Source: Leisingera aquaemixtae (GTDB lineage: Bacteria > Pseudomonadota > Alphaproteobacteria > Rhodobacterales > Rhodobacteraceae). From it: a DNA stretch of 64,000 nt. Where the stretch lies: the NCBI RefSeq assembly GCF_001458395.1, contig NZ_CYSR01000009.1:1-64000 (forward strand). Direction: 5' to 3'. Below the pieces are notes generated by a model. The model saw only the letters and a list, made by a program, of their open reading frames with translations, was not told the origin of the DNA and ran no database searches. Position 1 is the stretch's first letter. Each line of letters opens with the position of its first letter. Shown here piece after piece: positions 1-64,000 of this stretch. Both the position numbers and the translations under genes were made by a program.

Positions 1-254
1 AGCCCGGTGGGGAAGGCGAGGTAGCCGCTGGCCGCAAAGCCCGACGCAAGCAGCGCCACCGCCGCCGAGCTTTGCAGCACGATCGCGAGGGTCAGCCCCA
101 TCATGCCGGCCTGCAGATGGCTCTGCCGCCCGGTCAGCAGCCGCTGGAACGAGGCGCCATAGCTGCGCTCGATCCCGGTGCGCACCATCCGCACCGCGTA
201 AAGCAGCAGCATCGTCGCGCCCGCGAGGCTGATCAGAAAGGTCAGGATCGCCAT
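1..254 (-). CDS. Na/Pi cotransporter family protein (N-terminal part, cut by window edge)
   Basis: Only the first 84 residues are visible; the gene continues off the left edge. The protein starts MAILTFLISLAGATMLLLYAVRM and shows hydrophobic segments separated by a polar stretch with a Gln-Ser-Ser motif (IVLQSSAAVALL). This matches the first repeat of the Na/Pi-cotransporter II-like family (inner-membrane sodium-phosphate symporters, often with a C-terminal PhoU domain). The ATG at 254 fits the start of the conserved region and has an AAAGAG-like ribosome site. The PhoU half cannot be checked. Phosphate as substrate is family knowledge, not seen here. Confidence 0.8.
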   Translation of the reverse strand, partial: MAILTFLISLAGATMLLLYAVRMVRTGIERSYGASFQRLLTGRQSHLQAGMMGLTLAIVLQSSAAVALLASGFAASGYLAFPTG

Positions 255-691
255 TACGTTACTCTTTGACCTGCGCCAGCAGTGCGGGCGGCGTTTCCGG
301 CGGCCCGCGGGGCGCGCTCAGTGTGGTGCGGGGACATCGGCATCGTTTTTGGCGCCCTTCTTTTGTTTTTCTGCCCGGTGAACCGCAGGGGGGAGGGCTG
401 GCCTGCCTGCGGCGGCAAGGGTACCGGAGGCGGTGCTTGCACCGGGTTAATCCGCCGCCAGACCGCAGCAGCCCGGCGGGCGCTGGCCTTTCCTGCTTAT
501 CGGGCAGATTTCGCGAATCTGTGGGTTTGGTCAACAGGAAAATTGGAAACTGACCGGATGTGTGCTGATGGTTCCGCTAACCCGCACAGATTCCCGTCAA
601 AACGTCAGGTTCCTGACCGGCTTTGAATGAATGTATTGAAGCGTGCAACGCACCGTCTGCGGCCGCCGGCACAGCGCCCCTTCCAAGGGCG
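255..691. other. intergenic region, no gene recognised
   Basis: 437 bp between the start of the Na/Pi transporter gene and the end of the LuxR-type gene. It is GC-rich with an AT-richer patch around 520-640. Short open frames occur on both strands, but they have biased Arg/Pro/Gly composition and no recognisable domain. I see no tRNA and no clear riboswitch. It presumably carries the promoter of the transporter gene. Confidence 0.4.
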
Positions 692-1489
692 CTACCCTGC
701 CGCCAGATGCCGGGTCGCCATCGAAAACAGTTCAGCCTGCGAGGAGATCCCCAGCTTGGAGTAGGCATGATGGCGGTGGACCTTGACCGTCCCCTCGGCG
801 ATGCCCAGATAGGCCGCAGCCGAAGGGGTCGAGTGCCCTTGCAGGATCAGCTGCACAACCTCCTGCTCGCGCGGGCTGAGGACGCCGGCGCCAAAGGTCT
901 GCATCCGGTCTTCCCAGCCGTCCTGCGCCCCCCCCTGCACCGCGGTCTCCGCCTGCCCCCACTGCCGCCGGACCGCGGCGGTGATCACCTTGAACACCGC
1001 GTTCAGCCGGTCCGTGTCCGCGGCCTCGAACCGCTGCTGGCGGGCAAAACGGGCCAGCGAGACGATGAACCAGCGCTCCGGCCCGTCCTGCACGAGAACG
1101 CCGATTTCGTCGCTGATATTTATCTTGCGGTAAAAGGCGCGGTAGTATTCCGAGCGGTAAAAGGCCTCGGGCGCCAGATCCAACAGCCGGTAGGCGCCCG
1201 GCGCGCAGCCATTGCGGCAGGCCTGATACAGCGGGTCCAGCAGGTAGGGGCCGCTGGCGTAGAATTCCACCGTGATCGCCGCCTGCAGCTCATCCAGATC
1301 CTGATACAGCGACACCGGCGGCCGCGCGCCGTCATACCGCGAGACGATCATCGAGTCGAAATTGCAGCATTGGCCAAGGATCTGCCGCAGCGCGCCGGGA
1401 AAACGCTCGGTGCCGGCCGTCCCGGCCAGGGCTGCCATCGCATCCGCCCATGCGGCGGGTAGCGGCGGGTATCTGGTTTCTGTGCTCAT
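692..1489 (-). CDS. LuxR-type transcriptional regulator
   Basis: A 265-residue protein. Residues about 204-262 (LSPREQEVVQLILQG ... GTVKVHRHH) form a typical LuxR/GerE helix-turn-helix DNA-binding domain. The N-terminal ~180 residues look like a sensory domain, but I cannot match the usual acyl-homoserine-lactone pocket residues with confidence, so a ligand is not proposed. No luxI-type synthase is adjacent. The gene is divergent from agmatinase, with 96 bp between the starts, so it probably controls the agmatinase / binding-protein pair and perhaps itself. That regulatory link is inference from position. Confidence 0.8.
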   Translation of the reverse strand: MSTETRYPPLPAAWADAMAALAGTAGTERFPGALRQILGQCCNFDSMIVSRYDGARPPVSLYQDLDELQAAITVEFYASGPYLLDPLYQACRNGCAPGAYRLLDLAPEAFYRSEYYRAFYRKINISDEIGVLVQDGPERWFIVSLARFARQQRFEAADTDRLNAVFKVITAAVRRQWGQAETAVQGGAQDGWEDRMQTFGAGVLSPREQEVVQLILQGHSTPSAAAYLGIAEGTVKVHRHHAYSKLGISSQAELFSMATRHLAAG

Positions 1490-1490
1490 C

Positions 1491-1507
1491 TATACCTAAG
1501 GATATAC
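1491..1507. promoter_or_regulatory. AT-rich imperfect palindrome between divergent LuxR and agmatinase genes
   Basis: The stretch TATACCTAAGGATATAC lies immediately upstream of the LuxR-type start. Its centre CCTAAGG is symmetrical around one base and it is flanked by TATA runs. Position in a divergent promoter suggests an operator or a -10 element. No experimental motif is matched, so this is only a candidate. Confidence 0.25.
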
Positions 1508-1585
1508 ATCTATTGCTGAGTTTACCGGCATAAGCGCACAATTCAAACTGGGCTCACTCAGATTTTCAATGTGACGGAGCCTTAG

Positions 1586-2557
1586 ATGTCCAATACCTCC
1601 AGCGTGAACCCCGTGCAGGGCGACCTGGCCTTTACCCGCGAGAGCGACCGCGGGGTGGTTGCCGAGGCCAGCTATGCCGGTGCGCTCAGCTTCATGCGCC
1701 GCCGCTATACCCGCGACCTCAGCGGCGCGGATGTTGCGGTGATGGGCGTGCCGTTTGACCTGTCGGTGTCCAGCCGCTCCGGCACCCGGCTGGGACCGCG
1801 GGCGTTGCGCTCCGGGTCCAGCCATATCGCCTGGTCGAAACCCTGGCCGTGGGAGGCCGACCCCTATGAGGCGCTGCGGGTGGTCGATTACGGCGATTGC
1901 GAGTTCGACTATGGCTATCCGCACAAGGTGCCTGCGCAGATCGCCCAGGCGGCGCGGGATGTGCTGGCCACGGATACCGCGCTGCTGTCGATCGGCGGCG
2001 ACCACTTCATCACCTATCCGCTGCTCAAGGCGCACGCGGAGAAGCACGGGCCGCTGAGCCTGATCCAGTTCGACGCCCATTCCGACACCTGGGCGGACGA
2101 GGCAGGCCGCATCGACCACGGCACCATGCTGTGGCACGCCATCCGCGAGGGGCTGGTGGACCCGGCCCGGTCTGTTCAGGTCGGCATCCGCACCCACAAC
2201 CCCGATCCGATGGGGATGAACATCATCGACGCCATCGAGGTGCAGAAGACAGGGCCGGAAGCGGTGGCGCAGAAGATCCGCGGCATTGTTGGCGCTCACA
2301 AGACCTATGTCACCTTCGACATCGACGCGCTGGAACCGGCCTCTGCCCCCGGCACCGGCACGCCTGTTATCGGCGGCCTCAGCCCCTTTCAGGCGCAGGA
2401 GATCCTCCGCGGCCTGGCGGGCATTGATGTGGCGGGCATGGACGTGGTGGAGGTCGCCCCGGCCTATGACATCTCCGAAATCACCGCCATCGCGGCGGCC
2501 ACCATCGCCAACGACATGCTCTGCCTCTACGCTGCCGGACCTTCCGGCCAGCGCTGA
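1586..2557 (+). CDS. speB: agmatinase / guanidino-acid ureohydrolase
   Basis: A 323-residue member of the arginase/agmatinase (ureohydrolase) family. The binuclear Mn ligands are visible: GGDH at residues 137-140, DAHSD at 163-167 and FDIDALEP at about 244-251. These enzymes hydrolyse a guanidino group to urea plus an amine, agmatine to putrescine in the classical case. Guanidinobutyrate and related acids are alternative substrates that the sequence does not exclude. The ATG at 1586 has a GGAG ribosome site. It is followed 25 bp later by a polyamine-type binding protein gene, which supports a polyamine or guanidino-compound role. Confidence 0.88.
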   Translation: MSNTSSVNPVQGDLAFTRESDRGVVAEASYAGALSFMRRRYTRDLSGADVAVMGVPFDLSVSSRSGTRLGPRALRSGSSHIAWSKPWPWEADPYEALRVVDYGDCEFDYGYPHKVPAQIAQAARDVLATDTALLSIGGDHFITYPLLKAHAEKHGPLSLIQFDAHSDTWADEAGRIDHGTMLWHAIREGLVDPARSVQVGIRTHNPDPMGMNIIDAIEVQKTGPEAVAQKIRGIVGAHKTYVTFDIDALEPASAPGTGTPVIGGLSPFQAQEILRGLAGIDVAGMDVVEVAPAYDISEITAIAAATIANDMLCLYAAGPSGQR

Positions 2558-2582
2558 GGCAGCGCACGACAGGGAGGAAACA

Positions 2583-3668
2583 ATGATCAATAACACCATC
2601 ATGACCGCAACCTTGCTGGCCGCCGCCCTGGCGGCGCCAGCCTCTGCCGGCGATCTGGCGATCTACAACTGGGCGGACTATTTCGGTGAAACCACCATTT
2701 CCGGGTATGAGGCCGCCACCGGCGCCAAGGTGACGCTGGATTACTTCGACAGCAATGAGGTGCTGGAGACCAAGATGCTGGCAGGCGGCTCAGGTTATGA
2801 CGTGGTCTTCCCTGCCGCCTCCAACGCCGAACGGCAGCTGCAGGCGGGGGCGCTGCATCCGATCGACCCCTCGCGGCTGGCAAACTATGGCAACCTGCGC
2901 CCGGAAATCCTGGCCTCGCTGGATCAGGTGCCTGGCGGGCGCGAACTGGGCGTGCCGTACACCTGGGGCACCATCGGCATTGGCTACAACCCGGCACAGA
3001 TCGCTGAACGGCTGGGGGATTTGCCCGCCGCCAGCTGGGATCTGCTGTTCAACCCGGACTATGCCTCCAAGCTCAAGGACTGCGGCATCGCCGTGCTGGA
3101 TTCGCCGGTTGAGATGCTGGCGGTCACCCTGAACTATCTCGGCGCCGACCCCTATACCGAAGACAAGGCAGAGATTGCCCGGGCGCAGGACCTGCTTGCC
3201 GCGGCGGCGCAGAACATCAGCTACTTCAGCAACCAGAAGCCCTCCACCGATCTGCCGGCCGGCAACCTGTGCCTGGCGGTGATGTATTCCGGCGACGCCG
3301 GGCTTGCCCAGGCCCGCGCGATGGAGGCCGGAAACGGCGTCGAAATCCGCTACGCGATCCCCAAGGAGGGCACGCTGATGTGGATCGACCTGATGGCGAT
3401 CCCGAAAGATGCCGCCAATCCGGATGCGGCCTATGCGTTCATCGACTACATGCTGCGGCCCGAGGTGATAGCCGAGGTGTCCAACACCGTTTTCTTTGCC
3501 AATGCCAATTCCGCAGCGGACGCGCATGTGCTGCCGGAGATTCTGTCCGATCCGGGGATCTACCCCGACGCGGCCACCCTGGCCCGCCTGTTCCCGGACA
3601 AAAGCCTGGGCGGCAAGGCTCTGCGCCAGCGCACCCGCGCCTGGACCAAGGTGAAATCCGGGATCTGA
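2583..3668 (+). CDS. periplasmic spermidine/putrescine-type ABC substrate-binding protein
   Basis: A 361-residue exported protein. Its signal peptide ends near ALAAPASA, and the mature part begins GDLAIYNWADYF, the hallmark start of PotD/PotF polyamine-binding proteins. Strong ribosome site AGGGAGGAAACA before the ATG at 2583; an internal ATG six codons later is less well placed. It lies 25 bp behind agmatinase and is probably co-transcribed. No permease or ATPase genes of the same transporter follow, so the binding protein must work with components encoded elsewhere. Substrate (putrescine, spermidine or a related amine) is inferred from family and neighbour. Confidence 0.85.
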   Translation: MINNTIMTATLLAAALAAPASAGDLAIYNWADYFGETTISGYEAATGAKVTLDYFDSNEVLETKMLAGGSGYDVVFPAASNAERQLQAGALHPIDPSRLANYGNLRPEILASLDQVPGGRELGVPYTWGTIGIGYNPAQIAERLGDLPAASWDLLFNPDYASKLKDCGIAVLDSPVEMLAVTLNYLGADPYTEDKAEIARAQDLLAAAAQNISYFSNQKPSTDLPAGNLCLAVMYSGDAGLAQARAMEAGNGVEIRYAIPKEGTLMWIDLMAIPKDAANPDAAYAFIDYMLRPEVIAEVSNTVFFANANSAADAHVLPEILSDPGIYPDAATLARLFPDKSLGGKALRQRTRAWTKVKSGI

Positions 3669-3677
3669 ACCAGGCGG

Positions 3678-3694
3678 GGGCCGCCCGGCGGCCC
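3678..3694. terminator. possible terminator hairpin after the binding-protein gene
   Basis: GGGCCGCC and GGCGGCCC form a near-perfect stem just after the stop of the binding-protein gene. It lies between two convergent genes. There is no U-run, so it is a weak candidate. Confidence 0.35.
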
Positions 3695-3741
3695 TCCCTG
3701 TCCCGGTCCGGGCGCCGCGTGCAGCGGGACATGCGCCGCGC

Positions 3742-4950
3742 TTACGGAACCACCGGTTCCTGCGCCAGCTCCAGATGCAGCTTGCTGCCGGTATAGGGGC
3801 TGGCGGCGATAGCTGCATCGTCCAGCTCCACCCCCAGGCCCGGTTCGCGGGAGGGGATCACATAGCCGTCCTCCCAGGTGATCGCGGATTTGAGGCAGGA
3901 CATATAGGGGCCTTCGAAGGTGCCGATGCTTTCGAGGATCAGGAAATTCGGGCTGCAGGTTGCGATCTGGATGTTCGCCGCCGCCACCACCGCACCGCAG
4001 TAAAGATGCGGCGCAATCTGGGCCTGCCGCGTCTCGGCCATGGAGGCGATCTTCTTGGCTTCCAGCAGACCGCCGACCCGCCCCAGATCCATCTGCAGGA
4101 TCGAGGCTGCGCCGGCCTCCAGCACACGGGCAAATTCATGCTTGGTGCAAAGCCGCTCGCCGGTGGAGACCGGAATAGAAGTGAACCGCGCGACCTCCGC
4201 CATATCGGCGGGGTTCTCCGGCGGCACCGGTTCCTCGAACCACAACGGCTCATAGGGTTCCAGCCGGCGCGCCAGCCGCTTGGCGCCGGAAACGGTGAAC
4301 TGCCCGTGGGTGCCGAACAGCAAATCCGCGCGGGTGCCGACCGCCTCGCGGATGCGTTTGACGAACATCTCGCTGCGCTCCAGATCCTCCAGCCGCGGCT
4401 GGTGGCCGTCATAGATGGTATAGGGGCCTGCGGGATCGAACTTCACCGCGGTGAAACCTTTCTCCACCTGTATCAGGGCCGCCTCCGCCGCCAGATCCGG
4501 GTCGTTGTAGACGTTGGGCGTGTCCGGGTCCGGGTAGACGTCGCCCTCAGCCGGGTACAAATAGGTGTAGCTGCGCAGCCGGTCATGCACCTGGCCGCCC
4601 ATCAGCTCATAGACCGGTTTGCCCGCGGCCTTGCCGATGATGTCCCAGCAGGCCATTTCCAGACCGCTTAAGACCCCCATCACCGTCACATCGGGCCGCA
4701 TGGTATAGCCCGCGCCATAGGATTTGCGCCACAGCTTCTCGATATGATGCGGATCGCAGCCTTCGAACTGGCGGGCAAACATCTCCTGCGCCATCGCGCA
4801 GCACAAATCTGGGCCGAAGGTCGCGTTATAAATCTCTCCCACGCCGGTGATGCCGCAGGCGGTGGTCAGGCGCACAAAGATGAAATAACGCCCGCCGTGG
4901 CGCGGCGGCGGGTTGCCGAACACAAAGGTTTCGATGGTTTCGAGCTTCAT
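3742..4950 (-). CDS. mandelate racemase / muconate lactonizing (enolase superfamily) dehydratase
   Basis: A 402-residue enolase-superfamily protein with the N-terminal capping domain (about 1-120) followed by a TIM barrel. Barrel landmarks are a catalytic-type Lys in FTAVKFDP, metal-ligand strands ending in WFEEPVPPEN and STGERL, and a HisxxYCG segment (APHLYCG). This pattern resembles the mandelate-racemase subgroup of sugar-acid dehydratases such as galactonate dehydratase. The actual substrate cannot be read from sequence. Its start is 13 bp after the end of the GMC oxidoreductase gene on the same strand, so the two are probably one operon. Confidence 0.82.
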   Translation of the reverse strand: MKLETIETFVFGNPPPRHGGRYFIFVRLTTACGITGVGEIYNATFGPDLCCAMAQEMFARQFEGCDPHHIEKLWRKSYGAGYTMRPDVTVMGVLSGLEMACWDIIGKAAGKPVYELMGGQVHDRLRSYTYLYPAEGDVYPDPDTPNVYNDPDLAAEAALIQVEKGFTAVKFDPAGPYTIYDGHQPRLEDLERSEMFVKRIREAVGTRADLLFGTHGQFTVSGAKRLARRLEPYEPLWFEEPVPPENPADMAEVARFTSIPVSTGERLCTKHEFARVLEAGAASILQMDLGRVGGLLEAKKIASMAETRQAQIAPHLYCGAVVAAANIQIATCSPNFLILESIGTFEGPYMSCLKSAITWEDGYVIPSREPGLGVELDDAAIAASPYTGSKLHLELAQEPVVP

Positions 4951-4963
4951 CTGTGCATCCCTG

Positions 4964-6622
4964 TCATTCAGCCGCCAAGGGCCTGTTTTCGTTGTCGTCC
5001 AGCACCATCTGCGCCCCGCGCGCGGCCAGCATCATGGTGGGCGCGTTGGTGTTGCCGGAGGTCACATTCGGAAAGGCCGAGGCATCAATCACCCTCAGCC
5101 CCGCCATCCCATGCACCCTGAGGCGCGCATCCAGCACCGAGTCTGCCGCAGTATGCCCCATCCGGCAGGTGCAGGAGGCATGAAACACGCTGCCTGCGCG
5201 CTCGCGGAAGTTTTCCAGCAGCGCCGCATCATCCATGTGCAGGATATCCGGATCGCGCCGCTCCCGCGTCACCCGTTTGAGGGCGGGGGTCGCGGCCAGC
5301 GCCTGCAGCAGGCGGCTGGCGCGCACCGCCGTAACCTTGTCCTCCTCCGCCGACAGCGAATTCGGCTCGATCAGCGGCGCCTGCGCCGGATCGGCGGAGC
5401 GGATTGCGATCTGCCCGCGGCTGAGCGGGCGGCTGGGCTGCACACACAGGAGGAAGCCGTTGTCCCGGTCGATCTGCGGCTTGCCGCTGGCCTGCGTCGA
5501 ATAAGACGCCGGGTTGCAGTAGACCTGCACATCCGGCAGCGCCGCGCCTTGCGTGCGGACAAATCCGCTGCACTGGTTGACCGGCACGCTCAGCGGGCCC
5601 TTGCGGGTCAGCACGTATTGCAGCCCGGCCTTCACCTGCCCGGCGACACTGCCCAGCCTGCTGTTCAGCGTCGCGGTATTGGCCCAGTAATAATGCGACA
5701 CCGCCAGATGGTCCTGCAGCCCCTGCCCCACCTGCGGCAGATCATGCTTCACCAAGATCCCGTGCCGCTGCAGCAGCGCCGCCGGTCCGATCCCCGACAG
5801 CTGCAGCAGCTGCGGAGAGTTCACCGCGCCCGCGCTCAGGATCACCTCCCGCGCTGCCGCGGCCAGCTGGGTCTGGCCCTTCACCCGGTAGGCCACGCCA
5901 GTGGCGCGCCCGCCCGCGGTCAGCACCTTTTCCACCAGTGCGCCGCTGACCACCGTCAGGTTGCCGCGCCTCATCGCGGGCCGCAGGAACGCATCCGCCG
6001 AGGACCAGCGCCGCCCGGCCTTCACCGTGCTGCGGACATAGCCCAGGCCTTCGCCGGGCAGGGTGTTGGTCCCGGCCTCCGCCGCGGCGTTCATGTCCTG
6101 CAGAACCGGCCAGCCCATGTCCTGCCCGGCGGCGAGGAAGTTGCGGGCAAAGGGATGCATCCGCTCGCTGAGGTCGGTGACCCGCACCGGCCCCCTCCCG
6201 CGCAGCCGGCGACGGCCCTCGTGCCACTCGTCGGTGCTCTCCAGCGCGTCATAGCTGGCGCGCACAGCCTCCCAGCCCCAGCCCGCGGCGCCCGCAGCCT
6301 CCCAATCGTCGAAATCATGCGGCAGCCCGCGCACATAGGCCATCGCGTTGATGGAGCTGGAGCCGCCCAGCACCTTGCCCCGCGGCCAATACGCCGCGCG
6401 CCCGTTCAGCCCCGGATCCGCCGCTGCCGAATAGCGCCAGTTCACCTTGGGATCCGAGAAGGTAAATCCGTACCCCACAGGGATCCTGATCCAAACCCGC
6501 CGGTCGGTGCCGCCCGCCTCGATCAGCAGCACCTTGTGGCGGCCGCTGGCCGTCAGCCTGTCCGCCAGCACACAGCCTGCTGAGCCGGCCCCCACGATGA
6601 TGAAGTCAAATGTCCGCGCCAT
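4964..6622 (-). CDS. GMC-family FAD-dependent oxidoreductase (choline dehydrogenase-like)
   Basis: A 552-residue flavoprotein. It begins MARTFDFIIVGAGSAGCVLADRL, the GMC Rossmann dinucleotide-binding motif (GxGxxG), followed by the GMC signature around GKVLGGSSSINAMAYVRG. Near the C terminus DASAFPNVTSGNTNAPTMM carries the second GMC motif with the conserved Asn. GMC enzymes oxidise alcohols to aldehydes with FAD; choline, polyols and other alcohols are possible. I chose the ATG at 6622 because the FAD motif follows directly; an upstream in-frame ATG would add 21 non-conserved residues. Divergent from a LysR gene and upstream of an enolase-superfamily dehydratase gene, suggesting an inducible sugar or alcohol pathway. 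Confidence 0.85.
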   Translation of the reverse strand: MARTFDFIIVGAGSAGCVLADRLTASGRHKVLLIEAGGTDRRVWIRIPVGYGFTFSDPKVNWRYSAAADPGLNGRAAYWPRGKVLGGSSSINAMAYVRGLPHDFDDWEAAGAAGWGWEAVRASYDALESTDEWHEGRRRLRGRGPVRVTDLSERMHPFARNFLAAGQDMGWPVLQDMNAAAEAGTNTLPGEGLGYVRSTVKAGRRWSSADAFLRPAMRRGNLTVVSGALVEKVLTAGGRATGVAYRVKGQTQLAAAAREVILSAGAVNSPQLLQLSGIGPAALLQRHGILVKHDLPQVGQGLQDHLAVSHYYWANTATLNSRLGSVAGQVKAGLQYVLTRKGPLSVPVNQCSGFVRTQGAALPDVQVYCNPASYSTQASGKPQIDRDNGFLLCVQPSRPLSRGQIAIRSADPAQAPLIEPNSLSAEEDKVTAVRASRLLQALAATPALKRVTRERRDPDILHMDDAALLENFRERAGSVFHASCTCRMGHTAADSVLDARLRVHGMAGLRVIDASAFPNVTSGNTNAPTMMLAARGAQMVLDDNENRPLAAE

Positions 6623-6726
6623 GGCCAGCCCGCATTCTGTGTCGTGCAGTGACCTTGCACAGCGCCTTAGGCGCAAATCAAACAATGTGTTTTGCCCCTA
6701 AGGGGTAATTCTGCTTAAAGGTATGC

Positions 6727-7617
6727 ATGACCACCCTGCCCCATGTCACCTGGCTCAAAGCCTTTGAGGCCGCCGCGCGGCTCAGCAGTTTTTCCGCCGC
6801 GGCGGCGGAGCTGGGGCTGACCCCCGCCGCCGTCAGCCAGCAGATCCGGCTCTTGGAACAGCACCTGAACACCCGGCTGTTCAAACGCCTGCCCCGCGGC
6901 GTCGCGCTGACCGACACCGGCCAGGCCTATGCCCAGCCGATCCGCAAGTCCTTTGACGATATGCAGCGCGCCACCACCGGCCTGTTCGGCAGCAAGCGCA
7001 AGCGCGTGGTGCGGCTGCGCGCAACGATCTCTTGCGCCGCCCTGGTGATCGCGCCGCAGCTGGCCCGGTTTCAGGCCGAACACCCGGACATTTTCGTGCA
7101 GCTGTCCACCACCGTCTGGGCCAGCCGCTTTGACGAGGAGGCGCTGGACATCGACATCCGGTATGGCTCCGGCGACTGGCAGGAGGCGCAGATCCTGCAT
7201 CTGGGCCACGAAAGCGCCATTCCCGTTTGCAGCCCGGCCTATGCCGCGGCCCTTGGCGGCGCGCCGTCGATCGAGGATCTGGCCCGCGCCGACGTGGTGC
7301 AGATCATCGGCTCGGAAACCGACTGGGGCCGTCTGGCGGATCTGCACGGGCTGACCCTGCAGGTCACCACCGACTGGCTCAAGGCCGATTCCTGGCTGCT
7401 GGCGCTGCAGACGGTCGCGGCGGGCCATGGGGTGACGATGGTGCTGGAAAGCTTTGCCAAGCAGTATCTGGACCAGGGGCTGGTCATCGCCCCCACCGCC
7501 TGCAAGCTGCCGAAACGCCGCTCGCACTACCTGGTGATCAACGACCGCGCGGGCCAGCGGGAGGAGGTGAAGGCGGTCGCCAGCTGGCTGATGTCGCTGT
7601 ATCAGGCGCTGACCTGA
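6727..7617 (+). CDS. LysR-family transcriptional regulator (GcvA-like)
   Basis: A 296-residue regulator. The N-terminal winged HTH (residues about 5-65, WLKAFEAAARLSSFSAAAAELGLTPAAVSQQIRLLE) is typical of the GcvA/AmpR branch of LysR proteins, and the rest is an effector-binding domain. It is divergent from the GMC oxidoreductase / dehydratase operon, with 104 bp between the starts, the classical arrangement for a LysR activator acting on the neighbouring operon and repressing itself. The inducer is unknown. Confidence 0.87.
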   Translation: MTTLPHVTWLKAFEAAARLSSFSAAAAELGLTPAAVSQQIRLLEQHLNTRLFKRLPRGVALTDTGQAYAQPIRKSFDDMQRATTGLFGSKRKRVVRLRATISCAALVIAPQLARFQAEHPDIFVQLSTTVWASRFDEEALDIDIRYGSGDWQEAQILHLGHESAIPVCSPAYAAALGGAPSIEDLARADVVQIIGSETDWGRLADLHGLTLQVTTDWLKADSWLLALQTVAAGHGVTMVLESFAKQYLDQGLVIAPTACKLPKRRSHYLVINDRAGQREEVKAVASWLMSLYQALT

Positions 7618-7670
7618 TGCCGGTGCCCCGCCTGTCCCCGCAGGGACAGCGGCGGGAAACTCTGGCGGCC

Positions 7671-8786
7671 CTAGCCCTGCAGCGCGTCCAGCGAAGCTGC
7701 CATGGCGCTCCACAGCTCTTCCGCGGGTTCGGTGCCGATCGAAATCCGCACAAACCCCGGCGCCACGGCATCGCCCCAGCGGGCGCGGCGCTCCGCCGAG
7801 GTATGCACCCCGCCAAAGGAGGTCGCCGCGCGGATCAGCGGGCAGCTGTTGATGAAGGCATCGGCTTGGTCCGCGCTGTCCAGCGTGATTGAAATCAGGA
7901 AGCCGAACCGCGCCATCTGCTGTTTCGCCAGCGCGTGCGAAGGATCGGATTTCAGCCCCGGAAAGCGGCTCTTTTGCACCCGCGGATGCGCGGCCAGCCG
8001 TTCGGCCAGCAGCTCGGCGGTGCTGCACATCCGGTCGAACCGCACGTCCAGCGTCTCCAGCCCGCGGTGCGCCAGCCACGCCTCCTGCGGGCCGGGGATG
8101 CCGCCGCCGAACAGCCGCCACTCCCGCGCCGCCTGCAGCACATCCTGGTTGCGCGTCGCCAGATGGCCCATCAGCACATCCGAATGGCCGCCCGGCGCCT
8201 TGGTGTCGGAGGCCACCACCACATCCGCGCCCAGCTCCAGCGGGCGCTGGCCCAGCGGGGTCATGGTGGTGTTGTCCACAATCAGCAGCCCGCCCGCCGC
8301 ATGAACCGCCTCCGAAACCGCGCGCAGATCGCAGAGGTCCAGCCCGGGGTTGGACGGGGTTTCCGCAAAAACAACGTCAAAACCCTCAAATCCGCCTTCG
8401 GCAAAGCTGGCCGTCGGGCGCTGCTCCACCGCAACCCCCAAAGGCTGCAGGAACCGTTCGCTGAGACGCCGGGTCACGTAATAGCCGTCCGACGGGATCA
8501 GGATCCGGGACCCGGCCTTGACCGTGGCAAACAGCGACGCCGAGATCGCCGCCATGCCGGAGGGGAAGGCCAGCGCCGACGCATCCTCCAGATACCCCAG
8601 CACGTGCTCCAGATGCTCCCAGGTGGCGTTGTCCGCGCGGCCATAGCTGGGGCCGCCGTTCCAGTCGCCCGGCAGGTGGTACATCGAGCTTTGCGTCAGC
8701 GGCAGCGCCACCGGATCGCCCTCGGACAGCGTATTGCCGCGCAGGTGCAGCATGGCACCGGGTTTGGGGGCGGTGGGGTTTTCCAT
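7671..8786 (-). CDS. trans-sulfuration family PLP enzyme (cystathionine gamma-lyase/synthase-like)
   Basis: A 371-residue fold-type I PLP enzyme of the Cys/Met metabolism family. The cofactor lysine is K196 in ASDTKAPGGHSD, and SNPGLDLCDL and VDNTT match the family's substrate-carboxylate and PLP-Asp segments. These enzymes perform beta- or gamma-elimination/replacement on sulfur amino acids. The exact reaction (MetC, MetB or MGL type) is not decidable here. The ATG at 8786 starts the conserved region; the frame extends upstream but crosses an intergenic palindromic repeat, so the longer start is unlikely. Confidence 0.82.
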   Translation of the reverse strand: MENPTAPKPGAMLHLRGNTLSEGDPVALPLTQSSMYHLPGDWNGGPSYGRADNATWEHLEHVLGYLEDASALAFPSGMAAISASLFATVKAGSRILIPSDGYYVTRRLSERFLQPLGVAVEQRPTASFAEGGFEGFDVVFAETPSNPGLDLCDLRAVSEAVHAAGGLLIVDNTTMTPLGQRPLELGADVVVASDTKAPGGHSDVLMGHLATRNQDVLQAAREWRLFGGGIPGPQEAWLAHRGLETLDVRFDRMCSTAELLAERLAAHPRVQKSRFPGLKSDPSHALAKQQMARFGFLISITLDSADQADAFINSCPLIRAATSFGGVHTSAERRARWGDAVAPGFVRISIGTEPAEELWSAMAASLDALQG

Positions 8787-8888
8787 GTGCGGGTGCCTTT
8801 CCTGATAGCGGGTTTCAGGATTGATAACCGGCCAGCAGGGAAAAGCAAATCGGGAGCAGCAGAACTGGGGAGTGAAACCTGGGTAAGA

Positions 8889-8969
8889 GGGCAGCGTCCG
8901 TCCGCGGGCGGAAGCGAAGCGCCCGCCCATGGGGGCGGACGGGCGCTGCCCGGCGGTGCCGCCGGGCGG
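8889..8969 (+). repeat. long palindromic intergenic repeat, copy 1
   Basis: Outer arms beginning GGGCAGCGTCCGTCC and ending GGACGGGCGCTGCCC enclose an inner hairpin GGGCGG...CGCCC. A second small hairpin, GGCGGTGCCGCC, follows. The same architecture recurs near 13.0, 17.5, 18.95 and 21.7 kb. It sits between two minus-strand genes, the PLP enzyme and the ThDP enzyme, so it may terminate or stabilise the ThDP transcript. Confidence 0.75.
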
Positions 8970-8990
8970 CAGGCAGGGTCTTGCAGAGGA

Positions 8991-10682
8991 TCAGCCCATC
9001 CAGCGGCGCACTGGCGCGGCGGCCTCTTCCAGCGCCTGGCAGGCCACGTCAATCAGGGTTGGGCCGTCATGGGCAAAGGCCTCCTGAACGGCTTGCTCCA
9101 GATCCTCCGGCGTCTCCACCCGCCAGGCTTTGACCCCGAAGGCCTCGGCCACCGCTGCGTGGCTGGTGCGGTTGAAGTCCACATTATAGTAACGCTTGCC
9201 GCAATCATCGCGCTGGCTGGCCTTGATCCAGCCAAAGCTGGCGTTGGAAAACACAACATAGGTGATCGGCGCGTTGCAGCGCACCACGGTTTCCAGCTCG
9301 CCGCAGGTGAAGTTGAAGGACCCGTCGCCCATCAGCCCCACGACCTTGCTGTCAGGCCGCCCGAACCAGGCGCCCAGAGACGCGGACAGCGCATACCCCA
9401 GCGCCCCATGGGCGCGGTTGGTGATATAGTGCCGGCCCGGGTGCTTTTGCTGCGAGTAGGCATTGTAATAGGGGCAGCTGGTGCCGGGGTCCGAGACCAC
9501 GATGGCGTCATCGGGCAGGTTGCGGTTCAGCGCGTGGATGATCTGCTCCGGCAGAACCTGGCCGGTGTTGCTGCTGGCCAGCGCCTCGAACCTGGCGAAC
9601 TTGCGCTGTTTGATGCCGGCGATCTTGGCAGCCGCGCCAAACGCCGGCAGATCACCCGGGCGCCCATCCAGGTAGGCATTCATCGCCGCCAGCGCCAGTT
9701 TCAGGTCGGCCGCCACGCCCACCTCGGTGCGGTAGTTGGCGCCGATCACCATCGGGTCGTTGTCGATATGCACAATGCGGCAGCCAGGCTTCGGCGCCTC
9801 CCAGCGCGATGTGGTGGTGGAGCCCGCCCGGCAGCCCAGAAACACCACCAGATCGGCAGCCTCCATCATCTCCCAGGTTTCATCGGTGCCGCCGTTGGAG
9901 CCGACAACCCCCAGCGATTGCGGGTGGGTGTCGGCCAGCGACCCCTTGCCGGAAATCGAGGTGCCCACTGCGATGTCGAGACGGGACGCGAGCCGGCCCA
10001 GTTCCGCCATCGCGCCCGAAATCACCACGCCGCCGCCGCAGACGATCAGCGGCGACTGGGCGGACAGGATCGCCTCGGCGGCGGCCTCAGCCGCGCCCGG
10101 TTCCGGCGCGGCACGGTAGGCGGGGTAGCTTTGGTGCCGGGGATCGCCCCAGATATCACCGGCCGGAACGTCGTCGTGCTGAATGTCATACGGCAGACCC
10201 AGATGCGCGGCGCCGGAGCGGCCGGTGGTCATCGCCCGGAACGCCTGGCGCACCATGCGCGGAATATGGTCGGCGCGCTTGATCACCGTGTTGAACTTGG
10301 TCAGCGGCGCCATCAGAGCCTCCTGGTTCACCTCGGTCAGCGGGTATTTCCCGTAGGAGCCGACGGAAATATCGGTGGTGATTGCCAGCACCGCGTAAGA
10401 GCTTTCGTTGGCCTCGATCAGCCCCGGCAGGATGTAGGTGGCGCCGCCGCCGGACGGCCCCTCGCAAACGCCCGCCCGCCCGGTCACGCGGGAAAACCCG
10501 TCGGCCATATAGGCCGCGCTGCGCTCATCACGGGTCAGCACGTGGGTGATGCCATGCTCCAGCCGGTTCATCGCATCGTAGAAAGGCAGCGTGGTGTCGC
10601 CGCACAGGCCAAAGATATGGGTGACGCCATGCGCCTCAAGCGAGCGCACCATCGCCTCGGCGCCAGTCATAGTGGTTGTCAT
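8991..10682 (-). CDS. thiamine-diphosphate-dependent enzyme, acetolactate synthase-like large subunit
   Basis: A 563-residue ThDP enzyme with the three usual domains. In the N-terminal Pyr domain, GLCGDTTLPFYDAM and a candidate catalytic Glu in GVCEGPSGGG are visible. A central cofactor-like domain follows, and the C-terminal PP domain has the ThDP-Mg motif GDGSFNF ... NNASFGWI-like. The family includes acetolactate synthase, glyoxylate carboligase, benzoylformate decarboxylase and sulfoacetaldehyde acetyltransferase; I cannot choose among them. No small regulatory subunit is adjacent, so a catabolic rather than a biosynthetic role is likelier. ATG at 10682 chosen for the GGGAGG ribosome site. 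Confidence 0.8.
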   Translation of the reverse strand: MTTTMTGAEAMVRSLEAHGVTHIFGLCGDTTLPFYDAMNRLEHGITHVLTRDERSAAYMADGFSRVTGRAGVCEGPSGGGATYILPGLIEANESSYAVLAITTDISVGSYGKYPLTEVNQEALMAPLTKFNTVIKRADHIPRMVRQAFRAMTTGRSGAAHLGLPYDIQHDDVPAGDIWGDPRHQSYPAYRAAPEPGAAEAAAEAILSAQSPLIVCGGGVVISGAMAELGRLASRLDIAVGTSISGKGSLADTHPQSLGVVGSNGGTDETWEMMEAADLVVFLGCRAGSTTTSRWEAPKPGCRIVHIDNDPMVIGANYRTEVGVAADLKLALAAMNAYLDGRPGDLPAFGAAAKIAGIKQRKFARFEALASSNTGQVLPEQIIHALNRNLPDDAIVVSDPGTSCPYYNAYSQQKHPGRHYITNRAHGALGYALSASLGAWFGRPDSKVVGLMGDGSFNFTCGELETVVRCNAPITYVVFSNASFGWIKASQRDDCGKRYYNVDFNRTSHAAVAEAFGVKAWRVETPEDLEQAVQEAFAHDGPTLIDVACQALEEAAAPVRRWMG

Positions 10683-10881
10683 GGGGGGGCCTCCCAAAGC
10701 CTGCATAAAACCTGCCCCGGGCCGCAGCCCAGGATTCGCACTCATAACTGTATACAATTCTGTAGATGGAAGTGAAGGCTAAACTTCTATTAGAAAATAA
10801 GCCTCTAAGTTTTGAGCATTAAGCGCCCGCCGTCATGACGCGTGCGGTTGGGACGGGAGCCCGGATGCCCCCAGAACTGGT

Positions 10882-11808
10882 CTACCTTGCGGAGGCCGCC
10901 AGGATTTCCGTCACATATTCGCGCCAGGCCGCGGCAAAGCTGGCGGCCAGCTGCGACAGCGGCCGCTCGCTGGGGGTCAGGATCGAATAGCCAAAGGGGA
11001 TCTGCGGCTCAAACGGCAGGAAGCGGATCCGCGCTTCGCCCGCGTGGCTTCGGCGGTAGCTTTCGGCGCTGAGCACATCGACCACCGCACAGGCCTGCCC
11101 GGCGGCGATGAAGTGGAACAGCGGCAGGAAATACTGCGCATCATAGCGCAGGTTGAATTCGGCGCCCGCGGCCTGAAACGCCTGCGAGGTGGCCTGATAG
11201 GTGGTGTGGTCCGGCTGCAGCGCGCCCATCGGCTGGCCGCTGAGCTGGGCCGCGGTGATCACCTCCTGCTGCGCCAGCGGATGGCCGGCCGGCACCGCGC
11301 ACAGGCAATTGCTGGGCAGTTCCTCCGCCGCATAGAGTTTGCGGTCGCCGCGGAACCGGGTCATGTCGCAGAACCCGATGTCAAAGCTGTTGGCGGCGAC
11401 CAGGCTGCGCACCTGCGGCGAGGACCGGGTGGCCAGCGTCACCCGCACCTCGGGCTTGCCGGCCACGAACCGGCTGATGAATTCCGGCAGCAGATAGGTC
11501 GACGGCCCCGGCATCGCCACGATGCGGATCGACCCCTGCACCCGGTCGCGCATGTTGGCCAGGTTCTGCTGCGCGGTTTCCATCCGCGACAGGATCTCGG
11601 TTGCCTCCGCCATCAGATACTGTGCTTCGGGCACCGGCACCAGGCGGCGGCCTTCGCGCAGGAACAAGGGCAGCCCCAGCTCCTCCTCCAGCGTTTTGAT
11701 GGCGGCGCTGATGGCGGGCTGGGTGCGGTGCAGGTTGCGCGCCGCCTGGCTGACCGAGCCGGTTTTCATGACCTCATGAAAGACCGCAAGCTGGTGTGAG
11801 TTCATCAA
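10882..11808 (-). CDS. LysR-family transcriptional regulator
   Basis: A 308-residue LysR protein. The HTH is at residues about 3-62 (HQLAVFHEVMKTGSVSQAARNLHRTQPAISAAIKTLE), followed by the two-lobed effector domain. It is divergent from the TAXI-TRAP transporter operon, with about 150 bp between starts, and is therefore the likely controller of the whole transporter / D-amino-acid dehydrogenase / racemase / aminotransferase locus. Downstream on the same strand is the ThDP enzyme gene, with about 200 bp between, so it may be controlled as well. Confidence 0.87.
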   Translation of the reverse strand: MMNSHQLAVFHEVMKTGSVSQAARNLHRTQPAISAAIKTLEEELGLPLFLREGRRLVPVPEAQYLMAEATEILSRMETAQQNLANMRDRVQGSIRIVAMPGPSTYLLPEFISRFVAGKPEVRVTLATRSSPQVRSLVAANSFDIGFCDMTRFRGDRKLYAAEELPSNCLCAVPAGHPLAQQEVITAAQLSGQPMGALQPDHTTYQATSQAFQAAGAEFNLRYDAQYFLPLFHFIAAGQACAVVDVLSAESYRRSHAGEARIRFLPFEPQIPFGYSILTPSERPLSQLAASFAAAWREYVTEILAASAR

Positions 11809-11840
11809 TGGCCCCCTGGCGCAAACCCATCATAAATCTG

Positions 11841-11861
11841 ATCTATACATACAGTATAATT
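11841..11861 (+). promoter_or_regulatory. AT-rich divergent promoter with consensus TATAAT
   Basis: A perfect TATAAT lies at 11855-11860, preceded by the near-symmetrical ATACATACAGTAT, in an unusually AT-rich stretch between the LysR gene and the TAXI binding-protein gene. It is a plausible -10 element plus a LysR-type T-N11-A operator. No good -35 was found, which is compatible with activator dependence. Confidence 0.4.
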
Positions 11862-11956
11862 TTAAATTTGTACTTATGCTTCTCCTTACTCATGATGCAA
11901 AAATCGGAGGAGTGAGCTGCCGGGCAACGCGGCAGCCAAAACCAAGGGAAGAGACA

Positions 11957-12967
11957 ATGGGATTTATCAAGACACTGACCGGGGCCGCGCTGGCCTGCAC
12001 CATGCTGACCGGAACTGCTGTGGCGCAGGACATGACCTTTTTCCGCATCGGCACCGGCGGCGCAGGTGGCACTTATTTCCCAATCGGCGGCATTATCGCC
12101 AACGCGATTTCCAACCCGCCCGGCTCGCGCGCCTGTGACGAGGGCGGCAACTGCGGCGTGCCGGGCCTAGTGGCGATGGCGCAGTCGACCAACGCCTCTG
12201 CCCATAACGTGAACGCCATTCAGGCGGGCCAGATGGAGGCGGGATTGTCCGGCGCCGCAACCCTGCATTTCGCCTACCACGGCAAGGGCAAGTTCGAAGG
12301 CAACGCCAAGCCCGACCTGCGGGTGATTGCCAACCTGTTCCCGGAGGACCTGCACCTGGTGCTGCCTGAGGGCCACAAGCTGGAGAGCCTCGCGGAGCTG
12401 AAGGGCAAGCGCGTGGGCATCGCGCAGGCGGGCTCCGGCACCCAGATCGCGGTGGAGCTGATCCTGAACGACCACGGCGTCAACCGCGATAACATCGACG
12501 AGGCTGAACTGAACAACGCCCAGTCCGCCGAGCGCATCGCCGACGGCCAGCTGGACGCCTATTTCTATGCGGCCGGCACACCCGTCGCGGCGATGATCCA
12601 GCTCGACAACACCAAGGGGATGGAGCTGCACAACTGGTCCGAGGAAGAGGTCAAGATGGCCAATACCACGGTGCCCTACTACATCCCCTCGACCATTCCG
12701 GCGGGCACCTATCCGGGTGTGGATTATGACGTGAACACAGTGGCGGTCTCCGGCATGCTGGTCACCAATGCCAGTATGGATGAAGAGCTGATCTATCAGA
12801 TCACCAAGGCGATGTGGTCCGACACCGCCCGCAAGCTCTTGGACAACGGCCACCCCAAGGGCAAGGCGATCACGCTGGAAACCGCGCTGGACGGCGTTGA
12901 AGGCATCGGCGTGCCGCTGCATCCGGGGGCTGAGCGCTTCTACCGCGAAATCGGCATGCTGAAGTAA
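11957..12967 (+). CDS. TAXI-family TRAP transporter solute-binding protein
   Basis: A 336-residue exported protein. A signal peptide (MGFIKTLTGAALACTMLTGTAVAQ) precedes FFRIGTGGAGGTYFPIGGIIANAIS, the characteristic start of TAXI binding proteins. It delivers its ligand to the fused TRAP permease encoded next. Ribosome site AAGGGAAGAG before the ATG at 11957. The ligand is unknown. TAXI proteins often bind amino acids or dicarboxylates, and the downstream genes for D-amino-acid oxidation and racemisation make an amino acid plausible (inference). Confidence 0.9.
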   Translation: MGFIKTLTGAALACTMLTGTAVAQDMTFFRIGTGGAGGTYFPIGGIIANAISNPPGSRACDEGGNCGVPGLVAMAQSTNASAHNVNAIQAGQMEAGLSGAATLHFAYHGKGKFEGNAKPDLRVIANLFPEDLHLVLPEGHKLESLAELKGKRVGIAQAGSGTQIAVELILNDHGVNRDNIDEAELNNAQSAERIADGQLDAYFYAAGTPVAAMIQLDNTKGMELHNWSEEEVKMANTTVPYYIPSTIPAGTYPGVDYDVNTVAVSGMLVTNASMDEELIYQITKAMWSDTARKLLDNGHPKGKAITLETALDGVEGIGVPLHPGAERFYREIGMLK

Positions 12968-13000
12968 CGTTTATCAGCAGCGAAACGGCACAAACAGGAA

Positions 13001-13085
13001 CCGCCCGGCGGCACCGCCGGGCAGCGCCCGACCCTCCCCACGGGAGGGCGCTTCACACCCACCCAGGGTCGGGCGCTGCCCTCAG
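13001..13085 (-). repeat. long palindromic intergenic repeat, copy 2 (inverted orientation)
   Basis: Reading on the minus strand it shows the same outer arms (GGGCAGCGCCCGACCCT ... AGGGTCGGGCGCTGCCC) and the flanking GGCGGTGCCGCC hairpin as the other copies. The inner part is GGGTG...CCCTCCCG and belongs to the same sub-variant as the copy near 18.95 kb. It lies between the TAXI binding-protein gene and its permease gene, where it may let the first gene be expressed more than the second. Confidence 0.75.
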
Positions 13086-13218
13086 TGTCACAAAGCAACC
13101 TGGCCCTCTGTTTCAAAGAATTACCGGAAAGCTTAAGCACCTGCTGCAAGGAGATCCTCGCTGCTGCTTTACGTTTCCCGGCACCCTGCCGGTGAAGCCC
13201 CGGAACTGGAGACCCCCG

Positions 13219-15444
13219 ATGTCCCTGGACACCCATCTCGACACCAAGGCGCTTGAGGAGCTGGAGAAGCAGTATGACTCCGCTCTGAACACGCGCGACA
13301 ACGGACCCAAGCTGACGGGGTTCATCTATTGGGCCAGCATCGCCTTTGCCCTCTATCACCTGTGGACGGCCGGATTCGGCACGCCGGTGGACCATGTGCA
13401 TATGGGCATTCACCTGGCGGGCCTGTTCCTGTTCATTTTCGTGGGCTTTCCCATGATCCGGACCGCGCGCAGCCTGGACTGGCGCGGACCCAATCCGCTG
13501 CGCCCCGGAAATGTGCCGCTCTATGACTGGGCGCTGACCGGCCTCAGCATGGCGGCGGCGCTGTTTCTCTGGGTCAGCTGGCGCGGCTTTGACATGTTCG
13601 GCTTTGACATTGCAGAACAGGCGCTGCGGCAGGGCAACCCGTCCGGCCTGGATGTGTTCTTCGGCTCGGTGCTGATCCTGACGGTGCTGGAGATCGCGCG
13701 CCGCACCATCGGCTTTGTGCTGCCGCTGATCATCCTGGTGTTCATGGCCTATGCGCTGTTCGGCCCCTACATGCCCGCGCAGATCCTCAAGCACCCCGGC
13801 GTCAACTGGCAGCAGTTCGTCAACAACATGTATTTCCCGTCCGAAGGCATCTTTGGTGTGACGCTGTGGGTGGTGTCCACCGTGGTGTTCCACTTCGTGC
13901 TGTTCGGCGTGGTGGCGCAGCGGATGGGGCTGGGGCAGTTCTTTGTCGACAACGCCATGCTGCTTGCGGGCCGCTATACCGGCGGGCCGGCCAAGGTGTC
14001 GGTGGTGTCCTCGGCCTTCTTCGGCACCATCTCCGGCTCGTCCATTGCCAACACGGTCTCCACCGGCTCCCTGACCATCCCCAACATGAAGAAAATGGGC
14101 TACCCCGGCCATTTCGCAGGCGGGGTTGAGGCCGCGGCCTCGGCAGGCGGGCAGATCACACCACCGATCATGGGGGCGGCCTCCTTCCTGATGGCTGAAT
14201 ATCTTGAGGTGCCCTATACCACCATCGTGATTGCGGCGATCGTGCCGGCTCTGATGCACTATATCGGGGTGATCTCGATCGTGCATTTCACCGCCAAGAA
14301 ACTGGGCCTCACTGCCTATCCCAAGGAGCAGCTGCCCAAGTTTCTGCAGGTCTGGAAGGACGGCTGGTACACCATTATTCCGCTGATCGCGCTCCTCCTG
14401 GTGCTGTTCTCGGGCTATTCGCCGAACATGGCGGCCTTCGTCGGCCTCAGCCTGTGCATCGTCGTCGGCTTCTGCGCCTTTGACAAACCGGCCACGCTGC
14501 TGGTGCCGCTGGCGCTGCTCGCCTTCATCTTCTGGAAGGCCTCGCCCTATTCCGGCGAGGGGTATACGCCGGTAATGGCCGGGATGCTGGCGGCGCTGAC
14601 CGTCATCGGCTGCCTGCACCGCAATGAGCGGCAGACCTTCCGCAACCTGTTCGACAGCTTCCATGTCGGGGTGCAATACGCGCTGGCCGTGGGCGCTGCC
14701 TCTGCCGCGGTGGGCATTGTGGTCGGTGTGATCAACACCACCGGCGTCGGCTTCCGCCTCGGCTTCATGGTCACCGGCGGCGCGGCGGATATGGCGGCAG
14801 CGATTGCGCCGTTCCTGGACTGGACCTCGATCGAGGCGTTCAGCCAGCCCTCGATCCAGCAGTTCCTGTCGCTGGTGCTGATCGCCATGGCCTGTATCCT
14901 GATGGGGGCCGGCCTGCCGACCACCGCGCTTTACATCATGCTTGTGGCGGTTGCGGCGCCCGCCCCCAGCCAGCTGGGCGGGCCGCCGCCCGCCCCACAT
15001 ATGTTCGTGCTCTACTACGGTGTGTTTTCAGAGACCCCCCCGCCGGTCTGCGCCTCGGCCTATGCGGCGGCGGGGATTGCGGGCTCCAACCCATTCCGCA
15101 CCGGGCTCAACGCCTTTACCCTGGGGCTGGGCAAGCTGATGGTGCCGATGGTGTTTGTCTACGCGCCCACCATGCTGATCGTGCTGCCGGAGCATTTCAC
15201 GCTGCTGAGCTTCACCCAGGTCACCCTGACCTGCGCGGCGGGTGTCTTTGCCATCGCCACCGCTGTCTCGGCCTACTTCCTGGCGCCGCTCAGCGGTATC
15301 TGGCGGCTGCTGATGGCGATCGGAGGCCTGCTCTTGGTGGCGCCGTCCGGCGGCTCTGACATCGCGGCGCTTGCGGTGATGGCGCCGGTGCTGCTGCAGC
15401 AGCTGGGCCAGCAGCGCAAGCTTCAGGCGGGGGCGGCGCAATGA
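13219..15444 (+). CDS. TRAP transporter fused permease (small 4TM plus large 12TM subunits)
   Basis: A 741-residue polytopic inner-membrane protein. The N-terminal ~150 residues contain the short hydrophobic segments of the DctQ-type small subunit. The remainder is a DctM-like domain with the conserved stretch FFGTISGSSIANTVSTGSLTIPNMKKMGY and a second half containing GAGLPTTALYIM. Such 4TM/12TM fusions are the permeases of TAXI-type TRAP systems and use an ion gradient. ATG at 13219 chosen for its CTGGAGA ribosome site; an in-frame start 27 bp upstream is less convincing. It overlaps the next gene by 4 bp, so they are translationally coupled. Confidence 0.9.
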   Translation: MSLDTHLDTKALEELEKQYDSALNTRDNGPKLTGFIYWASIAFALYHLWTAGFGTPVDHVHMGIHLAGLFLFIFVGFPMIRTARSLDWRGPNPLRPGNVPLYDWALTGLSMAAALFLWVSWRGFDMFGFDIAEQALRQGNPSGLDVFFGSVLILTVLEIARRTIGFVLPLIILVFMAYALFGPYMPAQILKHPGVNWQQFVNNMYFPSEGIFGVTLWVVSTVVFHFVLFGVVAQRMGLGQFFVDNAMLLAGRYTGGPAKVSVVSSAFFGTISGSSIANTVSTGSLTIPNMKKMGYPGHFAGGVEAAASAGGQITPPIMGAASFLMAEYLEVPYTTIVIAAIVPALMHYIGVISIVHFTAKKLGLTAYPKEQLPKFLQVWKDGWYTIIPLIALLLVLFSGYSPNMAAFVGLSLCIVVGFCAFDKPATLLVPLALLAFIFWKASPYSGEGYTPVMAGMLAALTVIGCLHRNERQTFRNLFDSFHVGVQYALAVGAASAAVGIVVGVINTTGVGFRLGFMVTGGAADMAAAIAPFLDWTSIEAFSQPSIQQFLSLVLIAMACILMGAGLPTTALYIMLVAVAAPAPSQLGGPPPAPHMFVLYYGVFSETPPPVCASAYAAAGIAGSNPFRTGLNAFTLGLGKLMVPMVFVYAPTMLIVLPEHFTLLSFTQVTLTCAAGVFAIATAVSAYFLAPLSGIWRLLMAIGGLLLVAPSGGSDIAALAVMAPVLLQQLGQQRKLQAGAAQ

Positions 15445-16706
15445 GCACCCCCGTCTCCCCCGATGTGACTGTCCTGGGCGCCGGGATCGTCGGCATCTGC
15501 TCGGCCTTGAGCCTGGCAGAAAGGGGCCTCCGTGTCCGCCTGATCGACCGGGACGCACCGGGCCAGGCGACGTCCTACGGCAATGCCGGCATCATCTCGC
15601 CCTGGTCGGTGGTGCCGCAATCCATGCCGGGCCTGTGGAAGAAGGTGCCGGGCTGGCTGCTGGACCCGCTGGGGCCGGTGACGGTAAAGCCAAGCTACCT
15701 GCCCAAGGTCGCGCCTTGGGGCCTGCGGTTCCTGTCGGAAGGGCGCGAAGGGCGGATCCAGCAAATCTCCGATGCGATGGACACGCTGAACCGCAATTGC
15801 GTCGAGCTGTACCGCCAGCATCTGGCGGGCACCGGGCATGAGGATCTGGTGCAGGACAGCTATTACGTCCACGCCTTCCGCAACGCGGAGGCCGCCGATC
15901 TGGATTCGGTGGATTACCGAATGCGCGGCGACCGCGGGGCCGATATGGAGCGGATCGGCGCGGCAGCACTGCGCGATCTGGAACCGGCGCTGACGCCGGA
16001 GTTTCAGGCCGCGATCCTGATCAAGGGCCAGGCGCGGGCGACCTCTCCGGGGCGCATCTGCACCGTCCTGGCCGGGAAACTCCTGTCGATGGGCGGGGAA
16101 ATCCTGCAGCAAACCGTGCGGGGCATCCTGCCTGCCCAAAGCGGCGGCTGGACCTATACCACCGAGGCAGGGCAGGAATGGACGCCCAAGCTGGTGATGG
16201 CGATGGGCGTCTGGTCAGGCGAGCTGCTGAAACCCTTGGGCATCAGGATCCCGATGGAATCCGAGCGCGGCTACCACGTGTCTTTCAAAAACCCGGGCGT
16301 CGCGCTCAACAATTCGATCATGGATATGGACATGAAATTCGTGGCCTCCTCGATGGAGGACGGGCTGCGGGTGGCAGGCACCGCGGAATTTGCGGGCCTC
16401 GATCAGCCGCTGAACCGGAAACGGCTGGACGGGCTGGTGAAGCTGGCCCGCGCGCTGCTGCCGGACCTGCGGGCGGACGATATGGACACCTGGTCCGGCC
16501 AGCGCCCCAGCCTGCCCGACAGCCTGCCCTGCATAGGCGAGGTCGAAGGCTTCCCCGGTCTGATCGCCGCCTTCGGCCACAGCCACTATGGCCTGATGAT
16601 GGCCCCGAAAACCGGGCGGCTGGTGGCGGATATCGTCAGCGGCACGTCTGTGAACGAAGACCTCTCGCCGTTCCGCGCGCGGCGCTATGAAAGGATCAAG
16701 GCATGA
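15441..16706 (+). CDS. D-amino acid dehydrogenase (FAD-dependent, DadA-like)
   Basis: A 421-residue FAD oxidoreductase of the DAO fold. It starts DVTVLGAGIVGICSALSLAERGLRVRLID, the N-terminal GxGxxG FAD site, and contains SYGNAGIISPW, typical of DadA. The C-terminal segment AFGHSHYGLMMAPKTG matches the closing FAD-binding motif of the family. It oxidatively deaminates a D-amino acid (or a related imino/secondary amine) to a 2-oxo acid, passing electrons to the respiratory chain. The start overlaps the permease stop (ATGA) and the end overlaps the racemase start, so it is part of one operon. Confidence 0.86.
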   Translation: MSTPVSPDVTVLGAGIVGICSALSLAERGLRVRLIDRDAPGQATSYGNAGIISPWSVVPQSMPGLWKKVPGWLLDPLGPVTVKPSYLPKVAPWGLRFLSEGREGRIQQISDAMDTLNRNCVELYRQHLAGTGHEDLVQDSYYVHAFRNAEAADLDSVDYRMRGDRGADMERIGAAALRDLEPALTPEFQAAILIKGQARATSPGRICTVLAGKLLSMGGEILQQTVRGILPAQSGGWTYTTEAGQEWTPKLVMAMGVWSGELLKPLGIRIPMESERGYHVSFKNPGVALNNSIMDMDMKFVASSMEDGLRVAGTAEFAGLDQPLNRKRLDGLVKLARALLPDLRADDMDTWSGQRPSLPDSLPCIGEVEGFPGLIAAFGHSHYGLMMAPKTGRLVADIVSGTSVNEDLSPFRARRYERIKA

Positions 16707-17431
16707 CCATCCACCCCGGCGGTCAGAACATCTGCGGCGTCTCCATCGGCGTTCTGGCGCTGGAAAGCTATTTCCCCAAACCCCCCGGCCACATCAAGAA
16801 CCCCTCCAGCCTGCCCTTCACCACGCTTTACGAGATGCTGGAGGGGATCACGGTGCCGAAACTGCTGGCCAACCCCACGGGCGAGATGAAGGACCGGCTG
16901 ATCGCAGCTGCCAAGCGGCTGGAGGCCAAGGGCGTGCGGGCGATAACCGGCTCTTGCGGGTTTCTGGCGGTTTTCCAGAAGGAGATCGCCGCAGCGGTGA
17001 ATGTGCCAGTGTTTGTCTCCTCGCTGATCCAGGTGCCGCTGGCGCATCAGATGACCGGACGCACGGTGGGGGTGATCACTGCATCGGCTGGCAGCCTGAC
17101 TGCAGCGCATTTGCAAGGCGTCGGCGCCGAAAATACGCCGGTCGTGGTGCAGGGGCTGGATGATGCCGAGGAATTCTCCACCGTAATCCTGCGCAATGAG
17201 CGCACCGCGATGGATCTGGCCAAGGTCGAGGCAGAGCTGCTGGCCGCCGCCAAGGGCATGATCGCCCGCAACCCGCAGATCGGCCCGATCGTGCTGGAAT
17301 GCACAGACCTGCCGCCCTATGCCCACGCGCTGCAGGCCGCGCTGAACCGGCCGGTGTTCGACATCATCACACTCTCGGAGATGGTCCACCGGGCCGCCCT
17401 GCGCATGCCGTTTCAGGGGTTTATCACCTGA
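16703..17431 (+). CDS. aspartate/glutamate racemase family protein
   Basis: A 242-residue protein of the Asp/Glu/hydantoin racemase superfamily. The two catalytic-type cysteines are present: C85 in ITGSCGFLAV and C200 in IVLECTDLPPY, which is the two-base cofactor-independent mechanism of the family. Members racemise Asp, Glu or hydantoins, or act as maleate isomerase and arylmalonate decarboxylase. The 4-bp overlap with the D-amino-acid dehydrogenase gene suggests it converts an imported L- (or D-) substrate for the dehydrogenase. Confidence 0.8.
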   Translation: MTIHPGGQNICGVSIGVLALESYFPKPPGHIKNPSSLPFTTLYEMLEGITVPKLLANPTGEMKDRLIAAAKRLEAKGVRAITGSCGFLAVFQKEIAAAVNVPVFVSSLIQVPLAHQMTGRTVGVITASAGSLTAAHLQGVGAENTPVVVQGLDDAEEFSTVILRNERTAMDLAKVEAELLAAAKGMIARNPQIGPIVLECTDLPPYAHALQAALNRPVFDIITLSEMVHRAALRMPFQGFIT

Positions 17432-17454
17432 AAACGTGCCAGGCTTGTTTCAGC

Positions 17455-17518
17455 CCGCTGAGGGCAGCGCCCTCCCGCGGGGAGGGTCGGGCGCTGCCCG
17501 GCGGTGCCGCCGGGCGGT
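17455..17518 (+). repeat. long palindromic intergenic repeat, copy 3 (short form)
   Basis: GAGGGCAGCGCCCTCC...GGAGGGTCGGGCGCTGCCC is followed by the GGCGGTGCCGCC hairpin. Compared with the other copies the interior is shortened. It sits 24 bp after the racemase stop and before the aminotransferase gene. Confidence 0.72.
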
Positions 17519-17651
17519 TCATTCGTGGAATGCAAGATCAAACGGCAACCGCAGTGAAGACCGGGCCTCAGCCCCGGGTTTTTTCGGATGCCCCCGCCCG
17601 GCAACCGCCTTACTGTGCCGGCAAATCAAACGCCTTTCGGTTGGACTTGCC

Positions 17652-18905
17652 ATGCCCCAGATCACTGACCCTCTCCTTGACCAAATCCGCGCCCGTTTCG
17701 CCCAGGTGGACGAATGCCCCCAGCAGGGCCCGCGCGTGTTCTTCGAAAACGCCGGCGGCGCGCTGACGCTGAATGCGGTGGTGGAGACCTCCGCCCGCTA
17801 TGCCGCGATCCCCGACAACCAGGGCCGCGACAACCCCGGCAGCCATGAGCTGGTGCGGGTGATCGCCAAGGCCAAGGACGACATGCGCGTGATGATGAAC
17901 GCGCCGGGCGGCCAGTTCTTCGCGGGCGAAAGCGGCACCGAGCTGTTGTTCCGCCTGATCATGAACGCTTGCCTCGGCACCGCCGCGGGCGGCACCGTGC
18001 TGGGCTCCACGCTGGAGCATCCCGCGACCCGCTCCGCCTGCGCCCGCTGGGCCGGGGTGGCGCGGCAGACACACGTGCTGATCCCGCATGACGGTGCCAG
18101 CGGCACGATCACGGCGGAGGCTTATGCCCGTGCGGTCACGCCGGACACGGTTGTGGCAACCATAGTGCACACCTCTCCGGTCACCGGCATGGGCGTCGAT
18201 CTGGCCGCCTGCGCCGCTGCCATCCGAGAAACCGCGCCGGACTGCTTCATCATCGTTGACGGTATCCAGCACGCGGCCCACGGGCGTATCGACCTGACCG
18301 CCTATGGCGTCGATGGCTATGTGATCTCACCCTACAAGATGTTCTCGCGCCACGGCTATGGCCTCGCCTGGATCTCGGACCGGCTGACCGCCCTGCCGCA
18401 TAACGCGCTGATCGACGGGCCGGAAGACAACTGGGAAATGGGCACCCGCGACACCGGCAGCTATGCGACGCTGTCGGATGTGGCAAATTACCTGGAGTGG
18501 CTCGGCGGCGAGGTGAGCGATGCCACGGACCGGCGCGCTAAATTCGTGGCAGCGGGGGAGGCGATCCATGCCCATGAAAAGGCGCTGACCGATGCGATGA
18601 TCTTTGGCACCGGCAACCTGCCGGGGCTGGCCGAGATGGCGGGCGTCACCATTCTGGGCGGTGCGGACAATCCGGCGCGCGAGGGGCTGGTCTCCTTGAC
18701 CGTGGACGGCGTGCCCTCGGTGGAAGTGGTGAAGCGGCTGAACGAACAGGGCATCCGCACCCATCTGCGCAAGGCGGATCATTATTCCGGCAACATCCTG
18801 ACGCCGCTTGGCATGGAGGCTTGCGTGCGGGTCTCCATGTGCCACTACAACAGCGTCGGCGAAGTGGCGAAGTTCCTCGGCGTGATGAAAGAGATCACAG
18901 TTTAA
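17652..18905 (+). CDS. class V aminotransferase (cysteine desulfurase-like PLP enzyme)
   Basis: A 417-residue fold-type I PLP protein. FFENAGGALTL near residue 31 is typical of the class V/NifS-like group. The PLP Asp is in IVDGIQHAAH (D203), and the PLP lysine is K229 in SPYKMFSRHG. Canonical cysteine desulfurases carry a catalytic Cys in a C-terminal loop; I do not see a clear equivalent, which favours an aminotransferase, lyase or epimerase role. The ATG at 17652 begins the conserved region; the frame extends further upstream across a palindromic repeat and is unlikely to be translated there. Same strand as the TAXI operon, separated by 220 bp. Confidence 0.8.
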   Translation: MPQITDPLLDQIRARFAQVDECPQQGPRVFFENAGGALTLNAVVETSARYAAIPDNQGRDNPGSHELVRVIAKAKDDMRVMMNAPGGQFFAGESGTELLFRLIMNACLGTAAGGTVLGSTLEHPATRSACARWAGVARQTHVLIPHDGASGTITAEAYARAVTPDTVVATIVHTSPVTGMGVDLAACAAAIRETAPDCFIIVDGIQHAAHGRIDLTAYGVDGYVISPYKMFSRHGYGLAWISDRLTALPHNALIDGPEDNWEMGTRDTGSYATLSDVANYLEWLGGEVSDATDRRAKFVAAGEAIHAHEKALTDAMIFGTGNLPGLAEMAGVTILGGADNPAREGLVSLTVDGVPSVEVVKRLNEQGIRTHLRKADHYSGNILTPLGMEACVRVSMCHYNSVGEVAKFLGVMKEITV

Positions 18906-18931
18906 GGTCGCTCAATCTGGCAGCAAGTTGG

Positions 18932-19020
18932 CGCTGAGGGCAGCGCCCGGCCCTGGGTGGGTGCGTAAAAGCCCTCCCGTGGGGAGGGTCGGGCGCTGCC
19001 CGGCCTGTCGGCCAGGCGGT
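18932..19020 (+). repeat. long palindromic intergenic repeat, copy 4
   Basis: Outer arms GGGCAGCGCCCGGCCCT ... GGGTCGGGCGCTGCCC enclose GGGTGGGTGCG...CCCTCCC, followed by the variant terminal hairpin GGCCTGTCGGCC. It is the mirror image of copy 2 in orientation and interior. It lies 26 bp after the aminotransferase stop. Confidence 0.75.
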
Positions 19021-19201
19021 ACCTTTAGAAGCAGGGTGTTCCGTCCGCCTACCAATGACCCAACAAATCCGGGGCCATTGGGTCTGAATTCTTCACGGGT
19101 CATCCCGCGCCGCCGCCGCTAGGTTCGCCCGGAAGGATTTGGCGGCCCGCCCCGGCCTGCAGGGCGCGCTGTTACAGGCACGCAGGCAAGGGAAAACACG
19201 C

Positions 19202-21619
19202 ATGAAAACCCATGCACAGGCAGTTGTCATCGGCGGCGGGCTGGTCGGCTGCTCGATCCTCTACCATCTGGCGAAACTCGGCTGGAACGACGTGGTGCTG
19301 CTGGAACGCGATGAGCTGACCGCAGGCTCCACCTGGCACGCGGCGGCCAACATCCACGGGCTGCACGACAACAACAACGTGACCCGCATCCAGCACTACA
19401 CGATGAACCTGTATAAAGAGCTGGAGAAGGAAACCGGCCAGGGCTGCGGCGTGTTCCAGCCCGGCTCCCTGTATCTGGCCAAGACCGAGGAGCGCGAGCA
19501 CCAGCTGCGCCTGCAGGAGGCCAAGGCGAAATACTACGGCCTGAACTTCCATGAAGTCAGCCGCGAGCAGGCCAAGGAGCTGCACCCGCTGGCGCAGTTC
19601 GACGACATCCGCTGCATCATGTTCGAACCCGACGGCGGCAATGTGGATCCTTCGGGCGTGACCATGGCCTATGCCGCCGGCGCCCGCGCCATGGGCGCCC
19701 AGATCGAACGCTTCTGCCCGGTCATTGGCACCGAACAGCAGCCCGACGGCTCTTGGATCGTGAGGACCGCAAAGGGCGACATCCATGCGCAATGGGTGGT
19801 GAACGCTGGCGGCCTCTGGGGCCGCGAGGTGGCGGCGATGGCGGGCCTCACCCTGCCCCTGCAGCCGACTGAGCACCAGTATTTCGTCACTGAATCCATC
19901 GACGAGGTCGCCAAGCTGGGCCGCCGCTTGCCCTCGATTGCCGACCGTGATGGCGAATACTACTTCCGTCAGGAGGGCAACGGCTTCCTGATCGGCGCTT
20001 ATGAGAAGGACATGCGCTTCTGGGCCGAGGACGGCACCCCGCTGGACTTTGCGCACGAACTGTTCCCCGACGATCTGGACCGGATCATGGAAAACGTGAT
20101 CCGCGCCACCGAGCGGGTGCCCTGCGCCGAGACCGCTGGCGTCAAACGCGTCATCAACGGCCCGATGATCTGGTCGCCCGACTCCAACGCCATCTGGGGC
20201 CCGGTGCCGGAACTGAAGAACTACTTCTGCTGCACCGGCATCATTCCCGGCTTCTCGCAGTCCGGCGGCCTGGGCCTGCTGGCGGCGCAATGGATGATCG
20301 AGGGCGAGCCGCAGTACGACATGTTCGCCTGGGATCTGGCGCGCTTTGGCGACTGGGCCGACAAGAAATTCACCAAGGCCCGGGTCGAGGACCAGTACGC
20401 GCACCGGTTCGCCATCCACTTCCCGAACGAGGAACGCAGCGCCGGCCGCCCGGCCCGGGTGCGCCCGGCCTATGAGATGCAAAAGGAAATGGGAGGCGTC
20501 TTTGGCCTCAATTGCGGCTGGGAGCATCCGCTGTGGTTCTCCGGCACCCCCGGCACCCAGGACACCAACAGCTTCACCCGCCAGAACTGGTGGGAGCCGG
20601 TGGGGCGCGAGGTCAACATGCTGCGCGAGAACGTCGGCGTGATCGACATCTCCAACTTCGCCAACTACGTGATCAAGGGTCCGGGCGCGTTTGAGTGGCT
20701 GGACATGCTGGTGGCCAACAAAGTACCGACCGAGGTGGGCCGTAGCTGCCTCACCCCGCTGATCTCGGTCCGCGGCGGCGTGGCTGGTGACTTCACCATC
20801 ACCAAGGTGGCGAACGACGAATACATGATGGTCGGCTCCGGCATGGCGGAACGCTATCACCAGCGGTTCTTCAACATGGTCGAACTGCCGGAAGGCACCA
20901 CCTTTGAGGTCGCCACCAACCGCATCGCCGGTTTCAACGTGGCCGGTCCGAAATCGCGCGATATGCTGCAGCGGCTGACCAATGCCGACTTGTCGAACGA
21001 AGCCTTCCGCTTCATGCGTTCGCGCACCATCGACGTGGCCGGCGTGGAATGCCTGGCGATCCGCGTCTCATTCACCGGCGATCTGGGCTGGGAGCTGCAC
21101 TGCGCCGAAGGCGATCAGGTCAAGCTGTATTCGGCTCTGCTGGCAGCGGCGGCAGACTTCGGCGGCGGCCCGGTTGGCGGCCGTGCCCTCGGCTCCCTGC
21201 GGATCGAGAAGGGTTATGGCTCCTGGGGCCGCGAGTACAGCCAGGAATACTGGCCGCAGGAGGTTGGCCTTGCCGGTCTTATCAAGCTGGACAAGGATTT
21301 CCTCAACAAGGACGCCTATCTGAAGGTCAAGGACAACGTCCCGCGCGAAGTGCTCTCGGCCTTTGAAATTGACGCGGTGAACGACGCCGACGCCTCCGGC
21401 GGTGAACCCATCTTCACGCCCGAAGGCAAACCGGCCGGGCGGGTGACCTCCGGTGCCTACGGCTACTCCGCGGGCAAGTCGCTGGCGCTGGGGTATGCCA
21501 ACCCGGCGGTCGCGGGGCCGGGGGATGCGGTTGAGGTGTTCATCCTCGGCAAGCCGCACAAGGCGCGCATTCTGGAAGCGGCAGCCTTTGATCCTTCGGG
21601 TTCACGGCTGCGGGCCTGA
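19202..21619 (+). CDS. FAD-dependent dehydrogenase with GcvT domain (dimethylglycine/sarcosine dehydrogenase-like)
   Basis: An 805-residue two-domain enzyme. Residues about 1-380 form an FAD domain (QAVVIGGGLVGCSILYHL) in which H46 of GSTWHAA is the position used for covalent FAD in dimethylglycine and sarcosine dehydrogenases. Residues about 430-805 form a GcvT/aminomethyltransferase-type folate domain (NVGVIDISNFANYVIKGPGA, DLGWELH). Members demethylate methylated glycines and transfer the one-carbon unit to tetrahydrofolate. The substrate may be dimethylglycine, sarcosine or another N-methyl compound common in marine settings. Start at 19202 with an AAGGGA ribosome site. It is a stand-alone gene flanked by palindromic repeats. 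Confidence 0.87.
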   Translation: MKTHAQAVVIGGGLVGCSILYHLAKLGWNDVVLLERDELTAGSTWHAAANIHGLHDNNNVTRIQHYTMNLYKELEKETGQGCGVFQPGSLYLAKTEEREHQLRLQEAKAKYYGLNFHEVSREQAKELHPLAQFDDIRCIMFEPDGGNVDPSGVTMAYAAGARAMGAQIERFCPVIGTEQQPDGSWIVRTAKGDIHAQWVVNAGGLWGREVAAMAGLTLPLQPTEHQYFVTESIDEVAKLGRRLPSIADRDGEYYFRQEGNGFLIGAYEKDMRFWAEDGTPLDFAHELFPDDLDRIMENVIRATERVPCAETAGVKRVINGPMIWSPDSNAIWGPVPELKNYFCCTGIIPGFSQSGGLGLLAAQWMIEGEPQYDMFAWDLARFGDWADKKFTKARVEDQYAHRFAIHFPNEERSAGRPARVRPAYEMQKEMGGVFGLNCGWEHPLWFSGTPGTQDTNSFTRQNWWEPVGREVNMLRENVGVIDISNFANYVIKGPGAFEWLDMLVANKVPTEVGRSCLTPLISVRGGVAGDFTITKVANDEYMMVGSGMAERYHQRFFNMVELPEGTTFEVATNRIAGFNVAGPKSRDMLQRLTNADLSNEAFRFMRSRTIDVAGVECLAIRVSFTGDLGWELHCAEGDQVKLYSALLAAAADFGGGPVGGRALGSLRIEKGYGSWGREYSQEYWPQEVGLAGLIKLDKDFLNKDAYLKVKDNVPREVLSAFEIDAVNDADASGGEPIFTPEGKPAGRVTSGAYGYSAGKSLALGYANPAVAGPGDAVEVFILGKPHKARILEAAAFDPSGSRLRA

Positions 21620-21637
21620 GGCACTGCGACAAGAAAA

Positions 21638-21661
21638 CGGGCCGCTTGAGGTGGCGGCCCG
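21638..21661 (+). terminator. terminator-like hairpin after the FAD-GcvT gene
   Basis: CGGGCCGC and GCGGCCCG pair perfectly around an 8-nt loop, 18 bp after the stop codon, followed by AATAAAT rather than a U-run. Confidence 0.5.
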
Positions 21662-21675
21662 AATAAATACGCAAA

Positions 21676-21756
21676 GGGCAGTGCCCGACCGCGGGCGGAA
21701 GCGAAGCGCCCGCCCATGGGGGCGGTCGGGCGCTGCCCGGCCTTCAGCCGGGCGGG
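21676..21756 (+). repeat. long palindromic intergenic repeat, copy 5
   Basis: GGGCAGTGCCCGACCGC and GCGGTCGGGCGCTGCCC form the outer stem, the inner stem is GGGCGG...CGCCCGCCC, and GGCCTTCAGCCGGGCGG follows. The interior is nearly identical to copy 1, whereas copies 2 and 4 share another interior. It lies between the convergent FAD-GcvT gene and the Doc toxin gene. Confidence 0.75.
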
Positions 21757-21775
21757 TCATAACTGTTGGCAAGAG

Positions 21776-22162
21776 CTATACAGGCACCATCCCTGCCGTC
21801 AGCCACTCCGCAAATGCGGCCTCGTCCACATCACCGGTGGCGAGGTCTTCCATCATCCGCACGCCCTCCACCGGGTCCGGGCGGAACTGATAGCCATTGA
21901 GGCGCAGAAAGGTCACGGCGGTCACAAACGCCGTGCGCTTGTTGCCATCGACAAAGGCATGGGCCTTGGCGATGCCGAACGCATACGCCGCTGCAACCTC
22001 TGCCACCCCGGCATCCGAATAGGCCGCCAGGTTCATCGCCCGTGCGCAGCCCATCTCCAGCAGCGCCCTGTCACGCATCCCCGCCGCACCGCCGTGGCGG
22101 GCAATCTGCCGGTCATGAATGACAGTCACCGCCGCCAGCGGCACCCATTTATAGCTGCTCAC
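21776..22162 (-). CDS. doc: Doc/Fic-type toxin of a toxin-antitoxin pair
   Basis: A 128-residue Fic-fold protein. The catalytic loop HAFVDGNKR is at residues 68-76, the HxFx[D/N]GNKR motif that in Doc phosphorylates elongation factor Tu and halts translation (family knowledge). The start is GTG at 22162 and overlaps the stop of the upstream antitoxin gene by 4 bp, giving coupled translation with antitoxin first. Length and motif match Doc of phage P1 and its chromosomal relatives. On a RepABC replicon it may contribute to plasmid maintenance. Confidence 0.88.
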   Translation of the reverse strand: MSSYKWVPLAAVTVIHDRQIARHGGAAGMRDRALLEMGCARAMNLAAYSDAGVAEVAAAYAFGIAKAHAFVDGNKRTAFVTAVTFLRLNGYQFRPDPVEGVRMMEDLATGDVDEAAFAEWLTAGMVPV

Positions 22163-22383
22163 GCAAGCGCCTGAAGCAGATCGCGGTTCTCATCCATCAC
22201 GATCTCAGCCGCCGCCAGCGCCTCGGCCACGGACGGGTCATGCGCCATCACCTTGAGGCTGCCGTCATCGCCGCGCACCACAAACAGGGTGTCGCCCTCC
22301 TTGGCGTCCAGCATCGTCAGCATCTCCGTGGTCAGGGTGATGACAGCGGAGTTTCCGACTTTTCTGATCTTGGTCTCAATCAT
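22159..22383 (-). CDS. AbrB/MazE-type antitoxin partner of Doc
   Basis: A 74-residue protein. The N-terminal ~45 residues (ETKIRKVGNSAVITLTTEMLTMLDAKEGDTLFVV) are a SpoVT-AbrB/MazE swapped-hairpin DNA-binding domain. The C-terminal ~30 residues (DPSVAEALAAAEIVMDENRDLLQALA) would be the toxin-binding tail. Classical Doc partners are Phd/YefM proteins, so this is a cross-family pairing, though Doc with AbrB-type antitoxins is also known. It likely represses its own promoter through the GTATATAC repeats just upstream. Confidence 0.82.
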   Translation of the reverse strand: MIETKIRKVGNSAVITLTTEMLTMLDAKEGDTLFVVRGDDGSLKVMAHDPSVAEALAAAEIVMDENRDLLQALA

Positions 22384-22396
22384 TGTCAGGCCCTTT

Positions 22397-22416
22397 GTAT
22401 ATATACCCGTATATAC
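22397..22416 (-). promoter_or_regulatory. twin GTATATAC operator upstream of the toxin-antitoxin operon
   Basis: GTATATATAC and GTATATAC, each self-complementary and separated by 2 bp, lie 14-33 bp upstream of the antitoxin start in an otherwise GC-rich region. The placement over the promoter and ribosome-site area is typical of toxin-antitoxin autoregulation. The operator role is inferred. Confidence 0.5.
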
Positions 22417-22464
22417 GCGAAGCGCCGCTGGAATTCAATGTCCGCGGCACACGGCGGTCAGGCG

Positions 22465-23352
22465 CTACAGCTCCATCTCCGCCGCAGCCTTCAAGAGCCA
22501 GGTCTTGAAATGCTTGGCCGAGGGTGTGGCCGCCTTGTCCTTGAAGGTGGCGAAATAGGTCCAGGGGCAGTCGAGGTCAAACGCGAACGGCTCCACCAGC
22601 CGCCCGCTGGCCACCTGCTGGCGCACCAGTGATTTGGGCAGCACGACGCATCCCAGCGCATTGGCCGCAAACTCCAGCCCCATGTTGGAGGAGTTGGTCT
22701 GCAACCCGCCCTTATGCTCAATCCCGGTCAGGCCGAAGTGCTTGGCGATCCTCTCCCAATAGACCGGGCGGCCCAGGATGTGGATCAGCTTGGCCTCCGC
22801 CAGCTGTTCGGGCCGGGTCAGAACCTCGCCGCCGGCCCGGTAATCCGGCGCGCACACCAGCGCCAGCTTCTCGTCCCACAGCTTCACCGCCGGGCCCATC
22901 ACATCATCCACGTGGTTGATGGTGATCGAGATGTCGGAGACGTTGGTCTCCACATCCACCCAGATCGTGCTGTGAATGGTCAGGTCGATGTCCGGGTGCG
23001 CCTTGGTGAACCCGTCGACCACGCCGATCAGCCATTTCTCCGCCAGGCTGACCGGGCAGGAGATCACCACCTCCCGCTTGTGGCTTTGCGAAATCAGCAG
23101 CTGAGTGGCTGAATCAATCTCCTGCAGCGCATGGCGGACCGAGGGCAGATAGGCCTCGCCCACATCGGTCAGCGACAGCGAGCGCGGATGGCGCACGAAC
23201 AGCGGCCGGCCGATGAATTCCTCCAGGCTGCGCACGTGGTTGGAGACAGCGGACTGGGTGCAGTTCAGCTCATCCGCCGCCGAGGTGAAGCTGAGGTAGC
23301 GCGCCGCAGCCTCGAAAGAGCGCAGGAAGGTCAGATGGGGGAGATTCTTCAT
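22465..23352 (-). CDS. LysR-family transcriptional regulator (GcvA-like)
   Basis: A 295-residue LysR protein with the HTH at about residues 4-63 (LTFLRSFEAAARYLSFTSAADELNCTQSAVSNHVRSLE). ATG at 23352 chosen because the HTH begins four residues later; the longer frame upstream adds 38 non-conserved residues. It is divergent from the MmgE/PrpD gene (209 bp between starts) and is its likely regulator. Confidence 0.86.
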   Translation of the reverse strand: MKNLPHLTFLRSFEAAARYLSFTSAADELNCTQSAVSNHVRSLEEFIGRPLFVRHPRSLSLTDVGEAYLPSVRHALQEIDSATQLLISQSHKREVVISCPVSLAEKWLIGVVDGFTKAHPDIDLTIHSTIWVDVETNVSDISITINHVDDVMGPAVKLWDEKLALVCAPDYRAGGEVLTRPEQLAEAKLIHILGRPVYWERIAKHFGLTGIEHKGGLQTNSSNMGLEFAANALGCVVLPKSLVRQQVASGRLVEPFAFDLDCPWTYFATFKDKAATPSAKHFKTWLLKAAAEMEL

Positions 23353-23561
23353 CACGCAGTCCGCTGGCGGTTTCGGGGCCATGTTCACATGCTTTGGAAT
23401 GCGCCGCAATTCCCAAGGGTTAGCGGCCCGCGATGGCCGGAAAGCGTCGTTTGGTGCGCATTTCACGAAATATCCCGGCCCTAAGACCCCGGTTTCTTTG
23501 CGGGTCAGCGGACCCCGGACAGCCTAGCCTGACGCGGGAAACGCCCTGCGAAAGATCCGCC

Positions 23562-24914
23562 ATGACCGCCGCCTTCGACCGTGCCGCCGATTTCATCTTC
23601 GGGCTCACCCCCGCCGCCCTGCCGGATACCACCCGCCAGGCGGCGGCGCTGATGTTCTTGGACACCATTGGCATCACCATCGGCGCCACCCCGATGGAGG
23701 CCGGCCGCATCGCCCGCGACACCGCCGTGGCGCTTTACGGCTGCGGCGAGGAGGGGCTGGGCGCCCGCCTGATGTTCGACGGCCGCCGGGTCAGCGCCGC
23801 AGGCGCCGCCTATGCCGCCGCCACCGCCACCGACAATCTGGACGGCCATGACGGCTATGCTCCGACCAAGGGCCACATCGGCGTGGCGGTGATCCCGGCC
23901 ATCGCGGCGCTGGCGGAAACCGTGCCGGACTTCTCCGGTCCTGAGGCACTGGCGATCACCACCGTCGGCTATGAGCTGTCAGGCCGCGCCGCGCTGTCGC
24001 TGCATGCCACCGTCAGCGATTACCACACCTCTGGCGCCTGGAACGCGCTGGGGGTGGCGACGGTGGCGGCGCGGATGCGCGGGCTGTCCCGCGCCCAGCT
24101 GCGCGAGGCGCTGGGAATTGCCGAATTCCACGGCCCCCGCAGCCAGATGATGCGCGAGATCGCCAGTCCCACGATGCTGCATGACGGCTCCGGCTGGGGC
24201 GCGCTGGCCGGGATGTCGGCGGCGGTTCTGGCCGGGAAAGGCTTTACCGGCGCCCCCGCGATCACCATCGAGGAAGACCGGGTGGCTGAGCACTGGCAGG
24301 ACCTCGGCAGCTTCTGGCAGATGGAGCATCAGTATGTGAAGCCCTACCCGGTCTGCCGCTGGGCCCATGCCCCGATCGACGCGCTGCGGCAGGTGATGCT
24401 GGAGCACGGTCTGTCTCATGACCAGCTGGCCAGAATCCGCATCAGCACCTTCCACGAAAGCGCCTGCCTCTACCCCGGCATCCCCGTCACCACCAGCCAG
24501 GCGCAGTACTCGCTGGGCTTTGCCGTGGCGGTGCAGGCGGCATATGGCCGGATCGGGGTCGAGCATATCTCCGGCGCGGGCCTTTCCGACCCGCTGGTTG
24601 CTTCGATCCACGAGCGGATTTCGGTCGCGGAGGCCGCGCGCCATTCGGTCCGCTTCCCGGCCTGCCGGGTTGCGGATGTGGTGGTGACGCTGACTGACGG
24701 GCGGGTGATCGAGTCCGGCGATGTCCACGCCCGCGGCGGCCCCGAAGCACCGTTTTCCCGACAGGACGTTGAGCGCAAGTTCATGGAGTTCGCCGCCCCC
24801 GTGCTGGGCGCGGCCCGCGCCAGCGCAATCCGCGATGCGGTTCTGGGGTTCACCCGAGACGGCAGCAAGTTCTCGGATCTGAGCCGCCTGATCTATGGCG
24901 CGCCCGCCGTCTGA
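23562..24914 (+). CDS. MmgE/PrpD family protein
   Basis: A 450-residue protein of the MmgE/PrpD family, which includes 2-methylcitrate dehydratase, cis-aconitate decarboxylase and iminodisuccinate epimerase. Recognisable segments are LMFLDTIGITIGAT near the N terminus, ATDNLDGHDGYAPTKGHIGVAVIPA with its conserved His/Lys, and HQYVKPYPVCRWAHAPIDAL in the middle. No prpB, prpC or acnD is nearby, so a methylcitrate-cycle role is not supported. The substrate is unknown. Divergent LysR gene upstream; a perfect GC palindrome follows the stop. Confidence 0.85.
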   Translation: MTAAFDRAADFIFGLTPAALPDTTRQAAALMFLDTIGITIGATPMEAGRIARDTAVALYGCGEEGLGARLMFDGRRVSAAGAAYAAATATDNLDGHDGYAPTKGHIGVAVIPAIAALAETVPDFSGPEALAITTVGYELSGRAALSLHATVSDYHTSGAWNALGVATVAARMRGLSRAQLREALGIAEFHGPRSQMMREIASPTMLHDGSGWGALAGMSAAVLAGKGFTGAPAITIEEDRVAEHWQDLGSFWQMEHQYVKPYPVCRWAHAPIDALRQVMLEHGLSHDQLARIRISTFHESACLYPGIPVTTSQAQYSLGFAVAVQAAYGRIGVEHISGAGLSDPLVASIHERISVAEAARHSVRFPACRVADVVVTLTDGRVIESGDVHARGGPEAPFSRQDVERKFMEFAAPVLGAARASAIRDAVLGFTRDGSKFSDLSRLIYGAPAV

Positions 24915-24964
24915 GCAAAAGGATAACGGCCTGGCAGGCGCAGGTGTGCGATGAGAGAGAGGGG

Positions 24965-24984
24965 GCGAGGGGCCGGCCCCTCGC
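24965..24984. terminator. bidirectional terminator-like palindrome
   Basis: GCGAGGGGCCGGCCCCTCGC is a perfect 20-nt palindrome between the convergent MmgE/PrpD and aldehyde dehydrogenase genes. Such GC-rich hairpins are common between convergent genes in Rhodobacteraceae. Confidence 0.55.
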
Positions 24985-25030
24985 GCTCCCCGGAGTATTT
25001 CGGGAAAGATGAAAGCCCTGAGGCGCGGCC

Positions 25031-26452
25031 TCAGCCGAAATGCAGGGTTTTCACTTCCTGATAATCTTCCAGCCCCATCATCCCGCCTTCGCGGCCATTG
25101 CCGGACTGCTTGTAGCCGCCGAAGGGCGAGCCGTAATTGAAGCCGCCGCCGTTGATATGCACAGCCCCCGCGCGCAGCCGGGCGGCCACCCGTTCGGCGC
25201 GGTCCGGATCGCCGGTCTGCAGATAGGCGGCCAGGCCGTAAGGCGTATCATTGGCGATGCGGATCGCGTCCTCCTCGTCCTCGAAGGGGATGATCACCAG
25301 CACCGGGCCGAAGATCTCCTGCCGGGCGATGGCCATGTCATTGGTCACATCGGCAAAGATGGTGGGGCGCACGTACCAGCCCGCGTCCAGCCCGCCGGGC
25401 CGGCCCAGGCCGCCGGCCAGCACGGTGGCGCCCTCGTCGATGCCGGTCTGGATCATGCTCTGCACCCGGTCGAACTGGATCTGATCGAACATCGGGCCGA
25501 TGTGATCGCCCTCCTCCTCCGGATCGCCGACGGCCTGGCCCTGTGCTGCGGCCCTGGCGATGTCCAGCACTTCATCGTAGCAGCTTTGCTCCACCAGCAT
25601 CCGGGTCGGCGCGTCGCAGCTTTGCCCCGTGTTGTAAAAGCACTCCAGCACCGAGGCGGTGACCCGTTCCTCCAGGTCGGCATCGGCAAACACCAGGTTC
25701 GGGGATTTGCCGCCCAGTTCCAGCGTCACCCGCTTGACGGTATCGGCGGCGTCCTTGGAAACCGCGATGCCCGCCTTGGTCGAGCCGGTGAAGGACATCA
25801 TGTCGATACCGGGATGCCGCGACAGGCCTGCGCCAACGGTCGGGCCGTCGCCGTGGATCAGGTTGAACACCCCCGCCGGAAAGCCCGCGTCATGGATCAT
25901 CTGGGCGTAAACGGCGGCTGACATCGGCGTATGCTCCGACGGTTTCAGCACGCAGGTGCAGCCCGTGGCCAGCGCCGGCAGCACCTTCAATGCGATCTGG
26001 TTCACCGGCCAGTTCCACGGCGTGATCAGGCCGCAGACCCCGATCGGCTCGCGCACCAGGATGTCGCCGTTGGGCAGCGTCTCGCGCAGCTCCTGGGCTT
26101 TCAGCGCGTCCAGGATGGCTTCCAGATGCCCGGTCCCCGAATCGGCCTGGGCCTCGCGCGCCATCGTGATCGGCGCGCCCATTTCGGCCCGCATCGCCTG
26201 CGCCAGCACTTCGCGCCGCTCCTTGCTGAGTTCCAGCAGCTTCTCCAGCAGCGCGATCCGCTCCTCCCGCGAGGTCCGGGAGTAGCTGGCGAACGCCTCC
26301 CTGGCGGCCGCGACAGCCGCGTCCACATCCATGTCATCTCCGAGGATGATCGTGCCGATCCGCTCCTCCGTTGCCGGGTTCATCACCGGGAATTCCCGGG
26401 TCGAATGCGGCGTCACCCAGGCGCCGCCGATATAGAATTTTTGCAGGTCCAT
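25031..26452 (-). CDS. NAD(P)-dependent aldehyde dehydrogenase
   Basis: A 473-residue aldehyde dehydrogenase superfamily member. It shows PWNWPVNQIALKVLPALATGCTCVLKPSE (cofactor-binding Asn and Lys), FTGSTKAGIAV, the catalytic Glu segment LELGGKSPN, and the catalytic Cys in NTGQSCDAPTR. It oxidises an aldehyde to the carboxylate. No adjacent gene reveals the substrate. ATG at 26452 chosen because MDLQKFYIGGAWV is the typical family N terminus. Confidence 0.87.
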   Translation of the reverse strand: MDLQKFYIGGAWVTPHSTREFPVMNPATEERIGTIILGDDMDVDAAVAAAREAFASYSRTSREERIALLEKLLELSKERREVLAQAMRAEMGAPITMAREAQADSGTGHLEAILDALKAQELRETLPNGDILVREPIGVCGLITPWNWPVNQIALKVLPALATGCTCVLKPSEHTPMSAAVYAQMIHDAGFPAGVFNLIHGDGPTVGAGLSRHPGIDMMSFTGSTKAGIAVSKDAADTVKRVTLELGGKSPNLVFADADLEERVTASVLECFYNTGQSCDAPTRMLVEQSCYDEVLDIARAAAQGQAVGDPEEEGDHIGPMFDQIQFDRVQSMIQTGIDEGATVLAGGLGRPGGLDAGWYVRPTIFADVTNDMAIARQEIFGPVLVIIPFEDEEDAIRIANDTPYGLAAYLQTGDPDRAERVAARLRAGAVHINGGGFNYGSPFGGYKQSGNGREGGMMGLEDYQEVKTLHFG

Positions 26453-26840
26453 CAGGTTGTTCTCACTTTCACGTCGCAATTGCGGTTCAGCTGTCCCAAG
26501 GGGCTGCCGACGGCGGCGCCGCGGCTGGGGTTCAGCCCGCGCGCCGGCAAACAGTGGACCCGCCCTGTGTATGCGTCAAGCGCAGGCGCGGGCGGGCGGG
26601 CCGTCTCCTGTCTGGCGCGGCGCGCTGCTGACTGGGCTGGCAGGATGACCCGTCCCGGCCGGGCCGGAGGGGGCAAAAACGCCAGACTGGCCCGAATTTG
26701 CGCACTCTCCAGCCTGTGGGCCGCACGCATCAGTTCCGGACAAAGCCGCGGCGGGCGGCAGGAAGAGCTTCGCGGCGCCGTCCGCTGCTGCCTATGATTC
26801 CGGGAACGCCCGCATCAGACAGGGCGCCCAGAGGCAAGCC
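26453..26840. other. intergenic region between divergent genes, no gene recognised
   Basis: 388 bp of GC-rich sequence between the aldehyde dehydrogenase start and the outer-membrane lipoprotein start. Open frames here have low-complexity Arg/Pro/Ala composition and no domain. I see no strong promoter consensus and no RNA gene. Confidence 0.4.
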
Positions 26841-28268
26841 ATGAGCAGATCCAATTGGACAGCCCGTTCCGTGCTGCTGGCCGGAACTCTCCTGTGCAGC
26901 TGCACCGCCGCGGGCCGGGATTACCAGCGTCCCGCCTTCGCGGTGCCGGCCAGCTATTACCAGACCCGCTCCTTTGCCACCGTGCAGGGCGCGGCTGAAA
27001 CCTGGTGGCAGGGGCTGAACGATGCCGCCCTGGACCGGCTGGTGGCGGCAGGGCTGGCGCAGAACCTGGATATCAAATCCGCCCGCCAGCGCCTTAAGGC
27101 GGCTGAGGCGGTGCGCCGTGCCAGCGGCCGCCCGGAACAGGTGCGCGGCGATCTGGAGGGCAGCTCGGTCTTTTCGCGCCGGAACTCGCAGGACGGCTCA
27201 ACCAGCCTGGACTCCGCCGAAATCGGCGCCACCTATGTGTTCGACCTGTTCGGCGGCTTCCAGCGCCACTCCGAACGGGCCGTTGCCGACCGCGACGCGC
27301 AGTTCTACCAGATGGCCACCACCCGGCTGGCGATCATCGACGCGATCACCCGCACCTATATCGAGGCGCGGTTTTTCCAGCGCGGCGCCGCCGTTACCCG
27401 CAAGACGATCGGGCTGCGCCGGCAGATCCTGGCCACGGTGGAGGAGCTGGAGGCCGCCCGCGCCGTCCTCGCCCTGGATCTGGAGCGCACCAAGCTGCAG
27501 GTCGCCAGCGCCAAGGCGGATCTGCCGGGCTTCATCTCCGGTTATGAGGCGTCCGTTTTTGCCCTGGCCACGCTGCTGGACCGCGACGCATCCGAGGTGT
27601 TTGCGATGATGCAGAACAGTTCCGGCCAGCCCCATCCCTCAACCCAGCCCGAACTGGGCGTGCCTGCCAGCCTGTTGCGCAACCGTCCCGATGTGCTGCT
27701 GGCCGAAGCCCATCTGCGCAGCGCCACCGCCGGTATCGGCGTCACCGAGGCCGAGCTTTACCCGTCGCTCGAAGTCACCGGCTCCATCGAGGCGTTCCGC
27801 GGCCTGCCCGATCTCTACCAGATCGGGCCGTCGCTGCGGCTGCCGCTGTTCAACCGCCCGGTTCTGCGCGCCTTCCACGAGCGCGCCATCGCCGAGGCCA
27901 AAGCCACCGAATACGATTACCGCGCAGCGGTGCGCGGCGCGGTGGAAGAGGTGCAGGCGCAGCAAAGCGCGCTGAAGGCCGCCCGGGAGCGCACCGCAGC
28001 GCAGGCGCGGGCGGTCAGTCTGGGCGGCAAGGTTGCCGATCTTGCGCGCGAAACCTTCCGGGCCAATGAAATCACCCTGTTCGACCTTCTGAACACCGAG
28101 GAAGCCCTGCGCGACAACGAGCTGAGCCTGATCGCCGCCCGCCGCGACCTGGCGCTGTCCTGGGCCCGGCTGCAGATCGCCCTGGGCAAGGGCTGGGCAC
28201 CCGATCGCCCCCCGGCCAGCGCGGTCGCGGCCTTGGAGGCGGCAGAGTCAGACCCTGAGACTGAGTAA
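26841..28268 (+). CDS. outer-membrane efflux lipoprotein (NodT/OprM, TolC family)
   Basis: A 475-residue protein with a lipoprotein signal (LLAGTLLCSC, acylated Cys about 21). Two TolC-like repeats follow, with ETWWQGLNDAALDRLVAAGLAQNLDIKSARQRL in the first and GVPASLLRNRPDVLLAEAHLRSATAGIGVTEAELYPSL, the usual OEP signature, in the second. It would form the trimeric outer-membrane channel of an RND or similar exporter. No membrane-fusion or RND pump genes are adjacent, so it is an orphan channel component here. Confidence 0.88.
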   Translation: MSRSNWTARSVLLAGTLLCSCTAAGRDYQRPAFAVPASYYQTRSFATVQGAAETWWQGLNDAALDRLVAAGLAQNLDIKSARQRLKAAEAVRRASGRPEQVRGDLEGSSVFSRRNSQDGSTSLDSAEIGATYVFDLFGGFQRHSERAVADRDAQFYQMATTRLAIIDAITRTYIEARFFQRGAAVTRKTIGLRRQILATVEELEAARAVLALDLERTKLQVASAKADLPGFISGYEASVFALATLLDRDASEVFAMMQNSSGQPHPSTQPELGVPASLLRNRPDVLLAEAHLRSATAGIGVTEAELYPSLEVTGSIEAFRGLPDLYQIGPSLRLPLFNRPVLRAFHERAIAEAKATEYDYRAAVRGAVEEVQAQQSALKAARERTAAQARAVSLGGKVADLARETFRANEITLFDLLNTEEALRDNELSLIAARRDLALSWARLQIALGKGWAPDRPPASAVAALEAAESDPETE

Positions 28269-28351
28269 GGTGAAACCGTGTTCCGCACGCCGCGGACCGG
28301 CCCGCCCCTTGGCGGCGCGGACGCTGCCCGCGCCGTGCCGCAGCCCTGGCC

Positions 28352-28591
28352 TTAGGCCTGTTCTTCCTGCATCTGCTCCACCATCCGGCGGGCGCGCTTG
28401 CACTGCAGCTTGTCGCGCAGCGGGCTGTCGGGGTCGATGTCCTTGGAGCAGACGACGCATTTGTCGGCACCGGAAATCGCGTTCAGCCCGCCGCAGCTGC
28501 CCTTGATCTTCTTGCCCATCAGCATCACCCCCAGCGACATGCCCAGGGTCACGATCAGAAGCAGGATAAAGGCCAAAAGAAAGGTGCTCAT
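28352..28591 (-). CDS. nqrM: Na+-NQR maturation protein NqrM
   Basis: A 79-residue protein with one N-terminal membrane segment (FLLAFILLLIVTLGMSLGVMLMG) and four cysteines, C33, C45, C48 and C64, in GSCGGLNAISGADKCVVCSKDID. This is the DUF539/NqrM pattern. NqrM is needed to assemble Na+-translocating NADH:quinone reductase, probably by delivering iron to the Cys site between NqrD and NqrE (family knowledge). It follows apbE on the same strand by 33 bp, as in many nqr operons, but the structural nqr genes lie 5.7 kb away. Confidence 0.92.
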   Translation of the reverse strand: MSTFLLAFILLLIVTLGMSLGVMLMGKKIKGSCGGLNAISGADKCVVCSKDIDPDSPLRDKLQCKRARRMVEQMQEEQA

Positions 28592-28624
28592 TGGGGTCCC
28601 TCGCGATGTCGCTCAGTACGCGGC

Positions 28625-29659
28625 TCAGTTTCCGGTCAGCGCCTCGAAAGCGCTGCTTGCAGAGGTCATATAGGCATCTTCGCCGGCTTGCACGTCCCGA
28701 TCGATGAAAAACACGGCAAGTTTATGCTGCTCCGCCAGCTTCAGCCCGTCCGCGCTGCCCAGAACCAGCATCGCGGTCGCCCAGGCATCCGCCAGCATCG
28801 CGTTGTCCGCAATCACCGTGACCGAGGCGGTGCGGTGCGTCACCGGCCGCCCGGCAACCGGGTCCAGGATGTGGGAATAGCGCTGGCCCTCATGCTCGAA
28901 ATAATTGCGGTAATCGCCGGAGGTCGCCAGGCCCAGGTTGCTGACCGGCACGATCAGCTGCACCGTCTGCGCCGCCGCATCCGGTTTCTCGATGCCGATG
29001 CGCCAGGCCTCGCCCTTGGCGTTTTGCCCCTTGGTCACCAGATCGCCGCCGATCTCCACCATGTAGTTCTCAACGCCAAAGCCCTGCAGCGTCTGCGCCA
29101 CCGCGTCGACCCCGTATCCCTTGGCAATCGCCGACAGGTTGATGCCGGTCTGCGGCGCGGATTTCTTCAGGGTGCCGGCCCCTGCATCCAGCGTCAGCAG
29201 CCGGCCCTGCCCGACGCCCTCCAGCGCTTTGGCGATGGCCGCATCGGACGGCACCGGGTCCTCCGGCTTGCGCGGGCCGAAGCCCCACAGCTCGATCAGC
29301 GGGCCAAGCGTCACGTCGAACTTGCCGCCGGTCTTTTCATGCACGTCATTGGCTGCCGCCAGCACATGGGCAAATTCCGGCGACACCCGCACCGGCGCAG
29401 TGCTGCGCGCGGCGGAAAAGGTGGACACTTCCGAGGCCGGATCCCAGTTCGACATCTTGGCGTTGACCGCCGCCAGGGTGGCGTCCACCTCCGCGGCCAG
29501 CCGCTCCTGGTCCAGATCCGCACCGATGGCGGTCACGCTGTAGGTGGTGCCCATGGTCTGGCCCGACAGGCGGACCTCCTCCGGCTCGCTGCCAAACCAG
29601 CAGCCGGACGCCAGCAGCACCGCGGGCAGGATCAGGGCAAGCAGGAACCTTCTGGGCAT
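28625..29659 (-). CDS. apbE: FAD:protein FMN transferase (ApbE), lipoprotein
   Basis: A 344-residue periplasmic lipoprotein (lipobox LLASGC, Cys20). The ApbE core is present: GQTMGTTYSV, MSNWDPASEVSTF, INLSAIAKGYGVD, and the C-terminal YSHILDPVAGRPV and DAWATAMLVLG. ApbE transfers FMN from FAD to Thr/Ser in D-x-x-[SA]-G-A-T motifs. Such motifs are present in the NqrB and NqrC encoded in this window, its likely substrates. It forms a unit with nqrM. Confidence 0.93.
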   Translation of the reverse strand: MPRRFLLALILPAVLLASGCWFGSEPEEVRLSGQTMGTTYSVTAIGADLDQERLAAEVDATLAAVNAKMSNWDPASEVSTFSAARSTAPVRVSPEFAHVLAAANDVHEKTGGKFDVTLGPLIELWGFGPRKPEDPVPSDAAIAKALEGVGQGRLLTLDAGAGTLKKSAPQTGINLSAIAKGYGVDAVAQTLQGFGVENYMVEIGGDLVTKGQNAKGEAWRIGIEKPDAAAQTVQLIVPVSNLGLATSGDYRNYFEHEGQRYSHILDPVAGRPVTHRTASVTVIADNAMLADAWATAMLVLGSADGLKLAEQHKLAVFFIDRDVQAGEDAYMTSASSAFEALTGN

Positions 29660-29726
29660 CGGTCAACCTCCGGGGATAAAACTGGCGCTGCTATGCCCCT
29701 GCCCCGCGCCAGAGTCAAATGCCGCC

Positions 29727-29915
29727 TCAGAACTTCAGCGGCACAAAGGCCAGGGCCAGAAGGCCAACCGCGGCGGGCACCCCGAACAGCCAGGCCCTCA
29801 GCCGCGCATCGGGCGGCTGGGTCTTCCAGTTCTGCCGGTACAGATGGCCGCAGACCACCACCACGAACACGGTCAGCGCGCCGGTGACGGGGGTCAGATA
29901 GAGGGATTCGAACAT
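29727..29915 (-). CDS. small two-helix membrane protein upstream of apbE
   Basis: A 62-residue protein with two predicted membrane segments (about 10-24 and 43-60) separated by a basic loop, RQNWKTQPPDARLRAW. It is 67 bp upstream of apbE on the same strand. I do not recognise a family. The position suggests a co-transcribed accessory to flavinylation or to the Nqr complex, but this is inference. Coding is supported by clean hydrophobic periodicity and a GGAAA ribosome site. Confidence 0.6.
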   Translation of the reverse strand: MFESLYLTPVTGALTVFVVVVCGHLYRQNWKTQPPDARLRAWLFGVPAAVGLLALAFVPLKF

Positions 29916-30024
29916 GTTGTTTTCCGGCCTTTGTTAGCGCTCGCGTCATTTCGCCCCTTCCCGGATGGCAATCCGCCGTTAAGATGGGGGCATGACCTGA
30001 TGCAGGATAGGAGGAGACCCGCGC

Positions 30025-30549
30025 ATGGCACCGTTCTCATACCAGCCTCCGACCCGGGGCGACAAGGCCGGGCAGCAAAGCCACAGCCAGTCGCCCGAGT
30101 CGAATTTGTCGCACGGCCAGTCCACCGTTGCGAAGCTTCTGGAGGCCAAGGGCGACGCGATTTTCGCAATCCGCCCGAACGACACCGTCGGCCATGCGGT
30201 GGAGGCGCTGCGCGACAAGCGCATCGGCGCACTGGTGGTGACCGACCAGAACGGCGCGCTGCAGGGCATCCTGTCGGAGCGCGACATCGTGCGGCGGCTG
30301 GCAGAGACGCCGGGCCACACCCTGCCGCAGCTGGTCGAGGACATCATGACCCGCGAGGTCAAGACCTGCAAACCGGACGACCTGCTGATCGACGTCGCCA
30401 AGGTGATGAACGAGGGCCGCTTCCGCCACCTGCCGGTGGTCAAGGACGACCGTCTTTGCGGGATGATCACGGTGGGCGACGTGGTGAACTTCCGCCTGCA
30501 GGAGCTGGAGTATGAGGCCCTGCGCATGAAACAGATGATCGTCGGCTAG
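30025..30549 (+). CDS. CBS-domain pair protein
   Basis: A 174-residue cytoplasmic protein. After a polar Gln/Ser-rich leader (1-33) it holds two tandem CBS motifs (AIFAIRPNDTVGHAVEALRDKRIGALVV and VKTCKPDDLLIDVAKVMNEGRFRHLPVV), which together form a Bateman module that binds adenosyl ligands. A C-terminal helix, FRLQELEYEALRMKQMIVG, follows. Stand-alone CBS pairs of this type are common in alphaproteobacteria with unknown partners. Strong AGGAGGAG ribosome site before the ATG at 30025. Divergent from the small membrane protein / apbE / nqrM unit. Confidence 0.88.
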   Translation: MAPFSYQPPTRGDKAGQQSHSQSPESNLSHGQSTVAKLLEAKGDAIFAIRPNDTVGHAVEALRDKRIGALVVTDQNGALQGILSERDIVRRLAETPGHTLPQLVEDIMTREVKTCKPDDLLIDVAKVMNEGRFRHLPVVKDDRLCGMITVGDVVNFRLQELEYEALRMKQMIVG

Positions 30550-30672
30550 GGCGCTTGGCCTTTCCGGCACAGGCTCCGGCCCGGACACCCTGCGGTGCTC
30601 CGGGCTGGTTCCGCTGGCGGACAGCGGCAAAGCCGATGCCCGCAGAGGAAAGCCAAGGCGGCTTTTGTGCGG

Positions 30673-30700
30673 GACGGCTCCGTTGCACAAATCGGCTGAA
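30673..30700 (-). mobile_element. terminal inverted repeat of a degraded IS element
   Basis: GGCTCCGTTGCACAAATCGG resembles the ends of a widespread DDE insertion-sequence group whose termini read GGCTCTGTTGCA-like. It lies 30 bp beyond the stop of the transposase fragment, where the right end of an intact element would be. The opposite end was not found, so the element is truncated. Confidence 0.6.
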
Positions 30701-30729
30701 AGCCGAGCTTCCCCTGTCCGCGGACAGAC

Positions 30730-30840
30730 TTATCCCAGGATCTCTGTGACGGGTATGCCGAGCGCGGTGTAGCCATTCATGACGGCGATGCGGACATGGC
30801 GCTCCGCGACTTGGCGATCGAAGTCCCGTGCCATGAGGCG
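30730..30840 (-). pseudogene. C-terminal fragment of a DDE transposase (IS5-like)
   Basis: The last 35 or so residues, LMARDFDRQVAERHVRIAVMN followed by GYTALGIPVTEILG and a stop, match from memory the C terminus of IS5-type transposases common in Rhodobacteraceae plasmids. Upstream of it the frame changes into unrelated sequence. No DDE catalytic residues remain, so it cannot be active. It marks past transposition beside the nitronate monooxygenase cluster. Confidence 0.6.
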
Positions 30841-31001
30841 CTGATGCGCCGGGGCACACGAGCAAATTCGTTCTGGATCATGCCTGCTGAGACCCGGCAG
30901 AAATGAAACCTGCGGGAGCGTCTCCGCCCCCGCCCGTTCCGGTGCATGAGTATCCGCCGCCCCGGCCGCCCCGCTCCCTGCCGGACATGGGGCGCAAGCG
31001 G

Positions 31002-31988
31002 TCAGGTCAAGGCGCTTGCCCGCCCGGCGGCGGACGCGGCCCTGGCAAGGCACTGCCGCGCGTCCGTCATGAGGTTCGCCAGAATATCCCCCGCAGGCGG
31101 CGCCGAGCGGATCATGCCGATGCCTTCGCCCGTAATGGCGGTTGCGATGTCCGGATCCCCCGCCTCCTGAGCCGCCGCCCATTTGGCCGCTTCAGCGCCC
31201 GCTTGCAGCTGCAAGGCGTCCTCTGCCCCGTGCCACTTCTGGATAAAGGGATTGCGCAGAACGCGGACGTTGTAACGGCCGGGCCAGTCCAGACCGCGGA
31301 CCACGTCCACCACCCGGGTGCGGATGGTGTCATCCCCCGTTGCCGCCAGCGCGCGGTTCAGAATGCGCGGATGCACCAGCGCCTCGCGCGAGGCCCAGAA
31401 CCGGGTGCCGATCACCGCCCCGTCCGCGCCGAGCATCAGGGCCGCTGCAAGGCCGCGCCCGTCCGTGATGCCGCCTGCGGCGCACAGCAGCGCCTGGCTG
31501 TTCTGGCGCGCGATCTCGTCCGCGATCTCGGGCACCAGGGCAAAGGTGCCGCGGGCCTCTCCATGGCCGCCGGCATCCGCCCCTTGGGCGACGATGATGT
31601 CCGCTCCGCAGTCCAGCGCCTGCTGCGCATCGCGCAGGGTCTGGACCTGGCAGATCAGCGGCACGCCGGCCTGCCGGATCGCGGGCGCAAACGGCGCCGG
31701 GTCGCCGAAGGACAGGAAAACCGCCGCCGGGTCCTGCGCCAGCACCCGCTCCAGCAGGTGCGGCTGTTCCGCCAGCTTCCAGGTGATCAGCCCGCAGCCC
31801 GCGCGGGCGCCCGCGGCGATGGCGAACTGCTGTTCGATCCACCCGGCATCTCCGTAACCGCCCCCGATCATGCCCAGCCCGCCGGCATTGGAGACAGCGC
31901 TGGCCAGCGCGCCGCCCGCCGCAAAGGCCATCGGCGCCTGGATCACCGGACAGGTGATCCCCAGCGCCTCTGTCAGCCGCGTCTTCAT
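31002..31988 (-). CDS. nitronate monooxygenase (2-nitropropane dioxygenase family)
   Basis: A 328-residue FMN TIM-barrel enzyme. It starts TEALGITCPVIQAPMAFAAGGALASAVSNAGGLGMIGGG, contains the FMN-binding VAQGADAGGHGE segment and the AAGGITDGRGLAAALMLGADGAVIGTRF barrel strand typical of the family. It would oxidise alkyl nitronates, such as propionate 3-nitronate, with O2. Some members are instead enoyl-ACP reductase FabK-like, a possible alternative. The start overlaps the end of the tautomerase gene by 4 bp, so they are translationally coupled. Confidence 0.85.
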   Translation of the reverse strand: MKTRLTEALGITCPVIQAPMAFAAGGALASAVSNAGGLGMIGGGYGDAGWIEQQFAIAAGARAGCGLITWKLAEQPHLLERVLAQDPAAVFLSFGDPAPFAPAIRQAGVPLICQVQTLRDAQQALDCGADIIVAQGADAGGHGEARGTFALVPEIADEIARQNSQALLCAAGGITDGRGLAAALMLGADGAVIGTRFWASREALVHPRILNRALAATGDDTIRTRVVDVVRGLDWPGRYNVRVLRNPFIQKWHGAEDALQLQAGAEAAKWAAAQEAGDPDIATAITGEGIGMIRSAPPAGDILANLMTDARQCLARAASAAGRASALT

Positions 31989-32206
31989 TGCGCCTGCTTC
32001 CGGTACTCCTGCACCGGCAGGCCGCCAACGCCCCAATCTTCCAGCGGGACCTCATCGATCACCACAAATGTGGTCGCCGGGTTCTTGCCCAAAACATCCT
32101 GCAGCAGACCGGTCACCCCGGCGATCAGCTGCGCCTTCTGGTCTGCGCTGGGGCCGGTGCCATCGGGGCCGCCTTCGCGGGTCACTTTGATATTCACATA
32201 GGGCAT
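31985..32206 (-). CDS. 4-oxalocrotonate tautomerase-like small enzyme
   Basis: A 73-residue protein starting MPYVNIKVTREG. After Met removal the N-terminal proline (Pro1) is the catalytic base of the tautomerase superfamily, and the length matches 4-oxalocrotonate tautomerase monomers. The substrate is unknown. It is followed with a 4-bp overlap by nitronate monooxygenase and preceded 3 bp away by an NTF2-like protein, so it is part of a tight operon. Confidence 0.86.
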   Translation of the reverse strand: MPYVNIKVTREGGPDGTGPSADQKAQLIAGVTGLLQDVLGKNPATTFVVIDEVPLEDWGVGGLPVQEYRKQAQ

Positions 32207-32209
32207 CGT

Positions 32210-32590
32210 TCAGTCCTTTCGCGGAACATATGAGAACACTTTTGCAACGATGCGCCATTCGGCGTCGTGGCGGACAAGGGTCAGCAGGTCGTGGAAATCC
32301 CTGCCCATCATGGTCATCCGGGCGCTGACGCGGGCCAGCCGGCCGCTGGCAAAGGCGATCTCCAGGATCTCCTCCTCGCGCGCCTCACCACGTTTGGCCG
32401 GCGGCTCGCGGCAATCGACGCGGGCCATGTAGGTTTCAAGATCCAGATACAGCTCATCGCCTTCGGTGGCGCAGACATAGGCCAGCTGCGGGTGAAAAAC
32501 CTTGCGCAGCAGGGCGCTGTCGGCTTGATGGAGGCCCTCGAAATAGGCCTCCATCAGTGCCCCGACCTCATTGTGGGCGGCAGGCGTCAT
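32210..32590 (-). CDS. NTF2-like / SnoaL-type protein
   Basis: A 126-residue cone-shaped NTF2-fold protein: an N-terminal helix (NEVGALMEAYFEGLHQADSALLRKVFHP), then beta strands including ARVSARMTMMGRDFHDLLTLVRHDAEWRIVAKVF. Such proteins act as small hydrolases or isomerases, or bind ligands. It overlaps the GST gene by 4 bp. Its role in this operon is unknown. Confidence 0.82.
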   Translation of the reverse strand: MTPAAHNEVGALMEAYFEGLHQADSALLRKVFHPQLAYVCATEGDELYLDLETYMARVDCREPPAKRGEAREEEILEIAFASGRLARVSARMTMMGRDFHDLLTLVRHDAEWRIVAKVFSYVPRKD

Positions 32591-33198
32591 TGGATCAGCC
32601 CCTCAGCGCGCATCGCCGCCTGGGCCGACGGGCGGGATGCGCTGCGGCTGACGAAGGCCGCCAGATTGGGCCAGCGGGCCAGGCCGATGCCGGTGAAGTT
32701 CGCCCAGTTCGAGACCACGAACAGATAGGCATCGGCCACCGAGAACCGGTTTTCGACCAGCCACTCGCGGCCATCCTCCAGCTGCGCCTCGATCAGGTCG
32801 AATTTGCCCGCAACCGCGCTGCGCGCGTCGTTTTTGCCGGCTTCGGACGTGCCCTCGCGGAACAGCGGGCCAAAGGCCTTGTGCAGTTCGGTCCCGATCC
32901 AGTTGAGCTGTTCCTGCATCCGGGCCCGGGCCAGGGTGCCCGCCGCCGGCGCCAGACCTGCCTCCGGATGGCTGTCCGCGATGTACTGGAGAACCGCCGC
33001 CCCTTCAGTCAGGATGCTGCCGTCGTCCAGGCCCAGGGCCGGAACATAGCCTTTGGGATTGATCGCACGGTAATCCGCGCCGCTTTCGGTCCGCCCGGCC
33101 GCTGTGTCGACCGCTTCGATGTCAAACGGGCGGCCGGTTTCATAGAGGGCGATGTGGCTGGCCAGCGGGCAGGCACCGGGTTTGTAGTAGAGTTTCAT
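32587..33198 (-). CDS. glutathione S-transferase
   Basis: A 203-residue two-domain GST. The N-terminal thioredoxin-like domain begins MKLYYKPGACPLASHIALYETG, the beta-class bacterial GST start with a Cys near residue 10, and GSILTEGAAVLQYIADSHP carries the glutathione-binding Glu/Ser-equivalent segment. A helical C domain follows. It conjugates or otherwise uses glutathione in detoxification. ATG at 33198 with an AGGAG site; divergent from a LysR gene and first in a four-gene operon. Confidence 0.9.
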   Translation of the reverse strand: MKLYYKPGACPLASHIALYETGRPFDIEAVDTAAGRTESGADYRAINPKGYVPALGLDDGSILTEGAAVLQYIADSHPEAGLAPAAGTLARARMQEQLNWIGTELHKAFGPLFREGTSEAGKNDARSAVAGKFDLIEAQLEDGREWLVENRFSVADAYLFVVSNWANFTGIGLARWPNLAAFVSRSASRPSAQAAMRAEGLIQ

Positions 33199-33237
33199 GA
33201 CAGTCTCCTGTGGTGGCGATGCCCTCTGACTACCTCC

Positions 33238-33261
33238 CGATATGATTGATTGATAATATCG
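33238..33261. promoter_or_regulatory. inverted repeat CGATAT-N12-ATATCG between divergent LysR and GST genes
   Basis: CGATAT at 33238-33243 and ATATCG at 33256-33261 are exact complements spaced by 12 bp, in the 102-bp AT-rich gap between the divergent starts. This is the expected geometry of a LysR recognition site. No ligand or footprint data exist here; it is inferred from position and symmetry. Confidence 0.5.
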
Positions 33262-33300
33262 AGTTTTCAAGATAACGATTACAGAAATATATCATGTTGA

Positions 33301-34191
33301 ATGCTGATGAAACACGGCCAGCTCCTTGCCCTTGAAGCGATCGTCTCGACCGGTACCTTCCGCGGCGCGGCGGAGCGCCTGAACAAGTCGCAGTCCGCCA
33401 TCAGCCACACAATCCGCCAGCTGGAGGAGGAGCTGGAGCTGGAGCTGTTCAGCCGCGAGGCCTACCGCCCCGCGCTCACCCCGGCAGGCGAGATATTTTA
33501 CCGCGAGGCGTCGCGGGTGCTGCGGCAGATGCAGGGGCTTCGATCCACCGCCGCCCGGCTGCGCGCCCGCGAAGAGCCGGAGCTGACACTTGCCGTCAGT
33601 GCCACCATGGACCTGGACCCTTTGCTGCCGGCGCTTGCGGACACCGGACGGCGCCACCCGGCGACCCACCTTCGGCTGCGCATGGAAATGATGGGCGGCC
33701 CGATTGCCCGGCTGATGGAGGGCAAGGCGGATATCGCGGTCGCCTCCCTCGACGGGGTGCCGCTGGACGATGTGGAGGCAGAGCCGGTTGCCGAGGTCAC
33801 GATCCGGCCGGTGGCCAGTCCCGCCTTGAACCTGCCCGCCGGACCCCGCGCCTTGTCGGCATCCGAAATGCAAAGCCATGTGCAGGTGGTCGCCGCCGGC
33901 ACTGGCGGCGCGGCGCATGAACAGAGCCGCGATCTGTTGCCCGGCGGCCTGAAATGGACGGTTTCCGATCTCGCGGCCAAGAAAAAGGTGATCCTCGCCG
34001 GTCTCGGCTGGGGCGGTCTGCCGGATCACATGACAGAGGAGGAACGGCGGACCGGGGCTTTGCTTCCCCTGAACCTGGAAGGGTTTCCGCTGCGCCGGAC
34101 GATGATTTTCAAGATGCGGCGCAGGGATCAGGCAATAGGTGTCGTTGCCGATGAGCTCTGGAACAGGATCGGGACTGCCATGCCGGCCTAG
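33301..34191 (+). CDS. LysR-family transcriptional regulator
   Basis: A 296-residue LysR protein with its HTH at about 6-64 (LLALEAIVSTGTFRGAAERLNKSQSAISHTIRQLE). Two ATGs six bases apart (33301, 33307) are possible starts. It is divergent from the GST / NTF2-like / tautomerase / nitronate monooxygenase operon, with an inverted repeat in between, and is very likely its regulator. It ends before a bidirectional terminator shared with nqrF. Confidence 0.87.
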   Translation: MLMKHGQLLALEAIVSTGTFRGAAERLNKSQSAISHTIRQLEEELELELFSREAYRPALTPAGEIFYREASRVLRQMQGLRSTAARLRAREEPELTLAVSATMDLDPLLPALADTGRRHPATHLRLRMEMMGGPIARLMEGKADIAVASLDGVPLDDVEAEPVAEVTIRPVASPALNLPAGPRALSASEMQSHVQVVAAGTGGAAHEQSRDLLPGGLKWTVSDLAAKKKVILAGLGWGGLPDHMTEEERRTGALLPLNLEGFPLRRTMIFKMRRRDQAIGVVADELWNRIGTAMPA

Positions 34192-34250
34192 AGCAGGACC
34201 TGCCCCAGGGCAGCCGGTCCGCCCCTGCTCCGCCCGCTCCAAACGGCAAA

Positions 34251-34278
34251 GCCCCGGATGTCTCCATCCGGGGCTTTT
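34251..34278. terminator. bidirectional rho-independent terminator
   Basis: GCCCCGGATG and CATCCGGGGC form a perfect 10-bp stem with a 4-nt loop, followed by TTTTGAT on the plus strand and preceded by AAA, so it can work in both directions. It separates the convergent LysR gene and nqrF. Confidence 0.85.
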
Positions 34279-34301
34279 GATCTTCCGCTTCGGGGTCCGG
34301 C

Positions 34302-35522
34302 TCAGCCGCCGAAATCGTCGAGCATGATGTCCTCGCGGTCCACGCCCAGGTCCAGCAGCATGTTGATCACCGACTGGTTCATGATCGGCGGGCCGCACAT
34401 GTAGAATTCGCAGTCTTCCGGCGCCGGGTGGTTCTTGAGGTATTCCTCATACAGAACGTTGTGGATAAAGCCGGTGTAGCCGTCCCAGTCATCGTCCGGC
34501 TGCGGGTCCGACAGGGCCACGTGCCATTCAAAGTTCGGGTTTTCCGCCGCCAACTGGTCGAAGTCCTCGACAAAGAACATCTCTTTCTTCGACCGCGCGC
34601 CGTACCAGAAGCTGATCTTGCGGTTGGTCTTCAGGCGTTTCATCTGGTCGAAGATGTGGCTGCGCATCGGCGCCATGCCGGCGCCGCCGCCGATGAACAC
34701 CATCTCCTTTTCGGTGTCGCGGGCGAAAAACTCTCCGAACGGGCCGGAAATGGTGACCTCATCCCCCGGTTTCAGGTTGAAGATGTAGGACGACATCTTA
34801 CCCGCCGGAATGTCGCTGCTGCCCGGCGGCGGCGAGGCGACGCGGACGTTCAGCATGATCATGCCCTTCTCGTCCGGGTAGTTCGCCATCGAATAGGCGC
34901 GCTCGACCGGCTCATCCACCACGGATTTGTACTGCCACAGATTGAAGCGGTCCCAATCCTCGCGGTACTCGTCCTGGATGTCGAAGTCGGTATAGGCCAG
35001 CTGGTGCTCCGGCGCTTCGATCTGGATGTAGCCGCCGGCGCGGAAATTCACGTCCTCGCCTTCGGGCAGCTCCAGCACCAGCGCCTTGATGAAGGTTGCC
35101 ACATTCTCGTTGGAGCGCACCTTGCAGCGCCATTTCTTGACGCCGAAGACCTCTTCGGGGACTTCGATATCCATGTCCTGCTTGACCGCTACCTGGCAGG
35201 ACAGGCGGTCGCCGCAGGCGGCTTCGCGCTTGGTGATGTGGCTTTCCTCGGTCGGCAGGATCGAGCCGCCGCCGGAATGCACCCGCACCCGGCACTGCGC
35301 ACAGGTGCCACCGCCGCCGCAGGCGGAGGGGACGAACAGTTTCTCGGCCGCCAGCGTTTGCAGCAGCTTGCCGCCCGCGGGCACCGAGATGGTTTTTTCA
35401 CCGTTGATGGTGATGTTGACGTTGCCGGTGGAGACCAGGCGGGAGCGGGCGGCCAGAATGACGGCCACCAGCGCCAGCACGATCACCGTGAACAGGACAA
35501 CGCCGAGCGTGAAAGTTTCCAT
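34302..35522 (-). CDS. nqrF: Na+-translocating NADH:quinone reductase subunit F
   Basis: A 406-residue subunit, the NADH entry point of Na+-NQR. An N-terminal membrane helix ([22 protein letters not shown]) is followed by a ferredoxin-like domain with 2Fe-2S cysteines C68, C74, C77 and C109. Then comes an FAD/NADH reductase module: RAYSMANYP for FAD and [19 protein letters not shown] for NADH. Length matches the family (about 407). It is the last gene of nqrABCDEF, 15 bp after nqrE. Confidence 0.97.
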
Positions 35523-35537
35523 GTTTCCGCGCTCTCC

Positions 35538-36146
35538 TTACAGTTTGACGCCGCTGAAGGACATGAAGGCCATCGCCATCAGACCTGCGGTGATAAAGGT
35601 GATGCCCAGGCCCTGCAGGCCGTCCGGCACGTCGGAATACTTCAGCTTCTCGCGCACGCCCGCCATCGCGGTGATCGCCAGCGCCCAGCCGAAGCCGGAG
35701 GAGAGGCCGTAAGTGGTTGCCTCAGCAAAGTTGTAGTCGCGTTCCACCATGAACAGCGAGCCGCCCAGGATCGCGCAGTTCACCGTGATCAGCGGCAGGA
35801 AGATCCCCAGCGCGTTGTAGAGCGGCGGGAAATACTTATCGAGAATCATCTCCAGGATCTGCACCATCGCCGCGATCACCCCGATATAGGAGATCAGGCC
35901 GAGGAAGGTCAGGTCCACATCCGGGAACCCCGCCCAGGCCAGCGCACCGGGTTTCAGCAGGTAGGTCAGCAGCAGGTTGTTGGCAGGCACGGTGATGGCC
36001 TGCACCACCATCACCGAAATCCCCAGACCCAGCGCGGTGGAGATCTTCTTGGACACCGCGATGAAGGTGCACATGCCCAGGAAGAAAGACAGCGCGAGGT
36101 TTTCGACAAAGATGGCCTTGACGGCGAGTGAAATCAGCCCTTCCAT
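35538..36146 (-). CDS. nqrE: Na+-translocating NADH:quinone reductase subunit E
   Basis: A 202-residue integral membrane subunit with about six hydrophobic segments ([19 protein letters not shown] begins a typical half-helix). NqrD and NqrE are homologous inverted-topology subunits that together hold an iron centre with cysteines in the membrane; the Cys in LGMCTF fits that. It overlaps nqrD at the start by one base. Length matches E. coli/Vibrio-type NqrE/RnfA (about 198). Confidence 0.96.
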
Positions 36147-36799
36147 CAGTGCGCCTCCACGGTTTGGATTTTGTATTCACGCTCTTCCACCTGGTTCGGC
36201 TTCCAGGTGCGGAAGGCCCAGATGATCAGGCCGATGATAAAGAACGCCGAGGGCGGCAGCAGCAGCATGCCGTTGGGCACATACCAGCCGCCGTTGTTCA
36301 CGGTTTCCAGCAGGGTGATGCCGAACAGCGAGCCGGAGCCGAACAGCTCACGGATGAAACCGACCAGCATCAGGATCAGCCCGTATCCCAGGCCGTTGCC
36401 CACGCCGTCGATGAAGGACGCGACCGGCGGGTTCTTCATCGCAAACGCCTCGGCGCGGCCCATCACGATGCAGTTGGTGATGATCAGGCCGACGAAGACC
36501 GACAGGGTTTTCGAAATCTCAAAGGCATAGGCCTTCAGCACCTGGTCCACCAGGATCACCAGCGAGGCGATGATCACCATCTGCACGATGATCCGGATCG
36601 AGCCCGGGATCTGGTTCCTGAGGATCGAGATGAACATCGACGAGAACGCGGTCACGAAGGTCACCGCCAAGGTCATCACAAAGGCCACCTGCAAAGAGGA
36701 GGTCACCGCCAGCGCCGAGCAGATGCCCAGCACCTGCAGGGTGATCGGGTTGTTGTCGACCAGCGGGTCGATCAGCATGTCTTTCTTGCTCTGGGACAT
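36146..36799 (-). CDS. nqrD: Na+-translocating NADH:quinone reductase subunit D
   Basis: A 217-residue membrane subunit. [21 protein letters not shown] carries the conserved Asn-Cys pair expected at the NqrD/NqrE iron site. About six membrane spans. The gene overlaps nqrC and nqrE by single bases. Family length is about 210. Confidence 0.96.
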
Positions 36800-37602
36800 C
36801 AGAACTCTCCCGCTTGCAGTGACTTGAGGAACGGCCCGTAGCCTTCTTCGCCCATCCAGAACCGCACCAGGTTGTCGACCCCGGCAGAGGTCAGCGTCGC
36901 ACCGGCGAGGGCGTCGATGTAATGCTCGCGGCCGGCGGCCGGCACGGTTTTGGACACGGTGATCTCCAGATCGCCGTCTTCATCGCGCAGCTTCTTGCCA
37001 TGCCACAGCGCTTTCCAGCGCGGGTTGTCCACCTCGGCGCCAAGGCCCGGGGTTTCGCCGTGCTGATAGAACTGCAGGCCAAAGATGTCGTTGCCGTTCT
37101 CCTCCACCGCGATGAAGCCATAGAGGGTGGACCACAGGCCATAGCCGTGGATCGGCAGGATCACCTTGTCCAGATCGCCGTTTTCTTCGCGCAGCAGGTA
37201 CACGGTCTTGTAGCGCGACTGGCGGCCGATGCCGGCCGGGTCGTTCTCCAGCTCGCGGCTCAGCTCCGGATCCTGCGCGGCAGCCAGCCCGTCAAAGGTG
37301 GCCGCGTCGAACTGGTCGGTGAAGCTGCTGGTTTCCAGATCCAGCACCTGCGGCTCGAACGCGGCAAAGGCTTCGGCCACATTCTGGCCCGGCTCATAAA
37401 GGCCGGCCACCTGCAGAACGTTCAGCTGCTTGTCGCGCTTCTTGTTGGTTTCCTGCACCGGGCGCAGGGACACGGCGGCGGTGGACACGATCATCGAGGC
37501 CACCAGGCAGACGGCGACGGCGATGAACACGGTCTTGCCAACCGAATCCGGCGATGCGGCGAGGAAGCGGCCAATCAGGCCCTTGCTTTGGGTATCAGCC
37601 AT
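36799..37602 (-). CDS. nqrC: Na+-translocating NADH:quinone reductase subunit C
   Basis: A 267-residue subunit with one N-terminal transmembrane helix ([22 protein letters not shown]) and a periplasmic FMN-binding domain. The flavinylation motif [10 protein letters not shown] places the FMN-carrying Thr at residue 236. FMN is attached by ApbE, whose gene is also in this window. NqrC passes electrons between NqrB/NqrD-E sites. The 8-bp overlap with nqrB indicates coupled translation. Confidence 0.97.
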
Positions 37603-38803
37603 GGCGGCGCGCCCTCCGTTTGATGTTTGCCTGCACCACGAAGTAGTCGATCAGCGGCGCAAAGACGTTGCCGAACAGGATCGCCAGCATCATGCCTTCC
37701 GGGAAGGCCGGGTTCAGCACCCGGATCAGCACCACCATCACCCCGATAAGGGCACCGTAGATGTAGCGGCCAGCGTTGGTGTGCGACGCCGAAACCGGCT
37801 CTGTCACCATGAACACCAGGCCAAAGGCATAGCCGCCCAGCACCAGGTGCCAGTACCATGGCATCGCAAACATCGGGTTGGTGTCGGACCCGATCAGGTT
37901 CAGCAGCACCGAGAAGGCGATCATGCCGCCCAAACAGCCCGCGATCAGGCGCCAGTTGGCGATCTTGGTGGCCAGCAGGAAGGCCAGGCCGATGGCACAG
38001 GCCAGCGTCGAGGTCTCGCCGAAGCTGCCCTGAATGGTGCCGAAGAACGCATCCGACCATTCGATGCCCTTGGCGGCCAGCGCCTGCACGCCGTCGGCGG
38101 CCGTGACACCCAGCGCGGTGGCGCCGGAGAAGCCGTCAACCGGGGTCCAGACACTGTCGCCCGACATATTGGCGGGATAGGCGAAATACAGGAACGCACG
38201 GCCCGTCAGCGCCGGGTTCAGGAAGTTCTTGCCGGTGCCGCCAAAGACCTCCTTGCCGATCACCACGCCGAAGATGATGCCAAGCGCCACCTGCCACAGC
38301 GGCGTCGAGGCCGGCAGGATCAGCGTGTACAGCATCGAGGTCACCAGGAAGCCCTCGTTCACCTCATGGCCGCGCACGGTGGCAAAGATCACCTCGAAGA
38401 TGCCGCCCGCAACCAGCGTCACGATATATAGCGGCAGGAAATACAGGAACCCATGCGCGATATTGGCCAGCGGGTTCGACGCATCCAGCGAAATCCCCAG
38501 CGCCTGCAGCACCGCAACGCGCCAGCCGGTGGCCGCATCCGCGCCCAGCATCGCAATCGCGGAGTTGGTCTGGAAGCCGGTGTTGTACATGCCCCACAGG
38601 ATGCAGGGGATGGTGGCGATCACCACATAGGTCATGATCCGCTTCATATCGATATAGGAGCGGGCATGCGGCGCCACGGCGGTGACGGTTTTCGGGGTAT
38701 AAAGGAAGGACTCCACCATCTCGTAGACGGGGAAGAGCTTTTCGTACTTGCCCCCCTTCTCGAAATGCGGCTCGATCCTGTCAAAGAAGCTGCGCAATCC
38801 CAT
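37595..38803 (-). CDS. nqrB: Na+-translocating NADH:quinone reductase subunit B
   Basis: A 402-residue multispan membrane subunit, the Na+ channel and quinone-reduction core. The flavinylation motif [10 protein letters not shown] places covalent FMN on Thr229 (Thr236 in the Vibrio enzyme). [22 protein letters not shown] is strongly conserved in NqrB/RnfD. Start at 38803 lies 5 bp after the nqrA stop. Confidence 0.97.
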
Positions 38804-38808
38804 CCGGC

Positions 38809-40152
38809 TCAGCCCTCCTTTTCAATCTTGGTCAGGCAGTCGCGCAGCGCCAGCCCGTATTCGTACTTGGCCGGGCAGGCAAAGCCGACGAGGCCCAGGT
38901 CCTCTTCGTCGAGCTCCAGCGCACCCAGCTCCTGAGCGGAGTCGGTGTCCATCACCAGCAGCGCGCGCAGCAGCTGCGTCGGAAGGTAGTCCTGCGGCAT
39001 CAGCCGCTCGAAGGTGCCGGTGGGCACCATCGCCCGGCGGCCGCCATTCAGGTTGCTGGTCAGGTTGAACAGCTTGCGGCTGAGGGCAGAGCCCAGCACC
39101 GGCTGCACGGCGTATTTGCCGGGCATCGGGCGGATCCAGCCCATCGGGATCTGCGCGCGGTCTTCCTCGATGATGGCGACCTGGCGGGCAAAGCGGCCCA
39201 GATAGGCCAGCGGGCCTGCCGCGTGGCGGCCCGACAGGATCGAGCCGGAAATCACCCGCACCGGGCCGTCCGATGCGATCTCGCCGCGGGTCAGCTCCTC
39301 GGTGGAGGCGCCCGCCACGGTGCGGACCAGACGCGGCGCGCGCGCAGCGGGACCGGCCAGCGCAACCACGACAGAGGGGTCCAGATGACCGGTCATCAGC
39401 AGGCGGCCGATGGCGATCACGTCCTGATAGGACACGGTCCAGACCTGATCGTCCGCGCGCACCGGATGCAGGAAGTGGATGTGGGTGCCGGCCAGACCGG
39501 ACGGGTGCGGCCCGTCGAAGGCCGCGGCTTCCACACCGGCGAGACCGGCGCCGGGAATGCTGTCGCCTGCCTTCTGGCACAGGAAGGTCGTGCCCTCGGT
39601 CAGCAGGGTCACGGCTTTCAGGCCCGCCTCGAACGCCTCGGCAGCGTCATTGATGATCACGGCGGCATCGGCGGCCAGCGGCTCGCTGTCCATCGCGGTC
39701 ACGAAGATCGCCTCGGGCTTGGACCCCGGCACCGGCATCTTGGAGTAGGGACGGGTGCGGAACGCGGACCACAGGCCGGCCGCGCACAGCTTGGCGGTCA
39801 GCCCCTCGGCGGTGTCCGCATCGCCAACGGCGGAGAAATCGATGCCCTTGTCCGCGGCATCGGAAATCTCGATCACCACGCTTTGCAGCACCCGCCGCGC
39901 ACCGCGGTTGACCGCAACGACCTTGCCGGACATCGGCGCCACCATCACGGCTTCCTCCGCGTCCTTGTGGCAGAACAGCGGCGTGCCGCGCTGGACGGCA
40001 TCGCCTTCCTGCACCAGCATGCGGGGTTTCAGACCCAGATAGTCGGGGCCCAGCACGGCCACCGAGGTGATGGCGGGGCCTTGATGGATTGTCTGTTCCG
40101 GCGCGCCTGTCACCGGCAGATCCAGCCCCTTTCTCAAGTTAAATGTCTTCAT
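38809..40152 (-). CDS. nqrA: Na+-translocating NADH:quinone reductase subunit A
   Basis: A 447-residue hydrophilic subunit that binds ubiquinone-type inhibitors on the cytoplasmic face. It starts [23 protein letters not shown], the family N terminus; the ATG at 40152 was preferred to an upstream in-frame start. First gene of a six-gene operon with minimal spacing. Its 356-bp upstream region should hold the operon promoter. Confidence 0.96.
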
Positions 40153-40508
40153 ATTTGCGCTACGTCCCTCCAAGGCCGAATCCCGAGGCGGTTCTTACCC
40201 CGTTCCGGCAGCGGCGGCAAAGAAAAGGCACAAAATGCCGTTTTCCGCACACCTGCACAGCCTGTCCTGATTTCCGCGCACTCGAATCAAATTCGGCACC
40301 GAATGGCAAGTCTGTCCCCCGGCCTGTTCCCCAATTTCCTGTGCATACCGCGCTTTTATCAGCCTGTTGGCGCTCACGGGCTTCGGGAAACCGTCAAAGC
40401 GGACAGGCGGAAACGGCAACACTGTCCCCGCAGGCATCGTCCGGACGGTCCTGCGGGCCTGCCAGTCTCAACAGGCTGTAGAAACTGATTCTACCAAATA
40501 CTGCGTAG
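40153..40508. other. upstream region of the nqr operon, no gene recognised
   Basis: 356 bp between the stop of the enolase-superfamily gene and nqrA. It holds one small inverted repeat near 40478-40494 and otherwise nothing I can name. The nqr promoter should be here; no clear -35/-10 pair was identified. Confidence 0.4.
40478..40494. repeat. inverted repeat GTAGAA-N5-TTCTAC
   Basis: A perfect 6-bp inverted repeat with a 5-bp loop, 15 bp after the stop of the enolase-superfamily gene and upstream of nqrA. It could be a weak terminator or a regulator site for nqr. There is no T-run. Confidence 0.4.
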
Positions 40509-41633
40509 TCAGGCGTCCCAAACCGCCTGCGGTTGCCCCATCAGGTCCCGGTTGACGGTGATCCCCAGCCCCGGCGCATCCGGCACCAGCACGCCGCCGT
40601 CCTGAACAGGCGCATCGAACTCCGCCGTTTTCAGCGTTACCATATCGCGGCAGTCCAGAATACAGCGAAGCGCCCGCTCCGGCACCGTGGCGCCCAGATG
40701 GGCGATGGCAGAAAACGCCACCACAGACCCCACGGTGTCCTGCACGCTGACCGTAGCACCCGCAGCCAGGCACATGTCCCGGTGCCGCCGCCCATGGGTC
40801 AGCCCCCCGGCCTTGGAGATCTTGAGGCCGATCCCGTCCGCCGCATCCTCCGCCAGCATAAGGGCAACGTCCTCATCCTGCTGCACCAGCTCATCCAGGA
40901 TGATCGGCACGGTGCAGCGCTTGCGCAGCGACAGGGTCTCGCGCCAGGTCTTGCAGGGGGCTTCCAGCACAAAGTCCAGCCCTTCCGGCAGCATCCGCAG
41001 CATCCTCAGCGCGGTTTCCGGTGTCAGCCCGCCGTTGGCATCAACCAGAAAGAACTCCCCCGGCTGCCGGTCGGCCAGCGACGCGCGGATGCGCTCGGCA
41101 TCCAGCGCCGGTCCGCCCTCGCTGTCCAGCGCGCCGATCTTCACCGAGTGGCCCAGATAGCCCATCTCGCGGTGTTGCGCCACGCGGGCGCGCATGTCTT
41201 CGGGGCTGCCTGCATAGATCGAGGAGATCACCGGCAGGCGCTTGCCTGTCGAGCCGCCCAGCAGTTCGCAGACCGGCATATTCACCGATTTGCCGAACAG
41301 GTCCCAGCACGCAAGGTCAATCGCGGATTTGGCGTGGTTGTGGCCCAGCAGCGCCTCGTCCATTGCCTCATTGATACGGTCCATCTGCCGCGGGTCGCGG
41401 TCCAGAAGATAGGGCGCAATCTCGGCGATACCGGCGCGAGTACCCAAAGCGTGCGCCGCGATATAGGTGGAGCCGAACGGCGTGCTTTCGCCCCAGCCCT
41501 CCAGCCCGGTGTCGGTGGTGATCCGCACAAAGGACGCATCAAAGCTGCGGTACTCCCGCCCGCCCGACAGCCTGTAGACGCCGCCGGAATACGGCAGGTC
41601 CAGTTGATACAGCTCGATCTTCCTGATCTTCAC
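40509..41633 (-). CDS. enolase-superfamily enzyme (cis-3-hydroxy-L-proline dehydratase / proline-betaine epimerase-like)
   Basis: A 374-residue mandelate-racemase-type protein. Capping domain with WGESTPFGSTY and HNHAKSAIDLACWDLFGK; barrel with HSVKIG and the second-side Lys segment LKISKAGGLTHG. The metal strands are around FFLVDANGG, DFVLEAP and ILDEL. The overall pattern recalls hydroxyproline-betaine 2-epimerase and cis-3-hydroxyproline dehydratase (recall, not a search). The 4-bp overlap with the alcohol dehydrogenase gene puts it last in the Rieske operon. Confidence 0.75.
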   Translation of the reverse strand: MKIRKIELYQLDLPYSGGVYRLSGGREYRSFDASFVRITTDTGLEGWGESTPFGSTYIAAHALGTRAGIAEIAPYLLDRDPRQMDRINEAMDEALLGHNHAKSAIDLACWDLFGKSVNMPVCELLGGSTGKRLPVISSIYAGSPEDMRARVAQHREMGYLGHSVKIGALDSEGGPALDAERIRASLADRQPGEFFLVDANGGLTPETALRMLRMLPEGLDFVLEAPCKTWRETLSLRKRCTVPIILDELVQQDEDVALMLAEDAADGIGLKISKAGGLTHGRRHRDMCLAAGATVSVQDTVGSVVAFSAIAHLGATVPERALRCILDCRDMVTLKTAEFDAPVQDGGVLVPDAPGLGITVNRDLMGQPQAVWDA

Positions 41634-42724
41634 GCTTTGACCTCCGGGATCATCAGCACCAGTTTGCCGGTATGCGTTTTGCTCAGGAAGTCCTCCTGTG
41701 CGGCGGCAATCTCGCTGAGGGGGTAGGTCTTGGCGACCAGCGGGCGGATGTCGCCTGCCTCGATGTACGAGATCAGATTGGCGAACACCTCATCCTCCTG
41801 GAAGGTGCATCCCATTAGGGTCAGGTCCTTGAGGTAGAGCGTGCGCACGTCGATCTCGCTGATCGGCCCGGCGATTGCGCCTGCGGTGGTGTAGCGCCCG
41901 CCCCGGCGCAGCACGTCCAGGAACGCGGGCCACTGCGGGCCGGCAACCAGATCAACCACCACGTCGATAGAACCCTCGCCCAGTTCGGCGCGCAAGTCGG
42001 CGTTGCGGTCCACCACCCGGTCCGCTCCCAGCGCCAGCACTTCATCCGCCTTGGCGGCAGAGGACAGCGCGATCACGGTAGCGCCCCGGCGTTTCGCCAG
42101 TTGCACGGCAGCAGAGCCGACACCGCCCGAGGCGCCGGAGATCAGCACGGTTTCTGCGCCCAGGCCCACCCGGTGCAGCATGTTTTCCGCCGTCGAATAG
42201 GCGCAGGGGATCGAGGCGAGTTCCGCATCGGACCAACCGCAATTCACCGCATGGGTCTCGCGCGCAGGCGCCACTGCAAACTGGGCAAATCCGCCGTCGC
42301 ATTCGCTGCCAAAGGTCCAGCATTCATAGGGGCGGTAATCCACGTAAGACCGCAGCATGTTGCGCACCAGCACCCGCTCGCCGATGCGGGAGGTGTCAAC
42401 CCCCTCCCCCACCGCTGCGATGCGGCCGCAGGCGTCGGCGCCCTGGATACGCGGAAACTCCAGCGGCGCGCCGGACCAGCTGGCGTCAACGTCGTTGACA
42501 CTGTCGAACCCCGTGGCGCCGCCCGCATTTGTGCCGGCCTCCACCGCCTTGGAGTACCAGCCGATGCGGGTGTTGATGTCGGTGTTGTTGATGCCAGCCG
42601 CCGCCACCCGGATCAGCACCTCGCCGGGTCCGGGCTGCGGCACCGGCACGTCGATGCGGTACTGCAGCTTCTCAATGCCGCCGTGGCCGGTCAGAAGGAC
42701 CGCCGCCATTTTGCTGGGGATCAT
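41630..42724 (-). CDS. medium-chain (zinc-type) alcohol dehydrogenase / quinone oxidoreductase
   Basis: A 364-residue MDR-family oxidoreductase. The N-terminal GroES-like domain (PGPGEVLIRVAAAGINNTDINTR) and the nucleotide-binding GASGGVGSAAVQLAKRRGATVIALSS are clear. The structural-zinc cysteine cluster is not evident, which fits quinone-reductase-like or zinc-free members. Start at 42724 with the strong site GGGAGGTGAAGG. It lies between a small protein gene and the enolase-superfamily gene in one operon. Confidence 0.85.
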   Translation of the reverse strand: MIPSKMAAVLLTGHGGIEKLQYRIDVPVPQPGPGEVLIRVAAAGINNTDINTRIGWYSKAVEAGTNAGGATGFDSVNDVDASWSGAPLEFPRIQGADACGRIAAVGEGVDTSRIGERVLVRNMLRSYVDYRPYECWTFGSECDGGFAQFAVAPARETHAVNCGWSDAELASIPCAYSTAENMLHRVGLGAETVLISGASGGVGSAAVQLAKRRGATVIALSSAAKADEVLALGADRVVDRNADLRAELGEGSIDVVVDLVAGPQWPAFLDVLRRGGRYTTAGAIAGPISEIDVRTLYLKDLTLMGCTFQEDEVFANLISYIEAGDIRPLVAKTYPLSEIAAAQEDFLSKTHTGKLVLMIPEVKA

Positions 42725-42820
42725 GCCTTCACCTCCCTTGACCTGAGATTCTTTGGCCGGCCCTCCCCTGCCGGCCAAACAGACCGCTGCCCCCGCAGGC
42801 ACAGCGGCCTGAAACCTGTC

Positions 42821-43060
42821 TTACAGCTCCAGCGGATGCGCCCGGTCCCGCGCCGCCAGGCGGCGGTTCAGCGCCTTCGCCTCCGGCATCCCGGCCTCCA
42901 GCGCAAAGACAAAGGCGTGCGTCAGGTAAAAGCAGGCGGCGTCGATATTACCCGCATCCTCCGCCTGATCACCGGCCAGCGTATAGAGCCGGACCAGCGC
43001 GGCGCTGTCCTTGTCCGCATGCGCCTGCAGCAGCGCGTGGTCGAGCTCTGCGCGCTCCAT
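42821..43060 (-). CDS. small conserved-looking protein in the Rieske operon
   Basis: A 79-residue, mostly helical protein (ELDHALLQAHADKDSAALVRLYTLAGDQAEDAGNIDAACFYLTHAFVFALEAG), reminiscent of a tetratricopeptide-like helix pair. Its start is 3 bp after the aldehyde dehydrogenase stop, and its reading frame is clean. I do not recognise its family. Location suggests an accessory protein of the pathway. Confidence 0.65.
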   Translation of the reverse strand: MERAELDHALLQAHADKDSAALVRLYTLAGDQAEDAGNIDAACFYLTHAFVFALEAGMPEAKALNRRLAARDRAHPLEL

Positions 43061-43063
43061 CCC

Positions 43064-44515
43064 TCAGCCCTTCAGCGAGATCGCGATGTTCTTGGTGCGC
43101 ACATAGTTATAGAGTGCCTCCAAGCCCTTCTCGCGGCCGAAACCGGATTTGCCGACCCCGCCGAACGGGGTGGAGATGCCGCCCGCGAACCATTCGTTCA
43201 CGAACACCTGCCCCGCCCGCAGACGGTTCGCCACCCGGTGCGCCCGCGCCAGATCGCGGGTGAAGACGCCCGCGACCAGCCCGAACTCGGTGCCGTTCGC
43301 CATGGCGATTGCCTCGGCTTCGGTGTCAAACGGGGTGAAGCAGGTGACGGGGCCAAAGATTTCCTCCTGCGCCACGCGGGCTGCCGGGTCCACATCCGCC
43401 AGGATGGTCGGCGCCATGAAATACCCCTCCCGCTCCAGCCGGGCACCGCCCGAGGCCGCGCGGGCGCCGCTTTGGCGGGCGGTGGCGGTCAGGGTTTCGA
43501 TCCCGTCCAGCTGCCGCGCCGAGATCACCGGGGTGAGGCCCGGGTTTTCCAAGCCATGCCCGACGCTCAGGCCGTTTGCCAGCGCGGCGGCGCGCTCCAC
43601 CGCCTCGCCGTAGATCGACCGGTGCACCAGCACCCGCGACATGGCAGAGCAGACCTGACCCGCGTTATAGAAGATGCCGCTTTGCAGGGAGGACATCAGC
43701 GTGTCCAGATTGGCATCCTCAAAGGCCACCGCGGCGGATTTGCCGCCCAGCTCCATCAGCGCGGGCGTTACCGGGTTGGCGGCGGCGCGCAGGATCGCTT
43801 GCCCAGTCGGGACCGAGCCGGTGAAGACAATCTGATCCACCGCCGGGCTTTCCACCAGCCGCGCGCCCAGCTCCGCACCGATGCCGTTCAGGATCGACAC
43901 CGCCCCCGCCGGAACCTCGGCGCGCTCCAGCGCCACGCCCAGCATGGCCAGCGCCATCGGGTCCAGTTCCGGCGATTTGATGATCACCGAGTTGCCCGCC
44001 GCCATCGCAGGCGCCAGCGACCGCGCCGCAATCGACACCGGGAAGTTCCACGGCACGATCTGGGCAGAAACACCGTAAGGCTCATAAACCGTGTAGTCAG
44101 CGTAATCGGGGCCAAGCGGGATCGACTTGCCCTCGATCTTGTCGGCCATGCCGCCGTAATATTCGAAATACTGCGCGGCCTCTTCGAATTCATCATGCGC
44201 CGCGCTCTGGCTCTTGCCGCTTTCCCGGCACAAGAGCTCCGCGCCCTCATCCGCAATGCCCCGGATCTCCGCCGCAATGCGCTGCATCAGCTGGCCGCGT
44301 TTGGCGGGTTTCATCGCACTCAGGTCGCCGCGCTCGAAACTCGCCCGCGCCGCCTCCAGCGCTTTCGCCAGGGTTTCCTCCCCCGCCAGCGCGCAGTCGC
44401 CCACGTGCTGGCCGTTGCCGGGATCCTCAACGGCGATGCGCGCACCGCCGTCACCCTCGACCCAGGCACCGGCCAGGTAATTCCTGGCCAGCCCGTCTTT
44501 CAGAAAGGCACTCAT
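43064..44515 (-). CDS. NAD(P)-dependent aldehyde dehydrogenase
   Basis: A 483-residue aldehyde dehydrogenase: PWNFPVSIAARSLAPAMAAGNSVIIKSPE (cofactor site), FTGSVPTGQAI, LMELGGKSAAV with the catalytic Glu, and YNAGQVCSAMSR with the catalytic Cys. It overlaps the Rieske oxygenase stop by 4 bp. The pairing suggests that the oxygenase product yields an aldehyde, which this enzyme oxidises. Confidence 0.88.
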   Translation of the reverse strand: MSAFLKDGLARNYLAGAWVEGDGGARIAVEDPGNGQHVGDCALAGEETLAKALEAARASFERGDLSAMKPAKRGQLMQRIAAEIRGIADEGAELLCRESGKSQSAAHDEFEEAAQYFEYYGGMADKIEGKSIPLGPDYADYTVYEPYGVSAQIVPWNFPVSIAARSLAPAMAAGNSVIIKSPELDPMALAMLGVALERAEVPAGAVSILNGIGAELGARLVESPAVDQIVFTGSVPTGQAILRAAANPVTPALMELGGKSAAVAFEDANLDTLMSSLQSGIFYNAGQVCSAMSRVLVHRSIYGEAVERAAALANGLSVGHGLENPGLTPVISARQLDGIETLTATARQSGARAASGGARLEREGYFMAPTILADVDPAARVAQEEIFGPVTCFTPFDTEAEAIAMANGTEFGLVAGVFTRDLARAHRVANRLRAGQVFVNEWFAGGISTPFGGVGKSGFGREKGLEALYNYVRTKNIAISLKG

Positions 44516-45666
44516 GCCTCGCGGCCTTTGGTCACCTGATCCGCCACCCAGGCGTGGAAATTGTGGGTCGGCCCGTCCATCGCAGGCGAGAACCGGCCGC
44601 CGTCAAACAGCTCGCCGTGGCGGCCCTTCTGCATGCCCTCGACGACAAAGACGTCTTCCTCAAACACGGTCTTCCACAGCTTCGCATTCTCGGTGCGCAG
44701 GTCTTCCAGCTCTGGCGTGTCCTCGTTGGACTTCGCGTAATACAGCTCGATGTGCTCAACGGTGTTTTCGGTGTCGACCGGCTCCAGGATGATCGCAAAG
44801 GCATGATCGCGCTGCACACCCAGCAGGACGTTGGGATAAACCGCGGTATATTCGCCGCCCTCGTCCCATTTGCTGCTGAGACCCTCGAAATCCGGGAACA
44901 CCTCGCCGTTCTCACCCTTCATCTGGCGGTAGACCAGGGTGCCCTGACCGGAATACTTGCCCGGCACCTCGATGTTGTAGTGGTCTTCCAAGCGGGAATA
45001 GCTGTTGAGACCCGGATGCACCCACGGCAGGTGATAGCTCTCGCAGTAGTTCTCCACCGCCAGCTTCCAATTGGTCTTCACCTCCAGCTTGAAGCCTGAG
45101 TCCGCGCCGCCGTGATGCACCGGGGTCTCGAATTCCTTCCAGCGCTCCAGCAGGTCGGCGTGGGCCTCCTCGAACTCCGGCGCGGATCCGTCGACGTTCA
45201 CAAACACCACGTCGCGCCAGACATAAGAGCGGATGCGCACCAGGCCCAGCTCGTCCAGCTTGATGTCTTCATGCTTGTTGTTGCCGGGGCCGCCCACATG
45301 CGGGGTGGAGACCAGACGGCCATCGAGGCCATAGCACCAGCTGTGATAGGCGCAGCGGATGGCACCGCGGATCTTGCCGGGTTTCTCGACCAGGATCATG
45401 CCCCGGTGGCGGCAGGTGTTCTGGAACACGCCGACCTCGCCATCCTTGTCGCGCACGATCAGCAGCGGCATCCCAAGGAAATCCACCGGCTTGGCATAGC
45501 CCGGTTCCGGCACATCCTTGCCAAAGCCGATGCCCGACCAGTTCTTGAACAGCACCGAACGCTTCTCTTCGGCAAAGACGGCGGGGTCGATGTAATGAGC
45601 GTTCGGCAGGCCGTTTGCGACGTTGACCGGAGCCATCACCGGGGCAAGCGAGTCATGCTTGTTCAT
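44512..45666 (-). CDS. Rieske non-heme iron oxygenase, alpha subunit
   Basis: A 384-residue ring-hydroxylating-type oxygenase. The Rieske 2Fe-2S ligands are in CRHRGM and CAYHSWCYGLDG. The catalytic iron site is in NWKLAVENYCESYHLPWVHPGL, with two His. Many marine relatives N-demethylate quaternary amines (stachydrine, carnitine, choline-like), which would fit an aldehyde dehydrogenase and enolase-superfamily partner, but the substrate is not fixed by sequence. No reductase or beta subunit is adjacent. Start ATG at 45666; the longer frame adds 24 non-conserved residues. Confidence 0.88.
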   Translation of the reverse strand: MNKHDSLAPVMAPVNVANGLPNAHYIDPAVFAEEKRSVLFKNWSGIGFGKDVPEPGYAKPVDFLGMPLLIVRDKDGEVGVFQNTCRHRGMILVEKPGKIRGAIRCAYHSWCYGLDGRLVSTPHVGGPGNNKHEDIKLDELGLVRIRSYVWRDVVFVNVDGSAPEFEEAHADLLERWKEFETPVHHGGADSGFKLEVKTNWKLAVENYCESYHLPWVHPGLNSYSRLEDHYNIEVPGKYSGQGTLVYRQMKGENGEVFPDFEGLSSKWDEGGEYTAVYPNVLLGVQRDHAFAIILEPVDTENTVEHIELYYAKSNEDTPELEDLRTENAKLWKTVFEEDVFVVEGMQKGRHGELFDGGRFSPAMDGPTHNFHAWVADQVTKGREA

Positions 45667-45761
45667 CTGGGTCTCTCCAAGGCAGGAAAAAGATGTGCGC
45701 GTTTTGCGCCATTGAAGGGAGAGAGCGGATTCACTCAATAGCAGGAATTTTCGCGCTGGGA

Positions 45762-46676
45762 TTAGCTCAGCTCACCTGACCCCTGATGTATCTCGTCAAT
45801 GACCCAATTGCGCAGCAAACGGGCGGATTCCGACAATTCCGCGTCGGGGCGGCCCACCAAATGGAACCCGTGCGGCGCCGCCAGCACATGCGGGCCGATC
45901 GGCACCAGCTGGCCAGTGGCCAGCAACGGGTTCAGCAGCCGCTGCCAGCCCAGCACCAGCCCCACCCCGTCCTGCGCCGCCTGCAGCGCCACAGCGTAGT
46001 TGTTCACCCGCACGCCGGGCGCAATGGGGCCGCTATAGCCCAGCTGCTGAAACCAGTCGGCCCAGGTGGTCCAGCTCTTGTCATCGGACTCCAGATGCAA
46101 GAGCCTCTGCTGCGCCAGCTCCTCCAGCGGGCAGCCGGTGAGTTTCTCCGCCAGCTCCGCATTGCCGACCGGCACCAGATGGTCGCGGTACAGCTCGGTC
46201 TGCTCCAGCCGCGTGTCCCGTTCGCGCCCGTAACGAATGTAGAAATCCACGTCCGGCATACCGCGCAGGGGCCGGTCGTTGACGATCTGGTTGACGTTCA
46301 CATCCGGATGCACCCGCCAGAACCGCACCACCGAGGGCGACAGCCACAGCGACGCCACGGCGGAGGTAGAGCCGATGGTCACGGTATCCCCGTTCTGGCG
46401 GTCGCGGATGGTCTTGAGGCTCAGCGAGATCTTGGAAAACGACGAGGCCAAGGTTTCAAACAGCGCCTCCCCCTCCTCCGTCAGCTCCACGCCCCGGTGC
46501 TTGCGCTGAAACAGCGGTGCTTGCAGCTCCGCTTCCAGCGCCTTCACCTGATGGCTGACCGCGCCGGGGGTCACCGACAACTCCTGCGCCGCGTTCTTGA
46601 AGCTCAGATGCCGGGCGGCGGCCTCGAACGCGGCCAGCGTGGTGAGCGGCGGCAGGTTGTAATGGCGGCGCGACAT
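45762..46676 (-). CDS. LysR-family transcriptional regulator (GcvA-like)
   Basis: A 304-residue LysR protein with its HTH at about 8-68 (LPPLTTLAAFEAAARHLSFKNAAQELSVTPGAVSHQVKALE). It is the first gene on the strand of the Rieske operon, 95 bp upstream of the oxygenase start, and is probably its regulator. Unlike the other LysR genes in this window it is co-oriented with, not divergent from, its presumed target. Confidence 0.86.
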   Translation of the reverse strand: MSRRHYNLPPLTTLAAFEAAARHLSFKNAAQELSVTPGAVSHQVKALEAELQAPLFQRKHRGVELTEEGEALFETLASSFSKISLSLKTIRDRQNGDTVTIGSTSAVASLWLSPSVVRFWRVHPDVNVNQIVNDRPLRGMPDVDFYIRYGRERDTRLEQTELYRDHLVPVGNAELAEKLTGCPLEELAQQRLLHLESDDKSWTTWADWFQQLGYSGPIAPGVRVNNYAVALQAAQDGVGLVLGWQRLLNPLLATGQLVPIGPHVLAAPHGFHLVGRPDAELSESARLLRNWVIDEIHQGSGELS

Positions 46677-46883
46677 CTGCGGCTCCTGGCAAGTGGCTCG
46701 GATGAGCGGTCCTCATTTCAATATGAGGAAAACACCTTTGAATGCCAGACCGGATCTCGCTCGCGCGCGCCAGCTTGGCCGCACACCCAAAACTCCCGCA
46801 CCGCACCGGCGCCATGATGGACAAGGCATTTCTGGACCCTATCGGCCACAGCCCCGGTTTCTGCGCCATCAAGGAATATCCGG

Positions 46884-46904
46884 CGGCGCGCCCCAGGCGC
46901 GCCA
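46884..46904. terminator. terminator-like hairpin downstream of hss
   Basis: GGCGCGCC and GGCGCGCC flank a CCA loop, giving an 8-bp stem 10 bp beyond the homospermidine synthase stop on the minus strand. GC-rich, no U-run. Confidence 0.45.
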
Positions 46905-46912
46905 CCGCTGGG

Positions 46913-48334
46913 TCAGCTCGCCAGCACGTTCCGGAACAGCCAGGGATCGCTTTCGTCAATATCCTCCGGGAACTGCGCCCAGCGGTCCTGCAACGGTGTC
47001 CAGCTGGTGTAATGCGCCTCCACCGGGCCCAGATACGGGCGCTGCACCTCAAGACAGCGGGCGTGGTCCATCTCATCTGTCTCGACGATCCCCGCTTCGG
47101 GGTTTTCCAGCGCCCAGACCATGCCTGCCAGCACCGCCGAGGTGACCTGCAGCCCGGTCGCGTTCTGATAGGGCGCCAGGTCGCGGGCTTCCTCGTTCGA
47201 CAGCCGGGAGCCGAACCAGAGCGCGTTCTTTTCATGGCCGTAGAGCAGCACGCCCAGCTCGTCGATGCCCTCGATGATCTCATCCTCCGTCAGGATGTGG
47301 TGCCGCTCCTGCTGCTGGCCGGAGCCGAACAGCTCATGCAGGCTCAGCACCGCATCGTCGCAGGGGTGATAGGCATAGTGGCAGGTCGGGCGGTACTCCG
47401 GATCGGCGCCTGCGCCGACGGTATAATAGTCCGAAATCGAGATCGCCTCGTTATGGGTGACCAGAAAGCCGAACTGCGGCCCCGGCGTCGGGCACCAGGT
47501 ATGCACCCGGGTGATCGCGCCCGGACGCTCCAGCCAGATGGCGGCCTGGCAGCCGCTGTTCTGGCGGTGGCCGTTCTCCGGGAACCAGGTTTCATGGGTG
47601 CCCCAGCCCAGCTCGGCAGGCTGGAAGCCCTCGGCGATGAAGCCCTCGACCGACCAGGTGTTGACGAAGGTGCCGCGGGCGCGCGGCACCCGGCGGGCCT
47701 GGGTATCCCGTTCGGCGATGTGAACGCCCTTGACGCCCAGCGACTGCATCAGCCGCGCCCAGCCCTCGCGGCTGGCGGGGGTCTCAACCTCGCGGCCGGT
47801 GTCGCGGGCCAGCGTCAGCAGCGCCTCCTTGACGAACCAGCTGACCATGCCGGGATTGGCGCCGCAGCAGCTGACCGCGGTGGTGCCGCCGGGGTTGCGC
47901 GCCTTTTCATCCCGGACCGCCTGGCGCAGCGCGTAATTGGTGCGGGCAGCATTGTCGGTTGTGCCGAAATAATAGCCCGCCCAGGGCTCCACCACCGTGT
48001 CGATATACAGCACGCCCAGCTCCCGCATGAAGGTCATAAGCTCAAGCGAGGAGGTGTCCACCGACAGGTTCACGCAAAACCCCCTGCCCTCGGCAAACAG
48101 GCCGCCCAGCACTTCCCTGTAGTTGTCCGGCGTCAGCGCGACCTGCAGGTGGTTGATGCTGTGCTGGCGCAGGAAATTCGCCTTGGCGGCATCGGGCTCG
48201 ATCACCGTCAGCTTGGCGGCATCGAATTCGAAGTGGCGTTCGATCAGCGGCAGCGTGCCCTTGCCGATCGAGCCGAAACCGATGATCACGATGGGGCCGT
48301 CGATCCGGCCGTAAATGGGATGCTCCTGAGCCAT
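46913..48334 (-). CDS. hss: homospermidine synthase
   Basis: A 473-residue NAD-dependent enzyme that joins two putrescines into sym-homospermidine (or uses spermidine as aminobutyl donor). It begins IYGRIDGPIVIIGFGSIGKGTLPLIERHF, the Rossmann start, and has VNLSVDTSSLELM and VSCCGANPGMVSWFVKEALL, diagnostic of the bacterial family. ATG at 48334 chosen for a GGAGAA ribosome site; an ATG 12 bp upstream lacks one. It is isolated on its strand, but agmatinase elsewhere in this window could supply putrescine. Confidence 0.9.
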   Translation of the reverse strand: MAQEHPIYGRIDGPIVIIGFGSIGKGTLPLIERHFEFDAAKLTVIEPDAAKANFLRQHSINHLQVALTPDNYREVLGGLFAEGRGFCVNLSVDTSSLELMTFMRELGVLYIDTVVEPWAGYYFGTTDNAARTNYALRQAVRDEKARNPGGTTAVSCCGANPGMVSWFVKEALLTLARDTGREVETPASREGWARLMQSLGVKGVHIAERDTQARRVPRARGTFVNTWSVEGFIAEGFQPAELGWGTHETWFPENGHRQNSGCQAAIWLERPGAITRVHTWCPTPGPQFGFLVTHNEAISISDYYTVGAGADPEYRPTCHYAYHPCDDAVLSLHELFGSGQQQERHHILTEDEIIEGIDELGVLLYGHEKNALWFGSRLSNEEARDLAPYQNATGLQVTSAVLAGMVWALENPEAGIVETDEMDHARCLEVQRPYLGPVEAHYTSWTPLQDRWAQFPEDIDESDPWLFRNVLAS

Positions 48335-48493
48335 AGGCTTCTCCATGCAGATTCGTTCGCCCCGGCCAGTATGAGCCAGCGAAAGAACTTTGGTGCGCAA
48401 ATGTTGAGCCCGGTCAAGGGGTATGGCGGGAAACGGCCGGATCTTAGTGCAGTGCAGCCCCCCGGGGGGGCGCCGGCCCGGCCCCGGCGCGGC

Positions 48494-48829
48494 CTAGTTC
48501 AGACGCCCCTTGCGCAGGTCGATAAGCCCGCGCAGCGCCCGCAGAAACACCCCGCGGTCGCGGTGGCCGACCTGGGACAGCATGGCAAGCACCTCGCGCT
48601 GGTCCTGCGCCAGCGTGTCCGGCACGGCAGAGCCGTCCGGCGAAACCATATGGGCCCGCGACACCAGCAGGGCAATCGACCTCTGGTCCAGCCCTTCGGT
48701 CAGATCGGACCAGAAGCCAAGGCTTCTCCCCGACGCCTCGCTTGCCTTTCTCAGCAGCTCAAGCTCGCGCCGGGACACGTCCCGTCCGCGTCCCCCGGCC
48801 TGATGCGCTTTTTCGTTCGTCCACTCCAC
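48494..48829 (-). CDS. unrecognised small protein beside repABC
   Basis: A 111-residue hydrophilic protein, basic overall, with a helical segment (RRELELLRKASEASGRSLGFWSDLTEG) and no membrane span. It starts with GTG at 48829, 111 bp from the divergent HTH regulator, which suggests a shared control region. I recognise no family. Confidence 0.6.
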   Translation of the reverse strand: MEWTNEKAHQAGGRGRDVSRRELELLRKASEASGRSLGFWSDLTEGLDQRSIALLVSRAHMVSPDGSAVPDTLAQDQREVLAMLSQVGHRDRGVFLRALRGLIDLRKGRLN

Positions 48830-48940
48830 AGGTAACTCGCCCGATGATAACCCCTATACACGCATTGATTGTTGATGCTTTGGCTGATAGGTGTCAACTA
48901 TTGGTTTAATAATTCACATATGTAAACTTTTGAGGTGCAT

Positions 48941-49678
48941 ATGATTGCCGACCGCATTGATGCCGCCTGCAAGATCGCAGGCGTAAGACTGAAGACAGCC
49001 TGCACAATCTCCGGGGTCAACTACGGCACTCTGCGAAGCCAGATGCGGAACAACCGCGAAATTCCGGCGTCCTCGCTGGCGCTTCTGTCGGCCGGCCTGT
49101 GCATCCCCATTCAGTTCTTCTTCGACCTGCCCGGCGGCAGCCAGGCCTCCGCAGCCCGGCTCAACCGCTGGCGCGCGGCCGAGGCCGCCAATACGGAACT
49201 TGCAGCGTGCTCCAGGGCGGGATTCAACGTGACCACGGACCACATTCTGGACTGGTTCCACCAGGAGGCAGGGCAGCTGCGGAATTGGGAATGGTTCGAG
49301 GATCAGGTCGATCTTTACGAGCCTCTTGAAGCCACCGACCGGATCATGCACCCGATCCAGATCGGCAAGCGCAGCGCCGCCGCCGAGCGGCTGATGCTGG
49401 CCGGCAACCGGGATTTTTACCGCATCGTCGGATCCTTCGAGGAAACCATCATCGCGCGCGCGATGCAGTCGCACAGGATGCTGAGCGAAGTTCCGTATAT
49501 CGTCACCGACGAGGAGCTGGACGTGATCATCAAGGGGCTGCGGGTGCGCGGCGGCTACCGCAAGGTGACAATGCGGGTGACCGGCCCCCAGGGGGAGCCG
49601 GTCACGGCCGTTTTCTCAAAGATTACCTGGCTCGACACTGCTGACAATATGCGAGAAGTGGACTGCGTTGAGGCCTAG
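48941..49678 (+). CDS. HTH-containing regulator of unknown family
   Basis: A 245-residue protein. Residues about 3-60 (ADRIDAACKIAGVRLKTACTISGVNYGTLRSQMRNNREIPASSLALLSAGL) look like a helix-turn-helix or lambda-repressor-like domain. The C-terminal half is mixed alpha/beta and might be a PAS-like sensor (GNRDFYRIVGSFEETIIARAMQSHRML). ATG at 48941 has TGAGG ahead of it. The 3' end overlaps the convergent neighbour by 63 bp. Function is unknown; it may control the divergent small protein and the convergent GNAT-like protein. Confidence 0.65.
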   Translation: MIADRIDAACKIAGVRLKTACTISGVNYGTLRSQMRNNREIPASSLALLSAGLCIPIQFFFDLPGGSQASAARLNRWRAAEAANTELAACSRAGFNVTTDHILDWFHQEAGQLRNWEWFEDQVDLYEPLEATDRIMHPIQIGKRSAAAERLMLAGNRDFYRIVGSFEETIIARAMQSHRMLSEVPYIVTDEELDVIIKGLRVRGGYRKVTMRVTGPQGEPVTAVFSKITWLDTADNMREVDCVEA

Positions 49679-50284
49679 GATCATCTGATCGTTCGCCAGG
49701 CCTTCGGGCACCGGATCCGCCCAGGAAATCGCGTTGCGGTATTTGCCGTTAAAGCCGTAATCATCGGCCAGGCGGCGGTGCTTGTAGGCAATGATCGTGT
49801 ACATCCAATCGAAATCCCACCGCGTGGCGGCCAGCAGTTTCACATACTGGGCGAAATCGCCAAGCCGCCGGATGCCGCCCCGTTCGTCCGGCGCAACCTC
49901 GATCCCGCCGAAATAGATCAGCCGGCCCCGCAGCTCATCGACCAGCGGCTGCGAAACGCGCTCCACCACCCCGTCGCGGCCGCTGTAGCGGGAGGCCGCA
50001 AGTCCGCGGAAGTAATTCCCGAAGTCCTTGCTGCCAAGATCCACGCTTTTGGCCGAGATGCAGGTGATGCACCGGTCCTGCCGCTTCAGGAACAGCCAGA
50101 ACGCCCGGCCCGACCGCAGGTCCTCATCGCTGACTTCGGACATCGGGTGAACCCGCTCCTTTCCCACATCCGCCAAAAGGGCCGGCAGCTCTTCGGGGTT
50201 TGTGCACACGTAAAGCGTCAGGCCCTCGGCATTGAACCTGCCTTCAATGGCCTGCATATGTGTGAAGATGCTGTCACGTTCCAT
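49616..50284 (-). CDS. GNAT-like protein of unknown function
   Basis: A 222-residue protein. The second half (RGRLIYFGGIEVAPDERGGIRRLGDFAQYVKLLAATRWDFDWMYTIIAYKHRRLADDYGF) has the strand-loop-helix pattern of GNAT acyltransferases, with a GG-x-x-x-PDERGG acyl-CoA-like turn. The first half is not recognised. Conserved LuxI autoinducer-synthase residues are not evident. ATG at 50284 with AAGGAGAAG. It ends inside the convergent regulator gene (63-bp tail overlap) and lies 520 bp upstream of repA. Confidence 0.6.
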   Translation of the reverse strand: MERDSIFTHMQAIEGRFNAEGLTLYVCTNPEELPALLADVGKERVHPMSEVSDEDLRSGRAFWLFLKRQDRCITCISAKSVDLGSKDFGNYFRGLAASRYSGRDGVVERVSQPLVDELRGRLIYFGGIEVAPDERGGIRRLGDFAQYVKLLAATRWDFDWMYTIIAYKHRRLADDYGFNGKYRNAISWADPVPEGLANDQMILGLNAVHFSHIVSSVEPGNL

Positions 50285-50721
50285 TTTCTTCTCCTTCAAC
50301 TCATGGAATTCTGCACGCGCATGGCGAGTGCAGATCAAGAATTCCCTTATTTTTAGTTGTGGAAAACGCCTTTCACGCGAAACCGGCTGCGGTTTTCAGC
50401 CAGACAGCGGATTTCAGGCCAGCAGCAGAACGGTCAGGCGCGGCGGCGCGCCGAAATGGAGCGCCATCCGCGGAAAACAGACCCTAATCACAGCCGTTTG
50501 CCGCAGACTCAGCCGGGCGCCTTGTCCGGGGCGACTCGGCCCGGGCAGGCGTTTCGGATTCTGCACAGTGCCGCAGGGACCGCCCGCCCTCCCCTGCCCC
50601 GGCGCGGCGGCAGGCGGTCTTTTTATTTATTTTCAGGGCATTAAGCCGAAACTTGCCGCGGGTTTCGCACTCCGGCAGAAATCCGGAAAACACGTCTGCA
50701 ACCTGTAAATGAAGGAATCTA
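50285..50721. other. region upstream of repA, no gene recognised
   Basis: 437 bp of mixed composition. The first part (50340-50480) and the second are GC-rich, becoming AT-rich toward repA around 50620-50720. No protein or RNA feature was found. Confidence 0.4.
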
Positions 50722-50751
50722 TTGCAAAACGCTGTTCGCATTGCGTATAGA
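50722..50751 (+). promoter_or_regulatory. candidate repA promoter
   Basis: TTGCAA at 50722-50727 and TATAGA at 50746-50751 form a -35/-10 pair with 18-bp spacing, about 55 bp upstream of the repA start. The spacer contains one arm of an inverted repeat (AACGCTGTT), so autorepression by RepA or RepB is plausible. Confidence 0.55.
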
Positions 50752-50785
50752 AACGATAAATAAGGCGCTGACGCAAAACAGCGTT
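50728..50785. repeat. inverted repeat AACGCTGTT ... AACAGCGTT flanking the repA promoter
   Basis: AACGCTGTT at 50728-50736 and its exact complement AACAGCGTT at 50777-50785 are separated by 40 bp, with the -10 element between them. This arrangement suggests a looped operator for repABC autoregulation. Confidence 0.5.
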
Positions 50786-50804
50786 ACTACCGAGAGGGCA
50801 GCAG

Positions 50805-51980
50805 TTGGCAGTAGCACTCCACATCAATCAGCGAATCCGCGAAAACGCGGAGAACCTCAGTGCGGCCCTCAACAGCCACATGCTGGCGAGTTTTGCACCG
50901 GATGCAAGGAAGGAACTGCGGCTGTTCAGCGCCGGGGAAGCGGCGGAGATGCTGGGCATTTCCTCCAGTTTCCTGCGCAAGCTGCATTTTGACGGAAAAC
51001 TTCCCGAGGTTCACACCACACCGGGCGGGCGGCGCCATTATTCCGCCGCCGATCTGCTGGAGATGCGTAAGATCCTGGATGCCTCGGCCAAGACGCCGGG
51101 CACCTACCTGCGCGGCCGCCGCGCGGGCGACAAGGTGCAGGTTCTGTCCTTCCTGAACTTCAAGGGCGGCTCGGGCAAGACCACCTCGTCCATTCACACC
51201 GCGCAGCGGCTGGCGCTCAAGGGCTACCGGGTGCTGGCGGTGGATATCGACCCGCAGGCGTCGCTGACGACGCTTTTCGGCTACCGGCCAGAGGTCGATT
51301 TCCTTGAAACAGGGACGATTTACGACGCAATCCGCTATGATGACCCCCTGCCCCTGCGCCAGATCATCCAGCAAACCTATTTCACCGGCCTGGACCTGGC
51401 GCCGGGCGGGCTGATCCTGCAGGAATTCGAGCATGAGACGCCGCAGGCGCTGATCCACAACGTGCAGCCTGCGTTCTTTTCGCGCATGGCCGCAGCGCTG
51501 GAGGAGGTCGAGGCCGATTACGACGTGATCATCTTCGACTGCCCGCCGCAGCTCGGCTATCTCACCATGTCGGCGCTCTGCGCCTCGACCGGCGTGATCA
51601 TCACCGTGGTGCCGAACATGCTCGACATCGCGTCTATGTCTCAGTTCCTGCAGATGTCCGCCGAACTGCTGGACGTGGTGTCCAACGCCGGCGCGGCGCT
51701 GGAATTCGATTTCCTGCGCTTCCTGATCAACCGATACGAGCCGAACGACGGACCGCAGCAACAGGTGGTTGCATTCCTGCGGCAATTGTTCGGCGAGGAG
51801 GTCATGGTGGCCCCGATGCTGAAATCCACCGCGATTTCCGATGCGGGCCTGACCCAGCAGACGGTCTATGAGGTCGAAAGATCCCAGTTTCACAGGTCAA
51901 CCTATGACCGTGCGGTCGATTCACTGAATCAAGTTAACGATGAAATAGAATCGCTCCTTCAACAAGCATGGAGGCGTTGA
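50805..51980 (+). CDS. repA: RepA, ParA-type partition ATPase of the RepABC replicon
   Basis: A 391-residue ParA-family protein. An N-terminal MerR-like HTH (ELRLFSAGEAAEMLGISSSFLRKLHFDGKLPEVHTTPGGRRHYS, about 38-80) precedes the ATPase with the deviant Walker A box KGGSGKTT (120-127) and VIIFDCPPQLGYLT. RepA drives plasmid partition with RepB and represses the operon. The apparent start is TTG at 50805 with GAGAGGG upstream; a start at the internal ATG would lose the leader. It overlaps repB by one base. Confidence 0.95.
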   Translation: MAVALHINQRIRENAENLSAALNSHMLASFAPDARKELRLFSAGEAAEMLGISSSFLRKLHFDGKLPEVHTTPGGRRHYSAADLLEMRKILDASAKTPGTYLRGRRAGDKVQVLSFLNFKGGSGKTTSSIHTAQRLALKGYRVLAVDIDPQASLTTLFGYRPEVDFLETGTIYDAIRYDDPLPLRQIIQQTYFTGLDLAPGGLILQEFEHETPQALIHNVQPAFFSRMAAALEEVEADYDVIIFDCPPQLGYLTMSALCASTGVIITVVPNMLDIASMSQFLQMSAELLDVVSNAGAALEFDFLRFLINRYEPNDGPQQQVVAFLRQLFGEEVMVAPMLKSTAISDAGLTQQTVYEVERSQFHRSTYDRAVDSLNQVNDEIESLLQQAWRR

Positions 51981-52954
51981 TGGCACGCAAAGGCATTCTC
52001 AGCACGGCACTCAGCAGCCCGGCAGCATCCGCTGGCGGGCCGAAACCCAAGATGATGCCGCGCGGCGCGGTCGGGGCGCTGCAATCCTCGCTCAGCAAGC
52101 TGCAGGAAAGCGCGGTGCAGGAAATCGACACCGCGCTGATCGACGACGCCGGTTACGAGGACCGCCTGGGCATGGACGGGGCCGCCTTCAACCAGCTGAA
52201 GGACAGCCTGCAGACCTACGGCCAGCAGGTGCCGGTGCTGCTGCGGCCGCCCCCCGCCACGCCGGGGCGGTTCGAAATCGTCTACGGCCGCCGCCGCCTC
52301 AAGGCGCTGCGCGAGCTGGGCCTGCCGGTCAAGGCGATGGTGCGGCAGCTGGACGACCACGCGCTGGTGATGGCCCAGGGCCAGGAAAACACCTCGCGCC
52401 AGGACCTCAGCTTCATCGAAAAGGCCGCCTTTGCGGCGCAGCTGCAGGCGGATGGCTATGGACGGCAGACAATTGCCGCCGCGCTGTCCATCGACCTGCC
52501 GATGGTGTCGCGGATGCTCAAGGTCGGCACCGCCTTTGATTTGCCCTTCCTGCGCACGATCGGCTCCGCCCCCGGCATTGGCCGCGACCGCTGGATGATG
52601 CTGGTCAAGCTGTTCGCCGATCCGGCAGCCCGGTCCCGGGCGATCACCAGGACAAACCGGCCCGACTTCACCACCTATGACTCCGACGGGCGGTTCGAGG
52701 CCGTTCTGAAACATGCCCAGAACGCACCGCAGGAGGTGAAGCCAGCCCCTGCCCCGCCGAAAACCCGCGCTCTGCCCGGCAGCACCGGCGCTGAGGTCGC
52801 GGGCATCAAGACCACCGCCAAGGGCATCACCCTGACGATCTCAGCCAAGGACGCGCCGGGTTTTGACGCCTGGTTCGACGCCAACGCGGAAGAGATCATG
52901 GCAGAGCTTCACGGCCGCTGGCAGCAAGACCAGCCCGAGCAGCCGGAAGACTGA
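51980..52954 (+). CDS. repB: RepB, ParB-type centromere-binding protein
   Basis: A 324-residue ParB-like protein. The N-terminal RepA-interacting segment is MARKGILSTALSS. The ParB domain includes VYGRRRLKALRELGLPVKAMVRQ and the box MAQGQENTSRQDLSFIEKA. The HTH is near YGRQTIAAALSIDLPMVSRMLKVG. RepB binds parS palindromes and spreads. Start at 51980 has GGAGG in the end of repA, with TGATG coupling. It is the likely reader of the ATTGTCAGCTGACAAT sites downstream. Confidence 0.94.
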   Translation: MARKGILSTALSSPAASAGGPKPKMMPRGAVGALQSSLSKLQESAVQEIDTALIDDAGYEDRLGMDGAAFNQLKDSLQTYGQQVPVLLRPPPATPGRFEIVYGRRRLKALRELGLPVKAMVRQLDDHALVMAQGQENTSRQDLSFIEKAAFAAQLQADGYGRQTIAAALSIDLPMVSRMLKVGTAFDLPFLRTIGSAPGIGRDRWMMLVKLFADPAARSRAITRTNRPDFTTYDSDGRFEAVLKHAQNAPQEVKPAPAPPKTRALPGSTGAEVAGIKTTAKGITLTISAKDAPGFDAWFDANAEEIMAELHGRWQQDQPEQPED

Positions 52955-53000
52955 GCAAGAGCAGAGAAAACAGGACAGGAGGCACGTAGCAGGCAAAAGA

Positions 53001-53032
53001 AAAGCCCCCCAGGACATTACATCCCAGAAGGC
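53001..53032 (-). terminator. intrinsic terminator of the ctRNA
   Basis: An 11-bp stem (GCCTTCTGGGA paired with TCCTGGGGGGC) with loop TGTAATG and a trailing TTTTCTTTT on the minus strand. The complementary structure in the mRNA would lie in the repC leader. Confidence 0.75.
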
Positions 53033-53060
53033 CGTTCTCAGATTTAGCACCTTTGGAATA
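53001..53060 (-). ncRNA. antisense counter-transcribed RNA (ctRNA) between repB and repC
   Basis: On the minus strand, TTGACA at 53084-53079 and a CTATTC/TATTCC -10 near 53061-53055 precede a short transcript that would end at a perfect stem-loop, 53032-53004 (11 bp counting G-U pairs, loop of 7), followed by TTTTCTTTT. The length of about 50 nt and the position match the small incompatibility RNAs of repABC plasmids, which limit repC expression. The exact start is inferred. Confidence 0.75.
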
Positions 53061-53134
53061 GCCCTTCAGACTCGTCAGTGTCAACTCTGTGCGCCGCACA
53101 GGGGCGGGTATTTTTTGTCTTTCGTGAAAAAATC

Positions 53135-54274
53135 ATGGAAAAGGCGTCCCAAATCGCATTTGGGCGGCAGGATCCGTGCGGCCGGCTGGCAGGTGACCAC
53201 GACAAGTGGGACCTTCTGGCTGCGCTGACGCACGCCGCCGCGGAATTCGAACTCAGCCACCGCACCCTTGGGGTGCTGAAGGCCCTGCTCACTTTCTTCC
53301 CGGAGCGGGCGCTGCCCGCGGAGCCGGACAGCGCCATCGTGTTCCCGTCGAACCGCAAGCTGATGGAGCGCTTGAACGGGATGCCCGAAAGCACCCTGCG
53401 CCGCCATCTGGCCGCCCTCACCCGCATTGGCATTGTCAGCCGGAAGAACAGCCCCAACCGCAAGCGCTATGCCCGCCGCAGCGGCGAGGACACGGCTCTG
53501 GCCTTCGGCTTCGACCTGTCCCCCCTCGCCCGCCACGCCAGCCAGATCTTTGACGCCGCGCTGGTGGCCAAGGCCCGTGCCGGGCATCTGGCGGTGCTGC
53601 GCGACCAGGTGGCTGTGCTGCGCCAGCAGCTGTCGGAGCTGTCTGACGGCGCTGCGGAGCTGCTGGAGGCCGCCCGCAAACTGCTGCGCCGCAAACCCTG
53701 TAAGACGGAGCTGGCCCGGATGGCCGAAACCCTGCGCGAAGAAATTGCCAGCCGGACAGCGGATCAGGCCCCGCAGCCCTCCCGCCTGCCGTCACGCGAA
53801 ATGAGCGGCAGCACCAGCCAGAATGAGCGGCACATACAGCATTCACTAAAAAAAGATTCTGACTCTGAAGCGGCGCAGCCCGCAGCGCCCTGTTCCCCGC
53901 CTGATCGTGCAGACGCAGCGGGGGAAGAGGCTGAGAATGGCAATGGCCTGTCCACCGTCCTGCGCGCCTGCCCCGAAGTGCAAAGCTATTACCCCGGCGG
54001 GCTGCGCAGCTGGCAGGATGCCGACCTGATTGCCGAGAAGCTGTCACCGATGATGGGGATCGCGATGCCCGTGCTGAGCGATGCACGCGCCGCCATGGGC
54101 CGCAGGGACGCGGCAACCGCGGTGATGTGCATACTGGAAAAGCTGGGCACCATCCGCAGCCCGGGCGCCTATCTGCGGCGGCTGGCGCAGAAGGCGCGGG
54201 CGGGTCAGTTTTCGACCAAGCCGATGCTGGATGCGCTGCTGCAAAGGGGTGCCGGGGCGGAAATTGTCAGCTGA
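53135..54274 (+). CDS. repC: RepC, replication initiator of the RepABC replicon
   Basis: A 379-residue initiator. The N-terminal winged-helix domain (LTHAAAEFELSHRTLGVLKALLTF, PESTLRRHLAALTRIGIVSRKNSPN) is characteristic, with a helical middle and a conserved C-terminal part (SYYPGGLRSWQDADLIAEKLSPMMGI). ATG at 53135 chosen; the frame extends to a GTG at 53078 but that region is the ctRNA control area. The ribosome site is weak, as expected for a ctRNA-regulated gene. The stop codon lies inside the first parS-like palindrome. RepC initiates replication in cis at an origin inside its own gene. Confidence 0.94.
   Translation: MEKASQIAFGRQDPCGRLAGDHDKWDLLAALTHAAAEFELSHRTLGVLKALLTFFPERALPAEPDSAIVFPSNRKLMERLNGMPESTLRRHLAALTRIGIVSRKNSPNRKRYARRSGEDTALAFGFDLSPLARHASQIFDAALVAKARAGHLAVLRDQVAVLRQQLSELSDGAAELLEAARKLLRRKPCKTELARMAETLREEIASRTADQAPQPSRLPSREMSGSTSQNERHIQHSLKKDSDSEAAQPAAPCSPPDRADAAGEEAENGNGLSTVLRACPEVQSYYPGGLRSWQDADLIAEKLSPMMGIAMPVLSDARAAMGRRDAATAVMCILEKLGTIRSPGAYLRRLAQKARAGQFSTKPMLDALLQRGAGAEIVS
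53828..53870 (+). other. candidate replication origin inside repC
   Basis: An AT-rich patch (ATACAGCATTCACTAAAAAAAGATTCTGAC region) inside the otherwise GC-rich repC gene. In characterised repABC plasmids the origin lies within repC in such an AT-rich stretch. The assignment rests on that precedent plus base composition. Confidence 0.6.
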
Positions 54275-54278
54275 CAAT
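54263..54278. promoter_or_regulatory. parS-like palindrome 1, overlapping the repC stop
   Basis: ATTGTCAGCTGACAAT, a perfect 16-bp palindrome, with the TGA stop of repC (54272-54274) inside it. It fits most fixed positions of the rhizobial consensus GTTNNCNGCNGNNAAC, with A/T instead of G/C at the two ends. Confidence 0.8.
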
Positions 54279-54395
54279 TTTCTGCAATGTGCGGGATTGC
54301 GAAGGGTCTGCAAACCCGGATGGCGCTGCTGCGGGATGATGCACGCCCTGCCCGCGGTCCTGCTGAACTCGGCTCGCATCCTCCGCCAATGAAAA

Positions 54396-54411
54396 ATTGT
54401 CAGCTGACAAT
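54396..54411. promoter_or_regulatory. parS-like palindrome 2
   Basis: Exact second copy of ATTGTCAGCTGACAAT, 133 bp after the first; with its leading A-run the left flank reads GAAAA. Confidence 0.8.
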
Positions 54412-54517
54412 CCCGGCTGTTTCTGGCGGCGCCTGCCGCTCACACAGGCCATTCCGAACCGGTTTCGCAGCCAGCCTCTGCTCGCGCTCAGCACCTGCGC
54501 GCGCTTGGACTGCGAAA

Positions 54518-54533
54518 ATTGTCAGCTGACAAT
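54518..54533. promoter_or_regulatory. parS-like palindrome 3
   Basis: Exact third copy, with symmetry extending to GAAA/TTTC flanks (24 bp in total). 122 bp after copy 2. Confidence 0.8.
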
Positions 54534-54634
54534 TTTCCTCTGCCGCCGCGTTCCGGTGATCCGGGCCGTTGCTTTTGCCGCCAGCCTGCGGCCACAGTGG
54601 CGGCAACGCTCCCAGCCCGAGGACTCCGCCGCCC

Positions 54635-55948
54635 ATGCTGTCCATTCTGAAGAACCGCACCTACCGGCATTTGTTCCTGGCCCAGATCGTCGCTCTGACC
54701 GGCACCGGGCTGGCGACCGTGGCGCTTGGCTTGCTGGCCTTTGACCTGGCGGGCGAGCGTGCCGGGCTGGTGCTGGGCACCGCGCTGACGATCAAGATGG
54801 CGGCCTATGTCACTGTGGCCCCGGTGGCGGCCGCCTGGGCGGAACAGGCGGACCGGCGCAAAATGCTGATCACCCTGGATCTGGTGCGGATGCTGGTGGC
54901 GGTTTGCCTGCCGTTCGTCAGCGAGGTCTGGCAGGTCTATGTGCTGATCTTCGTGCTGCAATCCGCCTCTGCCGGGTTCACGCCCGCGTTCCAGGCCTCG
55001 ATCCCCGATGTGCTGACGGAGGAGAAGGAGTACACCCAGGCGCTGTCGCTGTCGCGGCTGGCGTTTGAGCTGGAGAGCCTGGCCAGCCCGATGCTGGCCG
55101 CGGCGCTGCTGCTGGCGGTCAGTTCCGGCACCCTGTTCTGGGGCACCGCGGCGGGGTTCGCCGGATCGGCCCTGCTGCTGCTGACAATCGCGCTGCCGTC
55201 CCCCGCGCCCAGGGCGCGGCGTCCGGTCTGGGAGCGCACCACCCGCGGCATCCGCAACTATCTGAAGACACCGCGGCTGCGCGGGCTTCTGGCGCTGAAC
55301 TGGGCGGTATCGGCCATCGGTGCGATGGTGATCGTCAACACGGTTGTGCTGGTGCGCGCCGGCATGGCGCTGCCCGAAAGCTCCGTTGCGCTGGCGCTGG
55401 CGGCGTTCGGCGGCGGCTCGATGCTGTCGGCGCTGCTGCTACCGCGGCTGCTGCAGCGGCTGCCCGACCGGACCGTGATGCTGGCCGGGGCAGGGCTGAG
55501 CATTGCCGCCATGGCGTGCCTGGCGCTGGCCGCCTTTGCCGCACCGCTGACCTTTGCACGGCTGGCAACAGGCTGGGCGGTGATCGGCGTGGGCTGGTCG
55601 GCGGTGCTGACGCCCTCGGGACGGCTCTTGGCGCGGTCGGCCCATCCGGCGGACCGGCCCGCGGTCTTTGCCGCGCAGTTCACCCTGTCGCACGCCTGCT
55701 GGCTGCTGTTCTACCCGCTGTCGGCCTGGCTGATGGCCGCCTGGGGCGGCGTCGCGGCGATGCTGGCGCTGGCGCTTCTGGCCGCGGCAGGGCTGTTCGC
55801 CGCGCAGCGCCTGTGGCCCCGCGACAGCGCCGCCCCGGTTGCGCACAGCCATCCGGACCTGCCGGCCGACCATCCGCACCTGCAAGGCGCCGCGCCGCAC
55901 GCGCATCCGATCATCATCGACGATCTGCACCCGCGGTATCCCCGGTAA
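54635..55948 (+). CDS. MFS exporter with His-rich C-terminal tail
   Basis: A 437-residue major facilitator with about 12 membrane spans (LFLAQIVALTGTGLATVALGLLAFDLAGERAGLVLG begins the first half). The AEQADRRK loop is the usual motif between TM2 and TM3. The last 35 or so residues carry seven histidines (HSHPDLPADHPHLQGAAPHAHP), a possible metal-binding tail. Drug or metal-ion export are both possible; the tail hints at Zn, Ni or Co but does not prove it. ATG at 54635. Confidence 0.85.
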   Translation: MLSILKNRTYRHLFLAQIVALTGTGLATVALGLLAFDLAGERAGLVLGTALTIKMAAYVTVAPVAAAWAEQADRRKMLITLDLVRMLVAVCLPFVSEVWQVYVLIFVLQSASAGFTPAFQASIPDVLTEEKEYTQALSLSRLAFELESLASPMLAAALLLAVSSGTLFWGTAAGFAGSALLLLTIALPSPAPRARRPVWERTTRGIRNYLKTPRLRGLLALNWAVSAIGAMVIVNTVVLVRAGMALPESSVALALAAFGGGSMLSALLLPRLLQRLPDRTVMLAGAGLSIAAMACLALAAFAAPLTFARLATGWAVIGVGWSAVLTPSGRLLARSAHPADRPAVFAAQFTLSHACWLLFYPLSAWLMAAWGGVAAMLALALLAAAGLFAAQRLWPRDSAAPVAHSHPDLPADHPHLQGAAPHAHPIIIDDLHPRYPR

Positions 55949-55994
55949 AAGGGGGGCAGGCTGCGGCCGGGCGCGGGCGCGGCCTTTGCGATTT

Positions 55995-56008
55995 TATGAC
56001 TAGACATA
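55995..56008. promoter_or_regulatory. candidate HutC-type operator upstream of hutI
   Basis: TATGACTAGACATA is a 12-of-14 palindrome 59 bp upstream of the hutI start. GntR-family HutC repressors bind TGTATAxACA-type sites; this resembles that class. The hut operon usually responds to urocanate through HutC, but no hutC gene is in the window. Confidence 0.35.
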
Positions 56009-56066
56009 ATATCCTAATTGAGTAGCTTAATGCCGAACCAGCAGCACAGCGACTCGGGGGGATTCC

Positions 56067-57275
56067 GTGACAGGGAACTACGTTCTGACAGACGCCCGGC
56101 TGGCCACGATGGCCAGTTCAGACACGCCTTATGGCCTGATTGAGGACGGGGCCGTCGCGGTCTCTGACGGCAGGATCGTCTGGGCCGGGCCGCGGGAAAA
56201 ATTGTCAGCTGACAATTTTCCGTGGGAGCAGCGCAGCCTGGGCGGGCGGCTGGTCACGCCGGGGCTGATCGACTGCCACACCCATATCGTTTTTGGCGGC
56301 AACCGCGCGATGGAGTTTGAGATGCGCCTCAACGGGGCATCTTACGAGGAGGTCGCAAGGGCAGGGGGCGGTATCGTCTCCACCGTCTCGGCCACCCGCA
56401 CCGCTTCGCTGGAGGATCTGGTGCAGGGCGCACTGCCGCGTCTGGAGGCGCTGATCGCCGAAGGGGCTGCGGTGGTGGAGGTGAAATCCGGCTACGGGCT
56501 GGATCTGGACACCGAACTCAACATGCTGCGCGCCGCCCGGCGTCTTGGGAACTTGCGCCCGGTGACGGTGAAAACCACCTTCCTTGGCGCCCATGCCACG
56601 CCGGGCGAGTACAAGGGCCGTGATGACGACTACATCGATCAGGTCTGCATCCCCGCCCTGCGCGCCGCCCATGCGGAGGGGCTGGTGGATGCGGTCGACG
56701 GCTTCTGCGAAAACATCGCGTTTTCCCCTGCGCAGATCGAACGCGTGTTCAAGGCGGCGCAGGAACTGGGCCTGCCGGTGAAACTGCACGCCGAACAGCT
56801 GAGCCATCAGGGCGGCACCGCGCTGGCCGCGGACTACGGCGCGTTGTCAGTCGATCACGTGGAATACGCAACCGAGGATGACGCCAAGGCGATGGCCGCG
56901 TCCGGCTCCGTCGCGGTGATCCTGCCCGGTGCCTTCTACACCATCCGCGAAACGCAAGCGCCGCCGATTGATCACTTCCGTGAGCACGGCGTGCCGATGG
57001 CGCTGGCGACCGATTGCAATCCCGGCTCCTCGCCGCTGACCTCCTTGCTGCTGACGATGAACATGGGCTGCACCCTGTTCCGCATGACGCCGGAGGAGGC
57101 GCTGGCAGGCGTCACCCGCAACGCAGCCCGCGCGCTGGGGCTGGCGGACCGGGGACAGATCGCTGCCGGTATGCGCGCCGATCTGGCGGTCTGGGACGTG
57201 GAGACGCCCGCAGAGCTGGCCTACCGCATCGGCTTCAACCCGCTTTACACCCGTATCCATGAGGGCACCCAATGA
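56067..57275 (+). CDS. hutI: imidazolonepropionase
   Basis: A 402-residue amidohydrolase-superfamily enzyme that hydrolyses 4-imidazolone-5-propionate to N-formimino-glutamate in histidine degradation. HxH metal site at 71-73 ([13 protein letters not shown]), KSGYGLD near 151, and DCNPGSSP. Start GTG at 56067 with GGGGG upstream. Residues 44-51 (EKLSADNF) are encoded by the fourth parS palindrome, with codons TTG, TCA and AAT unlike the GC-rich usage around them. The gene overlaps hutH by 4 bp. Confidence 0.96.
56201..56216. promoter_or_regulatory. parS-like palindrome 4, inside the hutI coding sequence
   Basis: Exact copy of ATTGTCAGCTGACAAT, read in frame as the third base of Lys45 followed by Leu-Ser-Ala-Asp-Asn, 1.67 kb beyond copy 3. 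It is in the N-terminal beta-sandwich region of HutI, before the HxH motif, where an extra loop is likely tolerated. Confidence 0.8.
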
Positions 57276-58804
57276 TCGAGATGATTCAGATGGTTCCGGG
57301 CACAGTGACCCTGGCCACGCTGGAAGATATCTACCGCAACCTGACCCCGGCCAAGCTGGATGCCTCGGCGCGGGAACCGGTGGAGGCTGCCGCGAAAATG
57401 GTGGCGGATGCCGCAGCGGGGGAGGAAGTCGTCTATGGCATCAACACCGGTTTCGGCAAGCTCGCCTCGACCAAGATCGCACCGGCCGATACCGCCACCC
57501 TGCAGCGCAACCTGATCCTCAGCCACTGCTGCGGCGTGGGCGAGCCGCTGCCGGAGGACAAGACCCGGCTGATGATGACGCTGAAACTCCTGTCGATGGG
57601 CCGCGGCGCCTCCGGCGTGCGCTGGCTGGTGATCGAGCAGATCGAGCAAATGCTGGAACGCGGCGTGGTGCCGGTGATCCCGTCGCAGGGCTCCGTCGGC
57701 GCCTCCGGCGACCTGGCGCCGCTGGCGCATATGGCGGCGGCGATGATCGGGGCAGGGGAGGCGACGTTCGAAGGGATCCGCATGTCCAGCGCGGATGCGC
57801 TGAAAGAGGCCGGGTTAGAGCCTATTGTGCTCGGCCCCAAGGAAGGCCTGGGGCTGATCAACGGCACCCAGTTCTCCACCGCCTGCGCGCTGGCCGGGCT
57901 GTTTGACGCCTGGCGCATGGCAGAGGCCTCGATGGCGATTGCCTCGCTCACCACCGACGCCATCATGGGCTCCACCGCGCCGCTGGTCGCCGATATCCAT
58001 TCCTTGCGCGGCCATGCCGGGCAGATCGACGTGGCCCGCGAGATGCGCGCGATCATGGACGGATCGGAAATCCGCGAAAGCCACCGTGAGGGCGACACCC
58101 GGGTGCAGGATCCCTATTGCATCCGCTGCCAGCCGCAGGTGGTGGGCGCGGCGCTGGACGTGCTGCGGATGGCCGCCAAAACGCTGGAGATCGAGGCCAA
58201 CGCCGTAACGGATAATCCGCTGGTGCTGGTGAACGAGGGGCGCATCGTCTCCGGCGGCAACTTCCACGCCGAATACGTGGGCTTTGCCGCCGATCAGATC
58301 GCGCTCGCCGTGGCCGAAATCGGCGCCATCGCGCAGCGCCGGGTGGCCTTGATGGTGGACCCGACCCTCAGCCACGACCTGCCGCCGTTCCTGACGCCTG
58401 ATCCGGGCCTCAATTCCGGTTTCATGATCGCCGAGGTGACCACTGCCGCGCTGATGAGCGAAAACAAGCATTTGGCGAATCCTTGCGTCACGGATTCAAC
58501 CCCGACGTCAGCAAACCAGGAGGACCACGTGTCGATGGCCGCCCACGGCGCGCTGCGGCTGGGACGGATGACCGCCAACCTGTCGGTGATCTTGGGCGTC
58601 GAAATGCTCTGTGCCGCGCAAGGGGTGGAGGCGCGCGCGCCTCTGCAAACCTCTGCCCGGTTGCAGGACGTTCTGGCGATGCTGCGCGCGGAGATCCCCG
58701 CGCTGGCCGAGGACCGTTACCTGGCCCCCGATATCGAAGCTGCCAGCGCCATGGTCCGCGCAGGCCGCGTCGCGGACGCCGCAGGCGTGAAGGTGGCGGC
58801 ATGA
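57272..58804 (+). CDS. hutH: histidine ammonia-lyase
   Basis: A 510-residue enzyme that deaminates L-histidine to urocanate. The Ala144-Ser145-Gly146 triad ([16 protein letters not shown]) autocyclises to the MIO cofactor. [11 protein letters not shown] and [16 protein letters not shown] are family signatures. It starts at a 4-bp overlap with hutI and ends with one with hutG. Confidence 0.97.
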
Positions 58805-59583
58805 TCGACGTCACCCAAGGGTCGTCGCCGCTGGTGCTGGGCCTGCCCCACACCGGCACGGATGTGCCGCCAGAGGTCTGGGACTGCCTGAACGGGACGG
58901 GCAGGGCGCTGGCCGACACCGACTGGCATATCCATGACCTCTATGCCGGGCTGGTGGAGGAGGTCACAACCGTCCGCACGCCGGTCCATCGCTATGTGAT
59001 CGACGTGAACCGCGATCCCGCAGGTATCAGTCTCTATCCCGGGCAAAACACCACCACTCTGGTGCCCATGACCGATTTCGACGGGCTGCCGGTCTGGCAG
59101 GAGGGCAGGGAGCCGGATGAGGCCGAAATCACCCGCCGCCGCGCGGCCTATCACGCGCCGTACCACACGGCGCTGGCGGCAGAGCTGGAGCGTGTGAAGG
59201 CCCTCCACGGCTTTGCCATCCTCTACGATTGCCACTCGATCCGCGGCGATATCCCGTTCCTGTTCGACGGCCGCCTGCCGGATTTCAACGTCGGCACCAA
59301 CCTGGGCGAAACCTGCGATCCCGCCATCGAGGCGCTGACCGTGGCACGTTGCGAGGCGGCGGAGGGTTATACCTCCACCCTGAACGGGCGCTTCAAGGGC
59401 GGCTGGACCACCCGCCACTATGGCCGCCCCGCCGAAGGCCTGCACGCCATCCAGATGGAGCTGGCGCAGGCCACCTACTGCCAGGAGGCACCGCCCTGGA
59501 CCTATCTGCCGGAGCGCGCGGAATCCCTGCGTGCCCATCTCACCCATATTCTCACCGATCTTCAGACCTGGAGGCCCGCATGA
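58801..59583 (+). CDS. hutG: N-formylglutamate deformylase
   Basis: A 260-residue N-formylglutamate amidohydrolase family protein ([42 protein letters not shown] with metal-type His/Asp; [20 protein letters not shown]). It releases formate from N-formylglutamate to give glutamate. This branch needs a formimino-glutamate deiminase (HutF), which is not in the window. The 4-bp overlaps at both ends indicate coupling. Confidence 0.93.
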
Positions 59584-61262
59584 GCGATCCCCGCAAGAAC
59601 ACCCGCGACATCTTCCCGCCGACCGGCCCGGAGCTTAACGCCAAGTCCTGGATGACCGAGGCGCCGCTGCGGATGATGATGAACAACCTGCACCCGGATG
59701 TGGCCGAAAACCCGCATGAGCTGGTGGTCTACGGCGGCATCGGCCGCGCCCCGCGCACCTGGAAGGATTTCGACCTGATCGTCGAGACCCTGAAAAACCT
59801 TGAGGAAGATCAGACCCTTATGGTGCAGTCTGGCAAGCCCGTGGGCGTGTTCCAGACCCACAAGGACGCGCCCCGCGTGCTGATCGCCAACTCCAACCTG
59901 GTGCCGCATTGGGCCAACTGGGACCACTTCAACGAGCTCGATAAGAAGGGCCTGATGATGTACGGCCAGATGACGGCCGGCTCCTGGATCTATATCGGCA
60001 CCCAGGGCATCGTGCAGGGCACCTATGAGACCTTTGCCGAGGCCGGCCGCCAGCATTACGGCGGCGACCTCAAGGGCAAGTGGATCCTGACCGGCGGCCT
60101 CGGCGGCATGGGCGGCGCCCAGCCGCTGGCCGCAGTCTTCGCCGGTGCCTGCTGCCTCGCGGTGGAGTGCAACCCGGACTCGATCGACTTCCGCCTGCGC
60201 ACCAAATACCTGGACGAGAAGGCCGAAACCCTGGACGAGGCGCTGGAGATGATCGAGCGCTGGACCGCCGCGGGCGAGGCGAAATCCGTGGGCCTTCTGG
60301 GCAACGCGGCAGAGATCTTCCCCGAACTGGTGGAGCGCGCCAAGGCGGGCGGCATCCGCCCAGACATCGTGACCGACCAGACCTCTGCCCACGACCCGGT
60401 GAACGGCTACCTGCCGCTGGGCTGGACCATGGGCGAATGGAAGGAGCGCCGGGTCTCCGAGCCGAAAGCGGTGGAAATGGCCGCCCGCGCCAGCATGCGC
60501 GTGCAGGTGAAGGCGATGTGCGATTTCCACGCGATGGGCGTGCCGACGGTGGATTACGGCAACAACATCCGCCAGATGGCGCTGGAGGAGGGGCTGGAGA
60601 ACGCCTTTGACTTCCCCGGCTTCGTGCCCGCCTACATCCGCCCGCTGTTCTGCCGCGGCATCGGCCCGTTCCGCTGGGCCGCACTCTCCGGCGATCCGGA
60701 GGATATCAGGAAGACCGACGCCAAGATGAAGGAGCTGTTCCCCGAGAACGAGGGACTGCACCGCTGGCTGGACATGGCGCAGGAGCGGATTGCCTTCCAG
60801 GGCCTGCCCGCGCGGATCTGCTGGATCGGCCTCGGCGACCGCCACAAGGCGGGCCTTGCCTTCAACGAAATGGTCCGCACGGGCGAGCTGAAGGCGCCGG
60901 TGGTCATCGGCCGCGACCATCTGGACTCGGGCTCGGTGGCGTCACCGAACCGCGAGACCGAGGCGATGATGGACGGCTCCGACGCGGTGTCCGACTGGCC
61001 GCTCTTGAACGCGCTCCTGAACACCGCCTCCGGTGCGACCTGGGTGTCGCTGCACCACGGCGGCGGCGTTGGCATGGGCTTCTCGCAGCATTCCGGCGTG
61101 GTGATCTGCTGCGACGGCAGCGAGGACGCAGAGCGCCGGATCGGCCGCGTGCTGTGGAACGACCCGGCCACCGGCGTCATGCGCCATGCGGATGCGGGTT
61201 ATGACATTGCCAAGGACTGCGCGCGCGAGCATGGGCTGAACCTGCCCGGCATCCTGGGCTGA
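59580..61262 (+). CDS. hutU: urocanate hydratase
   Basis: A 560-residue NAD-dependent urocanase, converting urocanate to imidazolonepropionate. [13 protein letters not shown] binds the cofactor [39 protein letters not shown] and [15 protein letters not shown] are family signatures. Last gene of hutIHGU. Confidence 0.97.
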
Positions 61263-61271
61263 TTGAGAGAA

Positions 61272-61347
61272 GGCTGAAATCCGGCGCGGATTTCAGCCAT
61301 GAAAATCTAATTTTTCATGGCCGTTTCCCTTGCAGGGAAACGGCTTT
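61272..61347. terminator. three tandem perfect hairpins between hutU and ugpQ
   Basis: Stem 1, 61272-61298: 12-bp GGCTGAAATCCG with loop GCG. Stem 2, 61297-61320: CCATGAAAA with TTTTCATGG. Stem 3, 61321-61343: CCGTTTCCCT with AGGGAAACGG, then CTTTGTTT. Together they would stop convergent transcripts from both sides. Confidence 0.7.
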
Positions 61348-61349
61348 GT

Positions 61350-62291
61350 TTAGTCTGTGCGCCAGTGCAGCCCGTGCATCAGCAAGCGCCGCTGCACCCG
61401 CCCCGGATAATCGGTGCAGATCGCATCGACCCCTAGGGCGATCATCCGGTCGATGTCTTCCGGCTCATTCACCGTCCAGACCACCGTCACCAGCCCCAGC
61501 GCGCGGGCGCGGGCCAGCGCGTCTGCTGTGATGTCCAGAAAATAGGGGCACCAGAACTGGCCCTTGGCGGCGGCCACCCGGTCCGGCAGGTCAATGGCAC
61601 TGAAGCCCGCCACCGGGTTCACTGCCTTGGAGGAGTCCTCGCCCGGGTCATCGGCATTGTCCGGCAGCTGGGTCAGGAAGGAGGCAGGCATCTCCGGCGC
61701 GATCCGCTGGCACTCCGCCAGCAGGTCCCAGTCGAAACTGTGCAGCACCGTGCGCGGCTGCATATGGGCCTTGCGCACCTCTGACACCACTGCCTCCACC
61801 AGGTTCCGCCGCGCGGCGCTGTCGCCGATCAGGTCCGGATCGGATTTGATCTCCAGCAGCAAATGCACGTTGTGATGCTCAGGCCGCTGCAGCAGTGCCA
61901 GCAGGTCCGCCAGCCGGGGAATGCGCACGCCGGTCAGAAACGCCTGATCCGGGAACCGCTGGCCATAGGTGCTGCGCCCGTCCAGCCCGCCCGCGTCATA
62001 GGCCTGCAGCTCCGCATAGGTCAGAGACGACACCTTCGGCTCCTCCCCCTGCAGCCAGCAGCCATCGGCGCCGCGGATCATCGAGCGGGTCAGGCGGTGG
62101 TTGTGGGTGATCACCGGAACGCCGTCGCGGGTGGCGGTCACGTCCAGCTCCAGCAGTTCCACCCCGGCGGTCAGGGCAAACGCAAAGCCTTCCATCGTGT
62201 TTTCCGGCAGCACGCCGCGGGCGCCGCGGTGGCCGATCAGGCGGATCACTCCGGGCCGGGCGGCGAAGGCGGGGATCTGGGGGTACTGCAT
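61350..62291 (-). CDS. ugpQ: glycerophosphodiester phosphodiesterase
   Basis: A 313-residue GDPD-family enzyme. The catalytic loop IGHRGARGVLPENTMEGF contains H21, R22 and E30; ELDVTATRDGVPVITHN supplies metal and catalytic His residues. It hydrolyses deacylated phospholipids (glycerophosphodiesters) to glycerol-3-phosphate and an alcohol. Start overlaps the ugpC stop. Its product is glycerol-3-phosphate, which the adjacent ABC transporter genes would import or which feeds metabolism directly. Confidence 0.9.
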   Translation of the reverse strand: MQYPQIPAFAARPGVIRLIGHRGARGVLPENTMEGFAFALTAGVELLELDVTATRDGVPVITHNHRLTRSMIRGADGCWLQGEEPKVSSLTYAELQAYDAGGLDGRSTYGQRFPDQAFLTGVRIPRLADLLALLQRPEHHNVHLLLEIKSDPDLIGDSAARRNLVEAVVSEVRKAHMQPRTVLHSFDWDLLAECQRIAPEMPASFLTQLPDNADDPGEDSSKAVNPVAGFSAIDLPDRVAAAKGQFWCPYFLDITADALARARALGLVTVVWTVNEPEDIDRMIALGVDAICTDYPGRVQRRLLMHGLHWRTD

Positions 62292-63346
62292 CAGTCCTCC
62301 AGACGTTTGCCGGTGGCGGGATCGAACAGATGGGTCAGCTCCGGCGCGACGGAAAAGCGGCGGATGCTGCCGGTGCCGTCATTGGCATGGCCCGGCACGC
62401 TGGCGGTGATGCTGAGATCGGTGCCCGGCAGGCGGCCGTGGATCAGGGTGTTGGCGCCCAGCTGTTCCAGCAGCTCCACCTCGATGGCGATGGGGCCTGC
62501 GGGGTCTTGCATCAGATGTTCCGGGCGCAGGCCCAGGGTGGCGGTGCCGGAATGGGCGGAGGCCACCGGCAGCACGCCGCCGCCGGGCAGGGCGGCCTGG
62601 CCGCCGCTGAGTTCTGCCGGGAAGAAATTCATCGCCGGGCTGCCGATGAAGCCCGCCACAAACACCGAGGCGGGGCGGTCATAAAGCTCGATCGGGGTGC
62701 CGAACTGCTCCACATAGCCGCCGTTCAGCACCATCAGCCGGTCGCCCAGCGTCATCGCCTCCACCTGATCGTGGGTGACGTAGATCGACGTGACCCCCAG
62801 CCGCTGCTGCAGCTTGCGGATCTCCAGCCGCATCTGCACCCGCAGCTTGGCATCCAAGTTTGAAAGCGGCTCGTCGAACAGGAACACCTGCGGATCGCGC
62901 ACGATGGCGCGGCCCATCGCGACCCGCTGACGCTGGCCGCCCGACAGCTGCCGCGGCTTGCGGTCGAGGTACTGCTTGATCTCCAGGATCTCCGCCGCCT
63001 CCTCGACGCGGCGGTTGATCTCGTCCTTCGGCAGTTTGCGGATCTTCAGGCCATAGGCCATGTTCTGGCGCACCGACATATGCGGATAAAGCGCGTAGTT
63101 CTGGAACACCATGGCGATATCGCGCGCCGAGGGTTCCAGCTCGTTCACCCGGCGTCCGCCGATGGAGATTTCACCGGAGGTGACGCTTTCCAGCCCCGCC
63201 ACCATCCGCAACAGCGTGGACTTGCCGCAGCCGGAGGGGCCGACGATGACGATGAACTCGCCATCGTTGATGTCGCCTTCGATATGGTGCAGCACCTCGG
63301 TCGGGCCGTAGGATTTCACCAGGTCTTTGAGTTGAATATCAGCCAT
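62291..63346 (-). CDS. ugpC: sn-glycerol-3-phosphate ABC transporter ATP-binding protein
   Basis: A 351-residue ABC ATPase of the sugar-type CUT1/UgpC group: Walker [14 protein letters not shown], signature [14 protein letters not shown], Walker [18 protein letters not shown]-loop [10 protein letters not shown], and a C-terminal regulatory TOBE-like domain. Upstream gene ugpE is 13 bp away, downstream ugpQ overlaps. Its pairing with ugpQ favours glycerol-3-phosphate over other CUT1 sugars. Confidence 0.9.
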
Positions 63347-63359
63347 TATTCGGGGCGCC

Positions 63360-64000
63360 TTACTTATCGGTTTCCGTCAAGCCCTGCACAAAGAGCTTTT
63401 GCATTGCGATGACCACAAACACCGGCGGGATCATCGCCAGCAGGGCCGTGGTCATGATGATGTTCCATTGCGGGCTCTGCTCCGCCGCTTCCAGCATCTG
63501 CTTGATCGACATCACGATGGTCGTCATCGAGGTGTCGGTGGTGATCAAAAGCGGCCAGAGGTACTGGTTCCAGCCGAAGATGAACAGGATCACGAACAGC
63601 GCCGCGATATTGGTGCGCGACAAGGGCAGCAGGATGTCGAAGAAGAACCGGAGCGGCCCGGCGCCGTCTATGCGGGCGCTTTCCAAGAGCTCATCCGGCA
63701 CCGTCAGGAACACCTGGCGGAACATGAACGTTGCGGTGGCCGAGGCGATCAGCGGGACCGACAGGCCCCAGTAGCTGTTCAGCATCCCGAGGTTGGCGAC
63801 CACCTCGAAGGTCGGCAGGATCCGCACCTCGACCGGCAGCATCAGGGTGATGAAGATCATCCAGAAGAAGGTCATGCGGAACGGGAACTTGAAGTAGACG
63901 ATGGCAAAGGCCGACAGCAGCGAAATCGCGATCTTGCCGGTGGAGATCATCAGCGCCATCGCCAGTGAGTTCAGCAGCATCAGCCAGACCGGCGCGGTCT
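63360..64000 (-). CDS. ugpE: sn-glycerol-3-phosphate ABC transporter permease (cut by window edge)
   Basis: The visible 213 or so residues are the C-terminal part of a CUT1 permease with the EAA loop ([27 protein letters not shown]-like: [18 protein letters not shown]). Several membrane spans ([32 protein letters not shown]). The gene continues past 64000. Assigned as UgpE from its order before ugpC-ugpQ. Confidence 0.88.

Follow-up and report, generated by a model that had tools for sequence, protein, structure and literature searches.

Why should a parS-type palindrome lie inside the reading frame of hutI, an ordinary catabolic gene, and has selection kept the DNA or the protein there? The window (the whole stretch of DNA analysed, 64,000 nucleotides) is part of contig 9 of the 4.6-Mb, 40-contig genome of Leisingera aquaemixtae. 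The features that concern us are the following, all genes being on the plus strand and the palindromes having no strand:

50805 to 51980, plus strand: repA, open reading frame for a ParA-like partition ATPase of the RepABC-8 module, 95-100% identical in 25 other linked loci
51980 to 52954, plus strand: repB, open reading frame for a ParB-like protein, the predicted palindrome binder; close RepB in 19 of 21 Leisingera genomes, this one included
53135 to 54274, plus strand: repC, open reading frame for a replication initiator of type RepC-8, with an 81% identical homologue on NC_023146.1 (pMeth_B221)
54263 to 54278: putative parS copy 1, exact palindrome, containing the repC stop codon TGA (54272-54274)
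54396 to 54411: putative parS copy 2, exact palindrome, intergenic
54518 to 54533: putative parS copy 3, exact palindrome, intergenic
54569 to 55948, plus strand: gene between copy 3 and hutI whose homologue is annotated as an MFS transporter, with its start near 54635
56067 to 57275, plus strand: hutI, open reading frame whose best solved relative is 2puz, an imidazolonepropionase; host of copy 4
56201 to 56216: putative parS copy 4, exact 16-mer in hutI and the centre of a perfect 22-bp palindrome (56198-56219)
57272 to 61262, plus strand: hutH, hutG and hutU, the rest of the hut operon, open reading frames with a homologous annotated block in L. aquaemixtae

RepA is annotated as such in homologous Leisingera plasmids, and a close RepB also occurs on plasmids of other genera.

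The 16-mer ATTGTCAGCTGACAAT has four exact copies in the window, starting at 54263, 54396, 54518 and 56201, and these remain the only matches when up to three mismatches are allowed. One hundred shuffles of the window gave a mean of 0.19 matches and a maximum of 2, which together with the family-wide genome sample described below excludes a chance match. The original prediction had placed three copies right after repC and a fourth in frame in hutI. The number of the former is correct, but only copies 2 and 3 lie between repC and the MFS gene, copy 1 spanning the repC stop codon; the latter is exact at 56201, where it reads K45-L46-S47-A48-D49-N50. Within the GC-rich hutI gene, the A/T flanks of this copy resemble those of the copies that follow repC. 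Elsewhere in the same genome a fifth exact 16-mer is found at contig 29:6841, and the 14-bp core of the palindrome occurs nine times in total.

The 10 kb around the hutI site are 96.8% identical to plasmid NZ_CP041156.1 (175.6 kb). Contigs 9 and 29 (124 and 50 kb, about 174 kb together) probably constitute one plasmid of this kind, a joining that we infer because the core copies at C9:78612 and C29:6842 match copies on NZ_CP041156.1 in position and neighbours: the first lies 22.4 kb past the hutI site and its counterpart equally far with identical neighbours, and the second sits at the same end of the same oxidase gene as its counterpart. The contig 29 copy is thus probably on the same plasmid as hutI. 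Sixteen plasmid records cover at least 80% of the repABC-MFS-hut query, and all 14 of those examined carry the exact 16-mer in hutI. At locus L067 no match to the MFS gene was found between repC and hutI, hutI coming directly after repC, and the palindrome is present in this hutI too. The L067 record is titled Nocardioides marinus, yet its RepABC and hut block are of the Leisingera type and the title looks wrong.

The assignment of the 16-mer as the parS-type palindrome of RepABC-8 plasmids is well supported by comparison with modules of other taxa and by the family sample, which bear out the identity first proposed for it. We examined ten modules, all outside Leisingera, out of 92 plasmid records with a RepB match, their RepB proteins being 62.7-68.1% identical to the one studied here. 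In nine of them the exact 14-mer TTGTCAGCTGACAA is situated within the 3' end of repC or spans it, and the tenth (L194) has it at the repC 3' end with one central mismatch. The same 14-mer is found at the repC of pGal_C110 (L197), pMeth_B221 (L029) and pAqui_C182 (L063), plasmids that have been typed as RepABC-8 or RepC-8 (PMC4148982, PMC3910543, PMC3910692), pMeth_B221 (NC_023146.1) being typed RepC-8 in PMC3910543. A second RepB-bearing module examined in the L. aquaemixtae genome, on contig 4, carries TTCACAGCTGTGAA, the group 2 palindrome, which differs from TTGTCAGCTGACAA. Compared by eye with the repABC parS consensus GTTNNCNGCNGNNAAC (PMC9040568), the inner 14 bases fit, and at the two outermost positions A and T stand in place of G and C. 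RepABC compatibility groups have been described as having one type of 14-bp perfect palindrome each, beside the RepABC operon (PMC5613091, describing Petersen et al. 2009); the element studied here is likewise a 14-bp perfect palindrome adjoining a RepABC operon, the group 8 form being TTGTCAG/CTGACAA. A literature search of article text, figures aside, returned no paper giving the full group 8 14-mer, which may well be in print. On Celeribacter indicus plasmid pP73A (L200:3497-4000), seven exact cores run from the repC end onwards within about 0.5 kb.

The family sample consisted of 149 genomes, one per genus and including the L. aquaemixtae genome, a close RepB being defined by an E value up to 1e-90. 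The 14-bp core is present in five of the six genomes with a close RepB and in one of the 143 without; the reversed pattern, taken as a control, turned up in 1 of 149. The two exceptions are G096, with a close RepB and no core, and G142, with a core and no close RepB. A stop is present in the RepB frame of G096 and in that of G140. In the five genomes that have both, the cores lie near repB apart from a few in two of them: one of three in G072 is on another contig, and in L. aquaemixtae four of nine are on other contigs and the C9:78612 core is about 26 kb from repB.

We then consider how tightly the hut genes go with this replicon. In the 21 Leisingera genomes hutI is single copy (E up to 1e-60), and in 19 of them a close RepB gene is found no more than about 5 kb away. 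The exceptions are G005, a draft of about 50 contigs, and G020: here hut is located elsewhere and the assemblies gave no close RepB (the best matches being 30% and 41% identical, respectively), so the proposal that the palindrome locks the hut operon to the replicon does not hold for 2 of 21 genomes. The core is exact in the hutI of 16 of the 19 linked genomes; counted over repABC-linked hutI loci, it is exact in 23 of 26 and has one mismatch in three. These three (L063, L064 and L066) carry TTGCCAGCTGACAA, and the exact site in hutI is therefore dispensable; they correspond to genomes G002 (L063), G009 (L064) and G008 (L066), the last two matched by equal RepB identity. Both unlinked Leisingera hutI genes keep the core, G005 as the exact 16-mer and L. 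thetidis as the 14-mer only. Each unlinked gene pairs with a linked one in the tree (L061 with L067, 98/95; L033 with L029, 91/71), and for this reason the linked state is likely the older and the two unlinked palindromes are likely relics. The unlinked genes have private codons at 7 of 140 positions each, which gives a chance of about 0.77 that five codons would stay unchanged without selection; their cores therefore neither support nor refute a parS function.

The outgroup, outside the Leisingera clade, consists of 70 HutI genes (L034, L035, L068 and L070-L136), none of which has the palindrome or the peptide LSADN, and the exact core is absent from the DNA of all 70 loci, whose flanks are between a few dozen bases and about 8 kb long. 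The expectation that the site would occur only where hut adjoins RepABC is thus in agreement with all 70 outgroup genes, but not with the two unlinked Leisingera genes. Phaeobacter italicus possesses a RepABC-8-like module (RepB 65% identical) with three cores on that contig; its hut genes are on a different contig and its hutI has no palindrome. Six further outgroup genomes (E up to 1e-40; best identity 36%, in one) showed neither a close RepB nor the core. The hutI of P. italicus (L068:8001-8170) is strongly Leisingera-like only past about codon 60: its match to the window begins at 56247, 31 bp past the site, and, in blocks of 20 codons, identity goes up from 0.43 to 0.93 once the third block has been passed. 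Identity over these first three blocks is low as well for the window against L067 and against L070. Recombination at the 5' end of this gene, near the place where the site would be, is possible.

The same distribution bears on the idea that the palindrome is a parS-like operator for a regulator of hut, for example a HutC-like GntR protein. A GntR-family gene is indeed annotated near hut in L033, L034 and L035, but the palindrome marks the repC end in taxa with no annotated hut gene in the repABC neighbourhood examined, and the outgroup hutI loci lack the core in every case. This distribution contradicts an operator role, to which we give next to no credence.

Selection on the site was assessed in an alignment of 28 different hutI genes of the Leisingera clade (the window, L019-L033, L057-L067 and L069), from which the duplicate loci L037, L041 and L052 had been dropped. 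Codon 46 is TTG in 28, codon 47 is TCA in 25 and CCA in three, codon 48 is GCT in 28, codon 49 is GAC in 28, and codon 50 is AAT in 26 and AAC in two, codons 46, 48 and 49 being invariant. Outside the site, TTG makes up 8% of the leucine codons in these genes, TCA 11% of serine, GCT 5% of alanine and AAT 16% of asparagine; AAA (about 56% of lysine) and GAC (59% of aspartate) are not unusual, and GAC is the only one of codons 46-50 that is not a minority codon. The claim of the original prediction that TTG, TCA and AAT are atypical for the gene is thereby confirmed, and GCT can be added to them. On a tree made without codons 44-51, the 16-mer takes 5 parsimony steps compared with a mean of 26.9 per in-phase window. 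Six of the 396 in-phase windows compared have 5 steps or fewer, the hutI site being one of them, and protein constraint may explain the other five, which are equally or more conserved. When codons were resampled for the same conserved residues elsewhere in hutI, the probability of so few steps at codons 46-50 was 0.0018, and that of finding L, A and D all unchanged was 0.00034.

The residue aligned to Ser47 is proline in 69 of the 70 outgroup HutI proteins and arginine in the other, and within the Leisingera clade proline versus serine at this position takes two changes. Because the outgroup has proline almost throughout, the site appears to have arisen by substitution, replacing a nearly invariant residue. 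Insertion of a mobile repeat is not favoured, the loop being equal in length to that of the nearest outgroups such as L068 and L070. The low number of steps, the rare codons and the replaced proline indicate together that selection appears to act on the DNA site and not on the protein, a well-supported conclusion from the alignments that upholds what had been suggested from the codons of a single gene. By the opposite account, hutI acquired the palindrome through chance or through conversion from a parS copy nearby, and simple inheritance has preserved it. The retention of the core in two genomes in which no close RepB was found and its imperfection in three linked genomes would suit such a history, but codons 46-49, mostly rare ones, have zero synonymous differences across the 28 genes against a gene mean rate of 0.27, and the matched resampling probabilities speak against it as well. 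We consider neutral inheritance quite improbable.

With regard to its position, the hutI copy begins at 56201, 1,927 bp past the repC end at 54274, and is 1,938 bp from the first core, the four sites spanning 1.95 kb. Comparable distances are seen beside other genes: in two Phaeobacter plasmids a distal core is located 1,749 and 1,750 bp from the first, between TetR and ccdB genes, in P. italicus the distance is 1,879 bp and in G127 1,812 bp; in L067, which has no MFS gene, it is 468 bp. Similar distances beside unrelated genes imply that the distal site recurs and its host gene does not. In Rhodobacterales repABC replicons, up to four parS repeats have been reported downstream of repC (Czarnecki et al. 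2022; PMC9040568), distant repeats being typically about 0.5-4 kb off and also found inside open reading frames, and the hutI copy falls inside this range of about 4 kb. Those authors proposed positive selection of parS even within coding sequences, with cases in cas3, casA and casB. The array described here resembles theirs in having parS downstream of repC with one site inside a coding sequence, and differs in its host gene, in its presence across most of a genus, and in the evidence for selection at the level of codons and of a proline-to-serine change. The main text of that study, its supplementary tables aside, does not mention Leisingera, Phaeobacter or hut genes. The 3parS locus of Paracoccus aminophilus pAMI4 likewise provides additional parS copies away from repABC, which are bound by RepB and needed for stability (PMC9040568), but it is non-coding, 2 kb long and located 11.5 kb downstream of repC, whereas the hutI copy is a site in a coding sequence. 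The hutI copy clearly adds a new case to an arrangement already known and does not represent a novel kind of system.

A site at this position could in principle have a dual role: RepB bound at 56201 and spreading from the array would lower hut transcription and so couple the use of histidine to the copy number of the plasmid or to the stage of the cell cycle. In favour of this, hutI leads the hut block and the site begins 134 bp within it, and in Pseudomonas aeruginosa ParB is reported to repress genes beside parS3 and parS4 (PMC5521831). Against this, hut persists apart from RepABC-8 in two Leisingera genomes, and the Phaeobacter distal sites, lying as they do between unrelated genes, show that it is the position that recurs and not hut. 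We regard such regulation as unlikely, and a partition function requires no effect on hut expression.

Copies of the core also occur at greater distances. The one at C9:78612 (L006) is intergenic, after argE and 22 kb past the hutI site, and is a candidate distant parS; five genomes have a core at the corresponding place, where the flanks have diverged, only 21% of their columns being invariant, in loci chosen for the core. The one at C29:6842 (L005) is within a coding sequence, at the C-terminus of an FMN-dependent alpha-hydroxy acid oxidase, reads LSADNF as in hutI, and is found in three genomes. Outside the plasmid there are 29 cores in 11 of the 21 Leisingera genomes, the replicon being assumed for draft contigs, compared with a single core among the 143 family genomes without a close RepB. 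Some of them are at orthologous places, for example the rpsB promoter region, a GidA-like gene and upstream of a sulfatase gene. The distant and chromosomal families, rpsB excepted, were fetched for the exact core, and core invariance there is consequently no evidence. In the GidA-like gene (C30:104172 of L. aquaemixtae, L010:5173) the core lies in the frame LSAD and is orthologous in six Leisingera loci, again chosen for the core.

The rpsB loci (L159-L188, n=30, from 30 of the 58 genomes with a match) were picked by gene and not by core. The exact core is upstream of rpsB (C30:311632 in L. aquaemixtae, L011:5633) in 8 of 21 Leisingera and in none of nine others, and its left half resembles a -35 box. 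In four Leisingera without the exact core both halves, judged by eye, have changed together, to TTGCC and GGCAA, which hints at a dimeric binder at this site. Within the genus, chromosomal cores show no clean correlation with RepB: by our count eight genomes have a close RepB and no chromosomal core, and G020, without a close RepB, has one. We regard the chromosomal copies as no more than a lead. That the plasmid RepB of Leisingera is a cell-wide DNA-binding protein, touching histidine use, ribosome synthesis and chromosome organisation, strikes us as decidedly improbable.

The explanation that we favour, with a probability of roughly 0.8 on the comparative evidence, is that the hutI palindrome functions as a parS site of the RepABC-8 plasmid, the distal member of a four-site array downstream of repC. 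This array would begin at the repC stop codon and extend 1.9 kb past it, and RepB would be expected to load at each of the four sites and to build, through sliding or bridging, a single partition complex over repC, the MFS gene and hutI, which RepA would segregate. In the Leisingera lineage, base substitutions would have built the site in a loop that is variable among HutI proteins, and selection for partition would have kept it, fixing rare codons and changing Pro47 to Ser. Binding by RepB, the joint complex and a benefit for plasmid stability are what we infer from this arrangement.

If this explanation is right, a centromere site constrains a metabolic enzyme: in a gene of ordinary catabolism, the plasmid's requirement for segregation would appear to have altered an almost invariant proline and fixed rare codons. 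This would support, at the level of codons, the selection of parS inside coding sequences that Czarnecki et al. proposed, and the natural variants of the site (exact, with one mismatch, unlinked and absent) offer a ready test set for its role in hutI.
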